DNA of 64,000 nucleotides from Agromyces bracchium (GTDB taxonomy: Bacteria; Actinomycetota; Actinomycetes; Actinomycetales; Microbacteriaceae), in NCBI RefSeq assembly GCF_009709675.1, contig NZ_WMLB01000018.1, forward strand, positions 1 through 64,000, given 5' to 3'. Positions 1 to 64,000 of this stretch are shown here, one piece after another (the first letter of the stretch is position 1; each line of letters opens with the position of its first letter). The notes under the pieces were generated by a model that saw only the letters and a program-made list of their open reading frames with translations, was not told the DNA's origin and did no database searches. Both the position numbers and the translations under genes were made by a program.

Positions 1-63
1 GACGAGCCGACGAGCCGACGAGCCGACGAGCCGACGAGCCGACGAGCCGACGAGCCGACGAGC
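1..63. repeat. Tandem 8-bp repeat at left edge
   Basis: Seven perfect copies of GACGAGCC followed by one partial copy. The array runs off the left end of the window, so its full length is unknown. It lies just past the stop codon of the MocR-type gene. The unit is not a multiple of three, so copy-number change would shift frame in any gene crossing it. No reading of it as a promoter or terminator is compelling. Confidence 0.9.
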
Positions 64-73
64 GCAGCTCCCC

Positions 74-1522
74 TCAGTACCCGCCCGCCGCGAGGTGCTG
101 CGCCGCGACCGCGAGCGCATCCGCCAGCGACGCCGCCCCCTCGCGCACCGCGCCCACCGTGACCCGCACGTACTCGCGCTCGCGGGCAGATCCCCGCGCC
201 GCCGACGACCCGCGCACCGACGACGCTCCCGCCACCGGCGACCCGTTCGCCGCCGCCAGGAACGGCGTCCCGCCGGCCACCCGGATCCCCGCCGCCGCGA
301 GCTGCACGAGCGTCGACCGCTCGGACTCGACGGGCATCCAGAGGTTGATGCCGTCGGCGTGCATCACCGGCACGCCCCGAGCACGCAGCGCGTCGCCGAG
401 CGCGCGCTGGCGCGTGTAGTACGCGCGGCGCGCTTCGGCGACGGCGTCGATGGCCGCGCCATCCGTCAGCAGGTCGAGCAGGATCGACTGCAGCATGCGC
501 GACGTCCAGCCGGGGCCGAGCATGCGTCGCGCCATGATGCGCCCGATGAGGTCGCGCGGGCCGCCGACGGCGGCGATGCGCAGGTCGGGGCCGTGCGACT
601 TCGAGAAGCTGCGCACGTGCACGACGCGGTCGGGCAGGTGGGTGCCGAGCGTGACGTCGCCCTCGGTCGAGATGAGTCCGGAGTGGTCGTCCTCGACGAC
701 GACGAGGTCGAGCCCGTGCTCGTCGACGGCCGAGCGGATGGCTCCCGCCAGCGCCGCCGCGCGTGACGGCGTCATCGACGCCCCGGTCGGGTTCTGGGCG
801 CGAGGCTGCAGCAGGATGGCCGCCGGCCGGCGCCGCAGCGCGGTGGCGAGCCCTTCGGGCGACATCCCCTGTTCGTCGATCGCGACGGGCACGGCCTCGG
901 CGCCGAGCAGGTCGAGGAGGTCGAGGAACGGCGGGAAGCCGGGATGCTCCACGATGACTCGGTCGCCGAAGCGGACGACCTGGTCGAGCGTGCGCGAGAT
1001 CGCGTCGAGCGCGCCGTCGACGACGACGATCGACTCCGCCTCGCTCGGCCACGAGTCCCGGAGCACCGTGGCGAGTGCCGGAATGACGGGCTCGGCCTGG
1101 TAGCTGCCGACGTCGGCACGGGCGGACACGCGCGAGAGCGCGGGGCCGAGCGGGGGCAGCAGGAGCGGATCGGGCGTCCCTCGCGAGAGGTCGAGCCGGA
1201 CCGGATCGTCGGGCGCCGCCATCCCGCGCATGCGCACGGCGGGGCCGGCCGCGGCATCCCGTCGCACGAAGCTGCCGGCACGGCCGCGCGACTCGATGAG
1301 CCCGGCGCGTGCGAGCGCCTGCCACGCCTGGCTGATCGTGGCGGGGCTCACGCCCAGTGACGCGGCGAGTTCGCGCACGGTGGGCAGGCGGTCGCCCGCC
1401 TCGAGCTCGCCGCTGTTCACGAGGCGCGCGAGGTCGGCCGCGATGCCTCGCGGAGTCGTGTCGGCGAAGGGCGCCAACGCCGTCAGCTCGGAGACATCCA
1501 CTCGAATACCTGATCGCACCAT
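74..1522 (-). CDS. MocR-type GntR/aminotransferase regulator
   Basis: About 482 aa. An N-terminal winged helix of GntR type (about residues 25-90, with RLPTVRELAASLGVSPATIS) is joined to a fold-type-I aminotransferase domain. The PLP-binding features are present: NPTG near 244, VVEDDHSG near 281 and the Schiff-base lysine in SFSKSHGPDLR near 308. MocR/GabR proteins use PLP-amine adducts as signals. The gene is divergent from the pyrimidine/beta-alanine operon, so control of that operon by beta-alanine or a related amine is a reasonable inference. A Ser/Ala/Arg-rich insert lies near the C terminus (about residues 430-455). The start is uncertain: ATG at 1522 is only 2 nt from AGGAGG, and the GTG at 1519 has better spacing. 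Confidence 0.85.
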   Translation of the reverse strand: MVRSGIRVDVSELTALAPFADTTPRGIAADLARLVNSGELEAGDRLPTVRELAASLGVSPATISQAWQALARAGLIESRGRAGSFVRRDAAAGPAVRMRGMAAPDDPVRLDLSRGTPDPLLLPPLGPALSRVSARADVGSYQAEPVIPALATVLRDSWPSEAESIVVVDGALDAISRTLDQVVRFGDRVIVEHPGFPPFLDLLDLLGAEAVPVAIDEQGMSPEGLATALRRRPAAILLQPRAQNPTGASMTPSRAAALAGAIRSAVDEHGLDLVVVEDDHSGLISTEGDVTLGTHLPDRVVHVRSFSKSHGPDLRIAAVGGPRDLIGRIMARRMLGPGWTSRMLQSILLDLLTDGAAIDAVAEARRAYYTRQRALGDALRARGVPVMHADGINLWMPVESERSTLVQLAAAGIRVAGGTPFLAAANGSPVAGASSVRGSSAARGSAREREYVRVTVGAVREGAASLADALAVAAQHLAAGGY

Positions 1523-1540
1523 TGCCTCCTCACGAAGCAA

Positions 1541-1778
1541 GGGACAGGATGTTTAACCACCACGTCACAGAGTGAAACACAAGGGAAATGTTCACGCCGA
1601 AGAATAACAGAACGGGTCGCTACCCCGATCTGGCACCTGCCGCCGGTCCCCAGCCGGCGTCGATTCTCGGCACCACTGCTCGGCGTCACCGCACGCACGG
1701 CAGGCACTAGCGCACGAAGCACCATGCGCCCGGGTCTGGCTGCTGGCGGCAACGACGCCGACCGACACAGGAGGCACC
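1541..1778. promoter_or_regulatory. Divergent intergenic region, MocR gene and pyrimidine operon
   Basis: This 238-bp gap separates two divergent starts. Its first 75 bp are clearly AT-richer than the surroundings and include GTTTAACC, GTGAAACA and TGTTCAC words. The imperfect inverted repeat GTGAAACA/TGTTCAC (about 1572-1594) is a candidate operator. I could not assign a -35/-10 pair with confidence. A Shine-Dalgarno (ACAGGAGG) precedes the ATG at 1779. Confidence 0.4.
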
Positions 1779-2627
1779 ATGACGATCGTTCGAGCGGCCA
1801 TCACCCAGACCACGTGGACGGGTGACAAGGAGTCGATGCTCGACAAGCACGAGCAGTTCGCGCGCCAGGCCAAGCAGCAGGGCGCCCAGGTGATCTGCTT
1901 CCAGGAGCTCTTCTACGGGCCCTACTTCGGCATCACGGAGGACGTGAAGTACTACGACTTCGCCGAGCCGGCCGACGGCCCGATCGTCCAGCGTTTCGCC
2001 GCGCTCGCCAAGGAGCTCGAGATGGTGATGGTCCTGCCCATCTACGAGGAGGAGCAGCCCGGCGTCTACTACAACACCGCGGTCGTCGTCGACGCCGACG
2101 GCACGATCCTCGGCTCGTACCGCAAGCACCACATCCCGAACCTCGACAAGTTCTGGGAGAAGTTCTACTTCCGCCCCGGCAACCTCGGCTACCCCGTCTT
2201 CCAGACCGCGGTCGGCCCGATCGGCGTGTACATCTGCTACGACCGGCACTTCCCCGAAGGATGGCGCGAGCTGGGCCTCAACGGCGCGCAGATCGTGTTC
2301 AACCCCAACGCGACCAAGCCCGGCCTCTCCAACCGGCTCTGGGAGATCGAGCAGCCCGCGGCGGCCGCCGCGAACGGCTACTTCATCGGTGCCGCGAACC
2401 GCGTCGGCCTCGAGGACAACGAGTACGGCGACCTCGCCGTGAACTTCTACGGCAAGAGCCAGTTCGTCGACCCGCAGGGCAACATCGTCGGCGACTACGG
2501 CTCGGAGACCTCCGAGGAGGTCGTGGTCCGCGACCTCGACATGGACATGATCCGGAACGTCCGGAACGCCTGGCAGTTCTACCGCGACCGCCGCCCCGAC
2601 TCGTACACGTCCATCCCGAAGCCGTAA
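1779..2627 (+). CDS. Nitrilase-family beta-ureidopropionase
   Basis: 282 aa, the normal length for single-domain carbon-nitrogen hydrolases. The catalytic triad is visible: Glu43 (ICFQELFYGPYF), Lys116 (YRKHHIP) and Cys153 (VYICYDRHFPEGWR). The NLDKFWEKFYFRPG stretch is typical of N-carbamoyl-beta-alanine and N-carbamoyl-amino-acid amidohydrolases. The expected reaction is hydrolysis of N-carbamoyl-beta-alanine to beta-alanine, CO2 and ammonia in the cytoplasm. It is the first gene of the operon and lies just ahead of dihydropyrimidinase, which makes its substrate. An N-carbamoylputrescine-type or D-carbamoylase activity cannot be excluded from sequence. A Shine-Dalgarno lies directly upstream. 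Confidence 0.88.
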   Translation: MTIVRAAITQTTWTGDKESMLDKHEQFARQAKQQGAQVICFQELFYGPYFGITEDVKYYDFAEPADGPIVQRFAALAKELEMVMVLPIYEEEQPGVYYNTAVVVDADGTILGSYRKHHIPNLDKFWEKFYFRPGNLGYPVFQTAVGPIGVYICYDRHFPEGWRELGLNGAQIVFNPNATKPGLSNRLWEIEQPAAAAANGYFIGAANRVGLEDNEYGDLAVNFYGKSQFVDPQGNIVGDYGSETSEEVVVRDLDMDMIRNVRNAWQFYRDRRPDSYTSIPKP

Positions 2628-2634
2628 GTCATCT

Positions 2635-2714
2635 GGTGGTCGAGTAGCGCGAAGCGCGTATCGAGACCACGCCGGCGTGATCTCGATACGGGCCTTCGGT
2701 CCTACTCGATCACC
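2635..2714. repeat. Palindromic element, copy 1
   Basis: Two hairpin-forming arms face each other: GGTGGTCGAGTAGCGC..GCGCGTATCGAGACCAC and GTGATCTCGATACGGG..CCTACTCGATCACC. The outer ends (GGTGGTCGAGTA / TACTCGATCACC) are complementary. The copy fills the gap between the nitrilase and dihydropyrimidinase genes and ends 7 nt before the purine-rich ribosome-binding region. Confidence 0.9.
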
Positions 2715-2735
2715 GAAGGAAGGAGAGCTCCACAC

Positions 2736-4172
2736 ATGGCCACCACCCTCATCTCCGGCGGCACCGTCGTCAGCGCCACCGGCCGCGCCGCGGCCGACGT
2801 GCTCGTCGACGGCGAGAAGATCGTCGCCGTCCTGCAGCCCGGCAGCGAACTGCTGGGCACGGATGTCGCGGCATCCGTCGACCGCGTCGTCGACGCCACC
2901 GGCAAGTACGTCATCCCCGGCGGCATCGACGCCCACACCCACATGCAGCTGCCGTTCGGCGGCACCGAGGCGTCCGATACGTTCGAGTCGGGCACCATCG
3001 CCGCCGCCCACGGCGGCACGACCTCGATCATCGACTTCGCCGTGCAGACCTACGGCCAGCGCATCGAAGACGGGTTGGCCGCCTGGCACGAGAAGGCCGG
3101 CGGCAACTGCGCGATCGACTACGGCTTCCACCAGATCGTGGGTGACGTCAACGAGGCCTCGATCGAGGCCATGAAGAAGCTGCCCGACGAGGGGGTCTCG
3201 AGCTTCAAGCTGTTCATGGCCTACCCGGGCGTCTTCTACTCGGATGACGCGCAGATCCTGAAGGCCATGCAGGTCTCGCGCGACACCGGCATGCTCACGA
3301 TGATGCACGCCGAGAACGGCCCGGCGATCGACGTGCTCGCCCAGCAACTCGTCGACCAGGGGAAGACCGACCCGTACTACCACGGCATCGCCCGCGCCTG
3401 GGAGATGGAGGAGGAGGCGACGCACCGCGCGATCATGCTCGCCAAGCTCACGGGCGCACCGCTCTACGTCGTGCACGTGTCGGCCAAGCAGGCCGTCGAG
3501 CAGCTCGCCTGGGCGCGCGACAAGGGCCAGAACGTCTACGGCGAGACCTGCCCGCAGTACCTCTACCTCTCGCTCGAGGACCAGCTCGGCGCGAGGAGCG
3601 ACGAGTGGGGCGCGTTCGAGGGCGCCAAGTGGGTCTGCTCGACGCCGCTCCGCAGCCGCGCCGAGGGCCACCAGGACTCGATGTGGCAGGCGCTGCGCAC
3701 GAACGACCTGCAGATGGTCTCGACCGACCACTGCCCGTTCTGCATGAAGGACCAGAAGGAGCTCGGCCTCGGCGACTTCCGCAAGATCCCGAACGGCATC
3801 GGCTCGATCGAGCACCGCATGGACCTCATGTACCAGGGCGTCGTGACCGGCGAGATCACGCTCGAGCGGTGGGTCGAGCTCACCTCGACGACGCCCGCGC
3901 GCATGTTCGGCCTCTACGGCACCAAGGGCGTCATCCAGCCCGGCGCCGACGCCGACATCGTCGTCTACGACCCGAACGGCCACACGTCGATCGGCCTCGA
4001 CAAGACGCACCACATGAACATGGACTACTCGGCGTGGGAGGGCTACGAGATCGACGGCAAGGTCGACACGGTGATGAGCCGCGGCAAGGTCGTCGTCGAG
4101 GACGACGCCTACGTCGGCGCCAAGGGCGACGGTCGCTACCTCAAGCGCGGCCTGAGCCAGTACCTGATCTGA
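2736..4172 (+). CDS. hydA: Dihydropyrimidinase (D-hydantoinase)
   Basis: 478 aa, the usual size. It is a cyclic amidohydrolase of the amidohydrolase superfamily that opens dihydrouracil or dihydrothymine to N-carbamoyl-beta-amino acids. The binuclear metal site is visible: GGIDAHTHM (His67, His69), the carboxylated lysine Lys158 in SSFKLFMAYPG, HAEN (His191), VVHVSAKQA (about His247), and STDHCPF (catalytic/metal Asp). The AHTHMQLPFGGT and CPQYLYL motifs separate it from dihydroorotase and allantoinase. The gene sits between beta-ureidopropionase and the LLM oxidoreductase and has a strong Shine-Dalgarno (GAAGGAAGGAG). Confidence 0.93.
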   Translation: MATTLISGGTVVSATGRAAADVLVDGEKIVAVLQPGSELLGTDVAASVDRVVDATGKYVIPGGIDAHTHMQLPFGGTEASDTFESGTIAAAHGGTTSIIDFAVQTYGQRIEDGLAAWHEKAGGNCAIDYGFHQIVGDVNEASIEAMKKLPDEGVSSFKLFMAYPGVFYSDDAQILKAMQVSRDTGMLTMMHAENGPAIDVLAQQLVDQGKTDPYYHGIARAWEMEEEATHRAIMLAKLTGAPLYVVHVSAKQAVEQLAWARDKGQNVYGETCPQYLYLSLEDQLGARSDEWGAFEGAKWVCSTPLRSRAEGHQDSMWQALRTNDLQMVSTDHCPFCMKDQKELGLGDFRKIPNGIGSIEHRMDLMYQGVVTGEITLERWVELTSTTPARMFGLYGTKGVIQPGADADIVVYDPNGHTSIGLDKTHHMNMDYSAWEGYEIDGKVDTVMSRGKVVVEDDAYVGAKGDGRYLKRGLSQYLI

Positions 4173-4188
4173 CCAAACGTCCGGCACC

Positions 4189-4269
4189 GGTGATCGAGTA
4201 GGGAGCGAAGCGACCGTATCGAGATCACGTCACGAGGTCTCGATACGCGCTTCGCGCTACTCGACCACC
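4189..4269. repeat. Palindromic element, copy 2
   Basis: Same family as copy 1: GGTGATCGAGTAGGG..CCGTATCGAGATCAC, then GAGGTCTCGATACGCGCTTCGCGCTACTCGACCACC. It lies between the dihydropyrimidinase and LLM genes and ends one base before the GGAGGAAAGG Shine-Dalgarno of the next gene. Folding could therefore influence translation. Confidence 0.9.
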
Positions 4270-4287
4270 GGGAGGAAAGGGAACACC

Positions 4288-5304
4288 ATGGAATTCGGAG
4301 CGGTCCTCCAGACCAACCCCCCGGCATCGCGGACCATCCAGCTCGCGAAGCTCGCCGAGGTGCACGGCTTCAGCCACGTGTGGACGTTCGACTCGCACAT
4401 CCTGTGGCAGGAGCCCTACGTCATCTACAGCCAGATCCTCGCGCAGACCCAGCGCATCAAGGTCGGCCCGTTCGTGACGAACCCGGCCACGCGCGACTGG
4501 ACGGTCACGGCGTCCGTCTTCGCGACGCTCAACGAGATGTTCGGCAACCGCACGGTGTGCGGCATCGGCCGCGGCGACTCGGCGGTGCGCGTCACGAACG
4601 GCAAGCCGACGACGATGACCGAGCTGCGCGAGTCGATCCACGTGATCCGCGAGCTCGGCAACTCGCGCTCGGTCGAGTACCACGGCTCGGAGATCCAGTT
4701 CCCCTGGAGCCGGGGCTCCGAGCTCGAGGTGTGGGTCGCGGCCTACGGCCCGATGGCGCTCCGCGTCGCGGGCGAGGTGGGCGACGGGTTCATCCTCCAG
4801 CTCGCCGACCTCGACATCGCCGAGTGGATGATCACGACGGTGCGGAACGCCGCGGAGAAGGTCGGGCGCGACCCGGCATCCGTGAAGTTCTGCGTCGCCG
4901 CACCGATGTACATCGGCGACGACTGGGCGCACATGCGCGACCAGTGCCGCTGGTTCGGCGGGATGGTCGGCAACCACGTCGCCGACATCGTCGCGAAGTA
5001 CGGCGCGCACGGCACGGTGCCGGACGCGCTGACGGACTACATCCGCGGACGCCAGGACTACGACTACAACGAGCACGGACGCGCGGGGAACACCCACACC
5101 GAGTTCGTGCCCGACGAGATCGTCGAGCGGTTCTGCGTGCTCGGCACGGCCGACCAGCACATCCAGAAGCTGAAGGCGCTCGCCGAGCTCGGCGTCGACC
5201 AGTTCGCCGGCTACCTCCAGCACGACAACAAGGAGGAGACGCTGCGGGTCTACGGCGAGACCGTGATCCCGGCGCTCTCCGAGCACATCACGGCGAAGCG
5301 ATGA
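4288..5304 (+). CDS. LLM-class flavin/F420-dependent oxidoreductase
   Basis: 338 aa, a bacterial luciferase-like (LLM) TIM-barrel protein. It resembles the TIGR03842 group of putative F420-dependent oxidoreductases (MEFGAVLQTNPPASRTIQLAKLAE, GRGDSAVRVTNGKPTTMTELRE, VAAYGPMALRVAGEVGDGFI). The glycine-rich GIGRGDS and AYGP segments fit flavin or deazaflavin phosphate binding. Its exact substrate is unknown. Its place between dihydropyrimidinase and a pyrimidine-type importer makes a reductive or oxidative pyrimidine step plausible, and the operon has no classical dihydropyrimidine dehydrogenase. It is much shorter than and distinct from RutA. The last codon overlaps the next start (ATGA). Confidence 0.8.
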   Translation: MEFGAVLQTNPPASRTIQLAKLAEVHGFSHVWTFDSHILWQEPYVIYSQILAQTQRIKVGPFVTNPATRDWTVTASVFATLNEMFGNRTVCGIGRGDSAVRVTNGKPTTMTELRESIHVIRELGNSRSVEYHGSEIQFPWSRGSELEVWVAAYGPMALRVAGEVGDGFILQLADLDIAEWMITTVRNAAEKVGRDPASVKFCVAAPMYIGDDWAHMRDQCRWFGGMVGNHVADIVAKYGAHGTVPDALTDYIRGRQDYDYNEHGRAGNTHTEFVPDEIVERFCVLGTADQHIQKLKALAELGVDQFAGYLQHDNKEETLRVYGETVIPALSEHITAKR

Positions 5305-6305
5305 CGGCTCCCGCTGATCGAGTGGCGCCCGCCGCAGGCGGACGCGGTTCGAGATCCCCACGTGGAGGTCTCGGTACGCGCGACGCTCCGCGCCGGGCAC
5401 CTCGACCGACGGGGAACCGCTGGCGCGCCGTGGTCTGGGGCGTCGTCGGCGTCCTCGCGCTCGCCGCGCTGTGGGAGCTGTACAAGCTCGTCGGCCCCGC
5501 CGACGGCTGGCTGGTCGGCGCGCAGGAGGGCGTCACCGGCAGCGGCATCCGCCTGCTCCCGCGCACGAGCGACCAGGCGATGCCGCACACCTGGGACATG
5601 GTCGCGCGGGTCATCGAACCCGTGACCCGCGCGCAGGGCGCGCTCCCGCTCGGCGTCGTGGTGCTCCTCGCCGCGCTGACGAGCCTGGGGGTCGCGGCGC
5701 TCGGATGGCTCGTGGGCGTCGTCGTCGGCTTCGCGCTCGCGCTCCTCATGCTCGGCTTCCGGATCGCCGAGCGGGCCGTGCTCCCGTTCGTGATCCTCAG
5801 CCAGACCGTGCCGCTCATCGCGCTCGCACCGCTCATCCGCAACTGGGGCTCGCGCCTCGAGTTCGGCGCGTTCTCGTGGGAGAGCTGGATGTCGGTCGTG
5901 ATCATCGCGAGCTACCTCGCGTTCTTCCCGGTCGCCGTCGGCGCCCTGCGGGGCCTGCAGTCGCCGGATGCCGCGCACCTCGACCTCATGCGCAGCTATG
6001 CGGCCGGGTGGTGGACCACGCTCTTCCGCCTGCGGCTGCCCGCGAGCGTGCCGTTCCTCATCCCCGCACTGCGGCTCGCCGCCGCGAACGCCGTCGTCGG
6101 CACCGTGGTCGCCGAGATCTCGGTCGGCTTCACGGGCGGCATCGGCCGCCTCATCCTCGAGACCGCGGTCGCCGCCTCGAGCGACCCCGCCAAGCCCTGG
6201 GCGCCGATCCTCGGTGCGGTGCTGCTCGGCCTCGTCGCCGCCGGTTTCGTCGCCCTCCTCGCCGCCTTCCTCAGCCCGTTCCGCCGACAGGAGACCGTCG
6301 CATGA
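5301..6305 (+). CDS. ABC transporter permease (NMT1/THI5-type system)
   Basis: 334 aa. It is a SsuC/ThiX-like inner-membrane permease with about six hydrophobic segments. The EAA-type loop (about GALRGLQSPDAAHLDLMRSY) would contact the ATPase. It pairs with the second permease at 7231, the ATPase at 6302 and the binding protein at 8232. The start is the ATG overlapping the LLM stop. The first 35 residues (PADRVAPAAGGRGSRSP and onward) are encoded by a degenerate copy of the palindromic element, so this N terminus is not family-typical. A GTG near 5431, just before the first membrane helix, is an alternative start. Confidence 0.85.
   Translation: MTAPADRVAPAAGGRGSRSPRGGLGTRDAPRRAPRPTGNRWRAVVWGVVGVLALAALWELYKLVGPADGWLVGAQEGVTGSGIRLLPRTSDQAMPHTWDMVARVIEPVTRAQGALPLGVVVLLAALTSLGVAALGWLVGVVVGFALALLMLGFRIAERAVLPFVILSQTVPLIALAPLIRNWGSRLEFGAFSWESWMSVVIIASYLAFFPVAVGALRGLQSPDAAHLDLMRSYAAGWWTTLFRLRLPASVPFLIPALRLAAANAVVGTVVAEISVGFTGGIGRLILETAVAASSDPAKPWAPILGAVLLGLVAAGFVALLAAFLSPFRRQETVA
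5314..5407. repeat. Palindromic element, degenerate copy 3, inside a gene
   Basis: CTGATCGAGTGGCGCCCGCC..GCGGTTCGAGATCCCC followed by GGAGGTCTCGGTACGCG..GGGCACCTCGACC. It matches the operon's other elements in order and arm words but is more diverged. It falls within the first codons of the permease and is read through in frame. Confidence 0.75.
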
Positions 6306-7234
6306 GCAGCCCGACCCCGAGCATGCCCGCCCCCGAGCCGACGCCGGCAGCCGAGTCGACGTCCGTCGCGACCGCCGCGACCGCGACCGCCGGAACGGCC
6401 ACCGCGACCGCCGATGCCACCGAGGCCGTCGTCGCGCGCGGCGTCGAGCGCGTCTTCGCGGGTGCGAAAGGTGCAGAGGTCACCGCGCTCACGGGCATCG
6501 AGCTCGCGGTGCACGACGGCGAGTTCGTCTCGCTCATCGGCCCGTCGGGCTGCGGCAAGTCGACGCTGCTCCGTCTCATCGCCGACCTCGACGAGCCGAC
6601 CGCCGGCGAGATCCGGGTCTTCGGCAAGACCGCGAAGCAGGCTCGCATCGACCAGTCGTACGGCATCGCCTTCCAGCAGGCCGGACTCCTGCCCTGGCGG
6701 TCGGTCGCCGCGAACATCGAGCTCCCGCTGCAACTGCACGGGGCGGATGCCGCGACCCGCCGTTCGCGCGTCGCCGAGCTGCTCGAGCTCGTGGGCCTCG
6801 CCGACTTCGCGAAGCACTACCCCGACCAGCTCTCGGGCGGCATGCAGCAGCGCGTCGCGATCGCCCGGTCGCTCGCCGAGCAGCCGAGGCTCCTGCTGAT
6901 GGACGAGCCGTTCGGCGCGCTCGACGAGATGACGCGCGAGCGCATGCAGACCGAACTCCTCCGCATCCGCGCCGAGACCGGCGCCGCGGTCGTGTTCGTG
7001 ACGCACTCGATCCCCGAGGCCGTCTACCTCTCCGACCGCGTCGTCGTGATGTCGCCCCGGCCCGGCCGGATCACCGACGAGATCGACGTGCGCCTCGGCG
7101 ACGCCGCCGACCGCGGCGAGGACCTCCGCGAGGACGCCGCGTTCTTCGCGGGCGTGACCGCCGTGCGCGAGGCCCTCCACGGGCCCGAGACCGCGCCGGC
7201 CGCCGGCGCGGCGAGGGGGGTGGACGTGCGATGA
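6302..7234 (+). CDS. ABC transporter ATP-binding protein
   Basis: 310 aa, NitT/TauT/SsuB-type ATPase. Walker A GPSGCGKST lies at residues 80-88. The Q-loop is AFQQAGLLPW, the signature LSGGMQQRVAIARSL, Walker B LLLMDEPFGALDE, and the switch histidine is in VFVTHSIPEA. A 45-residue Ala/Thr/Pro-rich N-terminal extension precedes the normal domain start (VVARGVERVF) and is probably disordered. An internal start is possible but none is obvious. Both ends overlap neighbours by 4 bp, consistent with translational coupling to the two permeases. Confidence 0.92.
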   Translation: MSSPTPSMPAPEPTPAAESTSVATAATATAGTATATADATEAVVARGVERVFAGAKGAEVTALTGIELAVHDGEFVSLIGPSGCGKSTLLRLIADLDEPTAGEIRVFGKTAKQARIDQSYGIAFQQAGLLPWRSVAANIELPLQLHGADAATRRSRVAELLELVGLADFAKHYPDQLSGGMQQRVAIARSLAEQPRLLLMDEPFGALDEMTRERMQTELLRIRAETGAAVVFVTHSIPEAVYLSDRVVVMSPRPGRITDEIDVRLGDAADRGEDLREDAAFFAGVTAVREALHGPETAPAAGAARGVDVR

Positions 7235-8106
7235 CGAGTGCCGCACCCGAGCGCGTCGAGACCACGCCGCCGCCCGCGGCGGACCCGACGATCGCGATGC
7301 CCGGGCTCGCGGCATCCGCTGCCCCGCGCCGCCGCGCGGCCGGCGACGGCCCGCTCGCCCGCTTCGCGAAGCTCGTGCTGCCGCCCGTCGCGCTGTTCAT
7401 CGTGCTCGTGCTGCTCGCCGAGCTCGTCGTGGTCGCCGCCGGCATCCCGCCGTTCGTGCTCGCGAGTCCCTCCGCGATCCTCGACCAGCTCGTGCAGTAC
7501 GCCCCGCAGGTGCTCGCCGCAACGCTCGCGACCGGGCTGAACGCGCTCATCGGCCTCGTGATCGGCGCGGTCATCGGCGTGCTGCTCGCGATCGCGGCAT
7601 CCGTCGGCAGGCCCGTCGACGGCATGCTCGCGCCGGTCGTCGCCGCGGTGGCGGTGGTGCCGATCGTCGCCCTCGCGCCGGTGTTCTACACGATGTTCGG
7701 CTCGACCTCCGAGGTCGCGCGCATCCTCATCGCCTCGATCGCCGCGTTCGTGCCGGTCTTCCTCAACACCCTCCGCGGCCTCCGCCAGGTGCGGCCGGTG
7801 CACCGCGACCTCATGAAGTCGTACGCGGCGACGCCGTCGCAGCTCACGCGGCTCGTCACGATCCCATCGGCGCTGCCCCACTTCTTCACGGGCCTCCGCA
7901 TCGCCTCGTCGCTCGCCGTGATCTCCGCGCTCGTCGCCGAGTACTTCGGCGGCCCGCGCCAGGGGCTCGGCTCGGCGATCACGACCGCCGCCGCGTCGAG
8001 CGCGTACGCCCGCGCGTGGGCGTTCGTCATCGGCGCCATCCTGCTCGGCCTCGTCTTCTTCGTCCTCACCAGCCTGATCGAGAGGATCGCCTCGCGCCAC
8101 CGATGA
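7231..8106 (+). CDS. ABC transporter permease, second subunit
   Basis: 291 aa, a paralogue of the permease at 5301 with the same family fold. It has a Pro/Ala-rich cytoplasmic head, about six membrane helices (first FAKLVLPPVALFIVLVLLAE) and an EAA-type loop (TLRGLRQVRPVHRDLMKSYA). Heteromeric permease pairs are usual for thiamine-precursor and pyrimidine-type importers with NMT1/THI5 binding proteins. It overlaps the ATPase gene by 4 bp (ATGA). Confidence 0.9.
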   Translation: MTSAAPERVETTPPPAADPTIAMPGLAASAAPRRRAAGDGPLARFAKLVLPPVALFIVLVLLAELVVVAAGIPPFVLASPSAILDQLVQYAPQVLAATLATGLNALIGLVIGAVIGVLLAIAASVGRPVDGMLAPVVAAVAVVPIVALAPVFYTMFGSTSEVARILIASIAAFVPVFLNTLRGLRQVRPVHRDLMKSYAATPSQLTRLVTIPSALPHFFTGLRIASSLAVISALVAEYFGGPRQGLGSAITTAAASSAYARAWAFVIGAILLGLVFFVLTSLIERIASRHR

Positions 8107-8231
8107 CCTCGGACCCGGCCCGAACCCGGGACCCCGCCAACGCCTCGCCGGCCGACGCCGTCCGGCCCCAGCCACCGGCACCGCCGGTCGGATCCCGCAC
8201 CACGAGCACCACCACCAAGAGAGGAATGCAC

Positions 8232-9374
8232 ATGAAGCGCAACCGGATCCTCGCGGGCGCGGCGGCAGCAGCCGCGACCGCGCTCGTGCTCGCCGGCTGC
8301 TCCGGCGGGGGCAGCGACTCGGGCGACGGCGGAGACACCGCCGACGGCGAGCTCACACCCGTGACCCTGCAGCTGCAGTGGCTCACGCAGGCCCAGTTCG
8401 GCGGGTACTACCTCGCCGAGGCGAACGGCTACTGGGAGGAGCTCGGCCTCGACGTCGAGATCATCCCGGGTGCGGTCGACATCGTCCCGCAGGACGTGTT
8501 GGCCGCCGGCGACGTCGACTTCGCGATCGCGTGGGTGCCGAAGGCGCTCGCGTCGATCGAGGCGGGGGCGAACATCACGAACATCGCGCAGGTCTTCGAG
8601 CGCAGCGGCACGCTGCAGGTCGCCTGGGCCGACAGCGGCATCGAGGGCCCGGAGGACCTCTCGGACAAGCAGATCGGCAGCTGGGGCTTCGGCAACGAGT
8701 GGGAGCTCTTCGCGGGCCTCACCGAGGTCGATGCGTCGGGCTACACCATCGTGCAGCAGAACTTCGACATGAACGCGCTGCTCAACAAGGAGATCGACGC
8801 CGCGCAGGCGATGACCTACAACGAGTACGCGCAGCTGCTCGAGGCCGTGAACCCCGAGACGGGGGAGCTCTACCAGCCCGAGGACTTCTCGGTCATCGAC
8901 TGGAACGAGGTCGGCACGGCCATGCTCCAGGATGCGATCTGGGCGAACTCCGACCGCCTCGCGGACGACCCCGAGTACGCCGAGACCGCGGTCAAGCTCA
9001 TCCAGGGCGCGATCCTCGGCTGGATCGACCAGCGCGACGACCCGCAGGCCGCGGCCGACGCGGTCACGGCCGCCGGTTCGACGCTCGGCACGAGCCACCA
9101 GCTCTGGATGGCCAACGAGATCAACAAGCTGATCTGGCCGTCGTCGAGCGGCATCGGCCACATCAACGAGGACCAGTGGGACGCCACCGTCGAGATGGCC
9201 CTCGCCACCAAGAACCAGGACGGCGCGCAGGTCATCACGACCGACCCGCCGGAGGGTTCGTACACCAACGAGTACGTCGACGAGGCCATCGCGAACCTCG
9301 AGGCCGACGGCGTCGACGTGATGGGCGAGTCCTACGAGCCCATCGAGGTCACCCTCACCGAGGGCGGCAACTAG
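8232..9374 (+). CDS. ABC substrate-binding lipoprotein, NMT1/THI5-like
   Basis: 380 aa. A lipoprotein signal peptide ends at the lipobox LVLAGC (Cys23), followed by a Gly/Ser/Asp linker. The mature part begins VTLQLQWLTQAQFGGYYLAEANGYW, the hallmark opening of NMT1/THI5 (SBP_bac_9/ThiY-like) proteins. These bind hydroxymethylpyrimidine, riboflavin or pyrimidines. In this operon a pyrimidine, dihydropyrimidine or hydantoin ligand is the best inference. The start at 8232 is chosen because AGAGAGGA lies 7-10 nt upstream. The ATG two codons earlier is possible. Confidence 0.9.
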   Translation: MKRNRILAGAAAAAATALVLAGCSGGGSDSGDGGDTADGELTPVTLQLQWLTQAQFGGYYLAEANGYWEELGLDVEIIPGAVDIVPQDVLAAGDVDFAIAWVPKALASIEAGANITNIAQVFERSGTLQVAWADSGIEGPEDLSDKQIGSWGFGNEWELFAGLTEVDASGYTIVQQNFDMNALLNKEIDAAQAMTYNEYAQLLEAVNPETGELYQPEDFSVIDWNEVGTAMLQDAIWANSDRLADDPEYAETAVKLIQGAILGWIDQRDDPQAAADAVTAAGSTLGTSHQLWMANEINKLIWPSSSGIGHINEDQWDATVEMALATKNQDGAQVITTDPPEGSYTNEYVDEAIANLEADGVDVMGESYEPIEVTLTEGGN

Positions 9375-9384
9375 TGGCACCTCC

Positions 9385-9471
9385 GGTGGTCGAGTAGGCG
9401 CGCAGCGCCGTATCGAGACCCGTGCGGGATCTCGATACGCGTCCGGCCCCGCCGGGCGCTACTCGATCACC
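9385..9471. repeat. Palindromic element, copy 4
   Basis: GGTGGTCGAGTAGGCGCGCAGCGCCGTATCGAGACCC followed by GGATCTCGATACGCGTCCGGC..GGGCGCTACTCGATCACC. It sits between the binding-protein gene and the aminotransferase gene and could act as a partial terminator or RNA-processing hairpin. Confidence 0.9.
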
Positions 9472-9508
9472 GGGCCGGGTGCATCATTGAAGAAAGGCGA
9501 CGACGCTG

Positions 9509-10828
9509 ATGACCGAGAACCTCACCGCCGACCTCGACGCGCTCGCGCGCGAGCTCGACGCCGAACACGTCTTCCACTCCTGGTCGGCGCAGGGCAGCCC
9601 CCCGCAGCTCGTCGTCGCGAGCGGGCGCGGCACGAAGGTCTGGGACCACTCCGGTCGCGAGTACCTCGACTTCTCGAGCCAGCTCGTCAACGTCAACATC
9701 GGCCACCAGCACCCCGCGGTCGTCTCGGCGATCCGCGAGCAGGCCGAGCTCCTGACCACGATCGGCCCGCCGACCGTGAACCTCGCCCGCGGCGAGGCCG
9801 CGAAGCGCATCACCGACCGTGCGCCCGAGGGCATGTCGAAGGTGTTCTTCACCAACGGCGGCGCCGATGCGAACGAGAACGCGATCCGGATGGCGCGCCT
9901 GCACACCGGCCGCGACAAGGTGCTCTCGACGTACCGCTCGTACCACGGCAACACCGGCGCCGCGATCGTGTCGACGGGCGACTGGCGTCGCATCCCGAAC
10001 GAGTTCGCGCGCGGACACGTGCACTTCTTCGGGCCCTTCCTCTACCGCTCCGAGTTCTGGGCGACGACGCCCGAGGAGGAGTCGGAGCGCGCCCTTCGCC
10101 ACCTGCGGCGCGTGATCGAGGCCGAGGGCCCGGCGACGATCGCCGCCGTGCTGCTCGAGACCGTGCCCGGCACCGCCGGCGTGCTTGTGCCGCCGCCCGG
10201 CTACCTCGCGGGCGTGCGCGAGCTCTGCGACCGGCACGGCATCATGCTGATCCTCGACGAGGTCATGTGCGGCTTCGGCCGGACCGGGCGCTGGTTCGCG
10301 TTCGACGGCTACGACGTGAAGCCCGACCTCATCAGCTTCGCGAAGGGCGTGAACTCGGGCTACGTGCCCGTGGGCGGCGTCGTCATCTCCGACGAGATCG
10401 CCGCCGACTTCGACGAGAAGGTGTTCCCCGGCGGGCTCACCTACTCGGGCCACCCGCTGGCGATGGCCTCGATCGTCGGCGCGCTCGACGCCATGGAGTC
10501 GGAGGGCATCGTGGACCACGCGCGCCGCGTCGGCGCCGAGGCGATCGCCCCCGCCCTCACCGAGCTCGCCGAGAAGCACGCCGTGATCGGCGAGGTGCGC
10601 GGCGAGGGCGTCTTCTGGGCGCTCGACCTCGTCGCCGACCCCGAGACGCGCGAGCCGCTGCCCGCGGCCGAGGTCGGCCGCATCCAGGGCGCGCTCGTCG
10701 AGCGCGGCCTGCTGCCGTTCGTCGCCGAGAACCGCATCCACGTCGTGCCGCCGTGCGTCGTGACGGCCGAGGAGGTCGAGCAGGCCACCGCGATCTACGA
10801 CGAGGTGCTCGGCACCGTCGCCGTGTGA
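9509..10828 (+). CDS. Class-III aminotransferase (beta-alanine type)
   Basis: 439 aa, omega-amino-acid:pyruvate aminotransferase family. PLP features: GGADANENAIRMAR, YHGNTG, LILDEVMCGFGRTG (Asp250) and the Schiff-base lysine Lys279 in DLISFAKGVNSGY. Expected role: transfer of the amino group of beta-alanine (or 3-aminoisobutyrate) to an acceptor, giving malonate semialdehyde (or methylmalonate semialdehyde) for the next enzyme. The position downstream of beta-ureidopropionase and directly upstream of the semialdehyde dehydrogenase supports this. The amino acceptor cannot be read from the sequence. Confidence 0.88.
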   Translation: MTENLTADLDALARELDAEHVFHSWSAQGSPPQLVVASGRGTKVWDHSGREYLDFSSQLVNVNIGHQHPAVVSAIREQAELLTTIGPPTVNLARGEAAKRITDRAPEGMSKVFFTNGGADANENAIRMARLHTGRDKVLSTYRSYHGNTGAAIVSTGDWRRIPNEFARGHVHFFGPFLYRSEFWATTPEEESERALRHLRRVIEAEGPATIAAVLLETVPGTAGVLVPPPGYLAGVRELCDRHGIMLILDEVMCGFGRTGRWFAFDGYDVKPDLISFAKGVNSGYVPVGGVVISDEIAADFDEKVFPGGLTYSGHPLAMASIVGALDAMESEGIVDHARRVGAEAIAPALTELAEKHAVIGEVRGEGVFWALDLVADPETREPLPAAEVGRIQGALVERGLLPFVAENRIHVVPPCVVTAEEVEQATAIYDEVLGTVAV

Positions 10829-10926
10829 GACGGATGCCGCGGCATCCCGGGGCACCGCGGCACGCACCACCCGGCCACCACCCTGTGAACACGACCCGGA
10901 CACTCGATTCGGAAGGAACGAGACTG

Positions 10927-12462
10927 ATGACCGACACCCAGACCGCCCCCAGCGCCGAGGGCACCGCGACCGCCGAGATGGTGGAGCACTGGATCGACGG
11001 CGCGCCCGCGTCGGGCGCCTCCGAGCGCACCGGCCCCGTCTACAACCCCGCGCACGGCATCGAGCAGCGCCGCGTGCGCTTCGCCTCGACGGAGGACGTG
11101 GACCTCGCCGTGGAGGCCGCCGCCCGCGCGTTCCCCGCGTGGCGCGACGCCTCGATCGCCAAGCGCCAGCAGATCATGTTCCGCTTCCGCGAGCTGCTCG
11201 CGTCACGGACCGACGAGCTCGCCGCGATCCTCACGAGCGAGCACGGCAAGGTGACCGCCGACGCGCTCGGCGAGATCGCCCGCGGCCTCGAGGTCGTCGA
11301 GCTCGCCTGCGGGATGCCCGCGTACACGAAGGGCGAGTACTCCGAGAACGTCTCGACCGGCATCGACGTGTACTCGCTGCGCCAGCCGCTCGGCGTCGTC
11401 GGCGTCATCAGCCCGTTCAACTTCCCGGCGATGGTGCCGCTGTGGTTCTTCCCGCTCGCGATCGCGACGGGCAACACCGTCGTGCTGAAGCCGTCGGAGA
11501 AGGACCCGTCGGCCTCGGTCTGGCTCGCGCGCCTCTTCCAGGAGGCGGGACTGCCCGACGGCGTCTTCAACGTCGTGCACGGCGACAAGGTCGCGGTCGA
11601 CGCGCTGCTCGAGCACCCCACCGTGCGCTCGATCTCGTTCGTCGGCTCGACCCCGATCGCGCGGTACATCTACGCGACGGCGACCGCGAACGGCAAGCGC
11701 GTCCAGGCGCTCGGCGGCGCGAAGAACCACATGCTCGTGCTGCCCGACGCCGACCTCGACCTCGCGGCCGACGCCGCCGTCAACGCGGGCTTCGGCTCGG
11801 CGGGCGAGCGCTGCATGGCGATCTCCGCGGTCGTCGCGGTCGACTCGATCGCCGACGAGCTCGTCGCGAAGATCAGCGAGCGGATGTCGCGGCTCGTCAC
11901 CGGCGACGGCACCAGGGGCTGCGACATGGGTCCGCTCATCACGCGCGAGCACCGCGACAAGGTCGCCGGGTACCTCGACGTGGCCGGCGCGGACGGGGCA
12001 TCCGTCGTCGTGGACGGCCGCGACCCCGACGTGAACGGCGAACCCGACGGCTTCTGGATGGGGCCGACGCTCATCGACCACGTGCCGACCTCGTCGGCCG
12101 TGTACCGCGACGAGATCTTCGGCCCGGTGCTCTCGGTCGTCCGCGTCGACGGTTACGAGGACGGCGTCGACCTGATCAACTCCTCGCGCTACGGCAACGG
12201 CACGGCGATCTTCACCAACGACGGCGGCGCCGCGCGGCGCTTCCAGCGCGAGGTGACGGTCGGCATGATCGGCATCAACGTGCCGATCCCCGTGCCCGTC
12301 GCGTACCACTCGTTCGGCGGCTGGAAGGACTCGCTCTTCGGCGACGCCAAGGCCTACGGCCCGCGCGGCTTCGACTTCTTCACGCAGGAGAAGGCGATCA
12401 CCTCGCGCTGGCTCGACCCGAGCCACGGCGGGCTGAACCTGGGCTTCCCGCAGCACGACTGA
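10927..12462 (+). CDS. mmsA: CoA-acylating (methyl)malonate-semialdehyde dehydrogenase
   Basis: 511 aa, aldehyde-dehydrogenase fold. The catalytic cysteine is Cys296 in GSAGERCMAIS. The usual general-base glutamate is replaced in ALGGAKNHMLV (262-271), the diagnostic change of CoA-acylating MMSDH enzymes. It would oxidise malonate or methylmalonate semialdehyde to acetyl- or propionyl-CoA with NAD and CoA, completing pyrimidine-base breakdown (the same activity serves valine and myo-inositol). The start is ATG at 10927, a few bases after the GGAAGGAACGAG Shine-Dalgarno. A small GGATGCCGCGGCATCC palindrome lies in the gap before it. Confidence 0.93.
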   Translation: MTDTQTAPSAEGTATAEMVEHWIDGAPASGASERTGPVYNPAHGIEQRRVRFASTEDVDLAVEAAARAFPAWRDASIAKRQQIMFRFRELLASRTDELAAILTSEHGKVTADALGEIARGLEVVELACGMPAYTKGEYSENVSTGIDVYSLRQPLGVVGVISPFNFPAMVPLWFFPLAIATGNTVVLKPSEKDPSASVWLARLFQEAGLPDGVFNVVHGDKVAVDALLEHPTVRSISFVGSTPIARYIYATATANGKRVQALGGAKNHMLVLPDADLDLAADAAVNAGFGSAGERCMAISAVVAVDSIADELVAKISERMSRLVTGDGTRGCDMGPLITREHRDKVAGYLDVAGADGASVVVDGRDPDVNGEPDGFWMGPTLIDHVPTSSAVYRDEIFGPVLSVVRVDGYEDGVDLINSSRYGNGTAIFTNDGGAARRFQREVTVGMIGINVPIPVPVAYHSFGGWKDSLFGDAKAYGPRGFDFFTQEKAITSRWLDPSHGGLNLGFPQHD

Positions 12463-12504
12463 TCCGACGCGGGTCGCGCCGACGCGGCCCCGCGCCGCGC
12501 GACC

Positions 12505-12565
12505 GAGGGCGATTTCTGCGGTGGAGGTGGTGCTCTTCCTGTACTCCACCGCAGGAATCGCCCTC
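12505..12565. repeat. Long inverted repeat, copy A
   Basis: Arms of 22 nt (12505-12526 and 12544-12565) match at 21 positions: GAGGGCGATT.CTGCGGTGGAG and its complement, around a 17-nt loop. It lies between the convergent ends of mmsA and the IclR gene. A second copy with the same core (CCTGCGGTGGAG/CTCCACCGCAGG) and the same loop length lies at 16739-16809. It can form a strong hairpin in both transcripts and may end both operons. Confidence 0.9.
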
Positions 12566-12583
12566 AGGCGCGCTCGGGCGCAC

Positions 12584-13393
12584 TCAGGCGCGGGCGGGCG
12601 CGGGCGGGCGCGGCGGCCAGGTGGGCGCGCCGAGGTCGCGCGAGATGCTCCGCGCGGCGTCGCGGAGCGCGCCGATGAGGGCGTCCGACGGCGGCCAGTC
12701 GGTCGAGGGCATGACCACCGCGACCGCGGCGACCACGTCGCCGTCCTCCGAGCAGACCGGTGCGGCGACGGATGACTCGCCGATGACGGCCTCCTCGTTC
12801 TCGAAGCCGAGCGCCTCCCTGCGGACCTGCTCGAGGCCGGCCCGTACCTGCTCGGGATCGGTGACGGTGTCCGCCGTGAGCGCCGCCAACGGGCGCGACA
12901 GGGCGTCCGCGGCGTGCGCCGAGTCGTAGGCGAGCAGCACCTTCCCGAGCGCCGAGGCGTGGCTCGGGATCGTCAGGCCGGTCTCGGGCATCTGCTCGGT
13001 GCCGTCGGGGCGACGGTCGTGGTGGATCACGATGACCTCGCCGAACAGCTCCGCACCGAGACGGGTCGCGAGGCCGGTGCGGCTGGAGAGCTCGTGCATC
13101 CAGCGCATCGCGCGCGCCCGTACGTCGAGCGTGTCGAGGTAGACGCTCGAGAGCTTCAGGAGCGCCGGCCCGAGCACGTAGCGGTTCCCGCTCGGCTGCT
13201 GAGCCACGAGCCCGTGCGCCTGGAGCGACTTCACGATGCCGTGCACGGTGGACGGCGGCAGGTCGAGCGCGGCGGCGAGCTCCGAGATGCCCATGCGGCG
13301 CGAGCCCTGCAGGAGCGTGAGGATCTTCGCCGCACGGTCGATCGACTGGATCACCGGCTCCCCCTCATCGTCGCGCCCACCGTGCATCCCCAT
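12584..13393 (-). CDS. IclR-family transcriptional regulator
   Basis: 269 aa with two domains. The N-terminal helix-turn-helix (about residues 18-75, MGISELAAALDLPPSTVHGI) is followed by the IclR effector domain (ALGKVLLAYDSAH, GFENEEAVIGESSVAAPV). The C terminus is Pro/Ala-rich. It is divergent from glpF-dhaKLM, the arrangement of GylR-like glycerol regulators, so it probably controls that operon through the tandem sites at 13431-13470. Start: ATG at 13393 or two codons later at 13387. Confidence 0.9.
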   Translation of the reverse strand: MGMHGGRDDEGEPVIQSIDRAAKILTLLQGSRRMGISELAAALDLPPSTVHGIVKSLQAHGLVAQQPSGNRYVLGPALLKLSSVYLDTLDVRARAMRWMHELSSRTGLATRLGAELFGEVIVIHHDRRPDGTEQMPETGLTIPSHASALGKVLLAYDSAHAADALSRPLAALTADTVTDPEQVRAGLEQVRREALGFENEEAVIGESSVAAPVCSEDGDVVAAVAVVMPSTDWPPSDALIGALRDAARSISRDLGAPTWPPRPPAPARA

Positions 13394-13430
13394 TCTGTCT
13401 GGTTCTTGACAGCGAGGAGCGAGAGGTCCA

Positions 13431-13470
13431 CCATTCAGTATTACCGAAAGCCATTCGATAATACCGAATC
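13431..13470. promoter_or_regulatory. Tandem 20-bp operator, glpF-dha promoter
   Basis: Two adjacent 20-bp direct repeats share CCATTC..TA.TACCGAA. The second half is itself a near palindrome (ATTCGATAATACCGAAT). They lie in the AT-rich strip between the divergent IclR gene and glpF, 37 nt ahead of the glpF start, and are the obvious binding site for the IclR protein. Confidence 0.7.
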
Positions 13471-13506
13471 GATTGGTGAAACCTCGTTCAAGGGAGAACG
13501 CAGATC

Positions 13507-14262
13507 ATGGATGACAACCGGACTTGGCAGCGGCTCGCCGCCGAGTTCCTCGGTACCGCCTTCCTCGTGTTCGTCGGCGTCGGCTCCGTGCCGGCCTTCG
13601 CACTGGTGAGGGGCGACGCGCCCTTCGCCCCCGCCGATCTCGGCTTCATCTCGCTCGCCTTCGGCACCATCGTCGTCGCGACGGTGTACGTGTTCGGCTA
13701 CATCTCGGGCAACCACATCAACCCCGCCGTGACGCTCGCCCTCGCCGCGACGGGCAAGTTCGCCTGGCGCGACGTACCCGGGTACGTGATCGCGCAGGTG
13801 CTGGGCGCGACCGTCGGCGCGTTCGCCATCGTCGGGGCCCTCGGCCCGCAGGCGAGCGAACTCGGCCTCGGCGTGGCATCCTACGGCGACATCCCGATCT
13901 GGCAGGCGTTCACGGCCGAGTTCCTCGGCACCTTCCTCCTGGTCTTCACCGTCTTCGGGGTGATCCACCGCAAGGCGGCCCCCGGATTCGCCGGGCTCGT
14001 CATCGGCCTCGTGGTGTTCGCCGCGATCATCCCCGTGGCGCCCGCGACCGGTGCGTCGATCAACCCGGCCCGCACCACCGGCCCGATGCTCGTGCAGCAG
14101 CTCCTGGGCGGAACGGTGCAGTGGGAGCAGTGGCCGGTCTACGTCATCGCCGAGCTCGCGGGCGGAGTCCTCGCCGGCCTCGCGTTCGGCCTGGTCTCCC
14201 GCACCCGGGCCGACCGCACCACCCTGACCGAAGCGCTCGTCGAAGAGGAGGCACGCGCATGA
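13507..14262 (+). CDS. glpF: MIP-family channel (glycerol facilitator-like)
   Basis: 251 aa with six membrane segments and both NPA boxes: NHINPAVT (72-74) and ASINPARTTGP (186-188). It would let small polyols or water cross the membrane. The second box reads NPART, whereas classical glycerol facilitators have NPARD, so selectivity is not certain. Its operon with dihydroxyacetone kinase argues for glycerol or dihydroxyacetone. AGGGAGAAC upstream serves as Shine-Dalgarno. The stop overlaps dhaK by 4 bp. Confidence 0.85.
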   Translation: MDDNRTWQRLAAEFLGTAFLVFVGVGSVPAFALVRGDAPFAPADLGFISLAFGTIVVATVYVFGYISGNHINPAVTLALAATGKFAWRDVPGYVIAQVLGATVGAFAIVGALGPQASELGLGVASYGDIPIWQAFTAEFLGTFLLVFTVFGVIHRKAAPGFAGLVIGLVVFAAIIPVAPATGASINPARTTGPMLVQQLLGGTVQWEQWPVYVIAELAGGVLAGLAFGLVSRTRADRTTLTEALVEEEARA

Positions 14263-15251
14263 AGAAGTTCATCGATGCACCGTCGGAGGTGCTGGCCGAC
14301 GCACTGAAGGGCGTCGCGGCAGCCCACCCCGAGCTCGCCGTCGACTTCGCCGACCGGGTCGTCGCACGAGCGAACCCGAAACCCGGCAAGGTCGCGCTGA
14401 TCTCAGGCGGCGGCTCGGGGCACGAACCGCTGCACAGCGGGTTCGTCGGCCCCGGCATGCTCGACGCCGCCTGCGCGGGCGAGGTCTTCACCTCGCCGAC
14501 GCCCGACCAGATGCTCGCCGCCGCGCAGGCCGTGAGCACTGGAGCCGGTGCGCTCTTCATCGTGAAGAACTACACGGGGGACGTGCTCAACTTCGAGATG
14601 GCCGCCGAGCTCGCCGAGGCGGAGGGGATCGCGGTGAAGACCGTCCTCGTCGCCGACGACGTCGCCGTCGAGGACTCGACCTGGACCGCCGGGCGTCGCG
14701 GGGTCGGCACGACCGTCTTCGTCGAGAAGATCGCCGGTGCCGCAGCGGAGGAGGGGGCCGACCTCGATGCCGTGCACGCCGTCGCGACCCGTGTCTCGGA
14801 GAACGGCCGGTCGATGGGGGTCGCCCTCACCAGCGCGACGCTGCCGTCGGTGGGCAAGCCGAGCTTCGACCTCCCTGAGGACGAGATCGAGATGGGCGTC
14901 GGCATCCACGGCGAACCGGGACGCACGCGCGCCCCGCTGACCTCCGCGTCGGAGATCGCCGAGACGCTCGTGTCGGCGATCCTGGCCGACCACGACTTCA
15001 CCGGTGCGCCGGTGATCGCGATGCTCAGCGGGCTCGGCGGCACGCCGCTCATCGAGCTCTACCTGATGTACGGCGCCGTCGCCTCCCTGCTCGAGCAGCG
15101 CGGCGTCACCGTCGCTCGGGTCCTCGTCGGTGACTACATCACGAGCCTCGACATGGCCGGATGCTCCCTCACCCTGCTGCGCGCCGACGACGAGATGCTG
15201 CGACTCTGGGACGCGCCCGTGAGCACCGCCGCACTCCGGTGGGGGGTGTAG
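14259..15251 (+). CDS. dhaK: Dihydroxyacetone kinase subunit DhaK
   Basis: 330 aa. It binds dihydroxyacetone covalently as a hemiaminal through His217 (GVGIHGEPGRTR). GGGSGHEPLHSGFVG (50-64) and KNYTGDVLNFEMA (103-115) are conserved DhaK motifs. It works with DhaL-ADP, which passes phosphate from DhaM to make dihydroxyacetone phosphate. The length fits the separate-subunit, PTS-dependent type rather than the fused ATP-dependent kinase. Confidence 0.95.
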   Translation: MKKFIDAPSEVLADALKGVAAAHPELAVDFADRVVARANPKPGKVALISGGGSGHEPLHSGFVGPGMLDAACAGEVFTSPTPDQMLAAAQAVSTGAGALFIVKNYTGDVLNFEMAAELAEAEGIAVKTVLVADDVAVEDSTWTAGRRGVGTTVFVEKIAGAAAEEGADLDAVHAVATRVSENGRSMGVALTSATLPSVGKPSFDLPEDEIEMGVGIHGEPGRTRAPLTSASEIAETLVSAILADHDFTGAPVIAMLSGLGGTPLIELYLMYGAVASLLEQRGVTVARVLVGDYITSLDMAGCSLTLLRADDEMLRLWDAPVSTAALRWGV

Positions 15252-15253
15252 GC

Positions 15254-15913
15254 ATGGCGGGCTCCGACGACGGCCGCCTGACGGTCGACGACCTCGTGGC
15301 GTGGATGTTCCGCTTCGACGAGCGGATCGCGGCCGAGGCCGATCGGCTGACCGCGCTGGACTCGGCCATCGGCGACGCCGACCACGGCACGAACATCGCG
15401 CGAGGCACCGGTGCGGTGCGGAAGCGACTCGCGGACGCGCCGCCGGACGACGCGGGCGCACTGCTGAAGTCTTCCGGGATGGCGCTCGTGTCGACCGTCG
15501 GGGGTGCGAGCGGATCGCTGTACGGCACGCTGTTCCTCGAGATGGCCAAGTCCGTCGGTCCGACTCCGGAGCTCGACACCGCCGGCCTCGCCGACGCGTT
15601 CCGCGCGGGTGTCGCCGGGGTCGTCGCCCGTGGCCGGGCCGAGCCGGGCGACAAGACGATGGTCGACGCGCTCCAGCCGGCGGCCGAGGCGCTGAGTGCG
15701 GCGGCCGAGGGCGGCCGCCCGATCGTCGAGTCGCTGCGGGAGGCGGCCGCCGCCGCAGCCCTCGGGCGGGACGCGACCATCCCGCTCGTCGCCCGCAAGG
15801 GGCGGGCGAGCTACCTGGGCGAGCGCAGCGCGGACCACCTCGATCCCGGGGCGACCTCGGCCGCCATCCTCGTGCAGGCCCTCGCCGACGCTCGATCGGA
15901 GCGCATCGGATGA
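15254..15913 (+). CDS. dhaL: Dihydroxyacetone kinase subunit DhaL
   Basis: 219 aa, an alpha-barrel ADP-binding subunit. The Mg-ADP aspartates are in LDSAIGDADHGTN (Asp36, Asp41, Asp43), and the lid contains SSGMALVSTVGGASGSLYG. Bound ADP acts as the cofactor that is rephosphorylated by DhaM. It begins 2 nt after dhaK and overlaps dhaM by 4 bp. Confidence 0.95.
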   Translation: MAGSDDGRLTVDDLVAWMFRFDERIAAEADRLTALDSAIGDADHGTNIARGTGAVRKRLADAPPDDAGALLKSSGMALVSTVGGASGSLYGTLFLEMAKSVGPTPELDTAGLADAFRAGVAGVVARGRAEPGDKTMVDALQPAAEALSAAAEGGRPIVESLREAAAAAALGRDATIPLVARKGRASYLGERSADHLDPGATSAAILVQALADARSERIG

Positions 15914-16722
15914 TCGGGCTCGTCGTCGTCTCGCACAGCCCGGGCCTCGCCGAGGCCGCGGTCGAGCTCGGCATGCAGATGGTGCACGGCGAGGCGCCGC
16001 CGGTGCGCATCGCCGCGGGTTCCGACGGCCGGTTCGGCACGGATGCGACGGCGGTCGCCGCCGCGATCGACGAACTCGCCGGTCAGGGCGTCCCGGGCGT
16101 GCTCGTCGTCACCGACCTCGGCTCGGCTGTGCTGAGCGCCGGACTCGCGCTCGAGCTCCGGGAGTCCACGACGGAGGTCGTGGTCGGTGCAGGGCCGTTC
16201 GTGGAGGGAATCACGGCGGGACTCGTGCTGGCGGCGACGGGCGCGGCGCTCGACGAGGTCGCACGCGAGTCGGCCGCGGCGCTGGACGCGAAGCGGGGGT
16301 CGTCCGATGCGACGGCCGCGGCGGCGCCCGCGGAGCGGGTCGTGGAGCCGGTCGTGCAGCCGGTCGACGCCGCGCCGGGTGACGCGGCGCCGGCAGCGGC
16401 GCCCGCCGAGGCCGTCGAGGTCGACGATCCGCGGTCGGCGGACGAGGTGGTCGTCAATCCCGAGGGGCTGCACGCCCGGCCCGCGGCGCTCCTCGTCCAG
16501 GCCGTGGGCGCGTTCGACGCCGTCGTCGACGTGACGAACCTCACGACGGGGACCGGGCCCGTGCCGGCGAGGAGCATGATCGGGCTGATGTCGCTCGGGG
16601 CGAAGCAGGGCCATGCCGTGCGGTTCGACGGCAGCGGACCCGACGCCGCCACCGCGGTCGACGCGCTGCGCCGCCTGCTCGCCGACGGGTTCGGGGAGCT
16701 CCCGACGCCGGCCGCCGGCTGA
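15910..16722 (+). CDS. dhaM: PTS phosphotransferase DhaM with fused HPr
   Basis: 270 aa. Residues 1-125 form an EIIA-mannose-like domain with the phospho-His9 (VVVSHSPGLAE). After an Ala/Pro/Val-rich linker (about 130-178), residues 179-265 form an HPr domain with His188 in NPEGLHARPAALLVQAVGAF. Fusion of HPr to DhaM is known; here no Enzyme I domain follows, so a general Enzyme I elsewhere must supply phosphate. The operon therefore carries its own dedicated HPr. Confidence 0.93.
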   Translation: MIGLVVVSHSPGLAEAAVELGMQMVHGEAPPVRIAAGSDGRFGTDATAVAAAIDELAGQGVPGVLVVTDLGSAVLSAGLALELRESTTEVVVGAGPFVEGITAGLVLAATGAALDEVARESAAALDAKRGSSDATAAAAPAERVVEPVVQPVDAAPGDAAPAAAPAEAVEVDDPRSADEVVVNPEGLHARPAALLVQAVGAFDAVVDVTNLTTGTGPVPARSMIGLMSLGAKQGHAVRFDGSGPDAATAVDALRRLLADGFGELPTPAAG

Positions 16723-16738
16723 CGCGCTCGCCCGCCCG

Positions 16739-16809
16739 CGTCCGAGTGCGGTTCCTGCGGTGGAGGTCGGTTCCGTACCGCACTCCACCGCAGGAACCGC
16801 ACTTGGACG
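16739..16809. repeat. Long inverted repeat, copy B
   Basis: Arms of 27 nt (16739-16765 and 16783-16809) contain CGTCC.AGTGCGGTTCCTGC and its complement with a single mismatch, around a 17-nt loop. It shares core and loop length with copy A at 12505. It lies between the convergent ends of dhaM and the crotonase gene, again where a two-way terminator is expected. Confidence 0.92.
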
Positions 16810-16836
16810 TGGAGGGAGGGGTGAGCGTCAGGCGGG

Positions 16837-17625
16837 TCAGCGGCCGGCGAACGCAGCGATGCGGCGCTGGGCGTCGGGGGTCGTGAACGCCGCGGCGATC
16901 GTCGCCGCCTCATCGTCGAGCGAGTCCTGGAACGACCGCGCGCGGCCCGCGTGCACGAGGCGCTTCGCCTGGCCGAACGCGTGCGTCGCGCCTGCGAGCC
17001 ATCCGTCGGCGATCTCGCGTGCGCGAGCCACGAGCGCATCCGGCGCGACGACCTCGGCCACCATCCCCCACTCGAGTGCTTCGGTCGCCGAGAGCGTCCG
17101 CGACGTGAGCGTGAGCTCGAGCGCGCGGCGCACGCCGACGGCTTCGGGAAGCAGCGTGCTCACCCCGCAGTCGGGCGTGAGCCCGACGTCGCTGTAGCGG
17201 CTCGCGAACGTCGCCCGCTCGGACGCCACGATGACGTCGGCCACGAGCATGAAGCCGAGGCCGCCGCCGGCCACGGGGCCCTGCACGGCCGCGACGATGG
17301 GCTTCGTGCTCTCTCGCAGCACGCGATGACCGTCGTGGATGCGGTCGGCGAGTGCCTCGATGAGCGCGCCCGGGCCGCCGTCGCCGTCTCTGCTCGCGGT
17401 CGCCGCGAGCTGCGCCATCGCAACGACGTCGCCGCCCGCGCAGAACGCACGCCCCGCAGCGTCGAAGAGCACCGCGCCGATGTCGTCGCGCTCCGCGATC
17501 TCGTGCGCGAGCGCCTGCCACCGGTCGATCGCCGCCGGATCGACCGCGTTCAGCCGCTCGGGTCGATTGAGGGTGAGGTGCGCGAGGCCGTCGCGCACGT
17601 CGAACAGGATCACGTCGTCGGGCAT
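16837..17625 (-). CDS. Enoyl-CoA hydratase/isomerase family protein
   Basis: 262 aa, crotonase fold. The oxyanion-hole segments are AGRAFCAGGDV (about 57-67) and VQGPVAGGGLGF (about 115-126). At the catalytic position the sequence is SDVGLTPDCGVSTLL, with Asp where hydratases usually have Glu. This pattern resembles PaaG-type isomerases more than simple hydratases. The substrate is an unknown acyl-CoA. It is a lone gene, convergent with dhaM, starting 6 nt after a TAGCAT hexamer. Confidence 0.85.
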   Translation of the reverse strand: MPDDVILFDVRDGLAHLTLNRPERLNAVDPAAIDRWQALAHEIAERDDIGAVLFDAAGRAFCAGGDVVAMAQLAATASRDGDGGPGALIEALADRIHDGHRVLRESTKPIVAAVQGPVAGGGLGFMLVADVIVASERATFASRYSDVGLTPDCGVSTLLPEAVGVRRALELTLTSRTLSATEALEWGMVAEVVAPDALVARAREIADGWLAGATHAFGQAKRLVHAGRARSFQDSLDDEAATIAAAFTTPDAQRRIAAFAGR

Positions 17626-17631
17626 GCTCGG

Positions 17632-17637
17632 ATGCTA
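17632..17637 (-). promoter_or_regulatory. -10 hexamer TAGCAT, leaderless crotonase start
   Basis: TAGCAT on the minus strand ends 6 nt before the ATG at 17625, so the transcript would begin at or near the start codon. Confidence 0.6.
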
Positions 17638-17697
17638 CCCCGCTGGCCCGTCGCCTCCGGCGGGCGATCTCCGAAGGTCGCGCGCTCGCGGGCCGGG

Positions 17698-18663
17698 TCA
17701 GTCGGTCGCCGTCGCGGAGGACTCCGCCGGCGTGACCGCGCCGCGCGACGGGTGGTCGTACGACCGCTCGAGCCGTGCGGCCCGGTCGACGAGCACCTCG
17801 AGCACGGTCCGCACGGCGAGCCGCTCCGCGACATCCGGCCGCACGAGCGCGAAGATCTGGCGGACCGACGCGACGCCGCGCAGGGGCTTCAGCACGATCC
17901 CCTCGGGCACCGCGCCCGAGGTGTAGCGCGGCACGAAGGCGATGCCGAGGCCGGCCGCGATGAACGCCTCGATGATGCGCATGTCGCTGAAGTGCTGGCT
18001 GACCTCGACGCGTCGGCCCCCGGCCTGCTCGATCGCGTGCAGGATCCGTTCGAACGGGAAGCCGGGCGGCACGCCGAGCCAGGTCTCCTCGACGAGGTCG
18101 GCCGGCGTCACGTGCGCGCGCCCCGCGAGCCGGTGATCGGCCGGCAGGCCGATGTCGAGCGGCTCGGTGAGGAGCGGGAGCGCACGGAGGCCGCGGCCGC
18201 CCCACGGCAGTTCGCCGGGCATGGTGTGCGCGAGCACGATGTCGTACTCGTTCGTCAGGTCGGGGAACTCGGCGAGCTCGGGGTCGAGGTCGGTCGCCCG
18301 CACGACGAGGCCGGCGACCGAGCGGAGGTCGGCGAGCACCTGCGGCAGGAGCGTCGCTCCGACCGTGGGGAACGTCAGCAGCGAGACCTCGCCGCTCGGG
18401 TGGTTGCGGAACTGGTCCCAGAGCGCCGAGGCGCGTTCGAGGGCGACCGCCACCTCGGTCGCGCTGCGCGCGAGCGCGTGCCCGGCGCTCGTCAGCACGA
18501 CCCCGCGACCGCTGCGCTCGGTGAGCGGCATGCCGGCCTCGCGCTCGAGCACCTTGAGCTGCTGGGACACCGCGGAGGGGGTGCGACCGGTCGCCTCGGC
18601 GACGGCGGTCACACTGCCGCGTTCGGCGAGTTCGCGGAGCAGGTCGAGGCGGCGTACGTCCAT
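17698..18663 (-). CDS. LysR-family transcriptional regulator
   Basis: 321 aa. The N-terminal winged helix is MDVRRLDLLRELAERGSVTAVAEATGRTPSAVSQQL (residues 1-36, recognition helix about 29-42), followed by a periplasmic-binding-like effector domain. It is divergent from a 40-aa membrane-protein gene and the ThrE-type exporters. LysR control of amino-acid exporters (as LysG controls LysE) is known, so a link to these exporters is a reasonable guess but unproven. The start lies inside a 17-bp palindrome, pointing to autoregulation. Confidence 0.9.
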   Translation of the reverse strand: MDVRRLDLLRELAERGSVTAVAEATGRTPSAVSQQLKVLEREAGMPLTERSGRGVVLTSAGHALARSATEVAVALERASALWDQFRNHPSGEVSLLTFPTVGATLLPQVLADLRSVAGLVVRATDLDPELAEFPDLTNEYDIVLAHTMPGELPWGGRGLRALPLLTEPLDIGLPADHRLAGRAHVTPADLVEETWLGVPPGFPFERILHAIEQAGGRRVEVSQHFSDMRIIEAFIAAGLGIAFVPRYTSGAVPEGIVLKPLRGVASVRQIFALVRPDVAERLAVRTVLEVLVDRAARLERSYDHPSRGAVTPAESSATATD

Positions 18664-18678
18664 GTAGCAATGCTACAT
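18662..18678. promoter_or_regulatory. LysR-type operator overlapping start and -10
   Basis: ATGTAGCAATGCTACAT is a perfect palindrome apart from its central base. It contains the start codon of the LysR gene and the minus-strand TAGCAT hexamer (18670-18675) that lies 6 nt before that start. Binding here would block the gene's own transcription. Confidence 0.75.
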
Positions 18679-18800
18679 CATCAGTGTAGTTCCGTGAGAT
18701 TGTGCTGAACTGTTCGAAGGTGCACAATGGTTCATGTCGGACACGTGCAAGGGCGCACCGAGTCGCCCGACATTCCAACGAACTCTCGAAAGGAACCGCC

Positions 18801-18923
18801 GTGTTCACCGTCTTCGCCATGCTCGCCGCCGCCTCGATCGCCGGCATCGTCAGCTCCTTCGTCGTCACCGCGCGCGACGGATACCGTCGCCAGCCGCGCG
18901 AGACCTTCGCGCGCACCGTCTAG
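18801..18923 (+). CDS. Small single-helix membrane protein, 40 aa
   Basis: A GTG start follows the Shine-Dalgarno GAAAGGAAC (18787-18796). The product has one hydrophobic helix (FTVFAMLAAASIAGIVSSF, residues 2-20) and a basic tail (RDGYRRQPRETFARTV). No family is recognised. It is the first gene divergent from LysR, 138 bp away. The good ribosome-binding site and clean hydrophobic/basic pattern support a real gene despite its size. Confidence 0.65.
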   Translation: MFTVFAMLAAASIAGIVSSFVVTARDGYRRQPRETFARTV

Positions 18924-19052
18924 GTCGCGCGTCGCGGGGCCGTCAGGGCTCCGAGCAGTGCCGCCGTGCGGGGGAGGGACACCCCGCAGGGCGGCCCTTC
19001 GCATGTCCCGGACGCGGGGAGGACCCCCTCGACATGGACTCCCCGCCGGGAT

Positions 19053-19058
19053 TACCGT
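19053..19058 (+). promoter_or_regulatory. -10 hexamer TACCGT, first ThrE gene
   Basis: TACCGT lies 66 nt upstream of the ATG at 19125. Unlike the leaderless genes here, this would give a leader of about 60 nt with a GGAGG ribosome-binding site. Confidence 0.45.
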
Positions 19059-19124
19059 GACCGCACCACCGGGGCCCGGACGCCCGCCCACATGATGCCC
19101 CGGCACGACCGGAGGAACGAGCGG

Positions 19125-20528
19125 ATGCCCATCACCCCCACGCCCCCGCCATCGGCAGAGGCCGCACCGACGTCGGAGGACCCGGCACTGCTCAGGGCGT
19201 TCCTGCTGGGCATCGCGGAGGGCCTCACGGCCTCCGACGAGACCACGGACCGGATCCGAGCCGAGGTCGTCGAGGTCGCCGACGCGTACGGACTCCACGA
19301 CGTGGACGTCGTCGTGCTGCCGACCATCGCCATCGTCCAGACCGGTCGCGCCGAGTCCGCCCGGCTCGCGCTCACCTCGGTCCGTGCGTCGTTCCGGTTC
19401 GACCAGATCGCGGCGATGGCCCGCCTCGTCCGCTCGGCGAAGTCCGCCGAGATCGAGCCGGCCGACGGCATCCGTCGCCTGAACGAGATCGGCGCCATGC
19501 CGCCGTCCCGCCACTGGTTCATGCGCACGCTCGGGCACGCGCTGCTCGTCGCGGGCCTCGCGCTGCTGCTCGCCCCGAGCTGGCAGGCCGTGGTCGTCGG
19601 CTTCGGCCTCGGCGCGATCGTCGGAATCGCCAAGCTGACCCGGTCGAGGACGCTCGCGCTCATCCTCCCGGTCGCCGCGGCCTTCGTCTGCGCGCTCATC
19701 GTCTTCCTCCTCGCGCCCGTCGTCGCGATCGGCGATCCGCTTCGGCTGCTCATCGCGCCGCTCGCGACCTTCCTGCCCGGAGCCATGCTCACGACCGGCG
19801 TGCGCGAACTGGCCGCCGGTCAGATGGTGGCGGGCTCCTCACGGCTCGGAGCGGGCGTCGTCCAACTGGCGCTGCTCGCCCTCGGCATCCTCGCCGCGGG
19901 CACCGTGATCGGCGTCGGCGAGGATGAGTATGTGCCCCGAGAGGTCCAGCAGACGCTGCCCTGGTGGGTCGCCGGCATCGGCCTTGCGCTCTACGGGCTG
20001 GGCGTCTACCTGCACTACGCAGCGCCCGGCCGCTCCTTCGGGTGGGTGCTGCTCGCGCTGGTCGTCGCGTACGCCGCCCAGCAGTTGGGCGCGCTGGTGC
20101 TCAGCGCGCCGACGAGCGGGTTCATCGGTGCGCTCGCCGCCACGCCGCTCGTGCTGTGGATCGAGGACCTCCGTCGGGGCGCGGTGCCGTCGCAGCTCAC
20201 GTTCACCCCCGCGTTCTGGATCCTCGTGCCGGGCGCCGCGAGCCTCGTCGGGGTCACCGAGGGCGCCGTCGCGCAGTCGGCAGGCATCGACGACGTCACG
20301 ACCGCCTTCGTCGCAGTCATGTCGATCGCGCTCGGCGTCTTCATCGGATCGGCGCTCTACCGCTTCCTCCGGCGCAGTGCGGCGGAGATCGCGGACTTCC
20401 ACGTGGACCTGCCTGCGATGCTGGGGACGGCGGACCGGTCGCCCGGCACCGGCGTCGGAGTCGCCGACGCGGCGGCGCGCGACCGTGAACCCGAGCCCGA
20501 CCCGAAGCCCACCGGTCCCGAAGGCTGA
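19125..20528 (+). CDS. ThrE-type threonine/serine exporter, paralogue 1
   Basis: 467 aa. The N-terminal soluble ThrE domain (about residues 20-160, ending DGIRRLNEIGAMPP) is followed by roughly ten membrane helices in two blocks (DUF1212-like and ThrE_2-like). LLIAPLATFLPGAMLTTGVREL and LTFTPAFWILVPGAASLVGVTE are the conserved membrane motifs. Corynebacterium ThrE exports threonine and serine, and the same is inferred here. The start at 19125 has GGAGG 9 nt upstream. The C-terminal tail is Pro/Glu/Asp-rich. Confidence 0.87.
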   Translation: MPITPTPPPSAEAAPTSEDPALLRAFLLGIAEGLTASDETTDRIRAEVVEVADAYGLHDVDVVVLPTIAIVQTGRAESARLALTSVRASFRFDQIAAMARLVRSAKSAEIEPADGIRRLNEIGAMPPSRHWFMRTLGHALLVAGLALLLAPSWQAVVVGFGLGAIVGIAKLTRSRTLALILPVAAAFVCALIVFLLAPVVAIGDPLRLLIAPLATFLPGAMLTTGVRELAAGQMVAGSSRLGAGVVQLALLALGILAAGTVIGVGEDEYVPREVQQTLPWWVAGIGLALYGLGVYLHYAAPGRSFGWVLLALVVAYAAQQLGALVLSAPTSGFIGALAATPLVLWIEDLRRGAVPSQLTFTPAFWILVPGAASLVGVTEGAVAQSAGIDDVTTAFVAVMSIALGVFIGSALYRFLRRSAAEIADFHVDLPAMLGTADRSPGTGVGVADAAARDREPEPDPKPTGPEG

Positions 20529-20610
20529 GCTCGTCGTCCACGCCCGTCCTCGGCGCGGCCCGGAGTCGGCCGATCGCGCGTCGCACCGCAGCGGCGCCCG
20601 CATCCCGTCG

Positions 20611-20616
20611 TACCGT
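20611..20616 (+). promoter_or_regulatory. -10 hexamer TACCGT, second ThrE gene
   Basis: TACCGT lies 32 nt before the ATG at 20649, with a GAGGGGGACC ribosome-binding site in between. The second exporter probably has its own promoter. Confidence 0.45.
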
Positions 20617-20648
20617 GTGGGCAAGGGCCGGCGACGCGAGGGGGACCG

Positions 20649-22055
20649 ATGTCCGACGTCGACGAGCGCGCCGTCCTCCGTCGCTTCCTCCTCGGCCTCG
20701 CCGAGGGGATGAACGCCGCGGGCGAGGCGGTCGACCGCATCAACGACACGGTGGACGCCGTGGCCCGCGCCTACGGGCGGGACGACACCGACTTCGTGGT
20801 GCTGCCGACGGTGATCCTCGTCCAGGTCGGAGGTGCGGAGGAGGGCCGAGTTGCGATCCGGTCGGTCCGGGCGAACTTCCGCTTCGACCAGATCGCCGCG
20901 CTGTACCGGCTGATCGAGGAGGCCCGACGGGCGGCGGTGGCCCCGGTCGAGGGCATCCGCCGCCTGAACGAGATCGGTGCGATGCATCCGAGGCACGGAT
21001 GGCTCGTCCGCACGCTCGGGCACGCCCTCCTCACCACCGGACTCGCCCTCCTCCTCGCACCGACCATCGAGGGCGCGGTGGTCGCGTTCGCGCTGGGCGC
21101 CTTCGTCGGGCTCGCCAAGCTCGTGCGGTCGCCGACGCTCCAGCTCGTGTTCCCGGTGTTCGCGGCCTTCGCGTGCGCGCTCAGCGTCTTCCTCCTAGCG
21201 CAGTACATCGAGATCGGCGATCCGATCCGCCTGCTCATCGCGCCGCTGGCGACCTTCCTCCCTGGCGGGGTGCTGACGACGGCGACGATGGAGCTCGCCG
21301 CCGGGCAGATGATCGCAGGGGCCGCCCGATTGGTGTTCGGCATGGTCCAGCTCGCGCTCCTCTCCTTCGGGATCCTCGCCGCGGGCACGGTCGTAGGCGT
21401 CTCCAGCGCCACGTACGTGCCCCTCGAGCCGTCGTCCGGACTCGCGTGGTGGGTCGCACCGGTCGGCGTCGTACTGTTCGCGATCGGGAACCACCTGCAC
21501 TTCTCCTCGCCGCCGTCGACGTTCGGCTGGGTGCTGCTCGCGGTCGGCGTGGCCTACGCCGGACAGGTAGCGGGCGCCGCGCTCGTGGGCGCGACGGTGA
21601 GCGGCTTCATCGGCGCGCTCGCGATGACCCCGGTCGTGCTGTGGATCGCGAGCCTGCGGCGCGGAGCGCCGTCGCAGCTGACCTTCCTCCCCGCGTTCTG
21701 GATCCTGGTCCCGGGCGCGGCCGGACTCGTCGGACTGACGGAGGCCGTCGGCACGGCGGCCGGGCTCGAGGACTTCGCGACGGCGCTGACCGCGGTCATG
21801 TCGATCGCGCTCGGCGTGCTCATCGGCACGGCGCTCTACCGCGTCGTGCACCACGGCGCCGAGGAGATCGCGCAGTTCCACGTCGACATGCCCGCGGCCC
21901 TGCAGGACGAGGACGCCCCGCTGTGGGCGCGCTTCGTCCCGGGGATGCCGCGGTCGTTCTGGGGCGGCGGGCGGAGGCGGCGTGCGCGCCCCGGCGAGGT
22001 CGCCGGGGCGGTTCCCGAGACATCCGCACGTTCCTCTCAGGCGGTGGAGTCTTAG
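20649..22055 (+). CDS. ThrE-type threonine/serine exporter, paralogue 2
   Basis: 468 aa and clearly paralogous to the preceding gene along its whole length. Shared blocks include IRLLIAPLATFLPGG, GFIGALA.TP.VLWI, LPAFWILVPGAAGLVGLTE and MSIALGVLIGTALYR. The N-terminal soluble domain is VDRINDTVDAVARAYG..DTDFVVLPT. Divergence is greatest in the linkers and the basic C terminus (SFWGGGRRRRARPGE). The pair looks like an old tandem duplication, possibly with different substrates. Its stop codon is part of the pyrE -10 hexamer. Confidence 0.87.
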   Translation: MSDVDERAVLRRFLLGLAEGMNAAGEAVDRINDTVDAVARAYGRDDTDFVVLPTVILVQVGGAEEGRVAIRSVRANFRFDQIAALYRLIEEARRAAVAPVEGIRRLNEIGAMHPRHGWLVRTLGHALLTTGLALLLAPTIEGAVVAFALGAFVGLAKLVRSPTLQLVFPVFAAFACALSVFLLAQYIEIGDPIRLLIAPLATFLPGGVLTTATMELAAGQMIAGAARLVFGMVQLALLSFGILAAGTVVGVSSATYVPLEPSSGLAWWVAPVGVVLFAIGNHLHFSSPPSTFGWVLLAVGVAYAGQVAGAALVGATVSGFIGALAMTPVVLWIASLRRGAPSQLTFLPAFWILVPGAAGLVGLTEAVGTAAGLEDFATALTAVMSIALGVLIGTALYRVVHHGAEEIAQFHVDMPAALQDEDAPLWARFVPGMPRSFWGGGRRRRARPGEVAGAVPETSARSSQAVES

Positions 22056-22058
22056 AGT
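22053..22058 (+). promoter_or_regulatory. -10 hexamer TAGAGT, leaderless pyrE
   Basis: TAGAGT begins in the stop codon of the upstream gene and ends 6 nt before the GTG of pyrE. No Shine-Dalgarno precedes that GTG, so a leaderless transcript is likely. Confidence 0.6.
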
Positions 22059-22064
22059 ATTCGG

Positions 22065-22634
22065 GTGACTTCCCGGAATCCCCAGTCCGCCGAGGCCCGC
22101 CGACAGCTCATCGAGTTCATCTCGAGCGACGCGGTGTTCCACGGCGACTTCACGCTGACCAGCGGCAAGAAGGCGTCATACTACGTCGACCTCCGCAAGG
22201 TGAGCCTCGACCATCGCGTCGCGCCGCTCATCGGCCAGGTGATGCTCGACCTCATCGCCGACGTCCCGGACGTCGTCGCCGTCGGCGGCATGACGATGGG
22301 CGCCGACCCCATCGCGACCGCCGTGCTGCACCAGGGCGCCGCGCGCGGCCTCGCGTACGACGCGTTCGTCGTCCGCAAGGAGCCCAAGGACCACGGCCGC
22401 GGCAAGCAGGTCGAGGGGCCGGATGTCGCGGGCAAGCGCGTCATCGTGCTGGAGGACACCTCGACCACGGGCGGTTCGCCGCTCAAGGCGATCGAGGCGC
22501 TCCGCGCCGTCGGCGCCGAGATCGCGGCCGTCGCGGTCGTCGTCGACCGCGACACCGGCGCACGCGAGGTCATCGAAGCCGCGGGGGTCCCCTACCTCGC
22601 GGCCATCGGCTTGAAGGATCTGGGACTGTCATGA
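22065..22634 (+). CDS. pyrE: Orotate phosphoribosyltransferase
   Basis: 189 aa, the usual size for actinobacterial PyrE. It makes orotidine monophosphate from orotate and PRPP in de novo UMP synthesis. The PRPP-binding loop is RVIVLEDTSTTGGSPLKAIE (about 126-145), and TSGKKASYYVDLRKVSL (about 27-43) holds the catalytic lysines. It starts at GTG. It is the head of a tightly coupled run of five genes, overlapping the next by 4 bp. Confidence 0.93.
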   Translation: MTSRNPQSAEARRQLIEFISSDAVFHGDFTLTSGKKASYYVDLRKVSLDHRVAPLIGQVMLDLIADVPDVVAVGGMTMGADPIATAVLHQGAARGLAYDAFVVRKEPKDHGRGKQVEGPDVAGKRVIVLEDTSTTGGSPLKAIEALRAVGAEIAAVAVVVDRDTGAREVIEAAGVPYLAAIGLKDLGLS

Positions 22635-25633
22635 ACGAACGCGACGGACGCTTCGGCGCGAACGGATTCGACGACGACACCGACTGGCTCATGAGCCAGC
22701 TCGGCAGCGGCCGTCGACCCGATCTCGAGGGCCGTCAGGCCCCGCAGCCGCCCGTCGCACCCGAGGCCGAGGCGCCACGCGTCGAGCCCGCGTCGCCGTC
22801 GCGCCCCCGCCGTCGCAGCGAGGAGTCGCTCGACTGGTTCTCGGTCGCCGAGCCCGCGGCGTCCGATGACGCGCCGACGCGAGCGCTCCCCGTCGTGGGC
22901 GAGCCGATCGAACCGACCGTGTCGGGGCGCGTGGACGCGCCGCCGGCCTGGGACCAGCCGACCTCGAATCCGCCGGCGTGGAACCCGCCGGCCTGGAACC
23001 AGCCGGCCTGGACCAACCCGCCCGCCGAGCGGCCCCGGATCCCCGAGCCGCCGGTCGATGACCGGCTGACGTCGGTCGAGCCGCCCGTCGGCGGCATCGT
23101 GCCGCCCGCGTTCGCGCGGCAGCCCGAGCCGCCGCACGCTCCGCCCGGGCCGGTCACCCCGCCCGCGAACTTCGCGCTGACCTGGGGCGAGTCGCCGGAG
23201 CCCCAGTCGCTCGACACGGAAGCGGGGCTGCGCGCCGCCTTCCGGCAGCTCGCCGACCCGTCGAACACGCCGCCCCGCGTCCGCGAGACCGAGGCCCGGC
23301 CGGAGCCGGGGCCGGAGCAGCCCGAGGCGGGATCGCCGTTCGAGGGATTCACGCCACCGCCGGTCGCTCGCCGCTCGTTCACCCCGGTGACGCCGGCGCC
23401 GGGATCACCCGACGACTTCGCGGACGAGCTGTGGTCGGCGCTGCACGAGGACGAGCAGCCGACGGAGACCGAGCCGGCCGCCGACGGGTACGACCACGCG
23501 TCGTACGACGATCGACCGGCGTTCGACGAGCCCGTCGAGCGCGGTGCGTACGACGATCGCGGTGCCTACGCCGAGCAGCGCGCCTACGCCGAGCAGAGCG
23601 CGTACGACCGCGCGGCGGCCTACGACCGCGCCGGATACGACGGGGCCGGCTACGCGCAGCCGGGCTACGACCAGGGCGCCTACGACCCGACCGGCTACGA
23701 GCAGCCGGGCTCCGATCAGGGCTGGGCGGATGGCGCCGGCCACGCGGACCCGGTCGGTCCGGCGGTGGGCGCGGGCCAGGGCGACTTCGGACTCGACGGG
23801 TACGTGCAGGACTTCGCCGCGCGGGGTGGCTCGTACGACGGGGACGGCGACGCCCGGGGGTACGGCGACGGACTCGACGCCCAGGGCTACGACTGGGAGG
23901 GCTACGACCAGGACGGCTACGACCGCGACGGGTACGACCGGCAGGGCTACACGCGGCCGGCATACGATGCAGCCGGTCACCGCGCGAACGGCGCGGACGA
24001 CGGCCGAGGCGACGGCGACGACGAGACCCGGCCCGGTCCGTTCGACGGCGCGGCGTTCCCCACCGAGGGGTACGGGAACGACGCGTACGGGAACGACGCG
24101 GACGGATTCGGCCCGGACGCCTACGCCGACACCGGCGACTACGGCGCCGACCGGTTCGGCGCGCACGACGAGGTGGCGGCGCACGACGACGGATACGACC
24201 TGCGCGAGCTGTGGCGCGAGAGCGACGAGGCCGAGCAGGCGAACGGCGCATGGTCCGACGAGCCGACCGACTGGCGCGAGGACGTCGGCCAGCCGGCGGC
24301 CGACGCGGCTGACGACGTGCGCTGGTACGCCGACGACCTCGCCGACCGTCGACGTGCCCCCGAGGCCGCCCAGCCGTCAGCCGACGAGCGGTCCGAGGCC
24401 GACCCGTGGAACGCCGACGAGTCGCCGCGCGCGCGGGAGTTCGCGCAGTCCGGCTACCTCTGGAACCTGACCCCGGACCCCGAGGGTCGCGACCCGAAGG
24501 TCCCGGTCGAGGAGTCCGGCGACGACGAGACGCCCGGTCCGCGTCGCGGCGCCGCGACGCCCGCCGTCCCAGGCACCGTCGACGACGACCCGTTCGGCCT
24601 CGGCGCGCCCGACGATCGGGTCGACGACCGCCAGGCGTACGACGACCGCCGGGCCTTCGACGACCAGCCGGCGCTCGACGACGGACCGGCCCACGACGAC
24701 CGGCCCGCGTTCGACGACCCCTGGGCCGCGTACGACGTGGACGAGCGCACGACCGAGCGCCCCGAGCGCGGCCGGCCCGAGTCGAACGGCGCCGGCGACG
24801 ACGGCCTCGCCGCGCTGTTCGGCGGCGCCGGCTTCGGCGCGACCGGCCCGATGTCGGTGGTCGACGCATCCGAGCAGGCCGCGCTCGACCGGTCGCCGGC
24901 TCGCGAGTCGGGCTACGGATACGAGTCCCCCGCCGCCGACCCCTTCGGCCGTGACGACCGCGGCGGATGGGACGACGGGTACGGTGCCGCCCGAGCGACC
25001 CCGCCCCGCCCCGGCGACGACGATCGGGGCGGATACCGGGCGACGCCCGCCGCGCGCACCGACGACGACGCGACCGGCCGCTCGCCGGTCAAGGTCCTGA
25101 CCTGGGTGGCCGGAGGCCTCGCGCTCGTCGTGCTCATCGTCGCCGTCGTGGCCTTCGGCACGCGGTTCCTCGCGCCGAGCGACGCCGGCACGGCCGCGCC
25201 CGTCGCGACGGAGGAACCCGTCGCGGCGCCGACCGCGCCCCAGCCGGCTGGCGTCCACTCGTGGGAGGCGCTGTTCGGCACCGAGTGCCTCGAACCGTTC
25301 GAGTCTCCGTGGGCCGAGGAGTTCACGGTGGTCGACTGCGCGAGCCCGCACACGGCGCAGCTCGCCTACCGCGGCACGTTCGCGGGCGACGAGGCCGCCG
25401 AGTTCCCGGGTGAGGAGGCGCTCGCGGCGCAGTCGCAGGAGCTCTGCGCCGCCGAGGGCGTCATCGACCCGGCCGCGGCCGGAGGCGTCGGCGAACTGCA
25501 GATGGTGACGGCGTTCCCCGTGACCGCGGAGCAGTGGGACGCGGGACAGCGCAGCTACTACTGCTTCGTCGAGCAGGTGAGCGGCGAGCCGCTGACGGTG
25601 AGCCTCGCCGGGGCCGGGCCCGCCGCCGCGTGA
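22631..25633 (+). CDS. Large Tyr/Asp-rich membrane protein, septum-formation-like domain
   Basis: 1000 aa. Residues 1-820 are low-complexity, Pro/Ala-rich then strongly acidic. A run at about 97-135 repeats Trp-Asn-x-Pro. From about 286 to 500 come dozens of short Tyr-Asp/Gly-Tyr units (GYDQGAYDPTGYEQPG, YDQDGYDRDGYDRQGY). One membrane helix (about 822-843, WVAGGLALVVLIVAVVAF) leads to a 150-residue outer domain with four cysteines (about 885, 905, 938, 977; FGTECLEP, VVDCASPHTAQ, SQELCAAE, SYYCFVEQ), resembling the septum-formation domain family. Orientation is therefore a long cytoplasmic disordered arm and a small exported domain. The function is unknown. It overlaps pyrE and the ribokinase gene by 4 bp each. 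Confidence 0.8.
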   Translation: MNERDGRFGANGFDDDTDWLMSQLGSGRRPDLEGRQAPQPPVAPEAEAPRVEPASPSRPRRRSEESLDWFSVAEPAASDDAPTRALPVVGEPIEPTVSGRVDAPPAWDQPTSNPPAWNPPAWNQPAWTNPPAERPRIPEPPVDDRLTSVEPPVGGIVPPAFARQPEPPHAPPGPVTPPANFALTWGESPEPQSLDTEAGLRAAFRQLADPSNTPPRVRETEARPEPGPEQPEAGSPFEGFTPPPVARRSFTPVTPAPGSPDDFADELWSALHEDEQPTETEPAADGYDHASYDDRPAFDEPVERGAYDDRGAYAEQRAYAEQSAYDRAAAYDRAGYDGAGYAQPGYDQGAYDPTGYEQPGSDQGWADGAGHADPVGPAVGAGQGDFGLDGYVQDFAARGGSYDGDGDARGYGDGLDAQGYDWEGYDQDGYDRDGYDRQGYTRPAYDAAGHRANGADDGRGDGDDETRPGPFDGAAFPTEGYGNDAYGNDADGFGPDAYADTGDYGADRFGAHDEVAAHDDGYDLRELWRESDEAEQANGAWSDEPTDWREDVGQPAADAADDVRWYADDLADRRRAPEAAQPSADERSEADPWNADESPRAREFAQSGYLWNLTPDPEGRDPKVPVEESGDDETPGPRRGAATPAVPGTVDDDPFGLGAPDDRVDDRQAYDDRRAFDDQPALDDGPAHDDRPAFDDPWAAYDVDERTTERPERGRPESNGAGDDGLAALFGGAGFGATGPMSVVDASEQAALDRSPARESGYGYESPAADPFGRDDRGGWDDGYGAARATPPRPGDDDRGGYRATPAARTDDDATGRSPVKVLTWVAGGLALVVLIVAVVAFGTRFLAPSDAGTAAPVATEEPVAAPTAPQPAGVHSWEALFGTECLEPFESPWAEEFTVVDCASPHTAQLAYRGTFAGDEAAEFPGEEALAAQSQELCAAEGVIDPAAAGGVGELQMVTAFPVTAEQWDAGQRSYYCFVEQVSGEPLTVSLAGAGPAAA

Positions 25634-26568
25634 GCCGCCTCGTCGTCCTCGGGTCGGTGAACGTCGACGCGACGAGCTACGTCGACGCGTTCCCGGAGCC
25701 CGGCGAGACGATCCATTCGCACGACTATCGGATGTCGCTCGGCGGCAAGGGCGCGAACCAGGCGATCGCCGCGCACCTGTGCGGTGCCGACGTCGCCTTC
25801 GTCGCGCGCCTCGGCGACGACGCCGCGGCCGAGGTCGCGCGCGCCGCGTTCGCGCGGTTCGGGCTCCCGGCCGAGGGGGTCGCGACCGTTCCGGGCAGCC
25901 CGACCGGCGTCGCCCAGATCACCGTGGCCGCGACGGGGGAGAACACCATCGTCGTCACGGCCGGGGCGAACGCCGCAGTCGGGCCCGACGTCGTCGCCGC
26001 CGAAGCCGAGCGCATCGCGGCCGCCGACGTCGTGCTCACGCAGGGCGAACTCCCCGTGGCGACCATCGAGGCGCTCGCGCGCGCGTGCGATGACGCCGCC
26101 ACGCGATTCGTGCTGAACCTCGCGCCCCCGGTCGGCGTCACCGCGGACGCCACGTCGGTCGCCGACCCGCTCGTCGTCAACGTGCACGAGGCGCGCGCGG
26201 TCGGCATCGGCCGAACGCTGGCCGACGACGCCGACGTCGACGCGTGGCGGGATGCCGCGGCATCCGTCGTCGGCGACCTCGCTCGCTCGGTCGTCGTGAC
26301 GCTCGGTGCACGCGGTGCGGTCGCGGCGGACGCCGACGGTGCGTGGGCCGTCGCGGCGCCCGAGGTCGACGCGGTCGACACGACGGGCGCGGGGGATGCC
26401 GCGACCGGCGCCCTGGCCGCGATGCTCGCCGAGGGGCGCGCCCTTCCCGATGCGGTGCGCGTCGCCGTGGCCGCGGGCGCGATCGCCGTGGGCTCGCGCG
26501 GCACCGTGGACTCGTACGCCGGGCGCGCCGACGTGCTCGCGCTGGCCGACCGGTTGGAGCTCGGATGA
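25630..26568 (+). CDS. rbsK: Ribokinase, PfkB family
   Basis: 312 aa. The N-terminal motif is MSLGGKGANQAIAAHLCGA (about 35-53), and the C-terminal PfkB signature is VDTTGAGDAATGALAAML with the catalytic aspartate. It phosphorylates ribose to ribose-5-phosphate with ATP. The next gene, a nucleoside hydrolase, releases ribose, so the two form a salvage step. It starts at a GTG overlapping the previous stop. Confidence 0.9.
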   Translation: MSRLVVLGSVNVDATSYVDAFPEPGETIHSHDYRMSLGGKGANQAIAAHLCGADVAFVARLGDDAAAEVARAAFARFGLPAEGVATVPGSPTGVAQITVAATGENTIVVTAGANAAVGPDVVAAEAERIAAADVVLTQGELPVATIEALARACDDAATRFVLNLAPPVGVTADATSVADPLVVNVHEARAVGIGRTLADDADVDAWRDAAASVVGDLARSVVVTLGARGAVAADADGAWAVAAPEVDAVDTTGAGDAATGALAAMLAEGRALPDAVRVAVAAGAIAVGSRGTVDSYAGRADVLALADRLELG

Positions 26569-27512
26569 CCGTTCCCGTGATCGTCGACTGCGACCCCGGT
26601 CACGACGACGTCTTCGCCCTCTGGTTCGCCGCGGGGCATCCGTCGCTCGAGCTGCTCGCGGTGACCACGGTCGGCGGCAACGTCCCGCTCGAGCACACGA
26701 GCCGCAACGCCCGCGTCGCCCTGTCGGTCGCCGGCGTCGTCGACGTCCCGGTCGCGGCCGGCGCCCGCGGGCCGCTCGCCCGCGAGCTCTCGACGGCCGA
26801 GTGGATCCACGGCGAGAACGGGCTCGGCGGCCCCGAGCTGCCCGACCCCGACGCCGGCCCGACGCCCGTGCCGCTCGACCCGCGCAGCGCGACGGAGCTC
26901 ATCGCCGACACGCTCGCCGAGGCATCCGAGCCCGTGGCGATCATCGCGACCGGACCCATCACGAACGTCGCCGTCCTGCTCCGCGACCGGCCCGACCTCG
27001 CACCGCGGATCCGGGAGGTCGTCTGGATGGGCGGCTCGACCGAACGCGGCAACGCGACGCCGTACGCCGAGTTCAACGCGTGGGTCGACCCGGAGGCGCT
27101 GGACCTCGTTCTGCAGAGCGGCATCCGCTTCACCATGGTGGGGCTGAACGTCACGCACCGGGCACTCGTGACGAGTCGCGTGCGCGAGCGCCTCGCCGCG
27201 ATCGGCACCCGCACCGCGGGCTTCGGCGACGAGCTGCTCGAGTTCTTCTGCCGCACCAACGACGAGGTGTTCGGCATGCCCGACGGGCCGCTGCACGACC
27301 CGGTCGCGGTCGCCGTGCTCGCCGACCCCGACGCCGTCGAGATCGTGCGCACGCGGCTCGACGTCGAGCTGATCGGGTCGGAGACCGTCGGCGCGACGAG
27401 CGTCGACCTCGACGGCATGCTCGCCCGCGAGCCGAACGCCTTCGTCGCGGTCGGGCTCGACGTCGAGCGGTTCTGGGCGGATGTCGAGGCCGCCGTGGCA
27501 CGGTTGGCCTGA
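26565..27512 (+). CDS. Inosine-uridine-preferring nucleoside hydrolase
   Basis: 315 aa. The calcium-binding N-terminal signature DCDPGHDD is at about residues 8-15. NVTHRALV and GPLHDPVAVAVL (with the C-terminal metal Asp) complete the active site. It cleaves ribonucleosides to base and ribose in the cytoplasm. It is coupled by 4 bp to ribokinase and sits in the pyrE run, which joins pyrimidine synthesis and nucleoside recycling. Confidence 0.92.
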   Translation: MTVPVIVDCDPGHDDVFALWFAAGHPSLELLAVTTVGGNVPLEHTSRNARVALSVAGVVDVPVAAGARGPLARELSTAEWIHGENGLGGPELPDPDAGPTPVPLDPRSATELIADTLAEASEPVAIIATGPITNVAVLLRDRPDLAPRIREVVWMGGSTERGNATPYAEFNAWVDPEALDLVLQSGIRFTMVGLNVTHRALVTSRVRERLAAIGTRTAGFGDELLEFFCRTNDEVFGMPDGPLHDPVAVAVLADPDAVEIVRTRLDVELIGSETVGATSVDLDGMLAREPNAFVAVGLDVERFWADVEAAVARLA

Positions 27513-27522
27513 GGGGGCGCGA

Positions 27523-27750
27523 ATGGACTGGACGTTCTGGGTCGCCGGCATCGTCATCGTCGGGCTCGTGATCGTGACGCAGGTCTTCTTCCACGAGAGC
27601 CGGTGGTCGCGCCGACCGCGCGAGGAGGAGCCGATCGACGCCGACGCGTCGGGCGATGGAGCGCCCGAGGACGCGCCGGAGGATCCGTCGTCGGAGCCGC
27701 CCTCCGTCGCGCCGTCCGACGGAGAGGGCGACGGCGATCGCTCGCGCTGA
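27523..27750 (+). CDS. Small membrane protein with acidic tail
   Basis: 75 aa. One helix (WTFWVAGIVIVGLVIVTQVFF, residues 3-23) is followed by a basic patch (ESRWSRRPREE) and an acidic, Pro/Ser-rich tail. No family is recognised. It begins 10 nt after the nucleoside hydrolase stop, with GAGGGGGCG as ribosome-binding site, and probably ends this operon. Confidence 0.65.
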   Translation: MDWTFWVAGIVIVGLVIVTQVFFHESRWSRRPREEEPIDADASGDGAPEDAPEDPSSEPPSVAPSDGEGDGDRSR

Positions 27751-27766
27751 CCACGACCGCGCGGGC

Positions 27767-27772
27767 TACGCT
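27767..27772 (+). promoter_or_regulatory. -10 hexamer TACGCT, leaderless NUDIX gene
   Basis: TACGCT ends 6 nt before the GTG at 27779. No ribosome-binding site is visible between them. Confidence 0.6.
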
Positions 27773-27778
27773 CGTCGG

Positions 27779-28486
27779 GTGAACTCCCGCGACGACGCGA
27801 GCCGATCGGCCCGCACGCAGCTGGCCGCGCTGGCCGCGGACGAGGAGCTGCGCGACCTGTGGCGCGCGGCGCGGCCGCCGATCGATCCCGAGGCCGCACG
27901 GGCCGCCGCCGTGCTCATCCTCTTCGGCGTGCTCGACGGGCTGCCGAGCGACCACGAGGCCCAGGCCGGGGCCGTCTCGCGCGACCTCGACGTGCTGCTG
28001 CTCGCGCGCGCCGACACGTTGCGCTCGCACGCCGGGCAGATCGCGTTCCCGGGCGGTCGCGTCGAACCCGGCGACGCCGATCTCGTCTCGGCGGCACTGC
28101 GCGAGGCGCGCGAGGAGACCGGGCTGGACCCGGCGGGCGTCGACGTGCTCGGCGAACTCGACCCCATCCCGCTCGCGTACTCCCGCCACCTCGTGACGCC
28201 GGTGCTCGGCTGGTGGTCGCAGCCGTCGCCCGTGCGCGCGGTCGACGTCGCCGAGTCGTCCGCCGTGTTCCGGACGCCGGTGGCCGACCTCCTCGATCCT
28301 GCGAACCGTCGCACGACGGTGCTGCGGCGCGACGGCGACGAGTGGCGCGGTCCCGGGTTCCTCGTGACGTCGGGCGGGGCCGACCGCCTGGTCTGGGGGT
28401 TCACCGCGATGGTGCTCGATGCGATGTTCGAGGCGCTCGCCTGGACCGAGCCGTGGGATCGAGCGCGCGAGATCGACGTGGACTGA
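27779..28486 (+). CDS. NUDIX hydrolase, CoA pyrophosphatase type
   Basis: 235 aa. The Nudix helix is SAALREAREETGLDPAG (about 102-118). It is preceded by LRSHAGQIAFPGGRVEPGDAD (about 80-100), the arrangement of the CoA-diphosphatase (NudL/UPF0035) group. Expected reaction: CoA and derivatives to phosphopantetheine and 3',5'-ADP. It has its own leaderless-type promoter. Confidence 0.87.
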   Translation: MNSRDDASRSARTQLAALAADEELRDLWRAARPPIDPEAARAAAVLILFGVLDGLPSDHEAQAGAVSRDLDVLLLARADTLRSHAGQIAFPGGRVEPGDADLVSAALREAREETGLDPAGVDVLGELDPIPLAYSRHLVTPVLGWWSQPSPVRAVDVAESSAVFRTPVADLLDPANRRTTVLRRDGDEWRGPGFLVTSGGADRLVWGFTAMVLDAMFEALAWTEPWDRAREIDVD

Positions 28487-28541
28487 GCGACCGCAGGTCG
28501 CCGTCGCCGGTCGCCCGTGCCGGTCGGCTGCCGCCCTCCGG

Positions 28542-29339
28542 TTACAGGTCGCTCTCGACCGGCTCGGCCGTGACGAGCTCGAACACGCCGTCGAGGATCT
28601 CGTCGGGCCGGAAGGGGTACTTCTCGATCTCGCGCTGGTCGCTGATGCCCGTGAGCACGAGCACGGTGTGCAGTCCGGCCTCGATGCCCGCCACGATGTC
28701 GGTGTCCATGCGGTCGCCGATCATCGCGGTGTGCTCGGAGTGCGCGCCGATCTTGTTCAGCGCAGACCGGAACATCATCGGGTTCGGCTTGCCGACGACG
28801 TAGGGCTCCTTGCCGGTCGCCTTCGTGATGAGGGCGGCGATCGCCCCGGTCGCGGGCAACGGTCCGTCGGCGCTCGGCCCCGTGGCATCCGGGTTGGTGA
28901 CGATGAACCGGGCGCCCGCGCCGATCAGCCGGATCGCCTTGGTGATCGCATCGAAGGAGTAGTTCCGGGTCTCGCCGACGACCACGAAGTCGGGGTCGGT
29001 CTCGGTCATGATGAAGCCGGCCTCGTGCAGCGCGGTGAGGATGCCGGCCTCCCCGATCACGAACGCCGACCCCCCGGGCACCTGCTGCTTGAGGAAGTCC
29101 GCGGTGGCGAGCGCCGAGGTCCAGATGCGCTCCTCGGGCACGTTCAGGCCCGAGGCGCGGAGCCTCGCCGAGAGGTCGCGGGCCGTGAAGATCGAGTTGT
29201 TCGTGAGCACGAGGTAGGGCGTGCCCGAGTCCTCCCACTGCTGCAGCAGGTCGGCCGCGCCGGGGAGGGCGTGGTTCTCGTGCACGAGCACGCCGTCCAT
29301 GTCGGTGAGCCAGGCCTCGACCTCTTCACGCTTCGCCAT
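28542..29339 (-). CDS. HAD-IIA family phosphatase (NagD-like)
   Basis: 265 aa. Motif I is LTDMDGVLVHE (nucleophile Asp13 and acid/base Asp15), motif II VLTNNSIFT, motif III includes VGKPNP, and motif IV is MIGDRMDTDIVAGIEAG. The large C2 cap lies between motifs II and III. NagD-type proteins dephosphorylate sugar phosphates, nucleotides or phosphoglycolate. The substrate here is unknown. The start lies 6 nt after a TAGGCT hexamer. Confidence 0.9.
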   Translation of the reverse strand: MAKREEVEAWLTDMDGVLVHENHALPGAADLLQQWEDSGTPYLVLTNNSIFTARDLSARLRASGLNVPEERIWTSALATADFLKQQVPGGSAFVIGEAGILTALHEAGFIMTETDPDFVVVGETRNYSFDAITKAIRLIGAGARFIVTNPDATGPSADGPLPATGAIAALITKATGKEPYVVGKPNPMMFRSALNKIGAHSEHTAMIGDRMDTDIVAGIEAGLHTVLVLTGISDQREIEKYPFRPDEILDGVFELVTAEPVESDL

Positions 29340-29345
29340 GCGCCA

Positions 29346-29351
29346 AGCCTA
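29346..29351 (-). promoter_or_regulatory. -10 hexamer TAGGCT, leaderless HAD gene
   Basis: Minus-strand TAGGCT ends 6 nt before the ATG at 29339. The same hexamer serves three other genes in the window. Confidence 0.6.
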
Positions 29352-29491
29352 GGCCGCGCGCATCACAGCACGATGAACGGCGGATGCCGCGCGCGCGACG
29401 GGCCCCGAGCGCCGCCGCGGACGCCAGCGCATGAGATTCCGCCCCATGGGTCGGCTGGCCGGCCTGTGCACCGGATCTTCATGCACGGCCC

Positions 29492-29902
29492 TCAGGGGTG
29501 CAGCAGTTCCTCCCAGTTCTCGGGGACGCTGCCGTTCGGCCCGGGGCAGGCCTGGTCCTCCGGCCGCCAGCGCGGCGGGGCGAGCGGCACGTGCCGCGCC
29601 CCGCGTTCCGCGGCGTAGTCCCAGAACCACCCCTCGCCGGGCTCGAACGACGCGGCGACCTGATGCCCGGTCTCCTCGGCGTGCCGACGCGCGTGCTGGC
29701 CGGGCGACGCGTCGCAGCATCCGATGTGCCCGCACTCGACGCAGCGTCGCAGGTGCCACCACCAGCCGCCGAGGTCGAGGCACTCCGCGCAGCCGGTGCC
29801 GGACGGCGGGGGCGCGAGCACGGGCTCGGCGACCCCGTCGGGCGTGGGCTCGGCGCCGGGCGTCGGCTCCGACCCGGGCGCCGACGACGCTGCCGCGCTC
29901 AT
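29492..29902 (-). CDS. UBP-type zinc-finger protein
   Basis: 136 aa. After a 35-residue Pro/Glu/Ala-rich head comes a complete ZnF-UBP pattern: GCAECLDLG, RRCVECGHIGCC, GQHARRHAEETGH. The Cys/His ligands of eukaryotic ubiquitin-binding fingers are all there. The Trp-rich tail (WDYAAERG, WRPEDQACPG) is normal for bacterial members. What it binds in a bacterium without ubiquitin is not known. The start overlaps the FAD oxidoreductase stop by 4 bp, so the two products are probably partners. Confidence 0.85.
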   Translation of the reverse strand: MSAAASSAPGSEPTPGAEPTPDGVAEPVLAPPPSGTGCAECLDLGGWWWHLRRCVECGHIGCCDASPGQHARRHAEETGHQVAASFEPGEGWFWDYAAERGARHVPLAPPRWRPEDQACPGPNGSVPENWEELLHP

Positions 29903-31542
29903 GCGTACACCTCCGCCGTGGCGAGCGCCCGATGCACCGACGCCACCGCGCTCGATCCCTCGCCGACCGCGGCCGCGACGCGTTTCATCGATCCGCGACG
30001 CACGTCGCCCGCCGCGAACACGCGTGGCACCGAGGTCTCGAAGGGGAGCGGCATCCGCCCCGCCGCCCGCCAGGCGTCGCCGAGGGCGAGCACGTCGGCG
30101 CCCGTGTGGACGAACCCGTCGTCGTCGCGCTCGAGGTCGGCGAGCCAGTCGGTCGCGGGCACCGCGCCGATGAAGCAGAACAGGGCCCGGCAGTCGACGG
30201 TCTCGTCGACGGCGCCGGTGAGCGTCACGCGCGCGAGCGTGTCGTCGCCGTGCAACGCCGAGACCTGCGTGCCGGTGTGGACGTCGATCCGCGGGTCCTC
30301 GCGGATCCGGTCGACCAGGTAGCTCGACATCCGGTCGGCGAGGTCGCCGGATCGCACGACGAGTCGCACGCGGCATCCGCCCTGGGCCAGCGCGAGGGCC
30401 GCCTGCCCGGCCGAGTTCGCGCCGCCGATGACGACCACGTCGGACCCGGAGGCCTGCCGGACTTCGAGCGCGGTCGCGGCGTGGTGGATGCCGGCGCCCT
30501 CGAAGTCGTCCCAGCGCGCGATCGGCAACCCGCGGTAGGCGACGCCGGTCGTGACGACGACGGCCCGTGCACGCACGATCGCGCCGTCGGCGAGGAGCAG
30601 CCGGTGCACGCCGCTCTCGGCGTCGAGCTTCACGACCGGGCACGGCGAGGCGATGCGCACGCCGAACTTGAAGGCCTGCAGCGAGGCCTGCGAGGTGAGG
30701 GCGTCGCCGCTCACGCCGAAGGGGAAGCCGAGGTAGTTCTCGATGCGCGACGTGGTCGCCGACTGCCCGCCCGGCGCGACCGCGTCGAGCAGCACCGTCT
30801 GCAGCCCCTCGGATGCGCCGTAGATCGCCGCGGCGAGGCCCGCGGGCCCGGCGCCCACGACGGCGAGGTCGAACTCGGTGTCGTCCTCGGCCGTGTACGC
30901 GAGCCCGAGCATCTCGGCGATCTGGCCGGGCGTCGCATTGCGGATGATCTCGCCCTGCACGATGGCGACCGGCAGGTCGTCGCGCGTGTAGCCGTGCGAC
31001 CAGATGTCGTGCGACAGGTCCGGGTCGTCGACGTCGATCCAGGTGTGCACGAGCTCGAGCCGGTCGGCGTAACGTCGCAGCGCCTGCGACTCGGGGCTCT
31101 GCGAGCCGACGAGCTTCAGGGTCCACGCGGCGGGGCCGTGCCGGAGCATCTCGCGGCGCGCCCACAGCGTGCGCAGCATGAGGTCGCACAGCTCGTCGTC
31201 GTCGGCCATCATCTTCTGCAGCGCGTCGTGGTCGATCCGGAGCACGCGCCCCGGCACGGTGACGCGGGCGGTGAGGAACGCGCGCTGCCCGTTGAGCAGG
31301 CCGAGCTCGCCGACGAACGTGCGCGGTCCGAGCCGGGCCAGCTGCGTCTCCTCGGTCCACCACAGGGCCTCGCGCACCACCTCGACCTCGCCGGTCTCGA
31401 CGAGGATCAGGTCGTACGAGCGATCGCCGGCCTTGAAGAGGACGTCGCCCTCGGCGACGTCCTGCGGCACGCCGTAGCGTCTGAGTCGCGACCATTGCGC
31501 GTCAGTGAGTTCCGGGGTGATCTTCTCGACGGCACCGCCCAT
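29899..31542 (-). CDS. cNMP-binding/Trx-fold/FAD oxidoreductase
   Basis: 547 aa in three parts. Residues about 10-130 form a cyclic-nucleotide-binding-like beta-barrel (GDVLFKAGDRSYDLILVETG, FVGELGLLNGQRA). Residues about 150-220 look like a thioredoxin fold without CxxC (LVHTWIDVDDP, LPVAIVQGEI, ATPGQIAEMLGL). Residues about 235-540 resemble thioredoxin reductase: FAD site VVGAGPAGLAAAIYG, NAD(P) site VVVIGGANSAGQAALA, late FAD motif VFAAGDVR. The active-site CATC of thioredoxin reductases is absent; the segment reads GAGIHHAATALEV. A redox sensor or reductase with a different partner is likely. It is coupled to the zinc-finger gene. Confidence 0.87.
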   Translation of the reverse strand: MGGAVEKITPELTDAQWSRLRRYGVPQDVAEGDVLFKAGDRSYDLILVETGEVEVVREALWWTEETQLARLGPRTFVGELGLLNGQRAFLTARVTVPGRVLRIDHDALQKMMADDDELCDLMLRTLWARREMLRHGPAAWTLKLVGSQSPESQALRRYADRLELVHTWIDVDDPDLSHDIWSHGYTRDDLPVAIVQGEIIRNATPGQIAEMLGLAYTAEDDTEFDLAVVGAGPAGLAAAIYGASEGLQTVLLDAVAPGGQSATTSRIENYLGFPFGVSGDALTSQASLQAFKFGVRIASPCPVVKLDAESGVHRLLLADGAIVRARAVVVTTGVAYRGLPIARWDDFEGAGIHHAATALEVRQASGSDVVVIGGANSAGQAALALAQGGCRVRLVVRSGDLADRMSSYLVDRIREDPRIDVHTGTQVSALHGDDTLARVTLTGAVDETVDCRALFCFIGAVPATDWLADLERDDDGFVHTGADVLALGDAWRAAGRMPLPFETSVPRVFAAGDVRRGSMKRVAAAVGEGSSAVASVHRALATAEVYA

Positions 31543-31594
31543 CCCCCCATCCTCGCCGACGGAAGGCGCTTCCGGGAGGGGGTTCAGCGACTGC

Positions 31595-32254
31595 TCAGGC
31601 CGTGATCCAGATCCCGGCCGCGGCGGCGCGCGGGATCGCGTGGTCGGCCCCGTCGAGCGCGACGCCGACGGCGGCGGTCGCCGCGGCATCCGTCACCCGC
31701 AGTTCGCGGCCCGGCCCGACCCCGGCCGTCTCGAGTTCGCGCAGCACCGCGGGGTCGCGATCGCTGATCCGGATGACGCGGCCCACGTGCCCCGTCGGGG
31801 CCTCGTCGAGGCGGATCGCGGGCTCGCTCACGAGCGAGCCGTCGGCTCGGGGGATCGCATCGCCGTGCGGGTCGCGCTCGGGCCGGCCGAGCCGGGTGTC
31901 GATCGCCTCGAGCAGCCGGTCGGAGAGCGCATGCTCGAGCACCTCGGCCTCGTCGTGCACCTCGTCCCACGCGTAGCCCATCTCGCGGACGAGCCAGGTC
32001 TCGATGAGCCGGTGGCGGCGCACGACCGCGAGCGCGCGGGCGCGCCCGGCATCCGTCAACCGGATGGCACCGTAGGGCACGTGCTGCACCAGCCCCTGGG
32101 CGGCCATCTTCTTCACCATCTCGGTGACCGACGAGGGGGCGACGCCGAGCGCCGCGGCGAGCCCGGACGGCGTGATCGCCTCGGGCTGCCACTCGGTGTG
32201 ACCGTAGATCGTCTTGAGGTAGTCCTCGATCGCGGGGCTGGGGGTCGTCGGCAT
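31595..32254 (-). CDS. mntR: MntR/DtxR-family metal-dependent regulator
   Basis: 219 aa: N-terminal winged helix (IEDYLKTIYGHTEWQPEAITPSGLAAALGVAPSSVTEMV), dimerisation/metal domain (RRHRLIETWLV, EVHDEAEVLEHALSD) and a C-terminal SH3-like domain. Where DtxR/IdeR have Cys in the primary metal site, this protein has Glu (EAEVLEH), as in manganese-specific MntR. That and the Mn-type importer downstream favour manganese. The likely targets are the paired palindromes at 37667-37709. It has a TATCGT hexamer 8 nt before the start. Confidence 0.85.
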   Translation of the reverse strand: MPTTPSPAIEDYLKTIYGHTEWQPEAITPSGLAAALGVAPSSVTEMVKKMAAQGLVQHVPYGAIRLTDAGRARALAVVRRHRLIETWLVREMGYAWDEVHDEAEVLEHALSDRLLEAIDTRLGRPERDPHGDAIPRADGSLVSEPAIRLDEAPTGHVGRVIRISDRDPAVLRELETAGVGPGRELRVTDAAATAAVGVALDGADHAIPRAAAAGIWITA

Positions 32255-32262
32255 CGGGCCCC

Positions 32263-32268
32263 ACGATA
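32263..32268 (-). promoter_or_regulatory. -10 hexamer TATCGT, mntR
   Basis: Minus-strand TATCGT ends 8 nt before the ATG at 32254, fitting a leaderless or nearly leaderless transcript. Confidence 0.5.
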
Positions 32269-32366
32269 CCCGCGTCCGTTCCGGCGCGGGCGGGGCGAGC
32301 AGGCGGGCCGGGCGGATGCCGCGGGGTTGACCGCGCCCCCGTTCGGGGGTAGCGTCGCTCGGGCAC

Positions 32367-32380
32367 GGAAAGCGCTATCC
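32367..32380. promoter_or_regulatory. LacI-type operator upstream of the PL11 lyase
   Basis: GGAAAGCGCTATCC is a near palindrome around the AGCGCT core typical of LacI/CcpA-family sites. It lies 57 nt before the lyase start and suggests sugar-responsive repression. No LacI-family gene is in the window. Confidence 0.6.
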
Positions 32381-32437
32381 CAGATCGGGACGGCTCAATC
32401 CCCACGACGGGCCCTACGCCCAGCAAAGGATTCGACG

Positions 32438-34963
32438 ATGAATCTCGGACACCATCCGTTCCGCGCAGCCCTGGCGGTCGCCGCCGCCGGGTGCCTGATC
32501 GCCGGCGTCGCGCAGACCGCGAACGCCGCACCGCCCGACGCCGGCCCGCCCGCGGGCACCCCGCAGCTCGAGGCGCTCGACCGCGGCCTCGTGGCCGTCT
32601 CGACCGACGAGGGCGTGTTCCTCTCGTGGCGCCTGCTCGGCTCCGAGGCGACGGGCTCCACCGACACCGGCATGGCCGGGCCCGACTTCGCCGTCTACCG
32701 CGACGGCGAGAAGATCGCGACCGTCTCCGACAGCACCAACCACCTCGACGAGGACGGATCGGCCACCGCCGAGTACGCCGTGGCGCCGATCGTGAACGGC
32801 GTCGAACTCGAGGCGAGCGCCGCGGCATCCGCCTGGGCCGACGGCGCCTACGACCTGCCGCTGCAGAAGCCCGCCGACGGCGTGACGCCGGTCGGCGAGG
32901 CCTTCACCTACTCGGCGAACGACGCCACGGTCGCCGACGTCGACGGCGACGGCGCCTACGAGTTCCAGGTCAAGTGGGACCCGTCGAACTCGAAGGACGT
33001 CTCGCAGAAGGGCTACACCGGCACCGTCTACCTCGACACCTACGAGCTCGACGGCACGCTGCTGAATCGCATCGACCTCGGCGTGAACATCCGCGCCGGC
33101 GCCCACTACACGCAGTTCATGACCTATGACTTCGACGGCGACGGCCGTGCGGAGACCATGCTGAAGACCGCACCCGGCACGAAGTCGATCACCTACGACG
33201 CCGACGGCTCGGTCGCCGCCGAGGCCTTCGTCACCATGCCCGAGGCGGATGTCGCGGCCGGCTACGCGCACGACGACGACTACCGCATGAGCGCCGACGA
33301 CTACCGCCAGCACCTCGTCGAGATGTTCCAGGGCTGGAGCGAGCACCCCGAGGTGGTCGCCGGGAACTGGCCGGCGACGCTCGAGGAGGCCTTCGGGATT
33401 CCCGTCGCCCACGAGTACCCGCTGAGCGAGCAGTCCGCCGAGGAGCTCGTCGACCACTTCATCGACGTCTACGCGCCGAGCCGCAGCAGCCGGAACGACC
33501 TCACCACGTTCGAGGGCTTCATCGTCGACGGCCCCGAGTACCTCACGGTCTTCGACGGCGCCACGGGCGAGGAGCTGCAGACCATTCCCTACAGGCCCGG
33601 CCGCGGCGACGACGGCCTCCTGTGGGGCGACTACGCGATGAGCCGCATCGAGCCGGGCAACCGCGTCGACCGCTTCCTCGCGGGCGTCGCCTACCTCGAC
33701 GGCGAGCACCCGTCGGCGGTCTTCGCACGCGGCTACTACACGCGCACCACGATGGTCGCCTACGACTGGGACGGCGAGGCGCTGCAGGAGCGCTTCTTCG
33801 TCGACTCCGGCCACGCGCCCATGTCGAACCCGTTCAACGATTCGCCGCACGGCGTCGACGGCACCGACCCCGAGTACGGCGGCATCACGACGCAGGGCTT
33901 CCACTCGCTGAGCGCGGCCGACGTCGACGGCGACGGCAAGCACGAGATCGTCTACGGCGCAGCGACGATCGACGACGACGGCAGCGTGCTCTACAGCTCG
34001 TACGACGTGCTGCCCGAGGGCAGCGCGGCACCCGGCACGCTCGCGCGCCTCGGCCACGGCGACGCCATGCACGTGACCGACATCGACCCGAACCGCCCGG
34101 GCCAGGAGATCTGGACCGTGCACGAGGGCGGCACGTGGGCGCCGTACGGCTCGGTCATGCGCGACGCCGCCACCGGCGAGATCCTGTTCGGCGCCTACTC
34201 GGGTCGCGACACCGGTCGCGGCATGATCGGCGACGTGCGGGCGGATGTCGCGGGCACGGAGGTCTGGGCGAGCATGCCCGGCGGCACCGACGCGAGCGGC
34301 CTGCTCTCGACCGAGGGCGACATCCTCTCGGCGGCGACGCCCGGCACGAACATGTCGATCCGCTGGGCGGCCGACCTCACGACGCAGATCGTGAACGGCA
34401 GCGGCAACGCGACGCCGACGATCGACGACTGGACGCGGGGCACCGTGCTCACGGCGGAGGGCACGCGCACGAACAACTCGACCAAGGGCAACCCGTCGCT
34501 CGTCGCCGACGTGTTCGGCGACTGGCGCGAGGAGCTGCTCGTCCGCACCGTCGACTCGAACGCCCTGCGCATCTACACGAGCACCGAGGTCACCGGCCAC
34601 AAGCTCACGACCCTGATGCACGACCCGCAGTACCGTGCCGAGGTCGCCCGCCAGAACACGACGTACAACCAGCCGTCGTACACGTCCTACTACCTCGCGA
34701 GCGACATGGACTTCGCGGGGGTGCCCGTGCTGACGGCCCCGGCGACGCCGGTCGGCCCGACGTTCAAGGACCGCCCCGGCACCGACCACGACGAGGTGCA
34801 GATCCCGCACGACCCGGCGTTCGCGTACTCCGTCGACGGCGAGCTCGTGGAGAAGGGCAAGCTCGACGCCGACGGCGAGGTCACGGTGGTGGCCGTGCCC
34901 AAGGCCTGGGTGTCGATCGCCGACGGCGCCGACGCGGAGTGGACGGTCGTGTTCGACGACTGA
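32438..34963 (+). CDS. Secreted rhamnogalacturonan lyase, PL11 type
   Basis: 841 aa. The signal peptide ends near ANA-APP (residue 30). A fibronectin-like N-terminal part precedes a beta-propeller with repeated calcium-binding motifs: DVDGDGAYEF, DFDGDGRAET, DVDGDGKHEI. YDLPLQKP, GYTGTVYLDTYELDGTLL, IRAGAHYTQFMTYDFDG and GRDTGRGMIGD are typical of the YesW/YesX rhamnogalacturonan lyase family. It would cut pectin backbone outside the cell by beta-elimination. It is longer than the roughly 600-residue core, with an extra C-terminal tail. A LacI-like operator upstream suggests induction by plant sugars. Confidence 0.88.
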   Translation: MNLGHHPFRAALAVAAAGCLIAGVAQTANAAPPDAGPPAGTPQLEALDRGLVAVSTDEGVFLSWRLLGSEATGSTDTGMAGPDFAVYRDGEKIATVSDSTNHLDEDGSATAEYAVAPIVNGVELEASAAASAWADGAYDLPLQKPADGVTPVGEAFTYSANDATVADVDGDGAYEFQVKWDPSNSKDVSQKGYTGTVYLDTYELDGTLLNRIDLGVNIRAGAHYTQFMTYDFDGDGRAETMLKTAPGTKSITYDADGSVAAEAFVTMPEADVAAGYAHDDDYRMSADDYRQHLVEMFQGWSEHPEVVAGNWPATLEEAFGIPVAHEYPLSEQSAEELVDHFIDVYAPSRSSRNDLTTFEGFIVDGPEYLTVFDGATGEELQTIPYRPGRGDDGLLWGDYAMSRIEPGNRVDRFLAGVAYLDGEHPSAVFARGYYTRTTMVAYDWDGEALQERFFVDSGHAPMSNPFNDSPHGVDGTDPEYGGITTQGFHSLSAADVDGDGKHEIVYGAATIDDDGSVLYSSYDVLPEGSAAPGTLARLGHGDAMHVTDIDPNRPGQEIWTVHEGGTWAPYGSVMRDAATGEILFGAYSGRDTGRGMIGDVRADVAGTEVWASMPGGTDASGLLSTEGDILSAATPGTNMSIRWAADLTTQIVNGSGNATPTIDDWTRGTVLTAEGTRTNNSTKGNPSLVADVFGDWREELLVRTVDSNALRIYTSTEVTGHKLTTLMHDPQYRAEVARQNTTYNQPSYTSYYLASDMDFAGVPVLTAPATPVGPTFKDRPGTDHDEVQIPHDPAFAYSVDGELVEKGKLDADGEVTVVAVPKAWVSIADGADAEWTVVFDD

Positions 34964-34972
34964 GCCCGTGAT

Positions 34973-35018
34973 GCGGTGACGGATGCCGCGTGCCGCGCGC
35001 CGCGGCATCCGTCACCGC
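34973..35018. terminator. Perfect 18-bp stem, two-way terminator
   Basis: Arms 34973-34990 and 35001-35018 are perfectly complementary (GCGGTGACGGATGCCGCG and its complement) around a 10-nt loop. It lies between the convergent PL11 gene and metal-permease gene. There is no T-tract. Confidence 0.8.
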
Positions 35019-35074
35019 CCGACGACCCCGCCCCGGGGGCGCGATCCGTGCCGCGCTCCCGGGGCGGTTCCGCG

Positions 35075-35971
35075 TCAGGCGGGCTGGCGCTCGGCCTCGG
35101 CGGACCGCGCGACCCCGGCGCGACGGCGGCGGGCGGCGGCCAGGCTCCGGCCGATGACCCCGTGCCGCGGCGCGAAGAGATAGACGAGCGCGAACACGAC
35201 CCCCATGGTCAGCACGACCATGCCGCCGGAGGCCGCGTCGAGGTAGTAGCTGGCGTAGATGCCGACGATCGCGCAGCCCGCGGCGATGGCCGGCGAGATC
35301 ACGAGCATCCGCGCGAACCGGTCGGTGAGCAGGTACGCGGTCGCTCCCGGGATGATGACCATCGCGACGACGAGCACCACGCCGACGGCCTGCAGCGCCA
35401 CGACGACCGTGAGCGCGAGGAGCGCGAGCAGCAGCGCGCCGAGCACCTTCGGGTTCAGTCCGATGGCGTGCGCGTGCGTCGGGTCGAACGCGTAGAGCGT
35501 AAGGTCGCGGCGCTTGAGCACCAGGACCACGAGAGTGAACGCCCCGAGCACGAGCACCTGCACCAGGTCGGCCGCGCTCACGCCGAGCAGGTTGCCGAAC
35601 AGGATGTGCCCGAGGTCGGTCTGGCTGGGCACGACCGAGATGAGCACCAGCCCGAGCGCGAAGAGCGTGGTGAAGACCACGCCGATCGCGGCGTCCTCCT
35701 TGACCCGGCTCGTCGACCGGACGAGGAAGATCAGCGCGACCGCGCCGAGCCCGAACACGAGGGCTCCGACCGCGAACGGAGTGCCCATCAGGTACGCGAT
35801 CACGACGCCCGGCAGCACGGCGTGCGAGACCGCGTCGCCCATGAGCGACCAGCCGATCAGCACGAGCCAGCAGCTGAGCACCCCGCACACGATCGCCGCG
35901 GTGATCGTGACGAGGAACGCGCGCTGCATGAAGTCGTAGCCGAGCGGTTCGAGCAGCAGGTCGAGCGGCAT
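35075..35971 (-). CDS. Metal ABC transporter permease (Mn type)
   Basis: 298 aa, ABC-3 family permease with about eight membrane segments. WSLMGDAVSHAVLPGVVIAY and HAHAIGLNPKVLGALLL are conserved family motifs. It forms the membrane channel for the lipoprotein and ATPase encoded upstream and begins 1 nt after the ATPase stop. Only one permease gene is present, so a homodimer is expected. The C terminus is Arg-rich. Confidence 0.92.
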   Translation of the reverse strand: MPLDLLLEPLGYDFMQRAFLVTITAAIVCGVLSCWLVLIGWSLMGDAVSHAVLPGVVIAYLMGTPFAVGALVFGLGAVALIFLVRSTSRVKEDAAIGVVFTTLFALGLVLISVVPSQTDLGHILFGNLLGVSAADLVQVLVLGAFTLVVLVLKRRDLTLYAFDPTHAHAIGLNPKVLGALLLALLALTVVVALQAVGVVLVVAMVIIPGATAYLLTDRFARMLVISPAIAAGCAIVGIYASYYLDAASGGMVVLTMGVVFALVYLFAPRHGVIGRSLAAARRRRAGVARSAEAERQPA

Positions 35972-35972
35972 C

Positions 35973-36761
35973 TCAGTCGCCTCCGTCGGTGGGGCGTCCG
36001 GAAGCGAGGTCGAGCCCGAACGCCCGGGCGAGCTGCTCGGGCCGCAGCGCCTCCTCCGGCGTGCCGTGCAGCAGCACCCGGCGGAGGAGCAGGATCGCCT
36101 CGTCGGCGAGGCGCGGCAGCGCCTCGAGGTCGTGGGAGGACACGAGCACGGTCGCGCCGCCGTCGGCGAGCTCGCGCAGCAGGTCGGTGATCGTCGCCTC
36201 GCTGCGTTTGTCGACGCCCGCGAACGGCTCGTCGAGCAGGAGCAGGTCGGCGCCCTGCGCGAGGCCGCGCGCGACGAAGGCGCGCTTGCGCTGGCCGCCG
36301 GAGAGCGCGCCGATGCGGCGGTCGGCGAGGTCGGCGAGCTCGACGCGATCGAGCGCCTCGGCGACGGCCTCGCGGTCGGCCCGCCGGGGCCGACGGGTGA
36401 AGCCCTGGAACCCGTACCGGCCCATCATCACGACGTCGTGCACGCTGAGCGGGAACGACCAGTCGACCTCCTCGCTCTGCGGCACGTAGCCGACGATGCC
36501 CGCCCGCCGCGCCTGGCGAGGAGACCGGCCGCCGATCGAGACGGTGCCGCGGTCGGGGCGGATGTTGCCCATGATCGCCTTGAAGAGCGTCGACTTGCCC
36601 GACCCGTTCATGCCGACGAGGCCGCAGATCGTGCCCCGGTCGAGCGTCAGGCTCACGTCGTCGAGCGCGAGCACGTCGCCGTAGTGCACCGTGATGCCGC
36701 GCACCTCGAGTGCGGGTCCGTCCGTCGAGGGGCGGCGAGCGGATGTCGCGGGGCCGCTCAT
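35973..36761 (-). CDS. Metal ABC transporter ATP-binding protein
   Basis: 262 aa. Walker A is GMNGSGKST (about 50-58), the Q-loop YVPQSEEVDWSFP, the signature LSGGQRKRAFVARGL, Walker B LLLLDEPFAGVD, and the switch histidine is in VSSHDLEALP. The VDWSFP.SVHDVVMMGR segment is common in MntB/SitB-like ATPases. It overlaps the binding-protein stop by 4 bp. Confidence 0.93.
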   Translation of the reverse strand: MSGPATSARRPSTDGPALEVRGITVHYGDVLALDDVSLTLDRGTICGLVGMNGSGKSTLFKAIMGNIRPDRGTVSIGGRSPRQARRAGIVGYVPQSEEVDWSFPLSVHDVVMMGRYGFQGFTRRPRRADREAVAEALDRVELADLADRRIGALSGGQRKRAFVARGLAQGADLLLLDEPFAGVDKRSEATITDLLRELADGGATVLVSSHDLEALPRLADEAILLLRRVLLHGTPEEALRPEQLARAFGLDLASGRPTDGGD

Positions 36762-37675
36762 CGCGCGCCTCCGGTGAGCGCCTCGGTGATGACCTCCGCG
36801 TCGTGGCGGAGCAGGTCGAGGTAGGTGGGTACCGGGCCGTCGGGCTCGGAGAGCGAGTCGACGTAGAGGACGCCGCCGAACGCGGCATCCGTCGCCTCGA
36901 CCACCTGCTGCATGGCCTCGTCGGAGACGGTCGACTCGCAGAACACGGCGGGGACCTGCTGCTCGTCGACGAACTCGATGGTCCCGGCGACCTGCTGCGG
37001 CGTCGCCTGCTGCTCGGCGTTCACCGCCCAGAGGTACTGCTCGGTGAGGCCCGCGTCGCGCGCGAGGTACGAGAAGGCGCCCTCGCAGGTCACGAGGGCC
37101 CGCTCGTTGTCGGGCAGGGCCGACAGCTCGGCGATCAGCTCGTCGTGCACGGTCTGGAGCTCGGCCCGGTAGTCCTCGCCGTTCGCGGCGTAGTCGTCGG
37201 CGTGCGCGGGGTCGAGCTCGGAGAACGCCTCGACCATGTTGTCGACGTAGACCTGCGTGTTGAGGGCCGACATCCACGCGTGGGGGTTGGGCAGGCCCTC
37301 GGCCTCGCCGTCGGCGATCGACATGACCTCGACGCCGTCGCTGACGACCACGTGCGGCACGTCGAGGTCGGCGACGAACCGTTCGAACCACGCCTCGAGG
37401 TTGAGGCCGTTGTCGAGGATGAGGTCGGCCTGGGACGCGCGCCGCAGGTCGCCCGGCGTCGGCTCGTAGCCGTGGATCTCGGCACCGACCTTGGTGATCG
37501 ACTCGACGCGCAGGTGCTCGCCCGCGACCTCCTCGGCGATGTCGGCGAGCACCGTGAAGGTCGTGAGCACGACCGGGCGGCCGTCTCCCTGCCCGTTCGC
37601 GGACAGGCCCGAGCACCCGCTCAGGGCGAGGGCGGCGGCGATCAGGCTCGTGGCGACGACGACACGTTTCGGCAT
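36758..37675 (-). CDS. mntA: Metal-binding lipoprotein of ABC importer (Mn type)
   Basis: 305 aa, cluster A-I (ZnuA/PsaA) binding protein with lipobox LALSGC (Cys21). The metal ligands can be placed as His68 (IHGYEPTPGD), His132 (LPNPHAWM), Glu near 198 (TCEGAFSY) and Asp near 275 (YVDSLSEPDG). His-His-Glu-Asp is the manganese-type set, and there is no His-rich loop of the zinc-type proteins. Two TTTCGG-N4-CCGAAA operators lie over and just upstream of the start. It is the first gene of the importer operon. Confidence 0.9.
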   Translation of the reverse strand: MPKRVVVATSLIAAALALSGCSGLSANGQGDGRPVVLTTFTVLADIAEEVAGEHLRVESITKVGAEIHGYEPTPGDLRRASQADLILDNGLNLEAWFERFVADLDVPHVVVSDGVEVMSIADGEAEGLPNPHAWMSALNTQVYVDNMVEAFSELDPAHADDYAANGEDYRAELQTVHDELIAELSALPDNERALVTCEGAFSYLARDAGLTEQYLWAVNAEQQATPQQVAGTIEFVDEQQVPAVFCESTVSDEAMQQVVEATDAAFGGVLYVDSLSEPDGPVPTYLDLLRHDAEVITEALTGGAR

Positions 37676-37682
37676 ACCGAAA
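37667..37682. promoter_or_regulatory. Metal-regulator operator 1, TTTCGGCATACCGAAA
   Basis: A 16-bp near-perfect palindrome that includes the start codon of the lipoprotein gene. It matches the second copy at 14 of 16 positions. The likely ligand is the MntR-type protein encoded at 31595. Confidence 0.75.
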
Positions 37683-37693
37683 TCGTAGCGGCT

Positions 37694-37709
37694 TTTCGGC
37701 GCACCGAAA
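37694..37709. promoter_or_regulatory. Metal-regulator operator 2, TTTCGGCGCACCGAAA
   Basis: Second 16-bp palindrome, 27 bp centre to centre from the first, in the core promoter of the importer operon. Two sites suggest cooperative or layered repression. Confidence 0.75.
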
Positions 37710-37764
37710 CCACGCCTCGCGGCACCCCGTCCCTGCCGTGGCGACGTGGGCGCGGCGCGGCGAC

Positions 37765-37770
37765 TACCGT
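37765..37770 (+). promoter_or_regulatory. -10 hexamer TACCGT, leaderless TrmH gene
   Basis: TACCGT ends 6 nt before the GTG at 37777. Confidence 0.6.
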
Positions 37771-37776
37771 GGTCGC

Positions 37777-38478
37777 GTGACCGATGACCGAGCGGATATC
37801 GCGGGAGTGGAGCCGCCTGTCGGTGCCGCGTCGCACGCCGGTGCCGACGCCCACGACGAGCCCCAACTCCCGCTGCACGGCGTCGGCCCGTGGCCGGGCG
37901 GTCGCGCGGCCTGGCCCGACGACCCGCGCTACGACCCCGACCTGCTCGAGCACGGCGACCGACGGAACGTCGTCGACCGCTACCGCTACTGGTCGCTCGA
38001 CGCGATCGTGGCCGACCTCGACACCCGGCGCCATCCGTTCCACGTCGCGATCGAGAACTGGCAGCACGACCTCAACATCGGCTCGATCGTGCGCACGGCG
38101 AACGCCTTCGCCGCCGAGACCGTGCACATCATCGGTCGACGCCGGTGGAACCGGCGCGGCGCCATGGTCACCGACCGGTACCAGCACCTCATGCACCACC
38201 CGGACGTGGCCGACTTCACCGCGTGGGCGGCGGCCGAGGGGCTGCCGGTCGTCGCGGTCGACAACGTCGAGGGCTCCGAGCCGGTCGACCTCGTCGAGCT
38301 GCCCGAGCGCTGCGTGCTGCTCTTCGGACAGGAGGGACCCGGGCTCAGCGACGAGGCGCTCGCGGCCGCCGATCGGGTGGTCGAGATCACGCAGTACGGG
38401 TCGACCCGCTCGATCAACGCGAGCGCCGCGGCGGCGATCGTCATGCACGAGTGGGCGCGGCGGCACGCCCGGCACTGA
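37777..38478 (+). CDS. TrmH-family RNA 2'-O-methyltransferase
   Basis: 233 aa, SPOUT fold. The AdoMet knot motifs are LLFGQEGPGLSDEAL (about 183-197) and STRSINASAAAAIVMHEW (about 209-226). The upstream NIGSIVRTANAF carries the conserved Asn and Arg. It would methylate ribose in tRNA or rRNA. The exact site is not predictable. An N-terminal extension of about 40 residues (Ala/Gly/Asp-rich) precedes the fold. Confidence 0.88.
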   Translation: MTDDRADIAGVEPPVGAASHAGADAHDEPQLPLHGVGPWPGGRAAWPDDPRYDPDLLEHGDRRNVVDRYRYWSLDAIVADLDTRRHPFHVAIENWQHDLNIGSIVRTANAFAAETVHIIGRRRWNRRGAMVTDRYQHLMHHPDVADFTAWAAAEGLPVVAVDNVEGSEPVDLVELPERCVLLFGQEGPGLSDEALAAADRVVEITQYGSTRSINASAAAAIVMHEWARRHARH

Positions 38479-38512
38479 CGCGGATCGGTTGGCCGCGCGG
38501 ACAAGAGCGCCC

Positions 38513-38518
38513 TACCAT
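38513..38518 (+). promoter_or_regulatory. -10 hexamer TACCAT, TetR gene
   Basis: TACCAT ends 6 nt before the ATG at 38525. A GGAGG also lies directly before the ATG but is too close to act normally. Confidence 0.55.
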
Positions 38519-38524
38519 CGGAGG

Positions 38525-39157
38525 ATGGCCACCCGACTCGACCCCGCCGAGCGCCGCGAGCAGATCATCGCCGCGACCCTGCGCCTCGTCGCCCGCGACG
38601 GCTTCGCGCGTGTCACGCTCCGCGACGTCGCGGCAGAGGTGGGCGTCGTCCACGGCCTGATCCGTCACTACTTCGCTACGCGCGAGCAGCTCGTCGCCGC
38701 CGCGTTCGACGCGGCCGTGCTCGAAGAGGCGAAGGAGGACGAGGAGCTCGCGACGCGACTCGAGCCCATCCCCGCGCTCGCCGACTGGCTCTCGACCACG
38801 CCTCGCGACCACTACTTCGTCTGGATCGACGCCTGGAGCGAGGCGCCGCGCAACCCTGAGCTGCACGCGTCGCTCACGCGCCACCACCGGGAGTCCGATG
38901 CCCGCCTCGCGGGCATCATCCGACGCATCGTCGACGCGGGCGACGGCACGAGCGCCGACCCCGAGGCCGACGCCCGCACGCTCACCGCGCTGATCGACGG
39001 CGTCGCCGTGCAGCACCACGCGCTCGGCCTCATCGACGAGGCGGAGGCCGACCGGATCGCCTTCCGCACGGCCGAGGCGCGGCTCGGGCTCGAACCCGGC
39101 GTGCTGGTGCGCTCGCGCGCGACGCCCGAGGCCAGCCGCTGGGCCGTCACTCACTGA
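38525..39157 (+). CDS. TetR-family transcriptional regulator
   Basis: 210 aa. The N-terminal helix-turn-helix (ERREQIIAATLRLVARDGFARVTLRDVAAEVGVVHGLIRHYFATREQL, shown here as the family pattern over residues 9-56) is followed by a helical ligand domain with FVWIDAWSEAPRNPELHASL. It resembles BetI/TetR_C_6-type proteins. Neighbours do not name a target. Confidence 0.88.
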   Translation: MATRLDPAERREQIIAATLRLVARDGFARVTLRDVAAEVGVVHGLIRHYFATREQLVAAAFDAAVLEEAKEDEELATRLEPIPALADWLSTTPRDHYFVWIDAWSEAPRNPELHASLTRHHRESDARLAGIIRRIVDAGDGTSADPEADARTLTALIDGVAVQHHALGLIDEAEADRIAFRTAEARLGLEPGVLVRSRATPEASRWAVTH

Positions 39158-39275
39158 CGAGTACGGCGACCGCCGCGCAGAACCCGCGGCCGGGCCTGCG
39201 GGCGGCGCCGGTATCGGTGCCGCCCCGCGTGCGTGTCGCCGCGGCCTCACGCGACGACGGGATGACACTGGTCCC

Positions 39276-40295
39276 GTGCCGATCATCGACAACGCCGTGT
39301 ACCGCGACGGGCGCCGCGTCGCGACGCCCGCGTCGCTCGAGGAGACGTTCGAGACCCGGGAGCGCCACGGCGGCGGATTCGCCTGGATCGGGCTGTACCG
39401 GCCGACCGACGCCGAGCTCGACGCCGTGGCCGCCGAGTTCGAGCTGCATCACCTGGCCGTCGAGGACGCGCGGAAGGGGCATCAGCGCCCGAAGCTCGAG
39501 CGCTACGGGCAGACGCTCTTCGCCGTCCTGAAACCGGCCCGGTACCTCGACGAGGCCGAGGAGGTCGAGTTCGGCGAGCTGCACGTCTTCGTCGGGCCGG
39601 GCTTCGCCATCACCATCCGCCATGCCGAGTCGCCCGACCTCGCCCGGGTGCGCCGGCGCCTGGAGGGCGCGCCCGAACTGCTCGCCCGAGGTCCCGAGGC
39701 AGTCCTCTACGCGGTGATCGACGAGGTCGTCGACGAGTACGGCCCGGTCGTGTCGGGCCTCGAGAACGACATCGACGAGATCGAGCAGCAGCTCTTCGAC
39801 GGCGATCCCGCGGTGACGCGCCGCATCTACGACCTCGCCTCGGAGGTCATGGACTTCCAGCGCGCCACGAAGCCCATCGTCGGGATCCTCGAAGCGCTCG
39901 AGCGCGGATTCGAGAAGTACGGCGTCGACCTCGAGCTGCAGCGCTACCTGCGCGACGCCGACGACCACGTGCTCCGGATCGTCGACCGCGGCGAGTCGTT
40001 CCGACAGCTCCTGCAGAACGCGCTCGCCGTGCACTCGACGCTCGTCACCCAACGGCAGAACGACGAGATGCAGCGGCTCACCGAGACGAGCCTCCGGCAG
40101 AGCGAGGAGGTGAAGAAGATCTCCAGCTGGGCGGCGATCATCTTCGCGCCGACGCTCATCGCCTCGATCTACGGCATGAACTTCCGGTTCATGCCCGAGC
40201 TCGACCAACCGCTCGGGTACCCGCTGACCCTGGCCGGCATGGCGGCGTTCGCGGTCGTGCTCTACGTGATCTTCAAGCGCCGCAACTGGATGTAG
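39276..40295 (+). CDS. corA: CorA-family magnesium/cobalt transporter
   Basis: 339 aa. It has a large cytoplasmic funnel domain and two C-terminal membrane helices. The selectivity motif YGMN (about residue 300, IYGMNFRFMPELDQPLGYPL) stands between them, and the basic end is FKRRNWM. It moves Mg2+ (possibly Co2+/Ni2+) into the cell as a pentamer. GTG start; the hexamer upstream (GACACT) is a weak match to the leaderless pattern. Confidence 0.92.
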   Translation: MPIIDNAVYRDGRRVATPASLEETFETRERHGGGFAWIGLYRPTDAELDAVAAEFELHHLAVEDARKGHQRPKLERYGQTLFAVLKPARYLDEAEEVEFGELHVFVGPGFAITIRHAESPDLARVRRRLEGAPELLARGPEAVLYAVIDEVVDEYGPVVSGLENDIDEIEQQLFDGDPAVTRRIYDLASEVMDFQRATKPIVGILEALERGFEKYGVDLELQRYLRDADDHVLRIVDRGESFRQLLQNALAVHSTLVTQRQNDEMQRLTETSLRQSEEVKKISSWAAIIFAPTLIASIYGMNFRFMPELDQPLGYPLTLAGMAAFAVVLYVIFKRRNWM

Positions 40296-40298
40296 GCG

Positions 40299-40304
40299 TA
40301 GCGT
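40299..40304 (+). promoter_or_regulatory. -10 hexamer TAGCGT, leaderless NTF2-like gene
   Basis: TAGCGT begins 3 nt after the corA stop and ends 6 nt before the ATG at 40311. Confidence 0.6.
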
Positions 40305-40310
40305 GTCCGC

Positions 40311-40679
40311 ATGACCGAGATCACCGACGATCTGCCCGCCCGGCTCCTGCACGAGGAGCACGCCGGATGGCGCGCCATCCTCGACGGCCACGGAGGCGAG
40401 CACTACGCCCGCGCGATGACCCGCGACGCCGTCATGATCGTCGAGGGGGCCGTGCTCGGCCGCGACGACGTGATCGCGGCCTTCCGCGCCGCGCCCCCGT
40501 GGGATGCGTACGAGATCCACGAGCCGGCGATCGTCCGACTCGGCGACCGGGCCGGGATCCTCGCGTACCGTGCGGTGGCGCGCCGCGGCGACGACGTCGC
40601 CGACCTGCGGATGTCGACGACCTACCTCTACGACGACGGCGCGTGGCACGTGGCCGCGCACCAGCAGACGCCGGCGTAG
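40311..40679 (+). CDS. NTF2-like (SnoaL/DUF4440) protein
   Basis: 122 aa. HAGWRAILDGHGGEHYARAMTRDAVMI and VGRDDVIAAFRAAPPWDAY-like segments (actual VLGRDDVIAAFRAAP), then TTYLYDDGAWHVAAHQQTP, give the cone-shaped NTF2 fold. The function is unknown; members bind small molecules or act as simple enzymes. It follows corA but has its own promoter-like hexamer. Confidence 0.75.
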   Translation: MTEITDDLPARLLHEEHAGWRAILDGHGGEHYARAMTRDAVMIVEGAVLGRDDVIAAFRAAPPWDAYEIHEPAIVRLGDRAGILAYRAVARRGDDVADLRMSTTYLYDDGAWHVAAHQQTPA

Positions 40680-40700
40680 CGGCATCCGTCGCCCTCGTCG

Positions 40701-42176
40701 CTACTGCAGTGCCGAGGTGAGCCGCGCGATGCCGTCGAGGAACGTGGCCGACGCGGGTTCCCGGTTCCACTCCTCGAGCGTCAGCTCGCGGCCGAGCTCA
40801 CGGTACTTCGCCTCGACCGCGCGCATGTCGGCCACGAACGAGGCGCCGCGCACGAGCATCGTGACCTCGAAGTTCAGCGCGAACGACCGGATGTCCATGT
40901 TGCTCGAGCCGATCACCGCGACGTCGTCGTCGATCGACAGGTGCTTGGCGTGCAGGATGAACGGGCCCGGGTAGAGCCAGATCCGCACTCCGGCCGTGAG
41001 CAGCGCGCGGTAGTACGAACGCTGGGCGTGCCACACGCCGCCCTGGTCGCCGATCTCCGACACGAACAGCTGCACGTCGAGCCCCCGCAGCTTCGCCGAC
41101 GTGATCGCGTAGACCATCGCCTCGTCGGGCACGAAGTAGGGGCTCGTGATGATCACCCGCTCCTGCGCCGAGTTCACCAGGGTGAGGAACTGCCGCAAGT
41201 TGTTCTCGCTCTCGAACGCCGGGCCGCTCGGCACGACCTGGCAGTCGAGCGCCTCGGCCGAGGTGTCGATCGGCAGGTCGGTCGCGGGCACGTTGGCGTC
41301 CTCGCCGAGCACCTCGCCCGTCTCGGCGTACCAGTCGGAGCGGAAGACCGCGTTGAGCTCGGCGACGGCGGGGCCCGTGACCCTGGCGACGAGCTCCTGC
41401 CACTTGAGGCCTCGCTTCAGGTTCTTCGGCGAGTCGTAGCTGCGGTCGATGAGGTTCTGCGAGCCCATGTGCCCGACGACGCCGTCGACGACGACGATCT
41501 TGCGGTGGTTGCGGAGGTCGGGCCGCTGCCACTCGCCCTTGAACGGGCGGACGGGCAGCAGGTAGTGCCACTCGACGCCGATGCGATCGAGCTCCGCGAC
41601 CGTGGCCTTGTGCAGCGGGACCTTCGACGAGGCGATGTGGTCCATCAGCAGCCGGACGCGGACGCCGCGGCGGACGGCGTCCTCCATCGCCGCGAAGAAG
41701 CCGCGCGTGGTGTCGTCGAGCGCGACGATGAAGAACTCGACGTGGACGAACCGGGTCGCGGTCGCGATGTCGGCCGCCATCGCGTCGATCGAGCCCTGGT
41801 AGTCGTCGATCAGGGTCGCGCGGTTGCCCGAGGTCGCCGGCAGGCCCGTGAGTCGGGTGTTCTGCTCGACGGTGGAGTCGAACCACGCGGGCCACGTCGC
41901 GTGGTCGGCCACGAGGTCGACGCCGGCGGTGCGCTCGGCGATCATCCGGTCGGCCTCGTCCTGTCGCGCCATCCGCTGCTTGGGCAGTCTGATGTTGCCG
42001 ATCAGCAGGTAGAGCAGGATCCCGACGAACGGGATGAGGAAGATGGCGAGCAGCCACGCCATCGCGGCCGTCGGCTTGCGGTCGCGCGGGATGATGATGA
42101 GCGCGGTGATGCGGATCGCGAGGTCGACGAGGATCACGAGACCCCCGACGACCGCCGCCCACTCGCCGCCGCTCAC
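40701..42176 (-). CDS. cls: Cardiolipin synthase, PLD family
   Basis: 491 aa. Two N-terminal membrane helices (about 7-25 and 36-58) precede two phospholipase-D HKD motifs: NHRKIVVVDG (His224) and LHAKHLSIDDD (about His404), each followed by a GS.N sequence (GSQNLIDRSY, GSSNMDIRSF). It condenses two phosphatidylglycerol molecules, or a related reaction, to make cardiolipin at the membrane. The start is the GTG at 42176, overlapping the stop of an 8-codon reading frame just upstream. Confidence 0.92.
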   Translation of the reverse strand: MSGGEWAAVVGGLVILVDLAIRITALIIIPRDRKPTAAMAWLLAIFLIPFVGILLYLLIGNIRLPKQRMARQDEADRMIAERTAGVDLVADHATWPAWFDSTVEQNTRLTGLPATSGNRATLIDDYQGSIDAMAADIATATRFVHVEFFIVALDDTTRGFFAAMEDAVRRGVRVRLLMDHIASSKVPLHKATVAELDRIGVEWHYLLPVRPFKGEWQRPDLRNHRKIVVVDGVVGHMGSQNLIDRSYDSPKNLKRGLKWQELVARVTGPAVAELNAVFRSDWYAETGEVLGEDANVPATDLPIDTSAEALDCQVVPSGPAFESENNLRQFLTLVNSAQERVIITSPYFVPDEAMVYAITSAKLRGLDVQLFVSEIGDQGGVWHAQRSYYRALLTAGVRIWLYPGPFILHAKHLSIDDDVAVIGSSNMDIRSFALNFEVTMLVRGASFVADMRAVEAKYRELGRELTLEEWNREPASATFLDGIARLTSALQ

Positions 42177-42276
42177 GGCGTCACCTCGACAGCACCCATA
42201 CGATCGCCCCCAGTCCACGAGTCCTGAGGTGATCGTATTGGTGCGAGCGCCTCGCCCGACGACCGCGGTGGTTCTT

Positions 42277-42360
42277 TTCTCAGGAACCACGCGCCGGATC
42301 CGACGCTTCTCAGGACGACACGCCGTCGCCTGCGGCGACACGCCGGAGAACTCCTGAGAA
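42277..42360. repeat. TTCTCAGGA/TCCTGAGAA repeat cluster, locus A
   Basis: TTCTCAGGA occurs at 42277 and 42307, and its complement TCCTGAGAA at 42352, in the gap between cls and argG. The last pair encloses a GC-rich hairpin (GCCGTCGCC..GGCGACACGCC). Locus B on the other side of argG and the protease gene has three more copies. This gap also holds GTGGTTC..GAACCAC, a possible argG terminator. Confidence 0.7.
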
Positions 42361-42374
42361 ACGTACGCCCGTCG

Positions 42375-46545
<4,171 letters not shown>

Positions 46546-46585
46546 TGCCGACGGCGCCCTCCCGGGCCGCCGGAACCCCATGGGT

Positions 46586-46591
46586 TACGGT
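46586..46591 (+). promoter_or_regulatory. -10 hexamer TACGGT, DUF3151 gene
   Basis: TACGGT ends 5 nt before the GTG at 46597. Confidence 0.5.
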
Positions 46592-46596
46592 TGAGT

Positions 46597-47145
46597 GTGA
46601 CTCAGGAACAGACCCCACCGGAGGCCGAGGCGGTGCTCGCCGACGAACCCGAGGTCAGGCGGGCGCTGAGCGAAGCCGACCGTGGGTCGGTCGCCGGGGT
46701 CGTCGCCCACCACCCGTCATCGCCCCTCGCCTGGGCCGAACTCGCCGACCTCGCCGACTCCGAGGGGCGCGCGCTCGACGCGTTCGCCTACGCCGTCGTC
46801 GCCGTCGACCTCGCACGCGGTTCGCTCGAGGCATCCGGATGGCGCCCTGGCGAGCCCGTGCCCTGGTCGGAGGAGTCGAACCGGGCCTACCTGCGCGCGC
46901 TCGACGCCGAACGTCGTGCCGCAGCGCGGCTCGGGCTCGACGAGCGTGCTGCGCGCGCGGCATCCGACCTCGAGGGCGCCGACGCCGAGGCGCCCGCCCG
47001 CATCGCATCGGAGTTCACGCCCACCCAGGTCATCACCGTCGTCGGGGCCGCAGCCGGGCTCTTCGCCCCGGCCGTCGGCACCGAGGCCCGCACCGGCGAA
47101 CCCCTCGCCGAACCCGACGCCGCCGACGCGGCAGGAGAGGACTGA
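46597..47145 (+). CDS. DUF3151 family protein
   Basis: 182 aa. DUF3151 proteins are short, TPR-like helical proteins found next to purA in many actinobacteria, as here. [47 protein letters not shown] and [25 protein letters not shown] are conserved. The molecular role is unknown. It starts at the GTG following the -10 hexamer; a TTG two codons earlier is less likely. It ends 1 nt before purA. Confidence 0.82.
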
Positions 47146-47146
47146 C

Positions 47147-48433
47147 ATGCCCGCAGTCGTGCTGATCGGAGCACAGTGGGGCGATGAGGGCAAGGGCAAG
47201 GCGACCGACCTGCTCTCCTCGCGCCTCGACTACGTCGTGAAGTTCAACGGCGGCAACAACGCGGGGCACACCGTCGTCGTCGGCGAGGAGAAGTACGCCC
47301 TGCACCTGCTGCCCTCCGGCATCCTCACGCCCGGCGTCACGCCGGTGATCGCGAACGGCGTGGTCGTCGACATCGAGGTGCTCTTCGAGGAGATCGAAGG
47401 GCTCGAGTCGCGCGGCGTCGACACGTCGCAGCTGAAGATCTCGGCGAACGCGCACGTGATCACGCAGTACCACCGCACGCTCGACAAGGTCACCGAGCGC
47501 TTCCTCGGCAAGCGCCAGATCGGCACCACCGGCCGCGGCATCGGCCCGGCGTACGCGGACAAGATCAACCGGGTCGGCATCCGCATGCAGGACCTCTTCG
47601 ACGAGAACATCCTGCGGCAGAAGGTCGAGGGCGCCCTCGACCAGAAGAACCACCTGCTGCTGAAGGTCTACAACCGGCGCGCGATCGAGGTCGACGAGAT
47701 CGTCGACGACCTGCTCGGCTACGTCGAGCGGCTCCGCCCGATGGTCACCGACACGTCGCTGCTGCTGCACCGCGCGCTCGAGGCCGGCGAGACGGTGCTC
47801 TTCGAGGGCGGCCAGGCCACGATGCTCGACGTCGACCACGGCACGTACCCGTTCGTCACGTCGTCGAACGCGACCTCGGGCGGCGCGGTCACGGGCTCGG
47901 GCATCGCGCCGAACCGCATCGATCGCGTCATCGGCATCGTGAAGGCGTACACGACGCGCGTCGGTTCGGGTCCGTTCCCGACCGAGCTGTTCGACGAGTG
48001 GGGCGAGTTCCTGGCCGACAAGGGCCACGAGTTCGGCACCACCACGGGCCGCCGCCGGCGCACCGGATGGTACGACGCGCCCATCGCGCGGTACACCGCA
48101 CGCGTCAACGGCGTCACCGACTTCGTGCTGACGAAGCTCGACGTGCTCACCGGCATCGACCGCATCCCGGTCGCCGTGGCCTACGACGTCGACGGCGTGA
48201 TCATGGAGGAGGTCCCGGTGTCGCAGTCCGACTTCCACCACGCCAAGCCCGTCTACGAGGAGTTCCCGGGCTGGACCGAGGACATCTCGGGCGCGCGGTC
48301 CTTCGACGACCTGCCGCCGAACGCGCAGAGCTACGTGCGCGAGCTCGAGGCGATGTCGGGCGCGCGGTTCTCCGCCATCGGCGTCGGCCCCGGCCGCGAC
48401 GAGATCGTGCAGCTGCACGACCTGCTCGACTAG
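47147..48433 (+). CDS. purA: Adenylosuccinate synthetase
   Basis: 428 aa. The GTP-binding N-terminal motif is [16 protein letters not shown] (8-23) with catalytic Asp13 and His41 in [42 protein letters not shown] and [15 protein letters not shown] are family signatures. It joins IMP and aspartate with GTP on the way to AMP. It is coupled to DUF3151 upstream and followed by a perfect 34-nt palindrome. Confidence 0.97.
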
Positions 48434-48466
48434 CGGCCGCGCGCCCGTACCGGCCTGCAGCGACGA

Positions 48467-48500
48467 CGAGGGGCGGATGCCACGTGGCATCCGCCCCTCG
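48467..48500. terminator. Perfect 17-bp palindrome after purA
   Basis: CGAGGGGCGGATGCCAC is followed directly by its exact complement, 33 nt after the purA stop, with TTCGTCTCG behind it. It lies between convergent genes and can serve both. Confidence 0.82.
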
Positions 48501-48537
48501 CTTCGTCTCGATGCGGGACGCGCGTCGCTCGTGCCGC

Positions 48538-48759
48538 CTACGGCTCGGTGCCGATCGACTTGTCGATGTTCGCGCGGGCGTCGTCGACCACGCCGTCGTG
48601 CTCGTCGGGCAGGACCTTCTTCACGGCGTCGGCGACGGCGTCGAGGACCGTGTCGCTGACGTCCTCCGCCTGCTCGCTGTTCAGCGCCTCGTCGATCTTG
48701 TCCTTGTTCTGCTCCACGAACTCCTGCGCGTTCTTCGCGAGGTCGTCCATCGCTCCCAT
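48538..48759 (-). CDS. Small antitoxin-like helical protein
   Basis: 73 aa, charged and helical (MDDLAKNAQEFVEQNKDKID, VLDAVADAVKKVLPDEHD). It resembles the MT0933-like (Rv0909) antitoxin family of short actinobacterial proteins, but no toxin gene is adjacent. AAGGGGAC is a good ribosome-binding site ahead of the ATG at 48759. A general stress or CsbD-like role is an alternative. Confidence 0.65.
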   Translation of the reverse strand: MGAMDDLAKNAQEFVEQNKDKIDEALNSEQAEDVSDTVLDAVADAVKKVLPDEHDGVVDDARANIDKSIGTEP

Positions 48760-48893
48760 GGGTGTCCCCTTCCCTCGACAACGGTGTCCCGGGAATCGTA
48801 CGTACGTGCCGCGGCGGCTCGGAAGGCCGAGCCGCACGGGTCGCGGCCGATTCACAGGCCGGGCGTCGCCGTCGCGCGTGCCAGACTTGCCGG

Positions 48894-49547
48894 ATGCCCG
48901 CTCGTCGCCCGCTCGTCCACACGCTCGAAGGTCGCAACGTCGCGCTGACGCCGCTCGGCGAGGACGACTTCCCCTCGCTGCGCGAGGCGATCGGGCGGCC
49001 TGAGGTCTTCGCCGGCGGGTTCGGCGGCGGACCGTCCGGACTCCCTTCCGACGATGCGGCGTTCGAGGTGTTCGCCCGCGTCTCCTACACCCCGGCGTCC
49101 GATGCGATCCCGTTCGCGGTTCGGCTGCGCGGCGGCCCCGACGACGGCGCGCTCGTCGGCGCCACCAAGCTCGGCGACCTCGACCTGCCGAACGAGTCGG
49201 CCCACATCGGCTGGACCGGCTTCGACCCGCGCGTGTGGGGCACGGCCGTCAACCCCGAGGTGAAGCTGCTCATGCTCGGCCTCGCGTTCGACCACGGCTT
49301 CGGTCGCGTGAAGCTCCAGGCGGATGCCGTCAACGCGCGCTCGCGCGCCGCGATCGCGAAGCTCGGCGCGAGCTTCGAGGGCGTCCACCGCCGCGCGATG
49401 CGCCGCCCCGACGGCACGTGGCGCGACACCGCGGTGTACGCGATCGTCGTCGACGAGTGGCCCGCCGTGCGGGCCGGCCTCGAGGCGCGGCTCGCGGCGT
49501 GGGGCGACAGGCCGGTCACGCTGGCAGGATCGCCGCGCGAACGCTAA
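48894..49547 (+). CDS. GNAT-family N-acetyltransferase
   Basis: 217 aa, RimJ/RimL-like GNAT. LEGRNVALTPLGEDDFPSLREA opens the fold. LVGATKLGDLDLPNESAHIGWTGFDPRVWG and LMLGLAFDHGFGRVKLQADAVNARSRAAIAKLGASFEGVHRR (spanning about residues 125-170) hold the acetyl-CoA and late helix elements. The substrate is unknown. The upstream hexamer CAGACT is only a weak -10. Confidence 0.85.
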   Translation: MPARRPLVHTLEGRNVALTPLGEDDFPSLREAIGRPEVFAGGFGGGPSGLPSDDAAFEVFARVSYTPASDAIPFAVRLRGGPDDGALVGATKLGDLDLPNESAHIGWTGFDPRVWGTAVNPEVKLLMLGLAFDHGFGRVKLQADAVNARSRAAIAKLGASFEGVHRRAMRRPDGTWRDTAVYAIVVDEWPAVRAGLEARLAAWGDRPVTLAGSPRER

Positions 49548-49858
49548 CGGAGGACACGCAGGGCCGTTGCGCGGGTAGTGCCGGCCTGCTCCTCCAGGAC
49601 ACCGACGCGTCGTGACGGGAGCACCGCACCCCGTCTCGCTGAGGGGGTGTCCTCGTGAAACGTGGGGGAAAGGTGGTCCCGTTCTCCTTTTCTCCCGGAT
49701 CCCGATGGGTGATCGTCGTGCGGCCCTTTCTGCCGGATCCCGGTGGCTGATCGCCCGTTCCGCGGGGTGGCTCGCGGAGATCCGCTCAGACCTCTCGTCG
49801 ACGGCCCTCTCTCGGTGGGACGACCGCACGCCGGGCCGCATTCCGGCGCGCACGGCGC
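49548..49858. other. 311-bp intergenic gap with a direct repeat
   Basis: No convincing gene is seen. A direct repeat with 38-bp period is present: TTTCTCCCGGATCCCGATGG then TTTCTGCCGGATCCCGGTGG, at about 49689-49708 and 49727-49746, each continuing with a TGATCG word. The codon bias here is unlike the neighbouring genes. The gap separates convergent GNAT and symporter genes. Confidence 0.55.
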
Positions 49859-51325
49859 TCAGCCGCGGTCGCGCTCAGGCAGGTGCAGCCGCGCGAGGAA
49901 CGCGTCGGTGCCCCGCGGCATCCGTCGCCGGTCGGCGCGCGAGACGAGCACGGTCACGAGCACCGCGATCGGCACCGTCCAGGCGGCAGGTTGCTCGATG
50001 AGCGGGCGGATGGCGGGCGCCGCCGCCGTCAGGAGGGCGCCGCCGAGGATCGCCGCCCCCGAGAGCGTCGCGCCGGTGGCCATGCCCGCGATGGCGCCCC
50101 GCGCGGTGAGCCCGCGCCACCAGATGCCGAGGATGAGCACCGGACAGAGCGTCGACGCCGTGAACGCGAAGACGAGTCCGACGCTGCCCGCGAGCCCTGC
50201 GGGTTCGGTCGCGAACGCGACGACGAGCGGCACGGCCGTCGAGGCGAACGCGGCGATGCGGAAGCCGCGGACGCTGCCGCCGAGGAGGTCCTGCGAGATG
50301 ACGCCCGCGACGGAGACGACGAGGCCCGACGACGTCGAGAGGAACGCGGCGAACGCGCCGCCGATGACGAGCGCGGTGAGCAGGTCGCCCCAGACGCCGG
50401 GCAGCAGGCGGTCGGGCAGCACGAGGACGAGTGCGTCCGCATCTCCGGGCGTCGCGAGGTCGGGCGCGAAGGCGCGGCCGAGCAGCCCGAACAGGGTCGG
50501 GAACGCGTAGAACACCGACAGCAGCACGAGCACGATGACGGTCGTGCGACGGGCGGCGGGGCCGTCGGGGTTCGTGTAGAACCGCACGAGCACGTGGGGG
50601 AGGCCGAGCGTGCCGAGGAGCAGCGCGACCATGAGCGACACGGTCCGATAGGCATCGAGCGCGCCGGGGCCGTCGGACGCCGGGAACGCCTGTGCGGGCG
50701 CGAGCTCGGGCTCGACCGCGCCGGTGACGATGAGCAGCGCGATGACGGGCACCGCGATCGCCGCGAGCTTCAGCCAGAACTGGAACGCCTGCACGAACGT
50801 GATCGAGCGCATGCCGCCCGCTGCGACGACGATCGCGACGAGGGCCGCGACGGCGACCGAGCCGACCCAGCTCGGCAGCCCCGTGGTGATCCGCACGGTC
50901 AGCGCGGCGCCCTGCAGCTGCGGCACGATGTAGAGCCATCCGATGACGACGACGAGGACGCTCGTGACGCGCCGCACCGCGAGCGACTCGAGCCGCGCCT
51001 CGGTGAAGTCGGGGATCGTGTAGGCGCCCGAGCGGCGCAGCGGCGCGGCGACGAAGAGCAGCAGCATGAGGTATCCGGCGGTGTAGCCGATCGGGAACCA
51101 CATGCCGCCCGAGCCGGTCAGCAGGATCAGCCCCGCGATGCCGAGGAACGACGCCGCCGAGAGGTACTCGCCGCCGATGGCGGACGCGTTCCACCACGGC
51201 CGCACGGTGCGACTCGCGACGTAGAAGTCGCTCGTCGTGCGCGAGATGCGCAGCCCGTAGAACCCGATGAGCACCGACACGAGGGCCACGGCGACGATCG
51301 CCGCGTACCCGATCGCGGGGCTCAC
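49859..51325 (-). CDS. Sodium/solute symporter, acetate permease-like
   Basis: 488 aa, SSS family (ActP-like) with about 13 membrane segments. The signature regions are SRTVRPWWNASAIGGEYLSAASFLGI, AGGMRSITFVQAFQFWLK, GTLGLPHVLVRFYTNPDG and FLSTSSGLVVSVAGVISQDLLGG. It is expected to carry a monocarboxylate (acetate, pyruvate, propionate) with sodium or protons. The GTG start overlaps the preceding DUF485-like gene by 4 bp. It is a paralogue of the symporter at 54315. Confidence 0.87.
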   Translation of the reverse strand: MSPAIGYAAIVAVALVSVLIGFYGLRISRTTSDFYVASRTVRPWWNASAIGGEYLSAASFLGIAGLILLTGSGGMWFPIGYTAGYLMLLLFVAAPLRRSGAYTIPDFTEARLESLAVRRVTSVLVVVIGWLYIVPQLQGAALTVRITTGLPSWVGSVAVAALVAIVVAAGGMRSITFVQAFQFWLKLAAIAVPVIALLIVTGAVEPELAPAQAFPASDGPGALDAYRTVSLMVALLLGTLGLPHVLVRFYTNPDGPAARRTTVIVLVLLSVFYAFPTLFGLLGRAFAPDLATPGDADALVLVLPDRLLPGVWGDLLTALVIGGAFAAFLSTSSGLVVSVAGVISQDLLGGSVRGFRIAAFASTAVPLVVAFATEPAGLAGSVGLVFAFTASTLCPVLILGIWWRGLTARGAIAGMATGATLSGAAILGGALLTAAAPAIRPLIEQPAAWTVPIAVLVTVLVSRADRRRMPRGTDAFLARLHLPERDRG

Positions 51326-51798
51326 GCGTCCTCCGCGAGCGAGCGGTAGCGGGCCTCGTTGCGCGACGCCGCGCGCACGTAGAGCGCCGCGACGCTGATC
51401 GCGAGCGGGTACACCCCGAAGCCGAGGAGCAGCCACGAGACGGGCACGCCCGCGACGAACGCGTCGTCGAGCGCGGGAGCCAGCACGACGACGCCGACGA
51501 AGACGATCGTCGCGAGCACGAACCCGCCCGCGCAGATCAGCGCGAGGCGCAACTGCGACCGGATCAGCGAGCGCACGTAGACCGACTGGATGTCGGTCGG
51601 CCCGGTGTCGGTGCCGGGTCCGCGCGTGCGCGCGGCGGGGCGGCGGTCGGATGTCGCGGCGTGCGAGTTGCGCGGCGCGGTGACGCGGACGCGGGGCGGT
51701 GGGGCCTGCGGTGTGGAGTCGTCGGCGGAGGGTGGTCTCGATACGGGTGCTTCGCGTCCTACTCGACCACCGTCGGCGTCGCGCGGTTCGTCGCTCAC
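51322..51798 (-). CDS. DUF485-like membrane partner of symporter
   Basis: 158 aa. The C-terminal half has two membrane helices (LRLALICAGGFVLATIVFVGVVVLA-like region and VPVSWLLLGFGVYPLAISVAALYV region) and a RNEARYRSL tail typical of the small proteins paired with ActP-like symporters. The first 75 residues are Pro/Arg/Ser-rich, and part of them is encoded by a half copy of the palindromic element (51733-51772). It overlaps both neighbours by 4 bp. Confidence 0.75.
   Translation of the reverse strand: MSDEPRDADGGRVGREAPVSRPPSADDSTPQAPPPRVRVTAPRNSHAATSDRRPAARTRGPGTDTGPTDIQSVYVRSLIRSQLRLALICAGGFVLATIVFVGVVVLAPALDDAFVAGVPVSWLLLGFGVYPLAISVAALYVRAASRNEARYRSLAEDA
51733..51772. repeat. Palindromic element, half copy 5, inside a gene
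   Basis: TGGTCTCGATACGGGTGC..GCGTCCTACTCGACCACCG equals one arm of the elements at 2635-9471. It is translated in frame in the DUF485-like gene. Confidence 0.8.
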
Positions 51799-52532
51799 GG
51801 CCGCGCCCGCGGCGTCGCCGCCTCGAGTCGTTCGCGAAGGCCGGGCAGCAGCCGACGGCTGACCGGCAGCTCGGCCTGCCCGACGACGATCGTCGGCCGG
51901 TCGCCGCCGAGCCGGACCCGCGTCACGTGCGGGAGCGCCACGAGGTACGACCGGTGCACGCGCACGAAGCCGGCCTCCGCCCACTGCCGCTCGAGGTCGG
52001 ACATCGGCACGCGCACGAGGTAGCTCGCCTCGTCGGTGTGCAGCCGCGCGTAGTCGCCCTGCGCCTGCACGTAGCGCACGTCGTCGCGGCGGATCATGCG
52101 GGTCGTGCCGCCGAGGGTCACGGCGATCATCTCGGGGCGCGCGGCCGCGGCATCCGTCGCCTGACCCTGGCCCATCGACTCGACCACGCGCGTGACCGAC
52201 CGGTGCAGCCGCTCGGTGCGCACGGGCTTCAGCAGGTAGTCGACCGCGGCGAGGTCGAACGCCTCGAGCGCGCCCTCCTCGTCGGCGGTGACGAAGACGA
52301 ACGCCGGCTTGTGCTCGAAGCGCTGGAGCGCGCGGGCGAGGTCGAAGCCCGACAGGCCGGGCATGTGGATGTCGAGGAAGGCGGCGTCGACGGGCTCGCG
52401 CGTGAGGATCCGGATGGCCTCGGCGCCCGAGGTCGCGCGGTGGATGGTGCCGATCCGCGGGTCCTGGCCGAGGAGGAACGCGAGCTCGTCCACGGCGGGC
52501 TGCTCGTCGTCGGCGATGAGGACCGAGATCAC
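51795..52532 (-). CDS. LytTR-family response regulator
   Basis: 245 aa. Receiver domain: acidic pocket DDEQ near 7-10, phospho-acceptor Asp in AFLDIHMPGLSGFDL (about 54), Thr/Lys in VFVTADEE and YLLKPVRTERL. The C-terminal LytTR DNA-binding domain (about 130-240) has RRDDVRYVQAQGDYARLHT and FVRVHRSYLVALPHV. It is paired with the kinase upstream (4-bp overlap). It probably binds the phased CGTTC repeats at 53780-53829 to control both symporter modules. Confidence 0.92.
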   Translation of the reverse strand: MISVLIADDEQPAVDELAFLLGQDPRIGTIHRATSGAEAIRILTREPVDAAFLDIHMPGLSGFDLARALQRFEHKPAFVFVTADEEGALEAFDLAAVDYLLKPVRTERLHRSVTRVVESMGQGQATDAAAARPEMIAVTLGGTTRMIRRDDVRYVQAQGDYARLHTDEASYLVRVPMSDLERQWAEAGFVRVHRSYLVALPHVTRVRLGGDRPTIVVGQAELPVSRRLLPGLRERLEAATPRARP

Positions 52533-53761
52533 GGCACCAGTCTCCCATCCGGTTCGGCGGGGCGGCCCGAGCGGGCGTCGACGGATGCCGCGGAGCGGCC
52601 CGGCTGCGATTTCGGCACGCTCATGCGCACCAGCGTGCCCGCACCGACGTTCGTCTCCACGACGAGCCCGTGCTCGTCGCCGTACACCTGCCGCAGGCGC
52701 GCGTCGACGTTGCGGAGGCCCACGTGCTCGCCCGGCGTGCCGCCCGCGAGCACCTGCGCGGCGACCTCGGGGTCGATGCCGACGCCGTCGTCCTCGACGG
52801 TGATCTCGGCGAACGCGCCGCGGTCCTCCGCGATGATCGTGATGCGCCCGCCGCCCTCCTTCGCCTCGAGCCCGTGCCGCACGGCGTTCTCCACGAGCGG
52901 TTGGATCGAGAGGAACGGGATCACGGTCGAGAGCACCTCGGGCGCGACCTGCAGCGTCACGCGGAGCCGGTCGCCGAAGCGCGCCCGCTCGAGCTTCAGG
53001 TACGAGTCGATCGAGCGCAGCTCCTCGGCGACGGTCGTGAAGTCGCCGTGGCGGCGGAACGAGTAGCGCGTGAAGTCGGCGAACTCGAGCACGAGCTCGC
53101 GCGCCTTGGCCGGGTCGGTGTTGATGAACGACGCGATCGCGTTCAGCGAGTTGTAGATGAAGTGCGGGCTGATCTGCGCGCGGAGCGCGCGCACCTCGAG
53201 CTCCGCGAGCGCCGCGCGCGACGCGTCGAGCTCGCCGAGCTCCACCTGCGCGGCGACCCACTCGGCGACCTCGCCCGTCGCCCGCACGAGCCCGGCGCGG
53301 ACCCGCCCCGCGAAGGCGACGACCGCGCCCACCGCGACGCCGTCGGCGAGGATCGGCGCGGCCGCGGCATCCGCATCGCCCGACGGGGTCGGCACGCGCC
53401 GCTCGACCTGGGGCCTGCCGGTTCCGACCGCCTCGTCGGCGAGCCGCTCCGCGACGGAGACGAGCGTCTCGTCGCCGTCGACCGCGACCGGCCCGCCCGT
53501 CATCACGAGCGCGACCGTGTCGGCGCCGAGCATGGACCTCAGGTGCCGCGCTGCGCGCGCGGCATCCGCCTCGGTCATGTCGCCGCGCAGGTGCTTCGCG
53601 GCTCGAGACGCCAGGTGCAGCGTCTCGTAGGTCGCGCGCTCGGCATCGGTGCCCAGCTCCTTCGACTGCACCGCGAGGCGCCGCAGCAGCACGACGACGC
53701 CCACCGCGAGCGCGCCCGCGACGACGCCGGCAGCGGCGGCGAGCAGCATCGACTCGGGCAT
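52529..53761 (-). CDS. LytS-type sensor histidine kinase
   Basis: 410 aa. One N-terminal helix (SMLLAAAAGVVAGALAVGVVVLL), a GAF-like middle (about 75-190: GADTVALVMTGGPVAVDGDE) and a His_kinase domain with phospho-acceptor His in ISPHFIYNSLNAIASFI (about 212). The HATPase end has IQPLVENAVRHGL, VEDDGVGI and HVGLRNVDARL. Unlike LytS/BtsS it lacks the multi-helix sensor, so its signal may be cytoplasmic. It has a leaderless-type start. Confidence 0.9.
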   Translation of the reverse strand: MPESMLLAAAAGVVAGALAVGVVVLLRRLAVQSKELGTDAERATYETLHLASRAAKHLRGDMTEADAARAARHLRSMLGADTVALVMTGGPVAVDGDETLVSVAERLADEAVGTGRPQVERRVPTPSGDADAAAAPILADGVAVGAVVAFAGRVRAGLVRATGEVAEWVAAQVELGELDASRAALAELEVRALRAQISPHFIYNSLNAIASFINTDPAKARELVLEFADFTRYSFRRHGDFTTVAEELRSIDSYLKLERARFGDRLRVTLQVAPEVLSTVIPFLSIQPLVENAVRHGLEAKEGGGRITIIAEDRGAFAEITVEDDGVGIDPEVAAQVLAGGTPGEHVGLRNVDARLRQVYGDEHGLVVETNVGAGTLVRMSVPKSQPGRSAASVDARSGRPAEPDGRLVP

Positions 53762-53768
53762 GCATGTG

Positions 53769-53774
53769 ACTGTA
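53769..53774 (-). promoter_or_regulatory. -10 hexamer TACAGT, leaderless kinase gene
   Basis: Minus-strand TACAGT ends 7 nt before the ATG at 53761. Confidence 0.6.
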
Positions 53775-53779
53775 GCCGT

Positions 53780-53829
53780 CGTTCGTCGTCGCCCCGCGCC
53801 GTTCGTCGCACGGTCGGCGCCGTTCACCG
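53780..53829. promoter_or_regulatory. Phased CGTTC repeats, likely LytTR binding sites
   Basis: CGTTCGTCG at 53780 and 53800 and CGTTCACCG at 53821 are direct repeats spaced 20 and 21 bp apart, two helical turns each. LytTR regulators bind direct repeats of about 9 bp one to two turns apart. They lie in the divergent promoter between the kinase gene and the second symporter module. Confidence 0.7.
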
Positions 53830-53940
53830 ACGACGAGCGGTCGGGCCCCCCGGCGCGGCATCCGCAGGTTCAGCATGGACGCATTGCGACCGCAGCGGCG
53901 CGGGCTTGCCCCGGCCGCACCCCCTCGAAGGAGAGACGCC

Positions 53941-54315
53941 ATGGGCAAAGAAGCCCTGAGTGCGGACGTCGACCTGAGTCACGTCGACTACCCCGCCGTG
54001 CAGCAATCCCCGGAGTTCCAGGAGCTCCGGAAGACCCACCGCAGTTTCGTCTTCCCCGTGCTCGGGGTCTGCCTGGCCTGGTACCTGGCCTACGTGCTGC
54101 TGGCCGTGTACGCGGTCGACTTCATGTCGACGCGCGTGTTCGGCAGCATCAACGTGGCCATGATCCTCGGCCTCGCCCAGGTCGTCACGACCTTCGCCGT
54201 GACCATGTGGTACGTGCACTTCGCGAACAAGCGCCTCGACCCCAAGGCCGAGGCGATCCGCGACGAGATCGAGACCGGCCTCTTCGAAGAGGCCGGCGAG
54301 GAGGTGAACCGCTGA
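53941..54315 (+). CDS. DUF485 membrane protein
   Basis: 124 aa. VQQSPEFQELRKTHRSFVFP (residues 20-39) is the DUF485 signature. Two membrane helices follow (about 38-60 and 75-97), with a charged C-terminal tail. Such proteins are encoded directly ahead of ActP-like symporters, as here, and are thought to be accessory subunits. CGAAGGAGAG is the ribosome-binding site. The stop overlaps the next start (TGATG). Confidence 0.88.
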   Translation: MGKEALSADVDLSHVDYPAVQQSPEFQELRKTHRSFVFPVLGVCLAWYLAYVLLAVYAVDFMSTRVFGSINVAMILGLAQVVTTFAVTMWYVHFANKRLDPKAEAIRDEIETGLFEEAGEEVNR

Positions 54316-55928
54316 TGCTGCGATTCGAAGCGGCGAGCTCATCGCCCGGCGAGCCCTGGCTCAACATCGCGATCTTCGGCGCCTTCGTCGCGATCACGAT
54401 GGTCATCGTGTTCCGCGCCAGCCGGAACAACAAGACCGCGGCCGACTACTACGCGGCCGGACGCTCGTTCACGGGCGGCCAGAACGGCTCGGCCATCGCG
54501 GGCGACTACCTGTCGGCGGCGTCCTTCCTCGGCATCGTCGGCGCCATCGCCATGACGGGCTACGACGGGTTCCTCTACTCGATCGGCTTCCTCGTCGCCT
54601 GGCTGGTCGCGCTCCTGCTCGTCGCCGAGCTGCTCCGCAACACGGGCAAGTTCACGATGGCCGACGTGCTCTCGTTCCGCCTGAAGCAGCGCCCCGTGCG
54701 CATCGCCGCGGCGACCACGACGCTCGTCGTCTGCTTCTTCTACCTGCTCGCCCAGATGGCGGGCGCGGGCGGCCTCGTCTCGCTCCTGCTCGGCATCGGC
54801 GACCAGGTCGGACAGGCCGTGGTCATCACCGTCGTGGGCGCGCTCATGATCCTCTACGTGCTCGTCGGCGGCATGAAGGGCACCACCTGGGTGCAGATCA
54901 TCAAGGCCGTGCTGCTCATCGCCGGTGCCGGCGTGATGACCGTGTGGGTGCTCGCGCTCAACGGCTTCGACTTCTCGGCCCTGCTCGACCGTGCGGTCGA
55001 GGTCACGGAGAACCCGGCGATCCTCGACCCGGGCCTGAAGTACGGCGTCTCGGAGATCGCGAAGATCGACTTCGTCTCGCTCGGCCTGGCGCTCGTTCTG
55101 GGCACCGCGGCCCTGCCGCACGTGCTCATGCGCTTCTACACGGTGCCCACGGCCAAGGAGGCCCGGAAGTCGGTCGTCTGGGCGATCTGGCTCATCGGCA
55201 TCTTCTACGTGTTCACGCTGGTCCTCGGCTACGGCGCTGCCGCGCTCGTCGGCCCTGAGGTCATCGCCGCGGCTCCGGGCGGCCCGAACTCGGCGGCGCC
55301 GCTGCTCGCCTTCGCCCTCGGCGGGCCGCTGCTGCTCGGCCTCATCTCGGCGGTCGCGTTCGCGACGATCCTCGCGGTCGTCGCCGGGCTCACGATCACC
55401 GCGGCCGCGTCATTCGCGCACGACATCTACGCGTCGGTCGTGAAGAAGGGCAAGCCCGAGCCGGGCGCCGAGGTCAAGGTCGCCCGCCGCACGGTGGTCA
55501 TCATCGGCATCGTCGCGATCATCGGCGGCATCGGCGCCAACGGCCAGAACATCGCGTTCCTCGTGGCGCTGGCGTTCGCGGTCGCCGCCTCGGCGAACCT
55601 GCCGACGATCGTGTACTCGCTCTTCTGGAAGGGCTTCACGACCCGCGGCGCGCTGTGGAGCATGTACGGCGGCCTGGTCTCGGCGATCGTGCTCATCGCG
55701 TTCTCGCCGGTCGTGTCGGGCTCCGAGACGTCGATGCTGAAGACCGAGGCGATCGACTTCGCGATCTTCCCGCTGTCGAACCCCGGCATCGTCTCGATCC
55801 CGCTGGCCTTCTTCCTCGGCTGGATCGTGAGCGTGCTCGACAAGCGTCGCGAGGACCCGCTCAAGCAGTCCGAGATGGAGGTGCGCTCGCTCACCGGGCT
55901 CGGCGCGGAGAAGGCGGTGCACCACTAG
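54315..55928 (+). CDS. actP: Cation/acetate symporter
   Basis: 537 aa, SSS family with 13 predicted membrane segments. GRSFTGGQNGSAIAGDYLSAASFLGI, VGGMKGTTWVQIIKAVLL, GTAALPHVLMRFYTVP and TILAVVAGLTITAAASFAHDIY are ActP signatures. It takes up acetate or similar short monocarboxylates with a cation. It shares an operon with DUF485 and lies divergent from the LytS/LytTR system. A 15-bp stem terminator follows. Confidence 0.92.
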   Translation: MLRFEAASSSPGEPWLNIAIFGAFVAITMVIVFRASRNNKTAADYYAAGRSFTGGQNGSAIAGDYLSAASFLGIVGAIAMTGYDGFLYSIGFLVAWLVALLLVAELLRNTGKFTMADVLSFRLKQRPVRIAAATTTLVVCFFYLLAQMAGAGGLVSLLLGIGDQVGQAVVITVVGALMILYVLVGGMKGTTWVQIIKAVLLIAGAGVMTVWVLALNGFDFSALLDRAVEVTENPAILDPGLKYGVSEIAKIDFVSLGLALVLGTAALPHVLMRFYTVPTAKEARKSVVWAIWLIGIFYVFTLVLGYGAAALVGPEVIAAAPGGPNSAAPLLAFALGGPLLLGLISAVAFATILAVVAGLTITAAASFAHDIYASVVKKGKPEPGAEVKVARRTVVIIGIVAIIGGIGANGQNIAFLVALAFAVAASANLPTIVYSLFWKGFTTRGALWSMYGGLVSAIVLIAFSPVVSGSETSMLKTEAIDFAIFPLSNPGIVSIPLAFFLGWIVSVLDKRREDPLKQSEMEVRSLTGLGAEKAVHH

Positions 55929-56025
55929 AGACTCCGGCGGCCGCCCGGGATGGGGTGGATGGACGGCCGCCGGACACGACTGCGACGGGGTGGGACCGCC
56001 TGCCCACGACCTCGTCGCCGGCACG

Positions 56026-56070
56026 ACGGGGGCGGATGCCTCGGGCCACGGGCCCGGCATCCGCCCCCGT
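56026..56070. terminator. 15-bp stem, two-way terminator after actP
   Basis: ACGGGGGCGGATGCC (56026-56040) and GGCATCCGCCCCCGT (56056-56070) pair perfectly around a 15-nt loop between convergent genes. Confidence 0.8.
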
Positions 56071-56094
56071 TGCGCTGCGCCCGGGCGGCGTCGC

Positions 56095-56289
56095 TCAGCG
56101 CGAGCGGCGCCGCCGCGCGAGGCCCACCCAGAGCAGTGCGAGCCCGCCGAGCGCGACGATCGGACCGATGACGGCCCACATCGTCACGCCGGACATGACC
56201 GAGCCGGGGAGCACGCCCATGCCCTGAAGCGTCCAGATCGCGCCGGCCACGGCGAGCACGGCGCCGAGGATGATCATGAAGAGGTTCAT
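56095..56289 (-). CDS. Small two-helix membrane protein
   Basis: 64 aa: two hydrophobic helices (LFMIILGAVLAVAGAIWTL and VIGPIVALGGLALLWVGLA) with a Gly/Pro turn and a basic end (RRRRSR). Family and role are unknown. The ribosome-binding site GGAAGGAAC lies 6-7 nt before the ATG. Confidence 0.7.
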   Translation of the reverse strand: MNLFMIILGAVLAVAGAIWTLQGMGVLPGSVMSGVTMWAVIGPIVALGGLALLWVGLARRRRSR

Positions 56290-56306
56290 CGGTCGTTCCT
56301 TCCGCG

Positions 56307-56343
56307 GGCCTCGATACGGGCGCAGGCGCCCTACTCGACCACC
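56307..56343. repeat. Palindromic element, half copy 6
   Basis: GGCCTCGATACGGGCGC..GGCGCCCTACTCGACCACC, one arm of the repeat family, between the small membrane protein gene and lpd. Confidence 0.8.
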
Positions 56344-56349
56344 GAGGAC

Positions 56350-57750
56350 TTACATGTTGATCATGTGGCCCGTGAGGCCGTGGAACGCCTCCTGCAGCGC
56401 CTCCGACAGCGTCGGGTGCGTGTGCACGTTGCGGGCGAGCTCGAGCGCGCCGAGGTCCCACTTCTGGGCGAGCGTGAGCTCGGGCAGGAGCTCGGAGGCG
56501 TCGGGGCCGATGAGGTGGCCGCCGAGCAGCTCGTAGTGGGCCTTGTCGGCGACGAGCTTGACGAAGCCCACGGGGTCTCCGAGGCCGTTCGCCTTGCCGT
56601 TCGCGGTGAACGGGAACTTCGCGACGACCACGTCGTAGCCCTCGTCGCGCGCCTGCTGCTCGGTGAGGCCGAACGACGCGACCTGCGGCGAGCAGAACGT
56701 CGCGCGGGGCATCATCCGGTAATCGCCGAGCTCCATGGTCTCGGCGTCGGCGATGGTCTCGGCCGCGACGACGCCCTGCGCCTCGGCGACGTGCGCGAGC
56801 ATGAGCTTCGCGGTCGCGTCGCCGATCGCGTAGATGTGGGGCACGTTCGTACGCATGCGCTCGTCGATCGCGATGGCGCCGCGCTCGGTGAGCTGCACAC
56901 CCGTGGCGTCGAGGCCGAAGCCCTCGACGTTCGGCGCGAAGCCGACCGCCATGAGCACCTTGTCGACGACGAGCGAGCCGGGCTGGCCGTCAGCGCCCGT
57001 GTAGGTCACGGTGACCTGGCTGCCCTGGTCGGTGACGGTCTCGACCTTCGTCGAGGTGAGGATCGGGACGCCGAGGTTGCGGTACTGGCGCGTGATCTCC
57101 TTCGAGACCTCTGCGTCCTCGTTCGGCAGCGCCCGGTCGAGGAACTCGACGACCGTGACCTCGACGCCGTAGTTGCGCAGCACGTACGCGAACTCCATGC
57201 CGATGGCGCCCGCGCCGACGATCGCGATCGAGCGCGGCAGGTCGCGCGTGAGGATCTGCGTCTCGTACGTCACGACGTTGTCGGAGAGCTCGACGCCCGG
57301 CAGCAGCCGCACCCTCGAGCCGGTCGCGATGATCGCGTTGTCGAAGGTCAGCTGCTCGACCGTCCCGTCGGCCTTCGCGACGTCGATCGCGTTCGGGCCC
57401 GTGAACGAGCCGCGGCCGTCGAACTCGGTGATGCCGTTCTTCTTCATGAGGAAGTGCACGCCCTTGACGTGCTTCTCCGACACCTGGCGGCTGCGGTCGT
57501 ACGCGGCGCCGAAGTCGAAGTGCACGTCGCCCGAGATGCCGAAGGTCTGGGCCTGCGCGTGGAAGATGTGGGCGAGTTCGGCGTTGCGCAGCAGCGCCTT
57601 CGAGGGGATGCAGCCGACGTTGAGGCAGACGCCGCCCCAGTACTTCTCCTCGATGACGGCGACCTTCCGGCCGAGCTGGGCGGCGCGGATGGCGGCCACG
57701 TAGCCGCCCGGACCCGCACCCAGGACGATGACGTCGAAATGGCTGGTCAT
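56350..57750 (-). CDS. lpd: Dihydrolipoyl dehydrogenase
   Basis: 466 aa. FAD site [21 protein letters not shown] (8-28 region), redox-active disulfide [16 protein letters not shown] (Cys42, Cys47), NAD site [20 protein letters not shown], late FAD motif [15 protein letters not shown] and the catalytic His-Glu in [13 protein letters not shown] near the C terminus. It reoxidises lipoyl groups of pyruvate and 2-oxoglutarate dehydrogenases and the glycine-cleavage system. It stands alone here, with a TAGGCT hexamer 7 nt before its start. Confidence 0.96.
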
Positions 57751-57757
57751 GGCGCCC

Positions 57758-57763
57758 AGCCTA
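57758..57763 (-). promoter_or_regulatory. -10 hexamer TAGGCT, leaderless lpd
   Basis: Minus-strand TAGGCT ends 7 nt before the ATG at 57750. Confidence 0.6.
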
Positions 57764-57892
57764 GGCGGGGGCCGCCGGATCGGCACGGGTCGGATGCGCA
57801 CGTTGAGCCCCAGGGCCGGGCGAGGCCTGCCAACGTTCGGCGGGTTCCGGACATCGCGTTCCGGAGCCCTCGCAGGCGCCGCTCCGGCGACG

Positions 57893-57898
57893 TACCGT
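57893..57898 (+). promoter_or_regulatory. -10 hexamer TACCGT, leaderless EamA gene
   Basis: TACCGT ends 6 nt before the GTG at 57905. Confidence 0.6.
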
Positions 57899-57904
57899 GA
57901 TCCG

Positions 57905-58912
57905 GTGAGCACCCGCACCACCTCGACCGCACCCGCCGCGAACCGCCCATCGGCCACGACGAGCGCCGCCGCCACGGCACCGCGCCGCGGCGGCATCCGC
58001 ACCTGGGCCCAGTTCCTCGCGGCCGGCCTCGTGTGGGGCGCGAGCTTCCTCTTCATGGCGGTGGCGCTCACGGGCATCTCGTTCACCCAGGTCGCCTGGA
58101 CGCGCACCGTGCTCGGCGGCCTCACGCTCGGCCTCGTGGTGCTGGTCGCCCGGCCGCGCGTCGAGGGCGGGCCGGTGCTGCCGCGGCAGCCGGTCGTGTG
58201 GCTGCACTTCCTCGTCATCGGCGTGCTCGGCTGCGTCATCCCGTTCCTGCTGTTCTCCTGGGCGCAGCAGAGCGTGACCTCGAGCCTCGCGTCGATCCTC
58301 AACGCGACGACGCCGATCATGACGGCGATCATCGCGACCCTCGCGTTCCGCGTCGAGAAGCTCGACGCATCGCGCTGGCTGGGCGTCCTCGTCGGCATCG
58401 GGGGCGTCGTCGTGATCATCGCGCCCTGGCGCTCGGAGCTCGCCGGCAGCCTCGCGGGCCAGCTCGCGTGCCTCGGCGCGACGGCCTGCTATGGCGTCAT
58501 GTTCGGCTACACGCGCAAGTTCCTGAGCGGCCGGCCGATCGCGCAGACGACGTTCGCGTTCCTGCAGGTGGGCATGGGCGCAGCGGTGATGCTGCTCCTC
58601 ACGCCGCTGCTCGCCGTCGGTCCGGTGCGGCTCGACGCCGCGATCGTCGTGTGCCTCGCGATCCTCGGCGTCCTCGGCACGGGGCTCGCCTACGTCTGGA
58701 ACATCGGCGTCATCCGCGACTGGGGCCCGACGAACGCGTCGACCGTCACCTACGTCACGCCCGTCGTCGGCGTGGTGCTCGGCGTGCTGGTGCTCAGCGA
58801 GCCGCTGTCGTGGAACGAGCCCGTCGGTGCGCTCGTCGTCATGCTCGGCATCCTGCTGGCGCAGGGTCGGGTGCGGATGCCGCTCGCGCGCCGCTCGGCG
58901 ACGGCCGCGTGA
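57905..58912 (+). CDS. EamA/DMT-family transporter
   Basis: 335 aa with ten membrane helices in two EamA repeats. [19 protein letters not shown] opens the first repeat, and the first repeat ends near [50 protein letters not shown] is the second-repeat equivalent. Such proteins export amino acids or other metabolites. The substrate is not predictable. A 35-residue Thr/Ala-rich head precedes the first helix. Confidence 0.88.
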
Positions 58913-59006
58913 GGCGGGCGCCCGCGCACGGTCGCGGGCCGCTGCTCCCCGCCCGATGACCGACGGGGCCCTGTGCAGCCGCCGCTCGATGTGATGGGGT
59001 GAGCAG

Positions 59007-60434
59007 GTGACGAGCGCCTCGCAGCCCGCCCCCGGCCCCACCGCCGACGCGACCTCCTCCGCGGCCGAACTCGCGGCGGCGTACCGCGCGGGCGCGGCCA
59101 CGCCCGAGGCGGTCGCCGACGACGCGCTCACCCGTATCGCGCGGCTCGAGCCGGTCGTGAACGCGTTCTCCGATCACGATCCGGGCCAGGTGCGAGCGGA
59201 TGCCGCGGCGAGCGCCGAACGGTTCCGGCGCGGTGCGCCGCTCGGCCGGCTCGACGGCGTGCCGGTCACGGTCAAGGAGAACATGCTGCGCGCCGGCGTC
59301 CCGGCGCGGTCGGGCTCCGCGGCATCCGCCCCGGTCGTGCCCGACGCCGACTCGCCGATCGTCGCCCGCCTGCGTGAGGCGGGCGCGATCATCCTGGGCT
59401 CGACGACGATGCCCGACTGGGGCATGCTCTCGTCGGGCGTCTCGAGCCTGCACGGCATCACGCGGAGCCCGCTCGACCCGGCGCTCACGGTCGGCGGATC
59501 GAGCGCCGGAGCCGGCGCGGCCGCCGCCGCAGGCCTCGGACCGATCCACCTGGGCACCGACATCGGCGGCTCGATCCGGTTCCCGGCGGCGTGGCTCGGC
59601 CTCGTCGGGCTGAAGCCGAGCGCGGGGCGCGTGCCGATCGACCCGCCCTACCTCGGCCGAGCCGGCGGCCCGATCGGGCGCCGTGTCGCAGACCTGGCCG
59701 CGGCGATGGCGGTCGTCTCGCGGCCCGACGTGCGCGATCACACGTCGCTGCCGTACGAGGAGCTCGACTGGTCGGATCCGGGGCTCGACGTGCGAGGCCT
59801 CCGGATCGCCGTGCACACCGACGCGGGGGCGGGGTTGCCCGTCGACCCCGAGATCGCCGCCGCGGTGCGCGCGGCCGCGGAGCGGTTCGCCGAGGCCGGC
59901 GCGGAGGTCGTCGAGTTCGCGCCGGTCCTCGACGACGGCCTGCTCGGGCAGGTCGACCGGTTCTGGCGTGTGCGGTTCCGGCGCACGTACGACGAACTGT
60001 CTCCGGAGGCCCGCGACCGCGTGCTGCCGTACATCGCGCGCTGGGTCTCACCCGGCGGCGGCGTCTCGGGCGTCGACGCGCTCGCCGCCTACGACGGCAT
60101 CGGCGAGCTCCGGCACCGCACGGTGCTCGCGACCGCGCCGTTCGACGCGGTGCTCTCGCCGGTCGCGCCCATGGCGGCGTTCCCCGCCGAGCGGCCGATG
60201 CCATGGGGCGAGGAGGACCTCGGGATGGCGCACATCGCGTTCACGCTCCCGTACAACATGTCGGGCCAGCCCGCCGCGAGCATCAACGCCGGCGTCACGG
60301 CCGACGGGCGCGCGATCGCGCTGCAGATCGCCGGCCCGCGCTTCGCGGACCTGCGGGTGCTCGCGCTCGCCGCGTGGTGGGAGCGCGAGCGGCCGGCGGA
60401 TGCCGCGGTGCCGGCCGTGCCCGAGGAGTCTTGA
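59007..60434 (+). CDS. Amidase-signature family hydrolase
   Basis: 475 aa. The Ser-cisSer-Lys triad is visible: Lys90 (VPVTVKENM), cis-Ser165 (VGGSSAGAGAAAA) and nucleophile Ser189 (LGTDIGGSIRFPA). It hydrolyses amides. Substrate and pathway are unknown. It is not GatA, since the GatB/GatC neighbours and typical GatA C-terminal motifs are absent. GTG start with a weak ribosome-binding site (GAGCAG). The stop codon lies within the TTGACA element of the next promoter. Confidence 0.88.
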   Translation: MTSASQPAPGPTADATSSAAELAAAYRAGAATPEAVADDALTRIARLEPVVNAFSDHDPGQVRADAAASAERFRRGAPLGRLDGVPVTVKENMLRAGVPARSGSAASAPVVPDADSPIVARLREAGAIILGSTTMPDWGMLSSGVSSLHGITRSPLDPALTVGGSSAGAGAAAAAGLGPIHLGTDIGGSIRFPAAWLGLVGLKPSAGRVPIDPPYLGRAGGPIGRRVADLAAAMAVVSRPDVRDHTSLPYEELDWSDPGLDVRGLRIAVHTDAGAGLPVDPEIAAAVRAAAERFAEAGAEVVEFAPVLDDGLLGQVDRFWRVRFRRTYDELSPEARDRVLPYIARWVSPGGGVSGVDALAAYDGIGELRHRTVLATAPFDAVLSPVAPMAAFPAERPMPWGEEDLGMAHIAFTLPYNMSGQPAASINAGVTADGRAIALQIAGPRFADLRVLALAAWWERERPADAAVPAVPEES

Positions 60435-60481
60435 CATCCGCTCGGCAACATGGTTGGTTAATTACTGAAGTAACTAACCAA
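60431..60481 (+). promoter_or_regulatory. GntR-ABC promoter with 28-bp palindrome
   Basis: TTGACA (60431-60436) is a -35 candidate. A palindrome at 60454-60481 has arms TTGGTTAATTAC and GTAACTAACCAA, 11 of 12 paired around TGAA. It sits where the -10 and transcript start should be, 19 nt ahead of the GTG, and is the probable autoregulatory GntR site. Confidence 0.72.
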
Positions 60482-60500
60482 TGAACCGAAGCGAGGTGCC

Positions 60501-60860
60501 GTGGACGAATCCCGGCCGATCTTCCTGCAGGTCGCGGAGCAGATCGAGAACGACATCGTCGACGGCCACGTCGCCGAGGATGCCGCGATCCCGTCGATCA
60601 ACGAACTCGCCGCGTTCCACCGCATCAACCCCGCGACCGCGCTCAAGGGCGTGAACCGACTCGTCGAGCAGGGGCTCGTGGCCAAGCGCCGCGGGGTCGG
60701 CATGTTCGTCGTGCCGGGCGCGCGCGAGCGGCTCATCGAACGTCGCCGCGCCGAGTTCGCGGCCGAGTACCTCCGACCGCTCATCGTCGAGGCCGCCAAG
60801 CTCGGCATCGGCGTCGACGAGCTCGCGGGCATGGTCCGCGAGGAAAGGATCCTGACATGA
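60501..60860 (+). CDS. GntR-family regulator, YtrA type
   Basis: 119 aa. A winged helix (IFLQVAEQIENDIVDGHVAEDAAIPS, NELAAFHRINPATALKGVNRLVEQGL) is followed by only a short helical C-terminal dimerisation segment, as in YtrA-type repressors that govern ABC-transporter operons. It overlaps the ATPase gene by 4 bp (ATGA). GTG start behind AAGCGAGG. Confidence 0.9.
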   Translation: MDESRPIFLQVAEQIENDIVDGHVAEDAAIPSINELAAFHRINPATALKGVNRLVEQGLVAKRRGVGMFVVPGARERLIERRRAEFAAEYLRPLIVEAAKLGIGVDELAGMVREERILT

Positions 60861-61762
60861 CCACCACCGTCGTCCGTGCGCGCGGGCTCACCAAGCGCTA
60901 CGGATCGTTCACCGCGATCGACGGCATCGACCTCTCGCTCGAGGAGGGCCGCATCTACGGCCTGCTGGGTCGCAACGGCGCCGGCAAGACGACCGTGATG
61001 CAGCTGCTCACCGGGCAGATCTTCGCGAACGGCGGCGAGCTCGAGGTCTTCGGCCGTCAGCCGGCCGAGCACGCCGACGTCCTCCGCCGCATGTGCTTCA
61101 TCGCGGAGGCCCAGCGCTACCCCGAGGACTTCACGCCGGCGCACGTCTTCCGTGCCGCGCCGTGGTTCTTCGAGCACTGGGATGCGGAGTTCGCAGAGCG
61201 GCTCATCGCCGACTTCCGGCTGCCGGTGAAGCGCCGCATCAAGAAGCTCAGCCGCGGGCAGCTGTCCGCCGTCGGGGTCATCGTCGGTCTCGCGTCGCGC
61301 GCCCCGCTGACGTTCTTCGACGAGCCGTACCTCGGCCTCGACGCCGTCGCGCGCCACATCTTCTACGACCGGCTGCTCGAGGACTACGCGGCACACCCGC
61401 GCACCGTCGTGCTCTCGACGCACCTGATCGACGAGGTCGCGAACCTGCTCGAGCACGTGATCCTCATCGACCAGGGGCGGATCCTGCTCGACCGCGACGC
61501 CGAGGAGGTGCGGGGCAGCGCGACGACGGTCGCCGGTGCCCGCGCCGCCGTCGAGCAGTTCGTCGCCGGCCGACCGGTGATCGGGCGCGAGGGCATCGGC
61601 GGGCTCGCATCCGTCACGGTCGACGGCCGCCTCGACCACGACGAGCGCGTCCGGGCGGCCGAACTCGGCCTCGAGCTCGCGCCCGTCTCGCTCCAGCAGC
61701 TCATCGTCCACCTGACCGGCGCCGAACTCGCCGAGTCGACCGAGAAGGAGGTCGCGGCATGA
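60857..61762 (+). CDS. ABC transporter ATP-binding protein (YtrB-like)
   Basis: 301 aa. Walker A is GRNGAGKTT (about 39-47). The signature is the degenerate LSRGQLSAVGVIVGL. Walker B is PLTFFDEPYLGLDAVAR with the switch histidine in VLSTHLIDEV. A C-terminal extension of about 90 residues follows the nucleotide-binding domain. YtrA-type operons export peptides or antibiotics or respond to cell-wall stress. The substrate here is unknown. Confidence 0.9.
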   Translation: MTTTVVRARGLTKRYGSFTAIDGIDLSLEEGRIYGLLGRNGAGKTTVMQLLTGQIFANGGELEVFGRQPAEHADVLRRMCFIAEAQRYPEDFTPAHVFRAAPWFFEHWDAEFAERLIADFRLPVKRRIKKLSRGQLSAVGVIVGLASRAPLTFFDEPYLGLDAVARHIFYDRLLEDYAAHPRTVVLSTHLIDEVANLLEHVILIDQGRILLDRDAEEVRGSATTVAGARAAVEQFVAGRPVIGREGIGGLASVTVDGRLDHDERVRAAELGLELAPVSLQQLIVHLTGAELAESTEKEVAA

Positions 61763-62544
61763 CCGCCACCGCCAGCGCCACCGATTCCGCCCGCGCGCGG
61801 GCGACCGACGCGCCGAGCCGCGTGCGGCCGAACGAGATCCTGCGCATCGTGCGCCTGCACACGGTCAACCCGGCCATCTTCTTCGGCGTGCCGTGGATGA
61901 TCCTCGGCGGCGCCTGGGCGGTCACGATGATCATCGCGCTCATCATCCAGGGCGCGGCGGGCCCGCTCGACCAGGCCGAGACCGGCTTCGAGTACAGCTG
62001 GGCCGTGCTCTCGCCGCAGTGGTACCTCATCGTCGTCGGCGTCCAGGCCGTGTCGTACACGTTCCCGTTCGCACTCGGCTTCGGCGCGACCCGGCGCGAC
62101 TACTGGCTGGGCACCGGGCTGATGTTCGCCATCGTCTCGGTGCTGAACGCCGCGGCGATCGCGACGCTGCTGCTCATCGAACGGGCGACGAACGGCTGGG
62201 GGATCGGCGCCGGCATGTTCGACGCGCTCTGGTACGTCGGGGCCGACTGGGCAACGGCGTTCTACAGCACCTTCGCGCTCCAGCTCCTCGTGCTCTTCAT
62301 CGGGGCGGGCATCACGACCGTGTTCATGCGCTGGCGCATGAAGGGCATGATGACCGTGCTCTTCGGCGGCGTGGCCCTGATCCTCGCGATCATCGCGGTG
62401 CTCACCTTCACCGAGGCGTGGGAGGCGCTCGGCGCCTGGCTGGCGTCGATCGGAGTCGTCGGGGTGTTCACGCTCGTGCTGGCGAAGGCCCTGCTCTGGG
62501 CGGTGGCGGGCCTGCTCGTGATCCGGCGGGCGACGCCGCGGTAG
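61759..62544 (+). CDS. ABC transporter membrane subunit
   Basis: 261 aa with six predicted membrane helices (first NPAIFFGVPWMILGGAWAVTMI). It has no EAA loop, as expected for exporters of the YtrC/ABC-2-like kind. It is the partner of the ATPase with which it overlaps by 4 bp. A stem terminator follows 17 nt after the stop. Confidence 0.82.
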   Translation: MTATASATDSARARATDAPSRVRPNEILRIVRLHTVNPAIFFGVPWMILGGAWAVTMIIALIIQGAAGPLDQAETGFEYSWAVLSPQWYLIVVGVQAVSYTFPFALGFGATRRDYWLGTGLMFAIVSVLNAAAIATLLLIERATNGWGIGAGMFDALWYVGADWATAFYSTFALQLLVLFIGAGITTVFMRWRMKGMMTVLFGGVALILAIIAVLTFTEAWEALGAWLASIGVVGVFTLVLAKALLWAVAGLLVIRRATPR

Positions 62545-62561
62545 GGGGCCGCGGCGTCCCG

Positions 62562-62594
62562 AGGGCGCGGCATCCGACGCGGATGTCGCGCCCT
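62562..62594. terminator. Terminator after GntR-ABC operon
   Basis: AGGGCGCGGCATCCG (62562-62576) and CGGATGTCGCGCCCT (62580-62594) pair with one G-T, around a 3-nt loop. Confidence 0.75.
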
Positions 62595-62619
62595 TCGTGA
62601 TTCGCGCCGTCGAACCGGA

Positions 62620-62636
62620 ATACCCATATAGGGTAT
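62620..62636. promoter_or_regulatory. CsoR-like operator 1
   Basis: ATACCC and GGGTAT arms flank ATATA. It is similar to the TACCC/GGGTA pattern of copper-sensing CsoR sites and lies 73 nt before copZ. Confidence 0.65.
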
Positions 62637-62654
62637 CACGTTCGACTTGGAAGA

Positions 62655-62673
62655 GGTACCCCATCGGGGTACC
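62655..62673. promoter_or_regulatory. CsoR-like operator 2
   Basis: GGTACCCCATCGGGGTACC has perfect 8-bp arms. It lies 36 nt before the copZ start and overlaps the expected core promoter. No csoR gene is in the window. Confidence 0.7.
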
Positions 62674-62708
62674 CTCGAACACGATCCGATCCAGATGAGG
62701 AGAACTCC

Positions 62709-62918
62709 ATGACCGAGCGCGAGTACCAGGTGACCGGGATGACGTGCGGGCACTGCGAGCTGTCGGTGCGCGAAGAGGTCGAGCAGGTGTCGGGCGTGAC
62801 CGGCATCCGCGTCTCGGCCGCCGCCGGCACCCTGACCCTCTCGGCCCCCGCCGACCTCGACGACTCCGGCGTGATCGCCGCCGTCGAGGAGGCCGGATAT
62901 TCCGCCGTGCGCGTCTAG
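62709..62918 (+). CDS. copZ: Copper chaperone CopZ, HMA domain
   Basis: 69 aa, ferredoxin-like heavy-metal-associated domain. The copper-binding motif is GMTCGHCELSV (Cys13, Cys16). It would pass Cu(I) to the P-type ATPase two genes downstream. GATGAGGAGAA is the ribosome-binding site. Confidence 0.93.
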   Translation: MTEREYQVTGMTCGHCELSVREEVEQVSGVTGIRVSAAAGTLTLSAPADLDDSGVIAAVEEAGYSAVRV

Positions 62919-62940
62919 GCGCTCGTACGAGGAGGATCCG

Positions 62941-63792
62941 ATGGACCACCAGCACTCCGGGCACGGCGACCACGCCGCTGCCGCGGCATCCGCCGACGAC
63001 CTGCGCGGTCTCGCGGTCTCGCACCGGGGCATCACCCTCTCCGGCCTCGCCGCGCCCGCCCGGGCGGGCGAGGCGGGCGAGATCTCGTTCACCCTGACGG
63101 ATGCCTCGGGGGCCGCGGTCACCGAGGTCGAGATCTCGCACGACCGGCCGCTCCACCTCATCGTGGTGCGCACCGATGGCGCGCACTTCCGGCACGTCCA
63201 CCCCGAGTTGGGCGACGACGGCACGTGGCGCATCCCGTACACGTTCGACGCCGCGGGCGCGCACCGCGTGTTCGCCGACGTCACGCCGTCGGCGCTCGGC
63301 GAGACGATCACGCTGACGAGCACCATCGAGGTGGCGGGCGAGTTCCGCCCCGAGCCGCGCGTCGCCGACCTCACGACCTCGACCGTCGAGGGCCTCGACG
63401 TCGACCTCTCCGGTGCGCTCGTCGCCGGCACGCCGAGCGAGCTCGTCTTCACCGTCACCCGCGACGGCGAGCCCGTGACCGCGCTCGAGCCGTACCTCGG
63501 CGCCTACGGGCACCTCATCGCACTGCGGCAGGGCGACCTCGCCTACCTGCATGTGCACCCCATGGGCGAGCCCGGCGACGGCGTCACCGAGCCCGGGCCC
63601 GAGATCGCCTTCATGGCGATCGCGCCGACGGCCGGCCGCTACCTGCTCTACCTCGACCTCAAGGAGGGCGGCGTCGTCCGCTCGATCCCGTTCGTCGTCA
63701 CCGCGACCGCGCCGACGGCGGACGAAGGGGCGGCGGATGCCGCGCGCGCCGGCGCGCACGGCGCCGGCCCGCACGGCGGAGGTCACCGGTGA
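62941..63792 (+). CDS. His-rich copper-operon protein
   Basis: 283 aa. The start is His-rich (MDHQHSGHGDHAA), as is the end (GAHGAGPHGGGHR). The middle is beta-rich, with paired His motifs ISHDRPLHLIVVRTDGAHFRHVHPEL and GHLIALRQGDLAYLHVHPMG. Similar proteins occur in actinobacterial cop operons and probably bind copper. I see no signal peptide or membrane helix, so its location is unclear. It overlaps the ATPase gene by 4 bp. Confidence 0.75.
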   Translation: MDHQHSGHGDHAAAAASADDLRGLAVSHRGITLSGLAAPARAGEAGEISFTLTDASGAAVTEVEISHDRPLHLIVVRTDGAHFRHVHPELGDDGTWRIPYTFDAAGAHRVFADVTPSALGETITLTSTIEVAGEFRPEPRVADLTTSTVEGLDVDLSGALVAGTPSELVFTVTRDGEPVTALEPYLGAYGHLIALRQGDLAYLHVHPMGEPGDGVTEPGPEIAFMAIAPTAGRYLLYLDLKEGGVVRSIPFVVTATAPTADEGAADAARAGAHGAGPHGGGHR

Positions 63793-64000
63793 CGGAGCTC
63801 GCGACCGGATCCGCCGACCAGCGGGTCGTGGAGCTCGAGATCGGCGGCATGACCTGCGCCTCGTGCGCGATGCGCATCGAGAAGAAGCTCAACCGGCTCG
63901 ACGGCGTCACGGCGACCGTGAACTACGCGACCGAGAAGGCCCGGGTCTCGGCGCCGGATGGAGTCGACGCGGCCGAGCTCATCGCGACGGTCGAGGCGGC
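63789..64000 (+). CDS. Copper P-type ATPase, 5' end only
   Basis: Cut by the right edge after 70 codons. A GTG start overlaps the previous stop. The visible N-terminal HMA domain has VVELEIGGMTCASCAMRIEK (Cys23, Cys26) and VNYATEKARVS, typical of CopA/CtpV-type Cu(I)-exporting ATPases. The catalytic parts lie outside the window. Confidence 0.88.
   Translation, partial: MTELATGSADQRVVELEIGGMTCASCAMRIEKKLNRLDGVTATVNYATEKARVSAPDGVDAAELIATVEA

Follow-up and report, generated by a model that had tools for sequence, protein, structure and literature searches.

The window, a 64,000-nucleotide stretch of Agromyces bracchium DNA, raises the question of what a 1000-residue membrane protein (here X) does directly behind pyrE. 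The first-pass annotation had proposed a membrane-tethered condensate linked to division or nucleotide supply. The open reading frame of X is real and encodes 1000 aa, as had been claimed. Its ATG overlaps the pyrE stop by 4 nt, again in agreement with that annotation, and its TGA overlaps the GTG of the PfkB/ribokinase-like gene by 4 nt. Given the overlap with pyrE, X is probably produced in concert with PyrE, and translational coupling of the two genes would be expected.

22065..22634, + strand: pyrE, orotate phosphoribosyltransferase, 4-nt overlap with X (TIGR00336, 137.4 bits; cut-off 106.8)
22631..25633, + strand: X, whole gene, predicted membrane scaffold of 1000 aa (open reading frame; relatives of the outer domain)
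25630..26568, + strand: ribokinase-like PfkB kinase, 4-nt overlap with X (PF00294; below the ribokinase equivalog cut-offs)
26565..27512, + strand: IU-type nucleoside hydrolase (PF01156)

The layout claimed for X, a long and mostly disordered tail followed by one helix and a four-Cys Septum_form domain, was found in all its parts.

25085..25168, + strand: single membrane helix, residues 819–846 (hydrophobicity and AlphaFold2 model)
25208..25630, + strand: outer four-Cys domain, Septum_form, N-terminal half of the Pfam model (PF13845 match, Cys and model)

Both the helix and the Cys domain are conserved among the relatives. We infer an N-in/C-out topology. An N-terminus outside the cell is not favored because no signal peptide was seen by eye, the tail is free of Cys, and the Cys domain lies at the opposite end. 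The four Cys residues (886, 903, 939, and 978) are invariant in 42 domains and may form disulfides. Residues 849–906, which include the first two Cys, had a pLDDT <50 in the AlphaFold2 model of whole X; the outer domain modeled alone gave a pLDDT of 92.4 and a pTM of 0.87. PF13845 scored 27.5 bits with whole X and 32.8 bits with the domain alone (gathering cut-off, 25 bits), and all 42 orthologous domains matched it at E 0.1 or better. The other half of PF13845 was matched by three DUF4190-type neighbors in another family at 21.3, 23.6, and 25.1 bits, two of these being below the cut-off. When the outer domain was compared with the PDB, the sequence search gave one weak match, an antibody chain (E 0.09); Foldseek gave eight matches, none at E 0.001; and a second fold comparison reached a best Z of 2.4 among 116 chains. 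No solved relative was found in the PDB by sequence or fold, which is no proof of a new fold.

The comparisons below cover Agromyces and its family. We took 51 of the 54 strong Agromyces matches besides the window, leaving out G041 and G052, where the contigs measure 7.2 and 6.2 kb, respectively, and G022, where the match starts at base 2388; weak or second Agromyces matches were excluded from the orthologs, and 5 of 60 Agromyces genomes had no strong match to the X outer domain. The family sample contained one locus per genus from 40 genera among the stronger matches, out of 110 genomes. Counts given for 97 orthologs omit L064 and L075 (contig ends), L094 (distant), and L069 and L135, in which the frame stops short of pyrE, perhaps owing to a frameshift or a stop.

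Residues 1–818 of X are mostly predicted to be disordered, and AlphaFold2 on 23 orthologs gave a pLDDT <50 for 764 of the 1000 residues, including all of 302–597. About 820 disordered residues with dense Tyr had been annotated. The disorder was borne out, but the Tyr-dense part covers only about 287–522, and the tail is not featureless: conserved short motifs sit within it. About ten such motifs, many of them Trp-centered, are common to Agromyces tails. Motifs of the X tail are as follows.

22682..22702, + strand: DWLMSQL, residues 18–24, predicted helix 17–24 (44/49 Agromyces; 24/37 other-genus proteins with tails of at least 150 residues)
22829..22843, + strand: LDWFS, residues 67–71 (39/49 Agromyces)
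22877..22891, + strand: TRALP, residues 83–87 (33/49 Agromyces)
23171..23188, + strand: FALTWG, residues 181–186 (35/49 Agromyces)
23219..23254, + strand: LRAAFRQL within predicted helix 197–208 (conserved columns; local pLDDT 72–76; outside the motif count)
23363..23386, + strand: VARxSFTP, residues 245–252 (35/49 Agromyces)
23423..23443, + strand: DELWSAL, residues 265–271, predicted helix 263–268 (39/49 Agromyces)
24455..24496, + strand: YLWNLTPDPxxxDP, residues 609–622 (core in 47/49 Agromyces and 21/37 other-genus proteins with tails of at least 150 residues)
24806..24823, + strand: LAALFG, residues 726–731 (22/49 Agromyces)

Those of the ten motifs that are present follow the same order in 48 of 49 Agromyces, and two of them, DWLMSQL and FxWNLTPDP (motifs 1 and 2), reach other genera. 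Each of these two was found in 68 of the 86 tails of at least 150 residues, against composition-shuffled means of 0.065 and 0.66, respectively; the regular expressions were written from the same sequences after the alignment had been seen, and shuffling is blind to descent. Six residues (W19, L20, E65, and P617, D621, and P622 of YLWNLTPDPxxxDP) are invariant in 23 aligned full-length proteins with a mean column identity of 29%. In addition to the short predicted helices lying on motifs, another (599–606) directly precedes FxWNLTPDP. The dN/dS values were 0.25–0.36 in the disordered parts versus 0.05–0.15 in the outer domain. In a DNA search of the genome of the window (G000), the DWLxxQL pattern and the second-motif pattern each matched only the X gene; backward control patterns matched 3 and 2 places, so that a single motif match is at chance level by count. 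In 5 other genomes, the second-motif pattern matched 6 places, spread over 4 of the 5; two of these places (in G148 and G060) directly precede the X outer domain, and the remaining 4 lie elsewhere.

Our favored reading, with a probability of about 50%, is that X serves Microbacteriaceae as a multivalent docking scaffold anchored in the membrane. The disordered cytoplasmic tail would present ordered short motifs, many of them Trp- or Phe-centered, separated by spacers that vary in length and composition, and these motifs may dock one or more cytoplasmic partners. The single helix would hold the motifs at the membrane; on the outer side, the four-Cys domain may attach to or sense the envelope. 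In some Agromyces lineages, a Tyr array fills a stretch of the tail, mostly from DELWSAL to FxWNLTPDP, and may add self-association. Motif docking cannot be the job everywhere, because 11 of 97 tails are shorter than 150 residues and each motif is absent from 18 of the 86 longer ones. A comparison in terms of working, and only in those terms, is offered by GlpR, a corynebacterial divisome membrane receptor that has disordered cytoplasmic regions and binds division and growth partners, Glp and Wag31 among them (PMC10522489). GlpR has three predicted membrane helices in that account, whereas X has one. The conserved motifs of X provide concrete baits for a partner search.

The Tyr-rich part of the tail bears on a different reading, namely that the array is a homotypic sticker region, that X condenses under the membrane, and that the motifs recruit clients. 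We regard this as doubtful.

23489..24196, + strand: Tyr array, residues 287–522, Tyr mostly every 5 residues (composition and spacing; lineage-specific)

Residues 271–500 contain 24 Tyr, whereas an assumed frequency of 2% predicts 4.6 (binomial P 7e-11), and residues 1–270 contain none. There are 12 Tyr pairs 5 apart in 271–530; the shuffles averaged 2.5, and 0 of 2000 reached 12. Regularly spaced aromatic residues in predicted disorder are therefore present in X, as a feature of some lineages only: among 97 orthologs, 11, all Agromyces, have tails with more than 2% Tyr, and the other 86 are at or below 2%, which argues against this reading. The first-pass annotation had itself named loss of the Tyr-rich composition among relatives as part of what would speak against it, and this composition was not conserved. 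Within the 11 Tyr-rich orthologs the regularity supports stickers, since a Tyr spacing of 5 or 6 exceeded all 1000 shuffles in 9 of them despite differing filler residues (YDRDG, YAEQP, and YDDRSG), and the slot between DELWSAL and FxWNLTPDP was richer in Tyr than either flank in the 8 (of 11) in which both motifs were recognized. Counting against stickers are L074 (spacing mainly 10; spacing 5 reached by 33/1000 shuffles) and L086 (no clear spacing; spacing 6 reached by 98/1000) for the spacing, and L063 (densest Tyr stretch downstream of FxWNLTPDP) and L086 (Tyr 14 in the slot versus 13 after it) for the slot. A single clade for the Tyr-rich rows was disfavored (p-AU 0.045 for ten and 0.009 for eleven), with the groups named once the tree had been seen and its bootstrap not fully settled. 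Arrays of Tyr spaced 5–6 residues apart were probably gained on more than one occasion, in most cases in one slot. Also against stickers, the array showed a dN/dS of 0.35–0.36, a constraint no stronger than that of other disordered parts, and the tail is acidic (21.4% D+E versus 8.8% K+R). Judged from composition and spacing, condensation is possible as a lineage-specific extra.

A precedent for combining the two kinds of motif is PYCO1, a diatom pyrenoid linker that binds Rubisco, in which Tyr motifs self-associate and Trp motifs bind the client; the accessible part of that report mentions no Septum_form domain or membrane helix, unlike X, so that the likeness (disordered repeats with Tyr and Trp motifs) concerns working only (PMC10288592). 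X might be a counterpart of such a linker at the membrane, with Trp/Phe motifs binding a client, repeatedly gained Tyr arrays tuning self-association, and expression tied to pyrimidine synthesis, but we attach rather little credence to this combination. If it were true, related species would carry naturally occurring on and off states of a condensate beneath the membrane. Close Agromyces with and without Tyr arrays offer in any case a natural experiment on aromatic stickers in a bacterial membrane protein.

Alternatively, the long tail, together with its Tyr array, could be mostly a neutral spacer grown by slippage of 15–18-bp repeats, so that function would lie in the helix and the outer domain alone. 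The DNA contains tandem repeats of period 15–18 bp, tail length ranges from 12 to 1152 residues among 97 orthologs (12 by our own cut), close relatives already differ in the array, and the tails shorter than 150 residues evidently suffice in their 11 orthologs. The single motif order, the two motifs shared across genera, a dN/dS <0.4 along the tail, and the recurrence of the same Tyr spacing all argue against neutrality, which we consider unlikely for the tail as a whole.

X could also be a ZipA-like division protein of the type of Rv3835/Cg3203, anchoring FtsZ or FtsZ partners at the membrane, which is similarly improbable. Disordered tethers with a single helix are a common feature of divisomes, and the outer domain resembles the Septum_form proteins Rv3835, MSMEG_6414, and Cg3203 by scoring above the PF13845 cut-off in a family model that all 42 domains match. 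X is set apart from these proteins, by description, by its alignment to PF13845 positions 3–109 of 227, its pyrE neighbor, and its long motif-bearing tail. What is shared is the outer domain rather than a part that binds FtsZ, and no match was present in 40 of 150 Microbacteriaceae genomes. The annotated link to division rested on the Pfam name; Rv3835 is a ZipA orthologue by prediction only (PMC3989709, PMC7921967), a review states that the role still awaits validation, and the "septum formation" label itself goes back to in-silico prediction (PMC3989709).

The docking scaffold that we favor leaves the position of its gene to be considered. Of 100 loci examined, 2 were cut by contig ends, and pyrE lay upstream of X on the same strand in all 98 with enough flank (Agromyces and 48 other Microbacteriaceae genera), so that the annotated operon position is conserved; the loci were drawn from the stronger matches, and the count is therefore silent on weaker ones. 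The gap was at most 38 nt in 95 loci and 114–879 nt in L069, L090, and L135 (script-derived), these lengths being approximate as ortholog starts were script-chosen near the pyrE stop. Outside Microbacteriaceae, 11 loci with a Septum_form match were retrieved, and pyrE was seen in the sequence retrieved for 4 of them. In three genomes, all from a single further family, it lies within about 4 kb and on the opposite strand; in the fourth, the distance is about 5 kb. The sequence retrieved for the other 7 showed no pyrE. No earlier description of a link between pyrE and an envelope protein was found in the open-access literature, among the matches listed; with its recurrence in some 49 genera, the genomic association is a strong one. 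That X and PyrE act together, for example with the tail holding PyrE at the membrane and UMP passing into envelope precursors, is nevertheless very unlikely: the overlap or near overlap in 95 loci and the 4 non-family loci are in its favor, but adjacency does not equal interaction, X showed no feature for binding PyrE, and the opposite strands and the 7 loci count against it. The adjacency may be one of promoter convenience, and the link is a genomic one, read from gene order. A connection to mycobacterial TtfA, whose gene we take to lie close to pyrE in mycobacteria, was dropped, there being no support among the literature matches listed; Microbacteriaceae are not known to have mycolates.

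In regards to the downstream genes, coupling to ribokinase and nucleoside hydrolase had also been annotated. The 4-nt ribokinase overlap holds here, but these are mainly Agromyces neighbors. Ribokinase lies within 500 nt downstream of X in 33/51 Agromyces loci versus 2/49 others, and nucleoside hydrolase within 2000 nt in at least 42/51 and at least 1/49, respectively (flanks limited). The rarity of both beyond Agromyces makes the nucleoside-salvage tie a local one. Upstream, ThrE was found in at least 35/51 Agromyces loci and at least 1/49 others, again with limited flanks.

The open reading frame designated X encodes 1000 residues and shares 4 nt with the upstream pyrE and 4 nt with the downstream ribokinase-like gene. 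The first-pass annotation of the frame and of a Tyr-rich stretch was confirmed. Tyr accounts for 10.4% of residues 271–500 and is absent from residues 1–270. The Tyr residues show a strong 5-residue periodicity, and the tandem repeats in the DNA of this part mostly have a period of 15–18 bp with 67–95% matches. The outer domain of X (the C-terminal four-Cys part) gave a single match in a search of the source genome. The locus contains the following features:

18966–20528 and 20649–22055: tandem pair of ThrE-family exporter genes immediately before pyrE
22631–25633, plus strand: X
28542–29339, minus strand: HAD hydrolase gene, convergent to the operon

Outer-domain matches were found in 78 of 120 relatives, weak ones counted, and a strong match was found in 55 of the 60 genomes of the genus. 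Across the family, the profile matched 110 of 150 genomes; counted by genus, 61 of 85 had a match. The gene neighborhoods of 100 loci were compared (51 from Agromyces and 49 from other genera, namely 48 genus codes and one named Labedella). pyrE lies upstream of X on the same strand in 98 loci and the remaining two are cut by contig ends, which indicates that the position behind pyrE is conserved in all 98 loci with enough flank. With starts chosen by a script, on which these figures depend, X overlaps pyrE in 47 of the 49 Agromyces loci. Its start is no more than 38 nt from the end of pyrE in 48 of these 49 and in 47 of the 49 loci from other genera; the distance is greater in L069, L090, and L135. 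In L135, a 313-aa frame without a Pfam match (2943–3884) separates pyrE from the outer-domain frame and is perhaps the frameshifted-off tail of the same gene or a separate gene.

The tails of the 97 orthologues range from 12 to 1152 residues. Ten short motifs each occur in 22–47 of 49 Agromyces tails, and those present keep one order in 48 of the 49. Two of the motifs were also found in 24 and 21 of the 37 other-genus tails of at least 150 residues (shuffling gave on average 0.065 and 0.66 proteins over all 86 tails of this length). The pairing of pyrE and X across the genera examined, with this conserved motif series, is the strongest finding; no paper on either was found among the open-access papers listed. 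The motifs PFPAFA and VDDLLA are absent from the clade of seven containing the window, whereas 29 and 32, respectively, of the remaining 42 have them; in this clade of seven, the Tyr array occupies the stretch between the motifs neighboring them. Lys is nearly absent from the 820-residue tail (22631–25090; 0.1%, versus 8.5% Arg), and is also low in the 49 Agromyces orthologues (median 0.24%).

The Tyr-rich tail had been proposed to form a sticker-spacer condensate under the membrane. A conserved Tyr-rich composition was not observed: tail Tyr exceeds 2% in only 11 of the 97 orthologues, all from Agromyces. Because the arrays are rare, the condensate reading is weakened, although still open. 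A Tyr spacing of 5 or 6 residues exceeded all 1000 shuffles in 9 of the 11 tails; L074 repeats mainly at 10 residues, and the spacing in L086 is not clear. The array lies between the motifs DELWSAL and FxWNLTPDP in most Tyr-rich tails, whereas the densest stretch follows FxWNLTPDP in L063 and Tyr is even on both sides of it in L086. On the tree, the Tyr-rich tails require at least three state changes at the 2% line and two to six at other lines. A single clade of all eleven was rejected (p = 0.009), and one of ten only marginally (p = 0.045), for groups named after the tree had been seen. Repeated rather than single gain is therefore likely, and less than certain because of that marginal rejection and the post hoc naming.

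The dN/dS values of X against its two nearest relatives, which the repeat alignment may push down, were 0.25–0.29 in the Pro-rich part, 0.35–0.36 in the Tyr part, 0.34–0.35 in the remaining tail, and 0.05–0.15 in the outer domain. These values show that the Tyr array is under purifying selection no stronger than that on other spacers.

The AlphaFold2 model of X, built on 23 orthologues, had low overall confidence (mean pLDDT 46.8, pTM 0.39). Most of residues 1–818 were predicted to be disordered, with short predicted helices at 17–24, 197–208, 263–268, and 599–606; one helix was placed at 819–846, residues 849–906 had pLDDT <50, and the C-terminus was predicted to fold from approximately residue 907. 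The outer domain modeled by itself was confident (pLDDT 92.4, pTM 0.87). All 42 aligned outer domains keep the four Cys and match PF13845 (Septum_form), that of the window aligning with the N-terminal half of the Pfam model only. Structure searches by sequence and fold gave no similar solved structure at a useful score.

This anatomy fits a membrane-anchored docking scaffold, in which the motifs would matter and the spacers would vary. Two known systems offer parallels by analogy, not kinship: Tyr repeats and Trp motifs can cooperate in PYCO1 (PMC10288592), and in actinobacteria the disordered membrane receptor GlpR can connect the machinery of division with that of growth (PMC10522489). The Septum_form protein Rv3835 is described as a predicted ZipA orthologue whose role is still to be validated (PMC3989709, PMC7921967).

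The operon place claimed for X held in part: X overlaps pyrE and the ribokinase-like gene, and pyrE is constant, but the other neighbors change. Within limited flanks, ribokinase lies downstream in 33 of 51 Agromyces and 2 of 49 other-genus loci, nucleoside hydrolase downstream in 42 and 1, and ThrE upstream in 35 and 1. In L087, L089, and L139, the same kind of HAD hydrolase gene as in the window recurs close to either pyrE or X, which suggests an old neighborhood.

Eleven loci with Septum_form matches came from other families of the order; the fetched stretch contained pyrE in 4 of them, and no pyrE was seen in that of the other 7. Three genomes, all from one family, have pyrE on the opposite strand within approximately 4 kb, and in the fourth locus it is approximately 5 kb away; an older loose association is therefore possible. 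L139, from another family, carries two Septum_form-like frames near pyrE with a third search match between them (7837–10293). One of the frames carries DUF4190, its Septum_form score being just under the cut-off, and a Clp-type ATPase gene follows.
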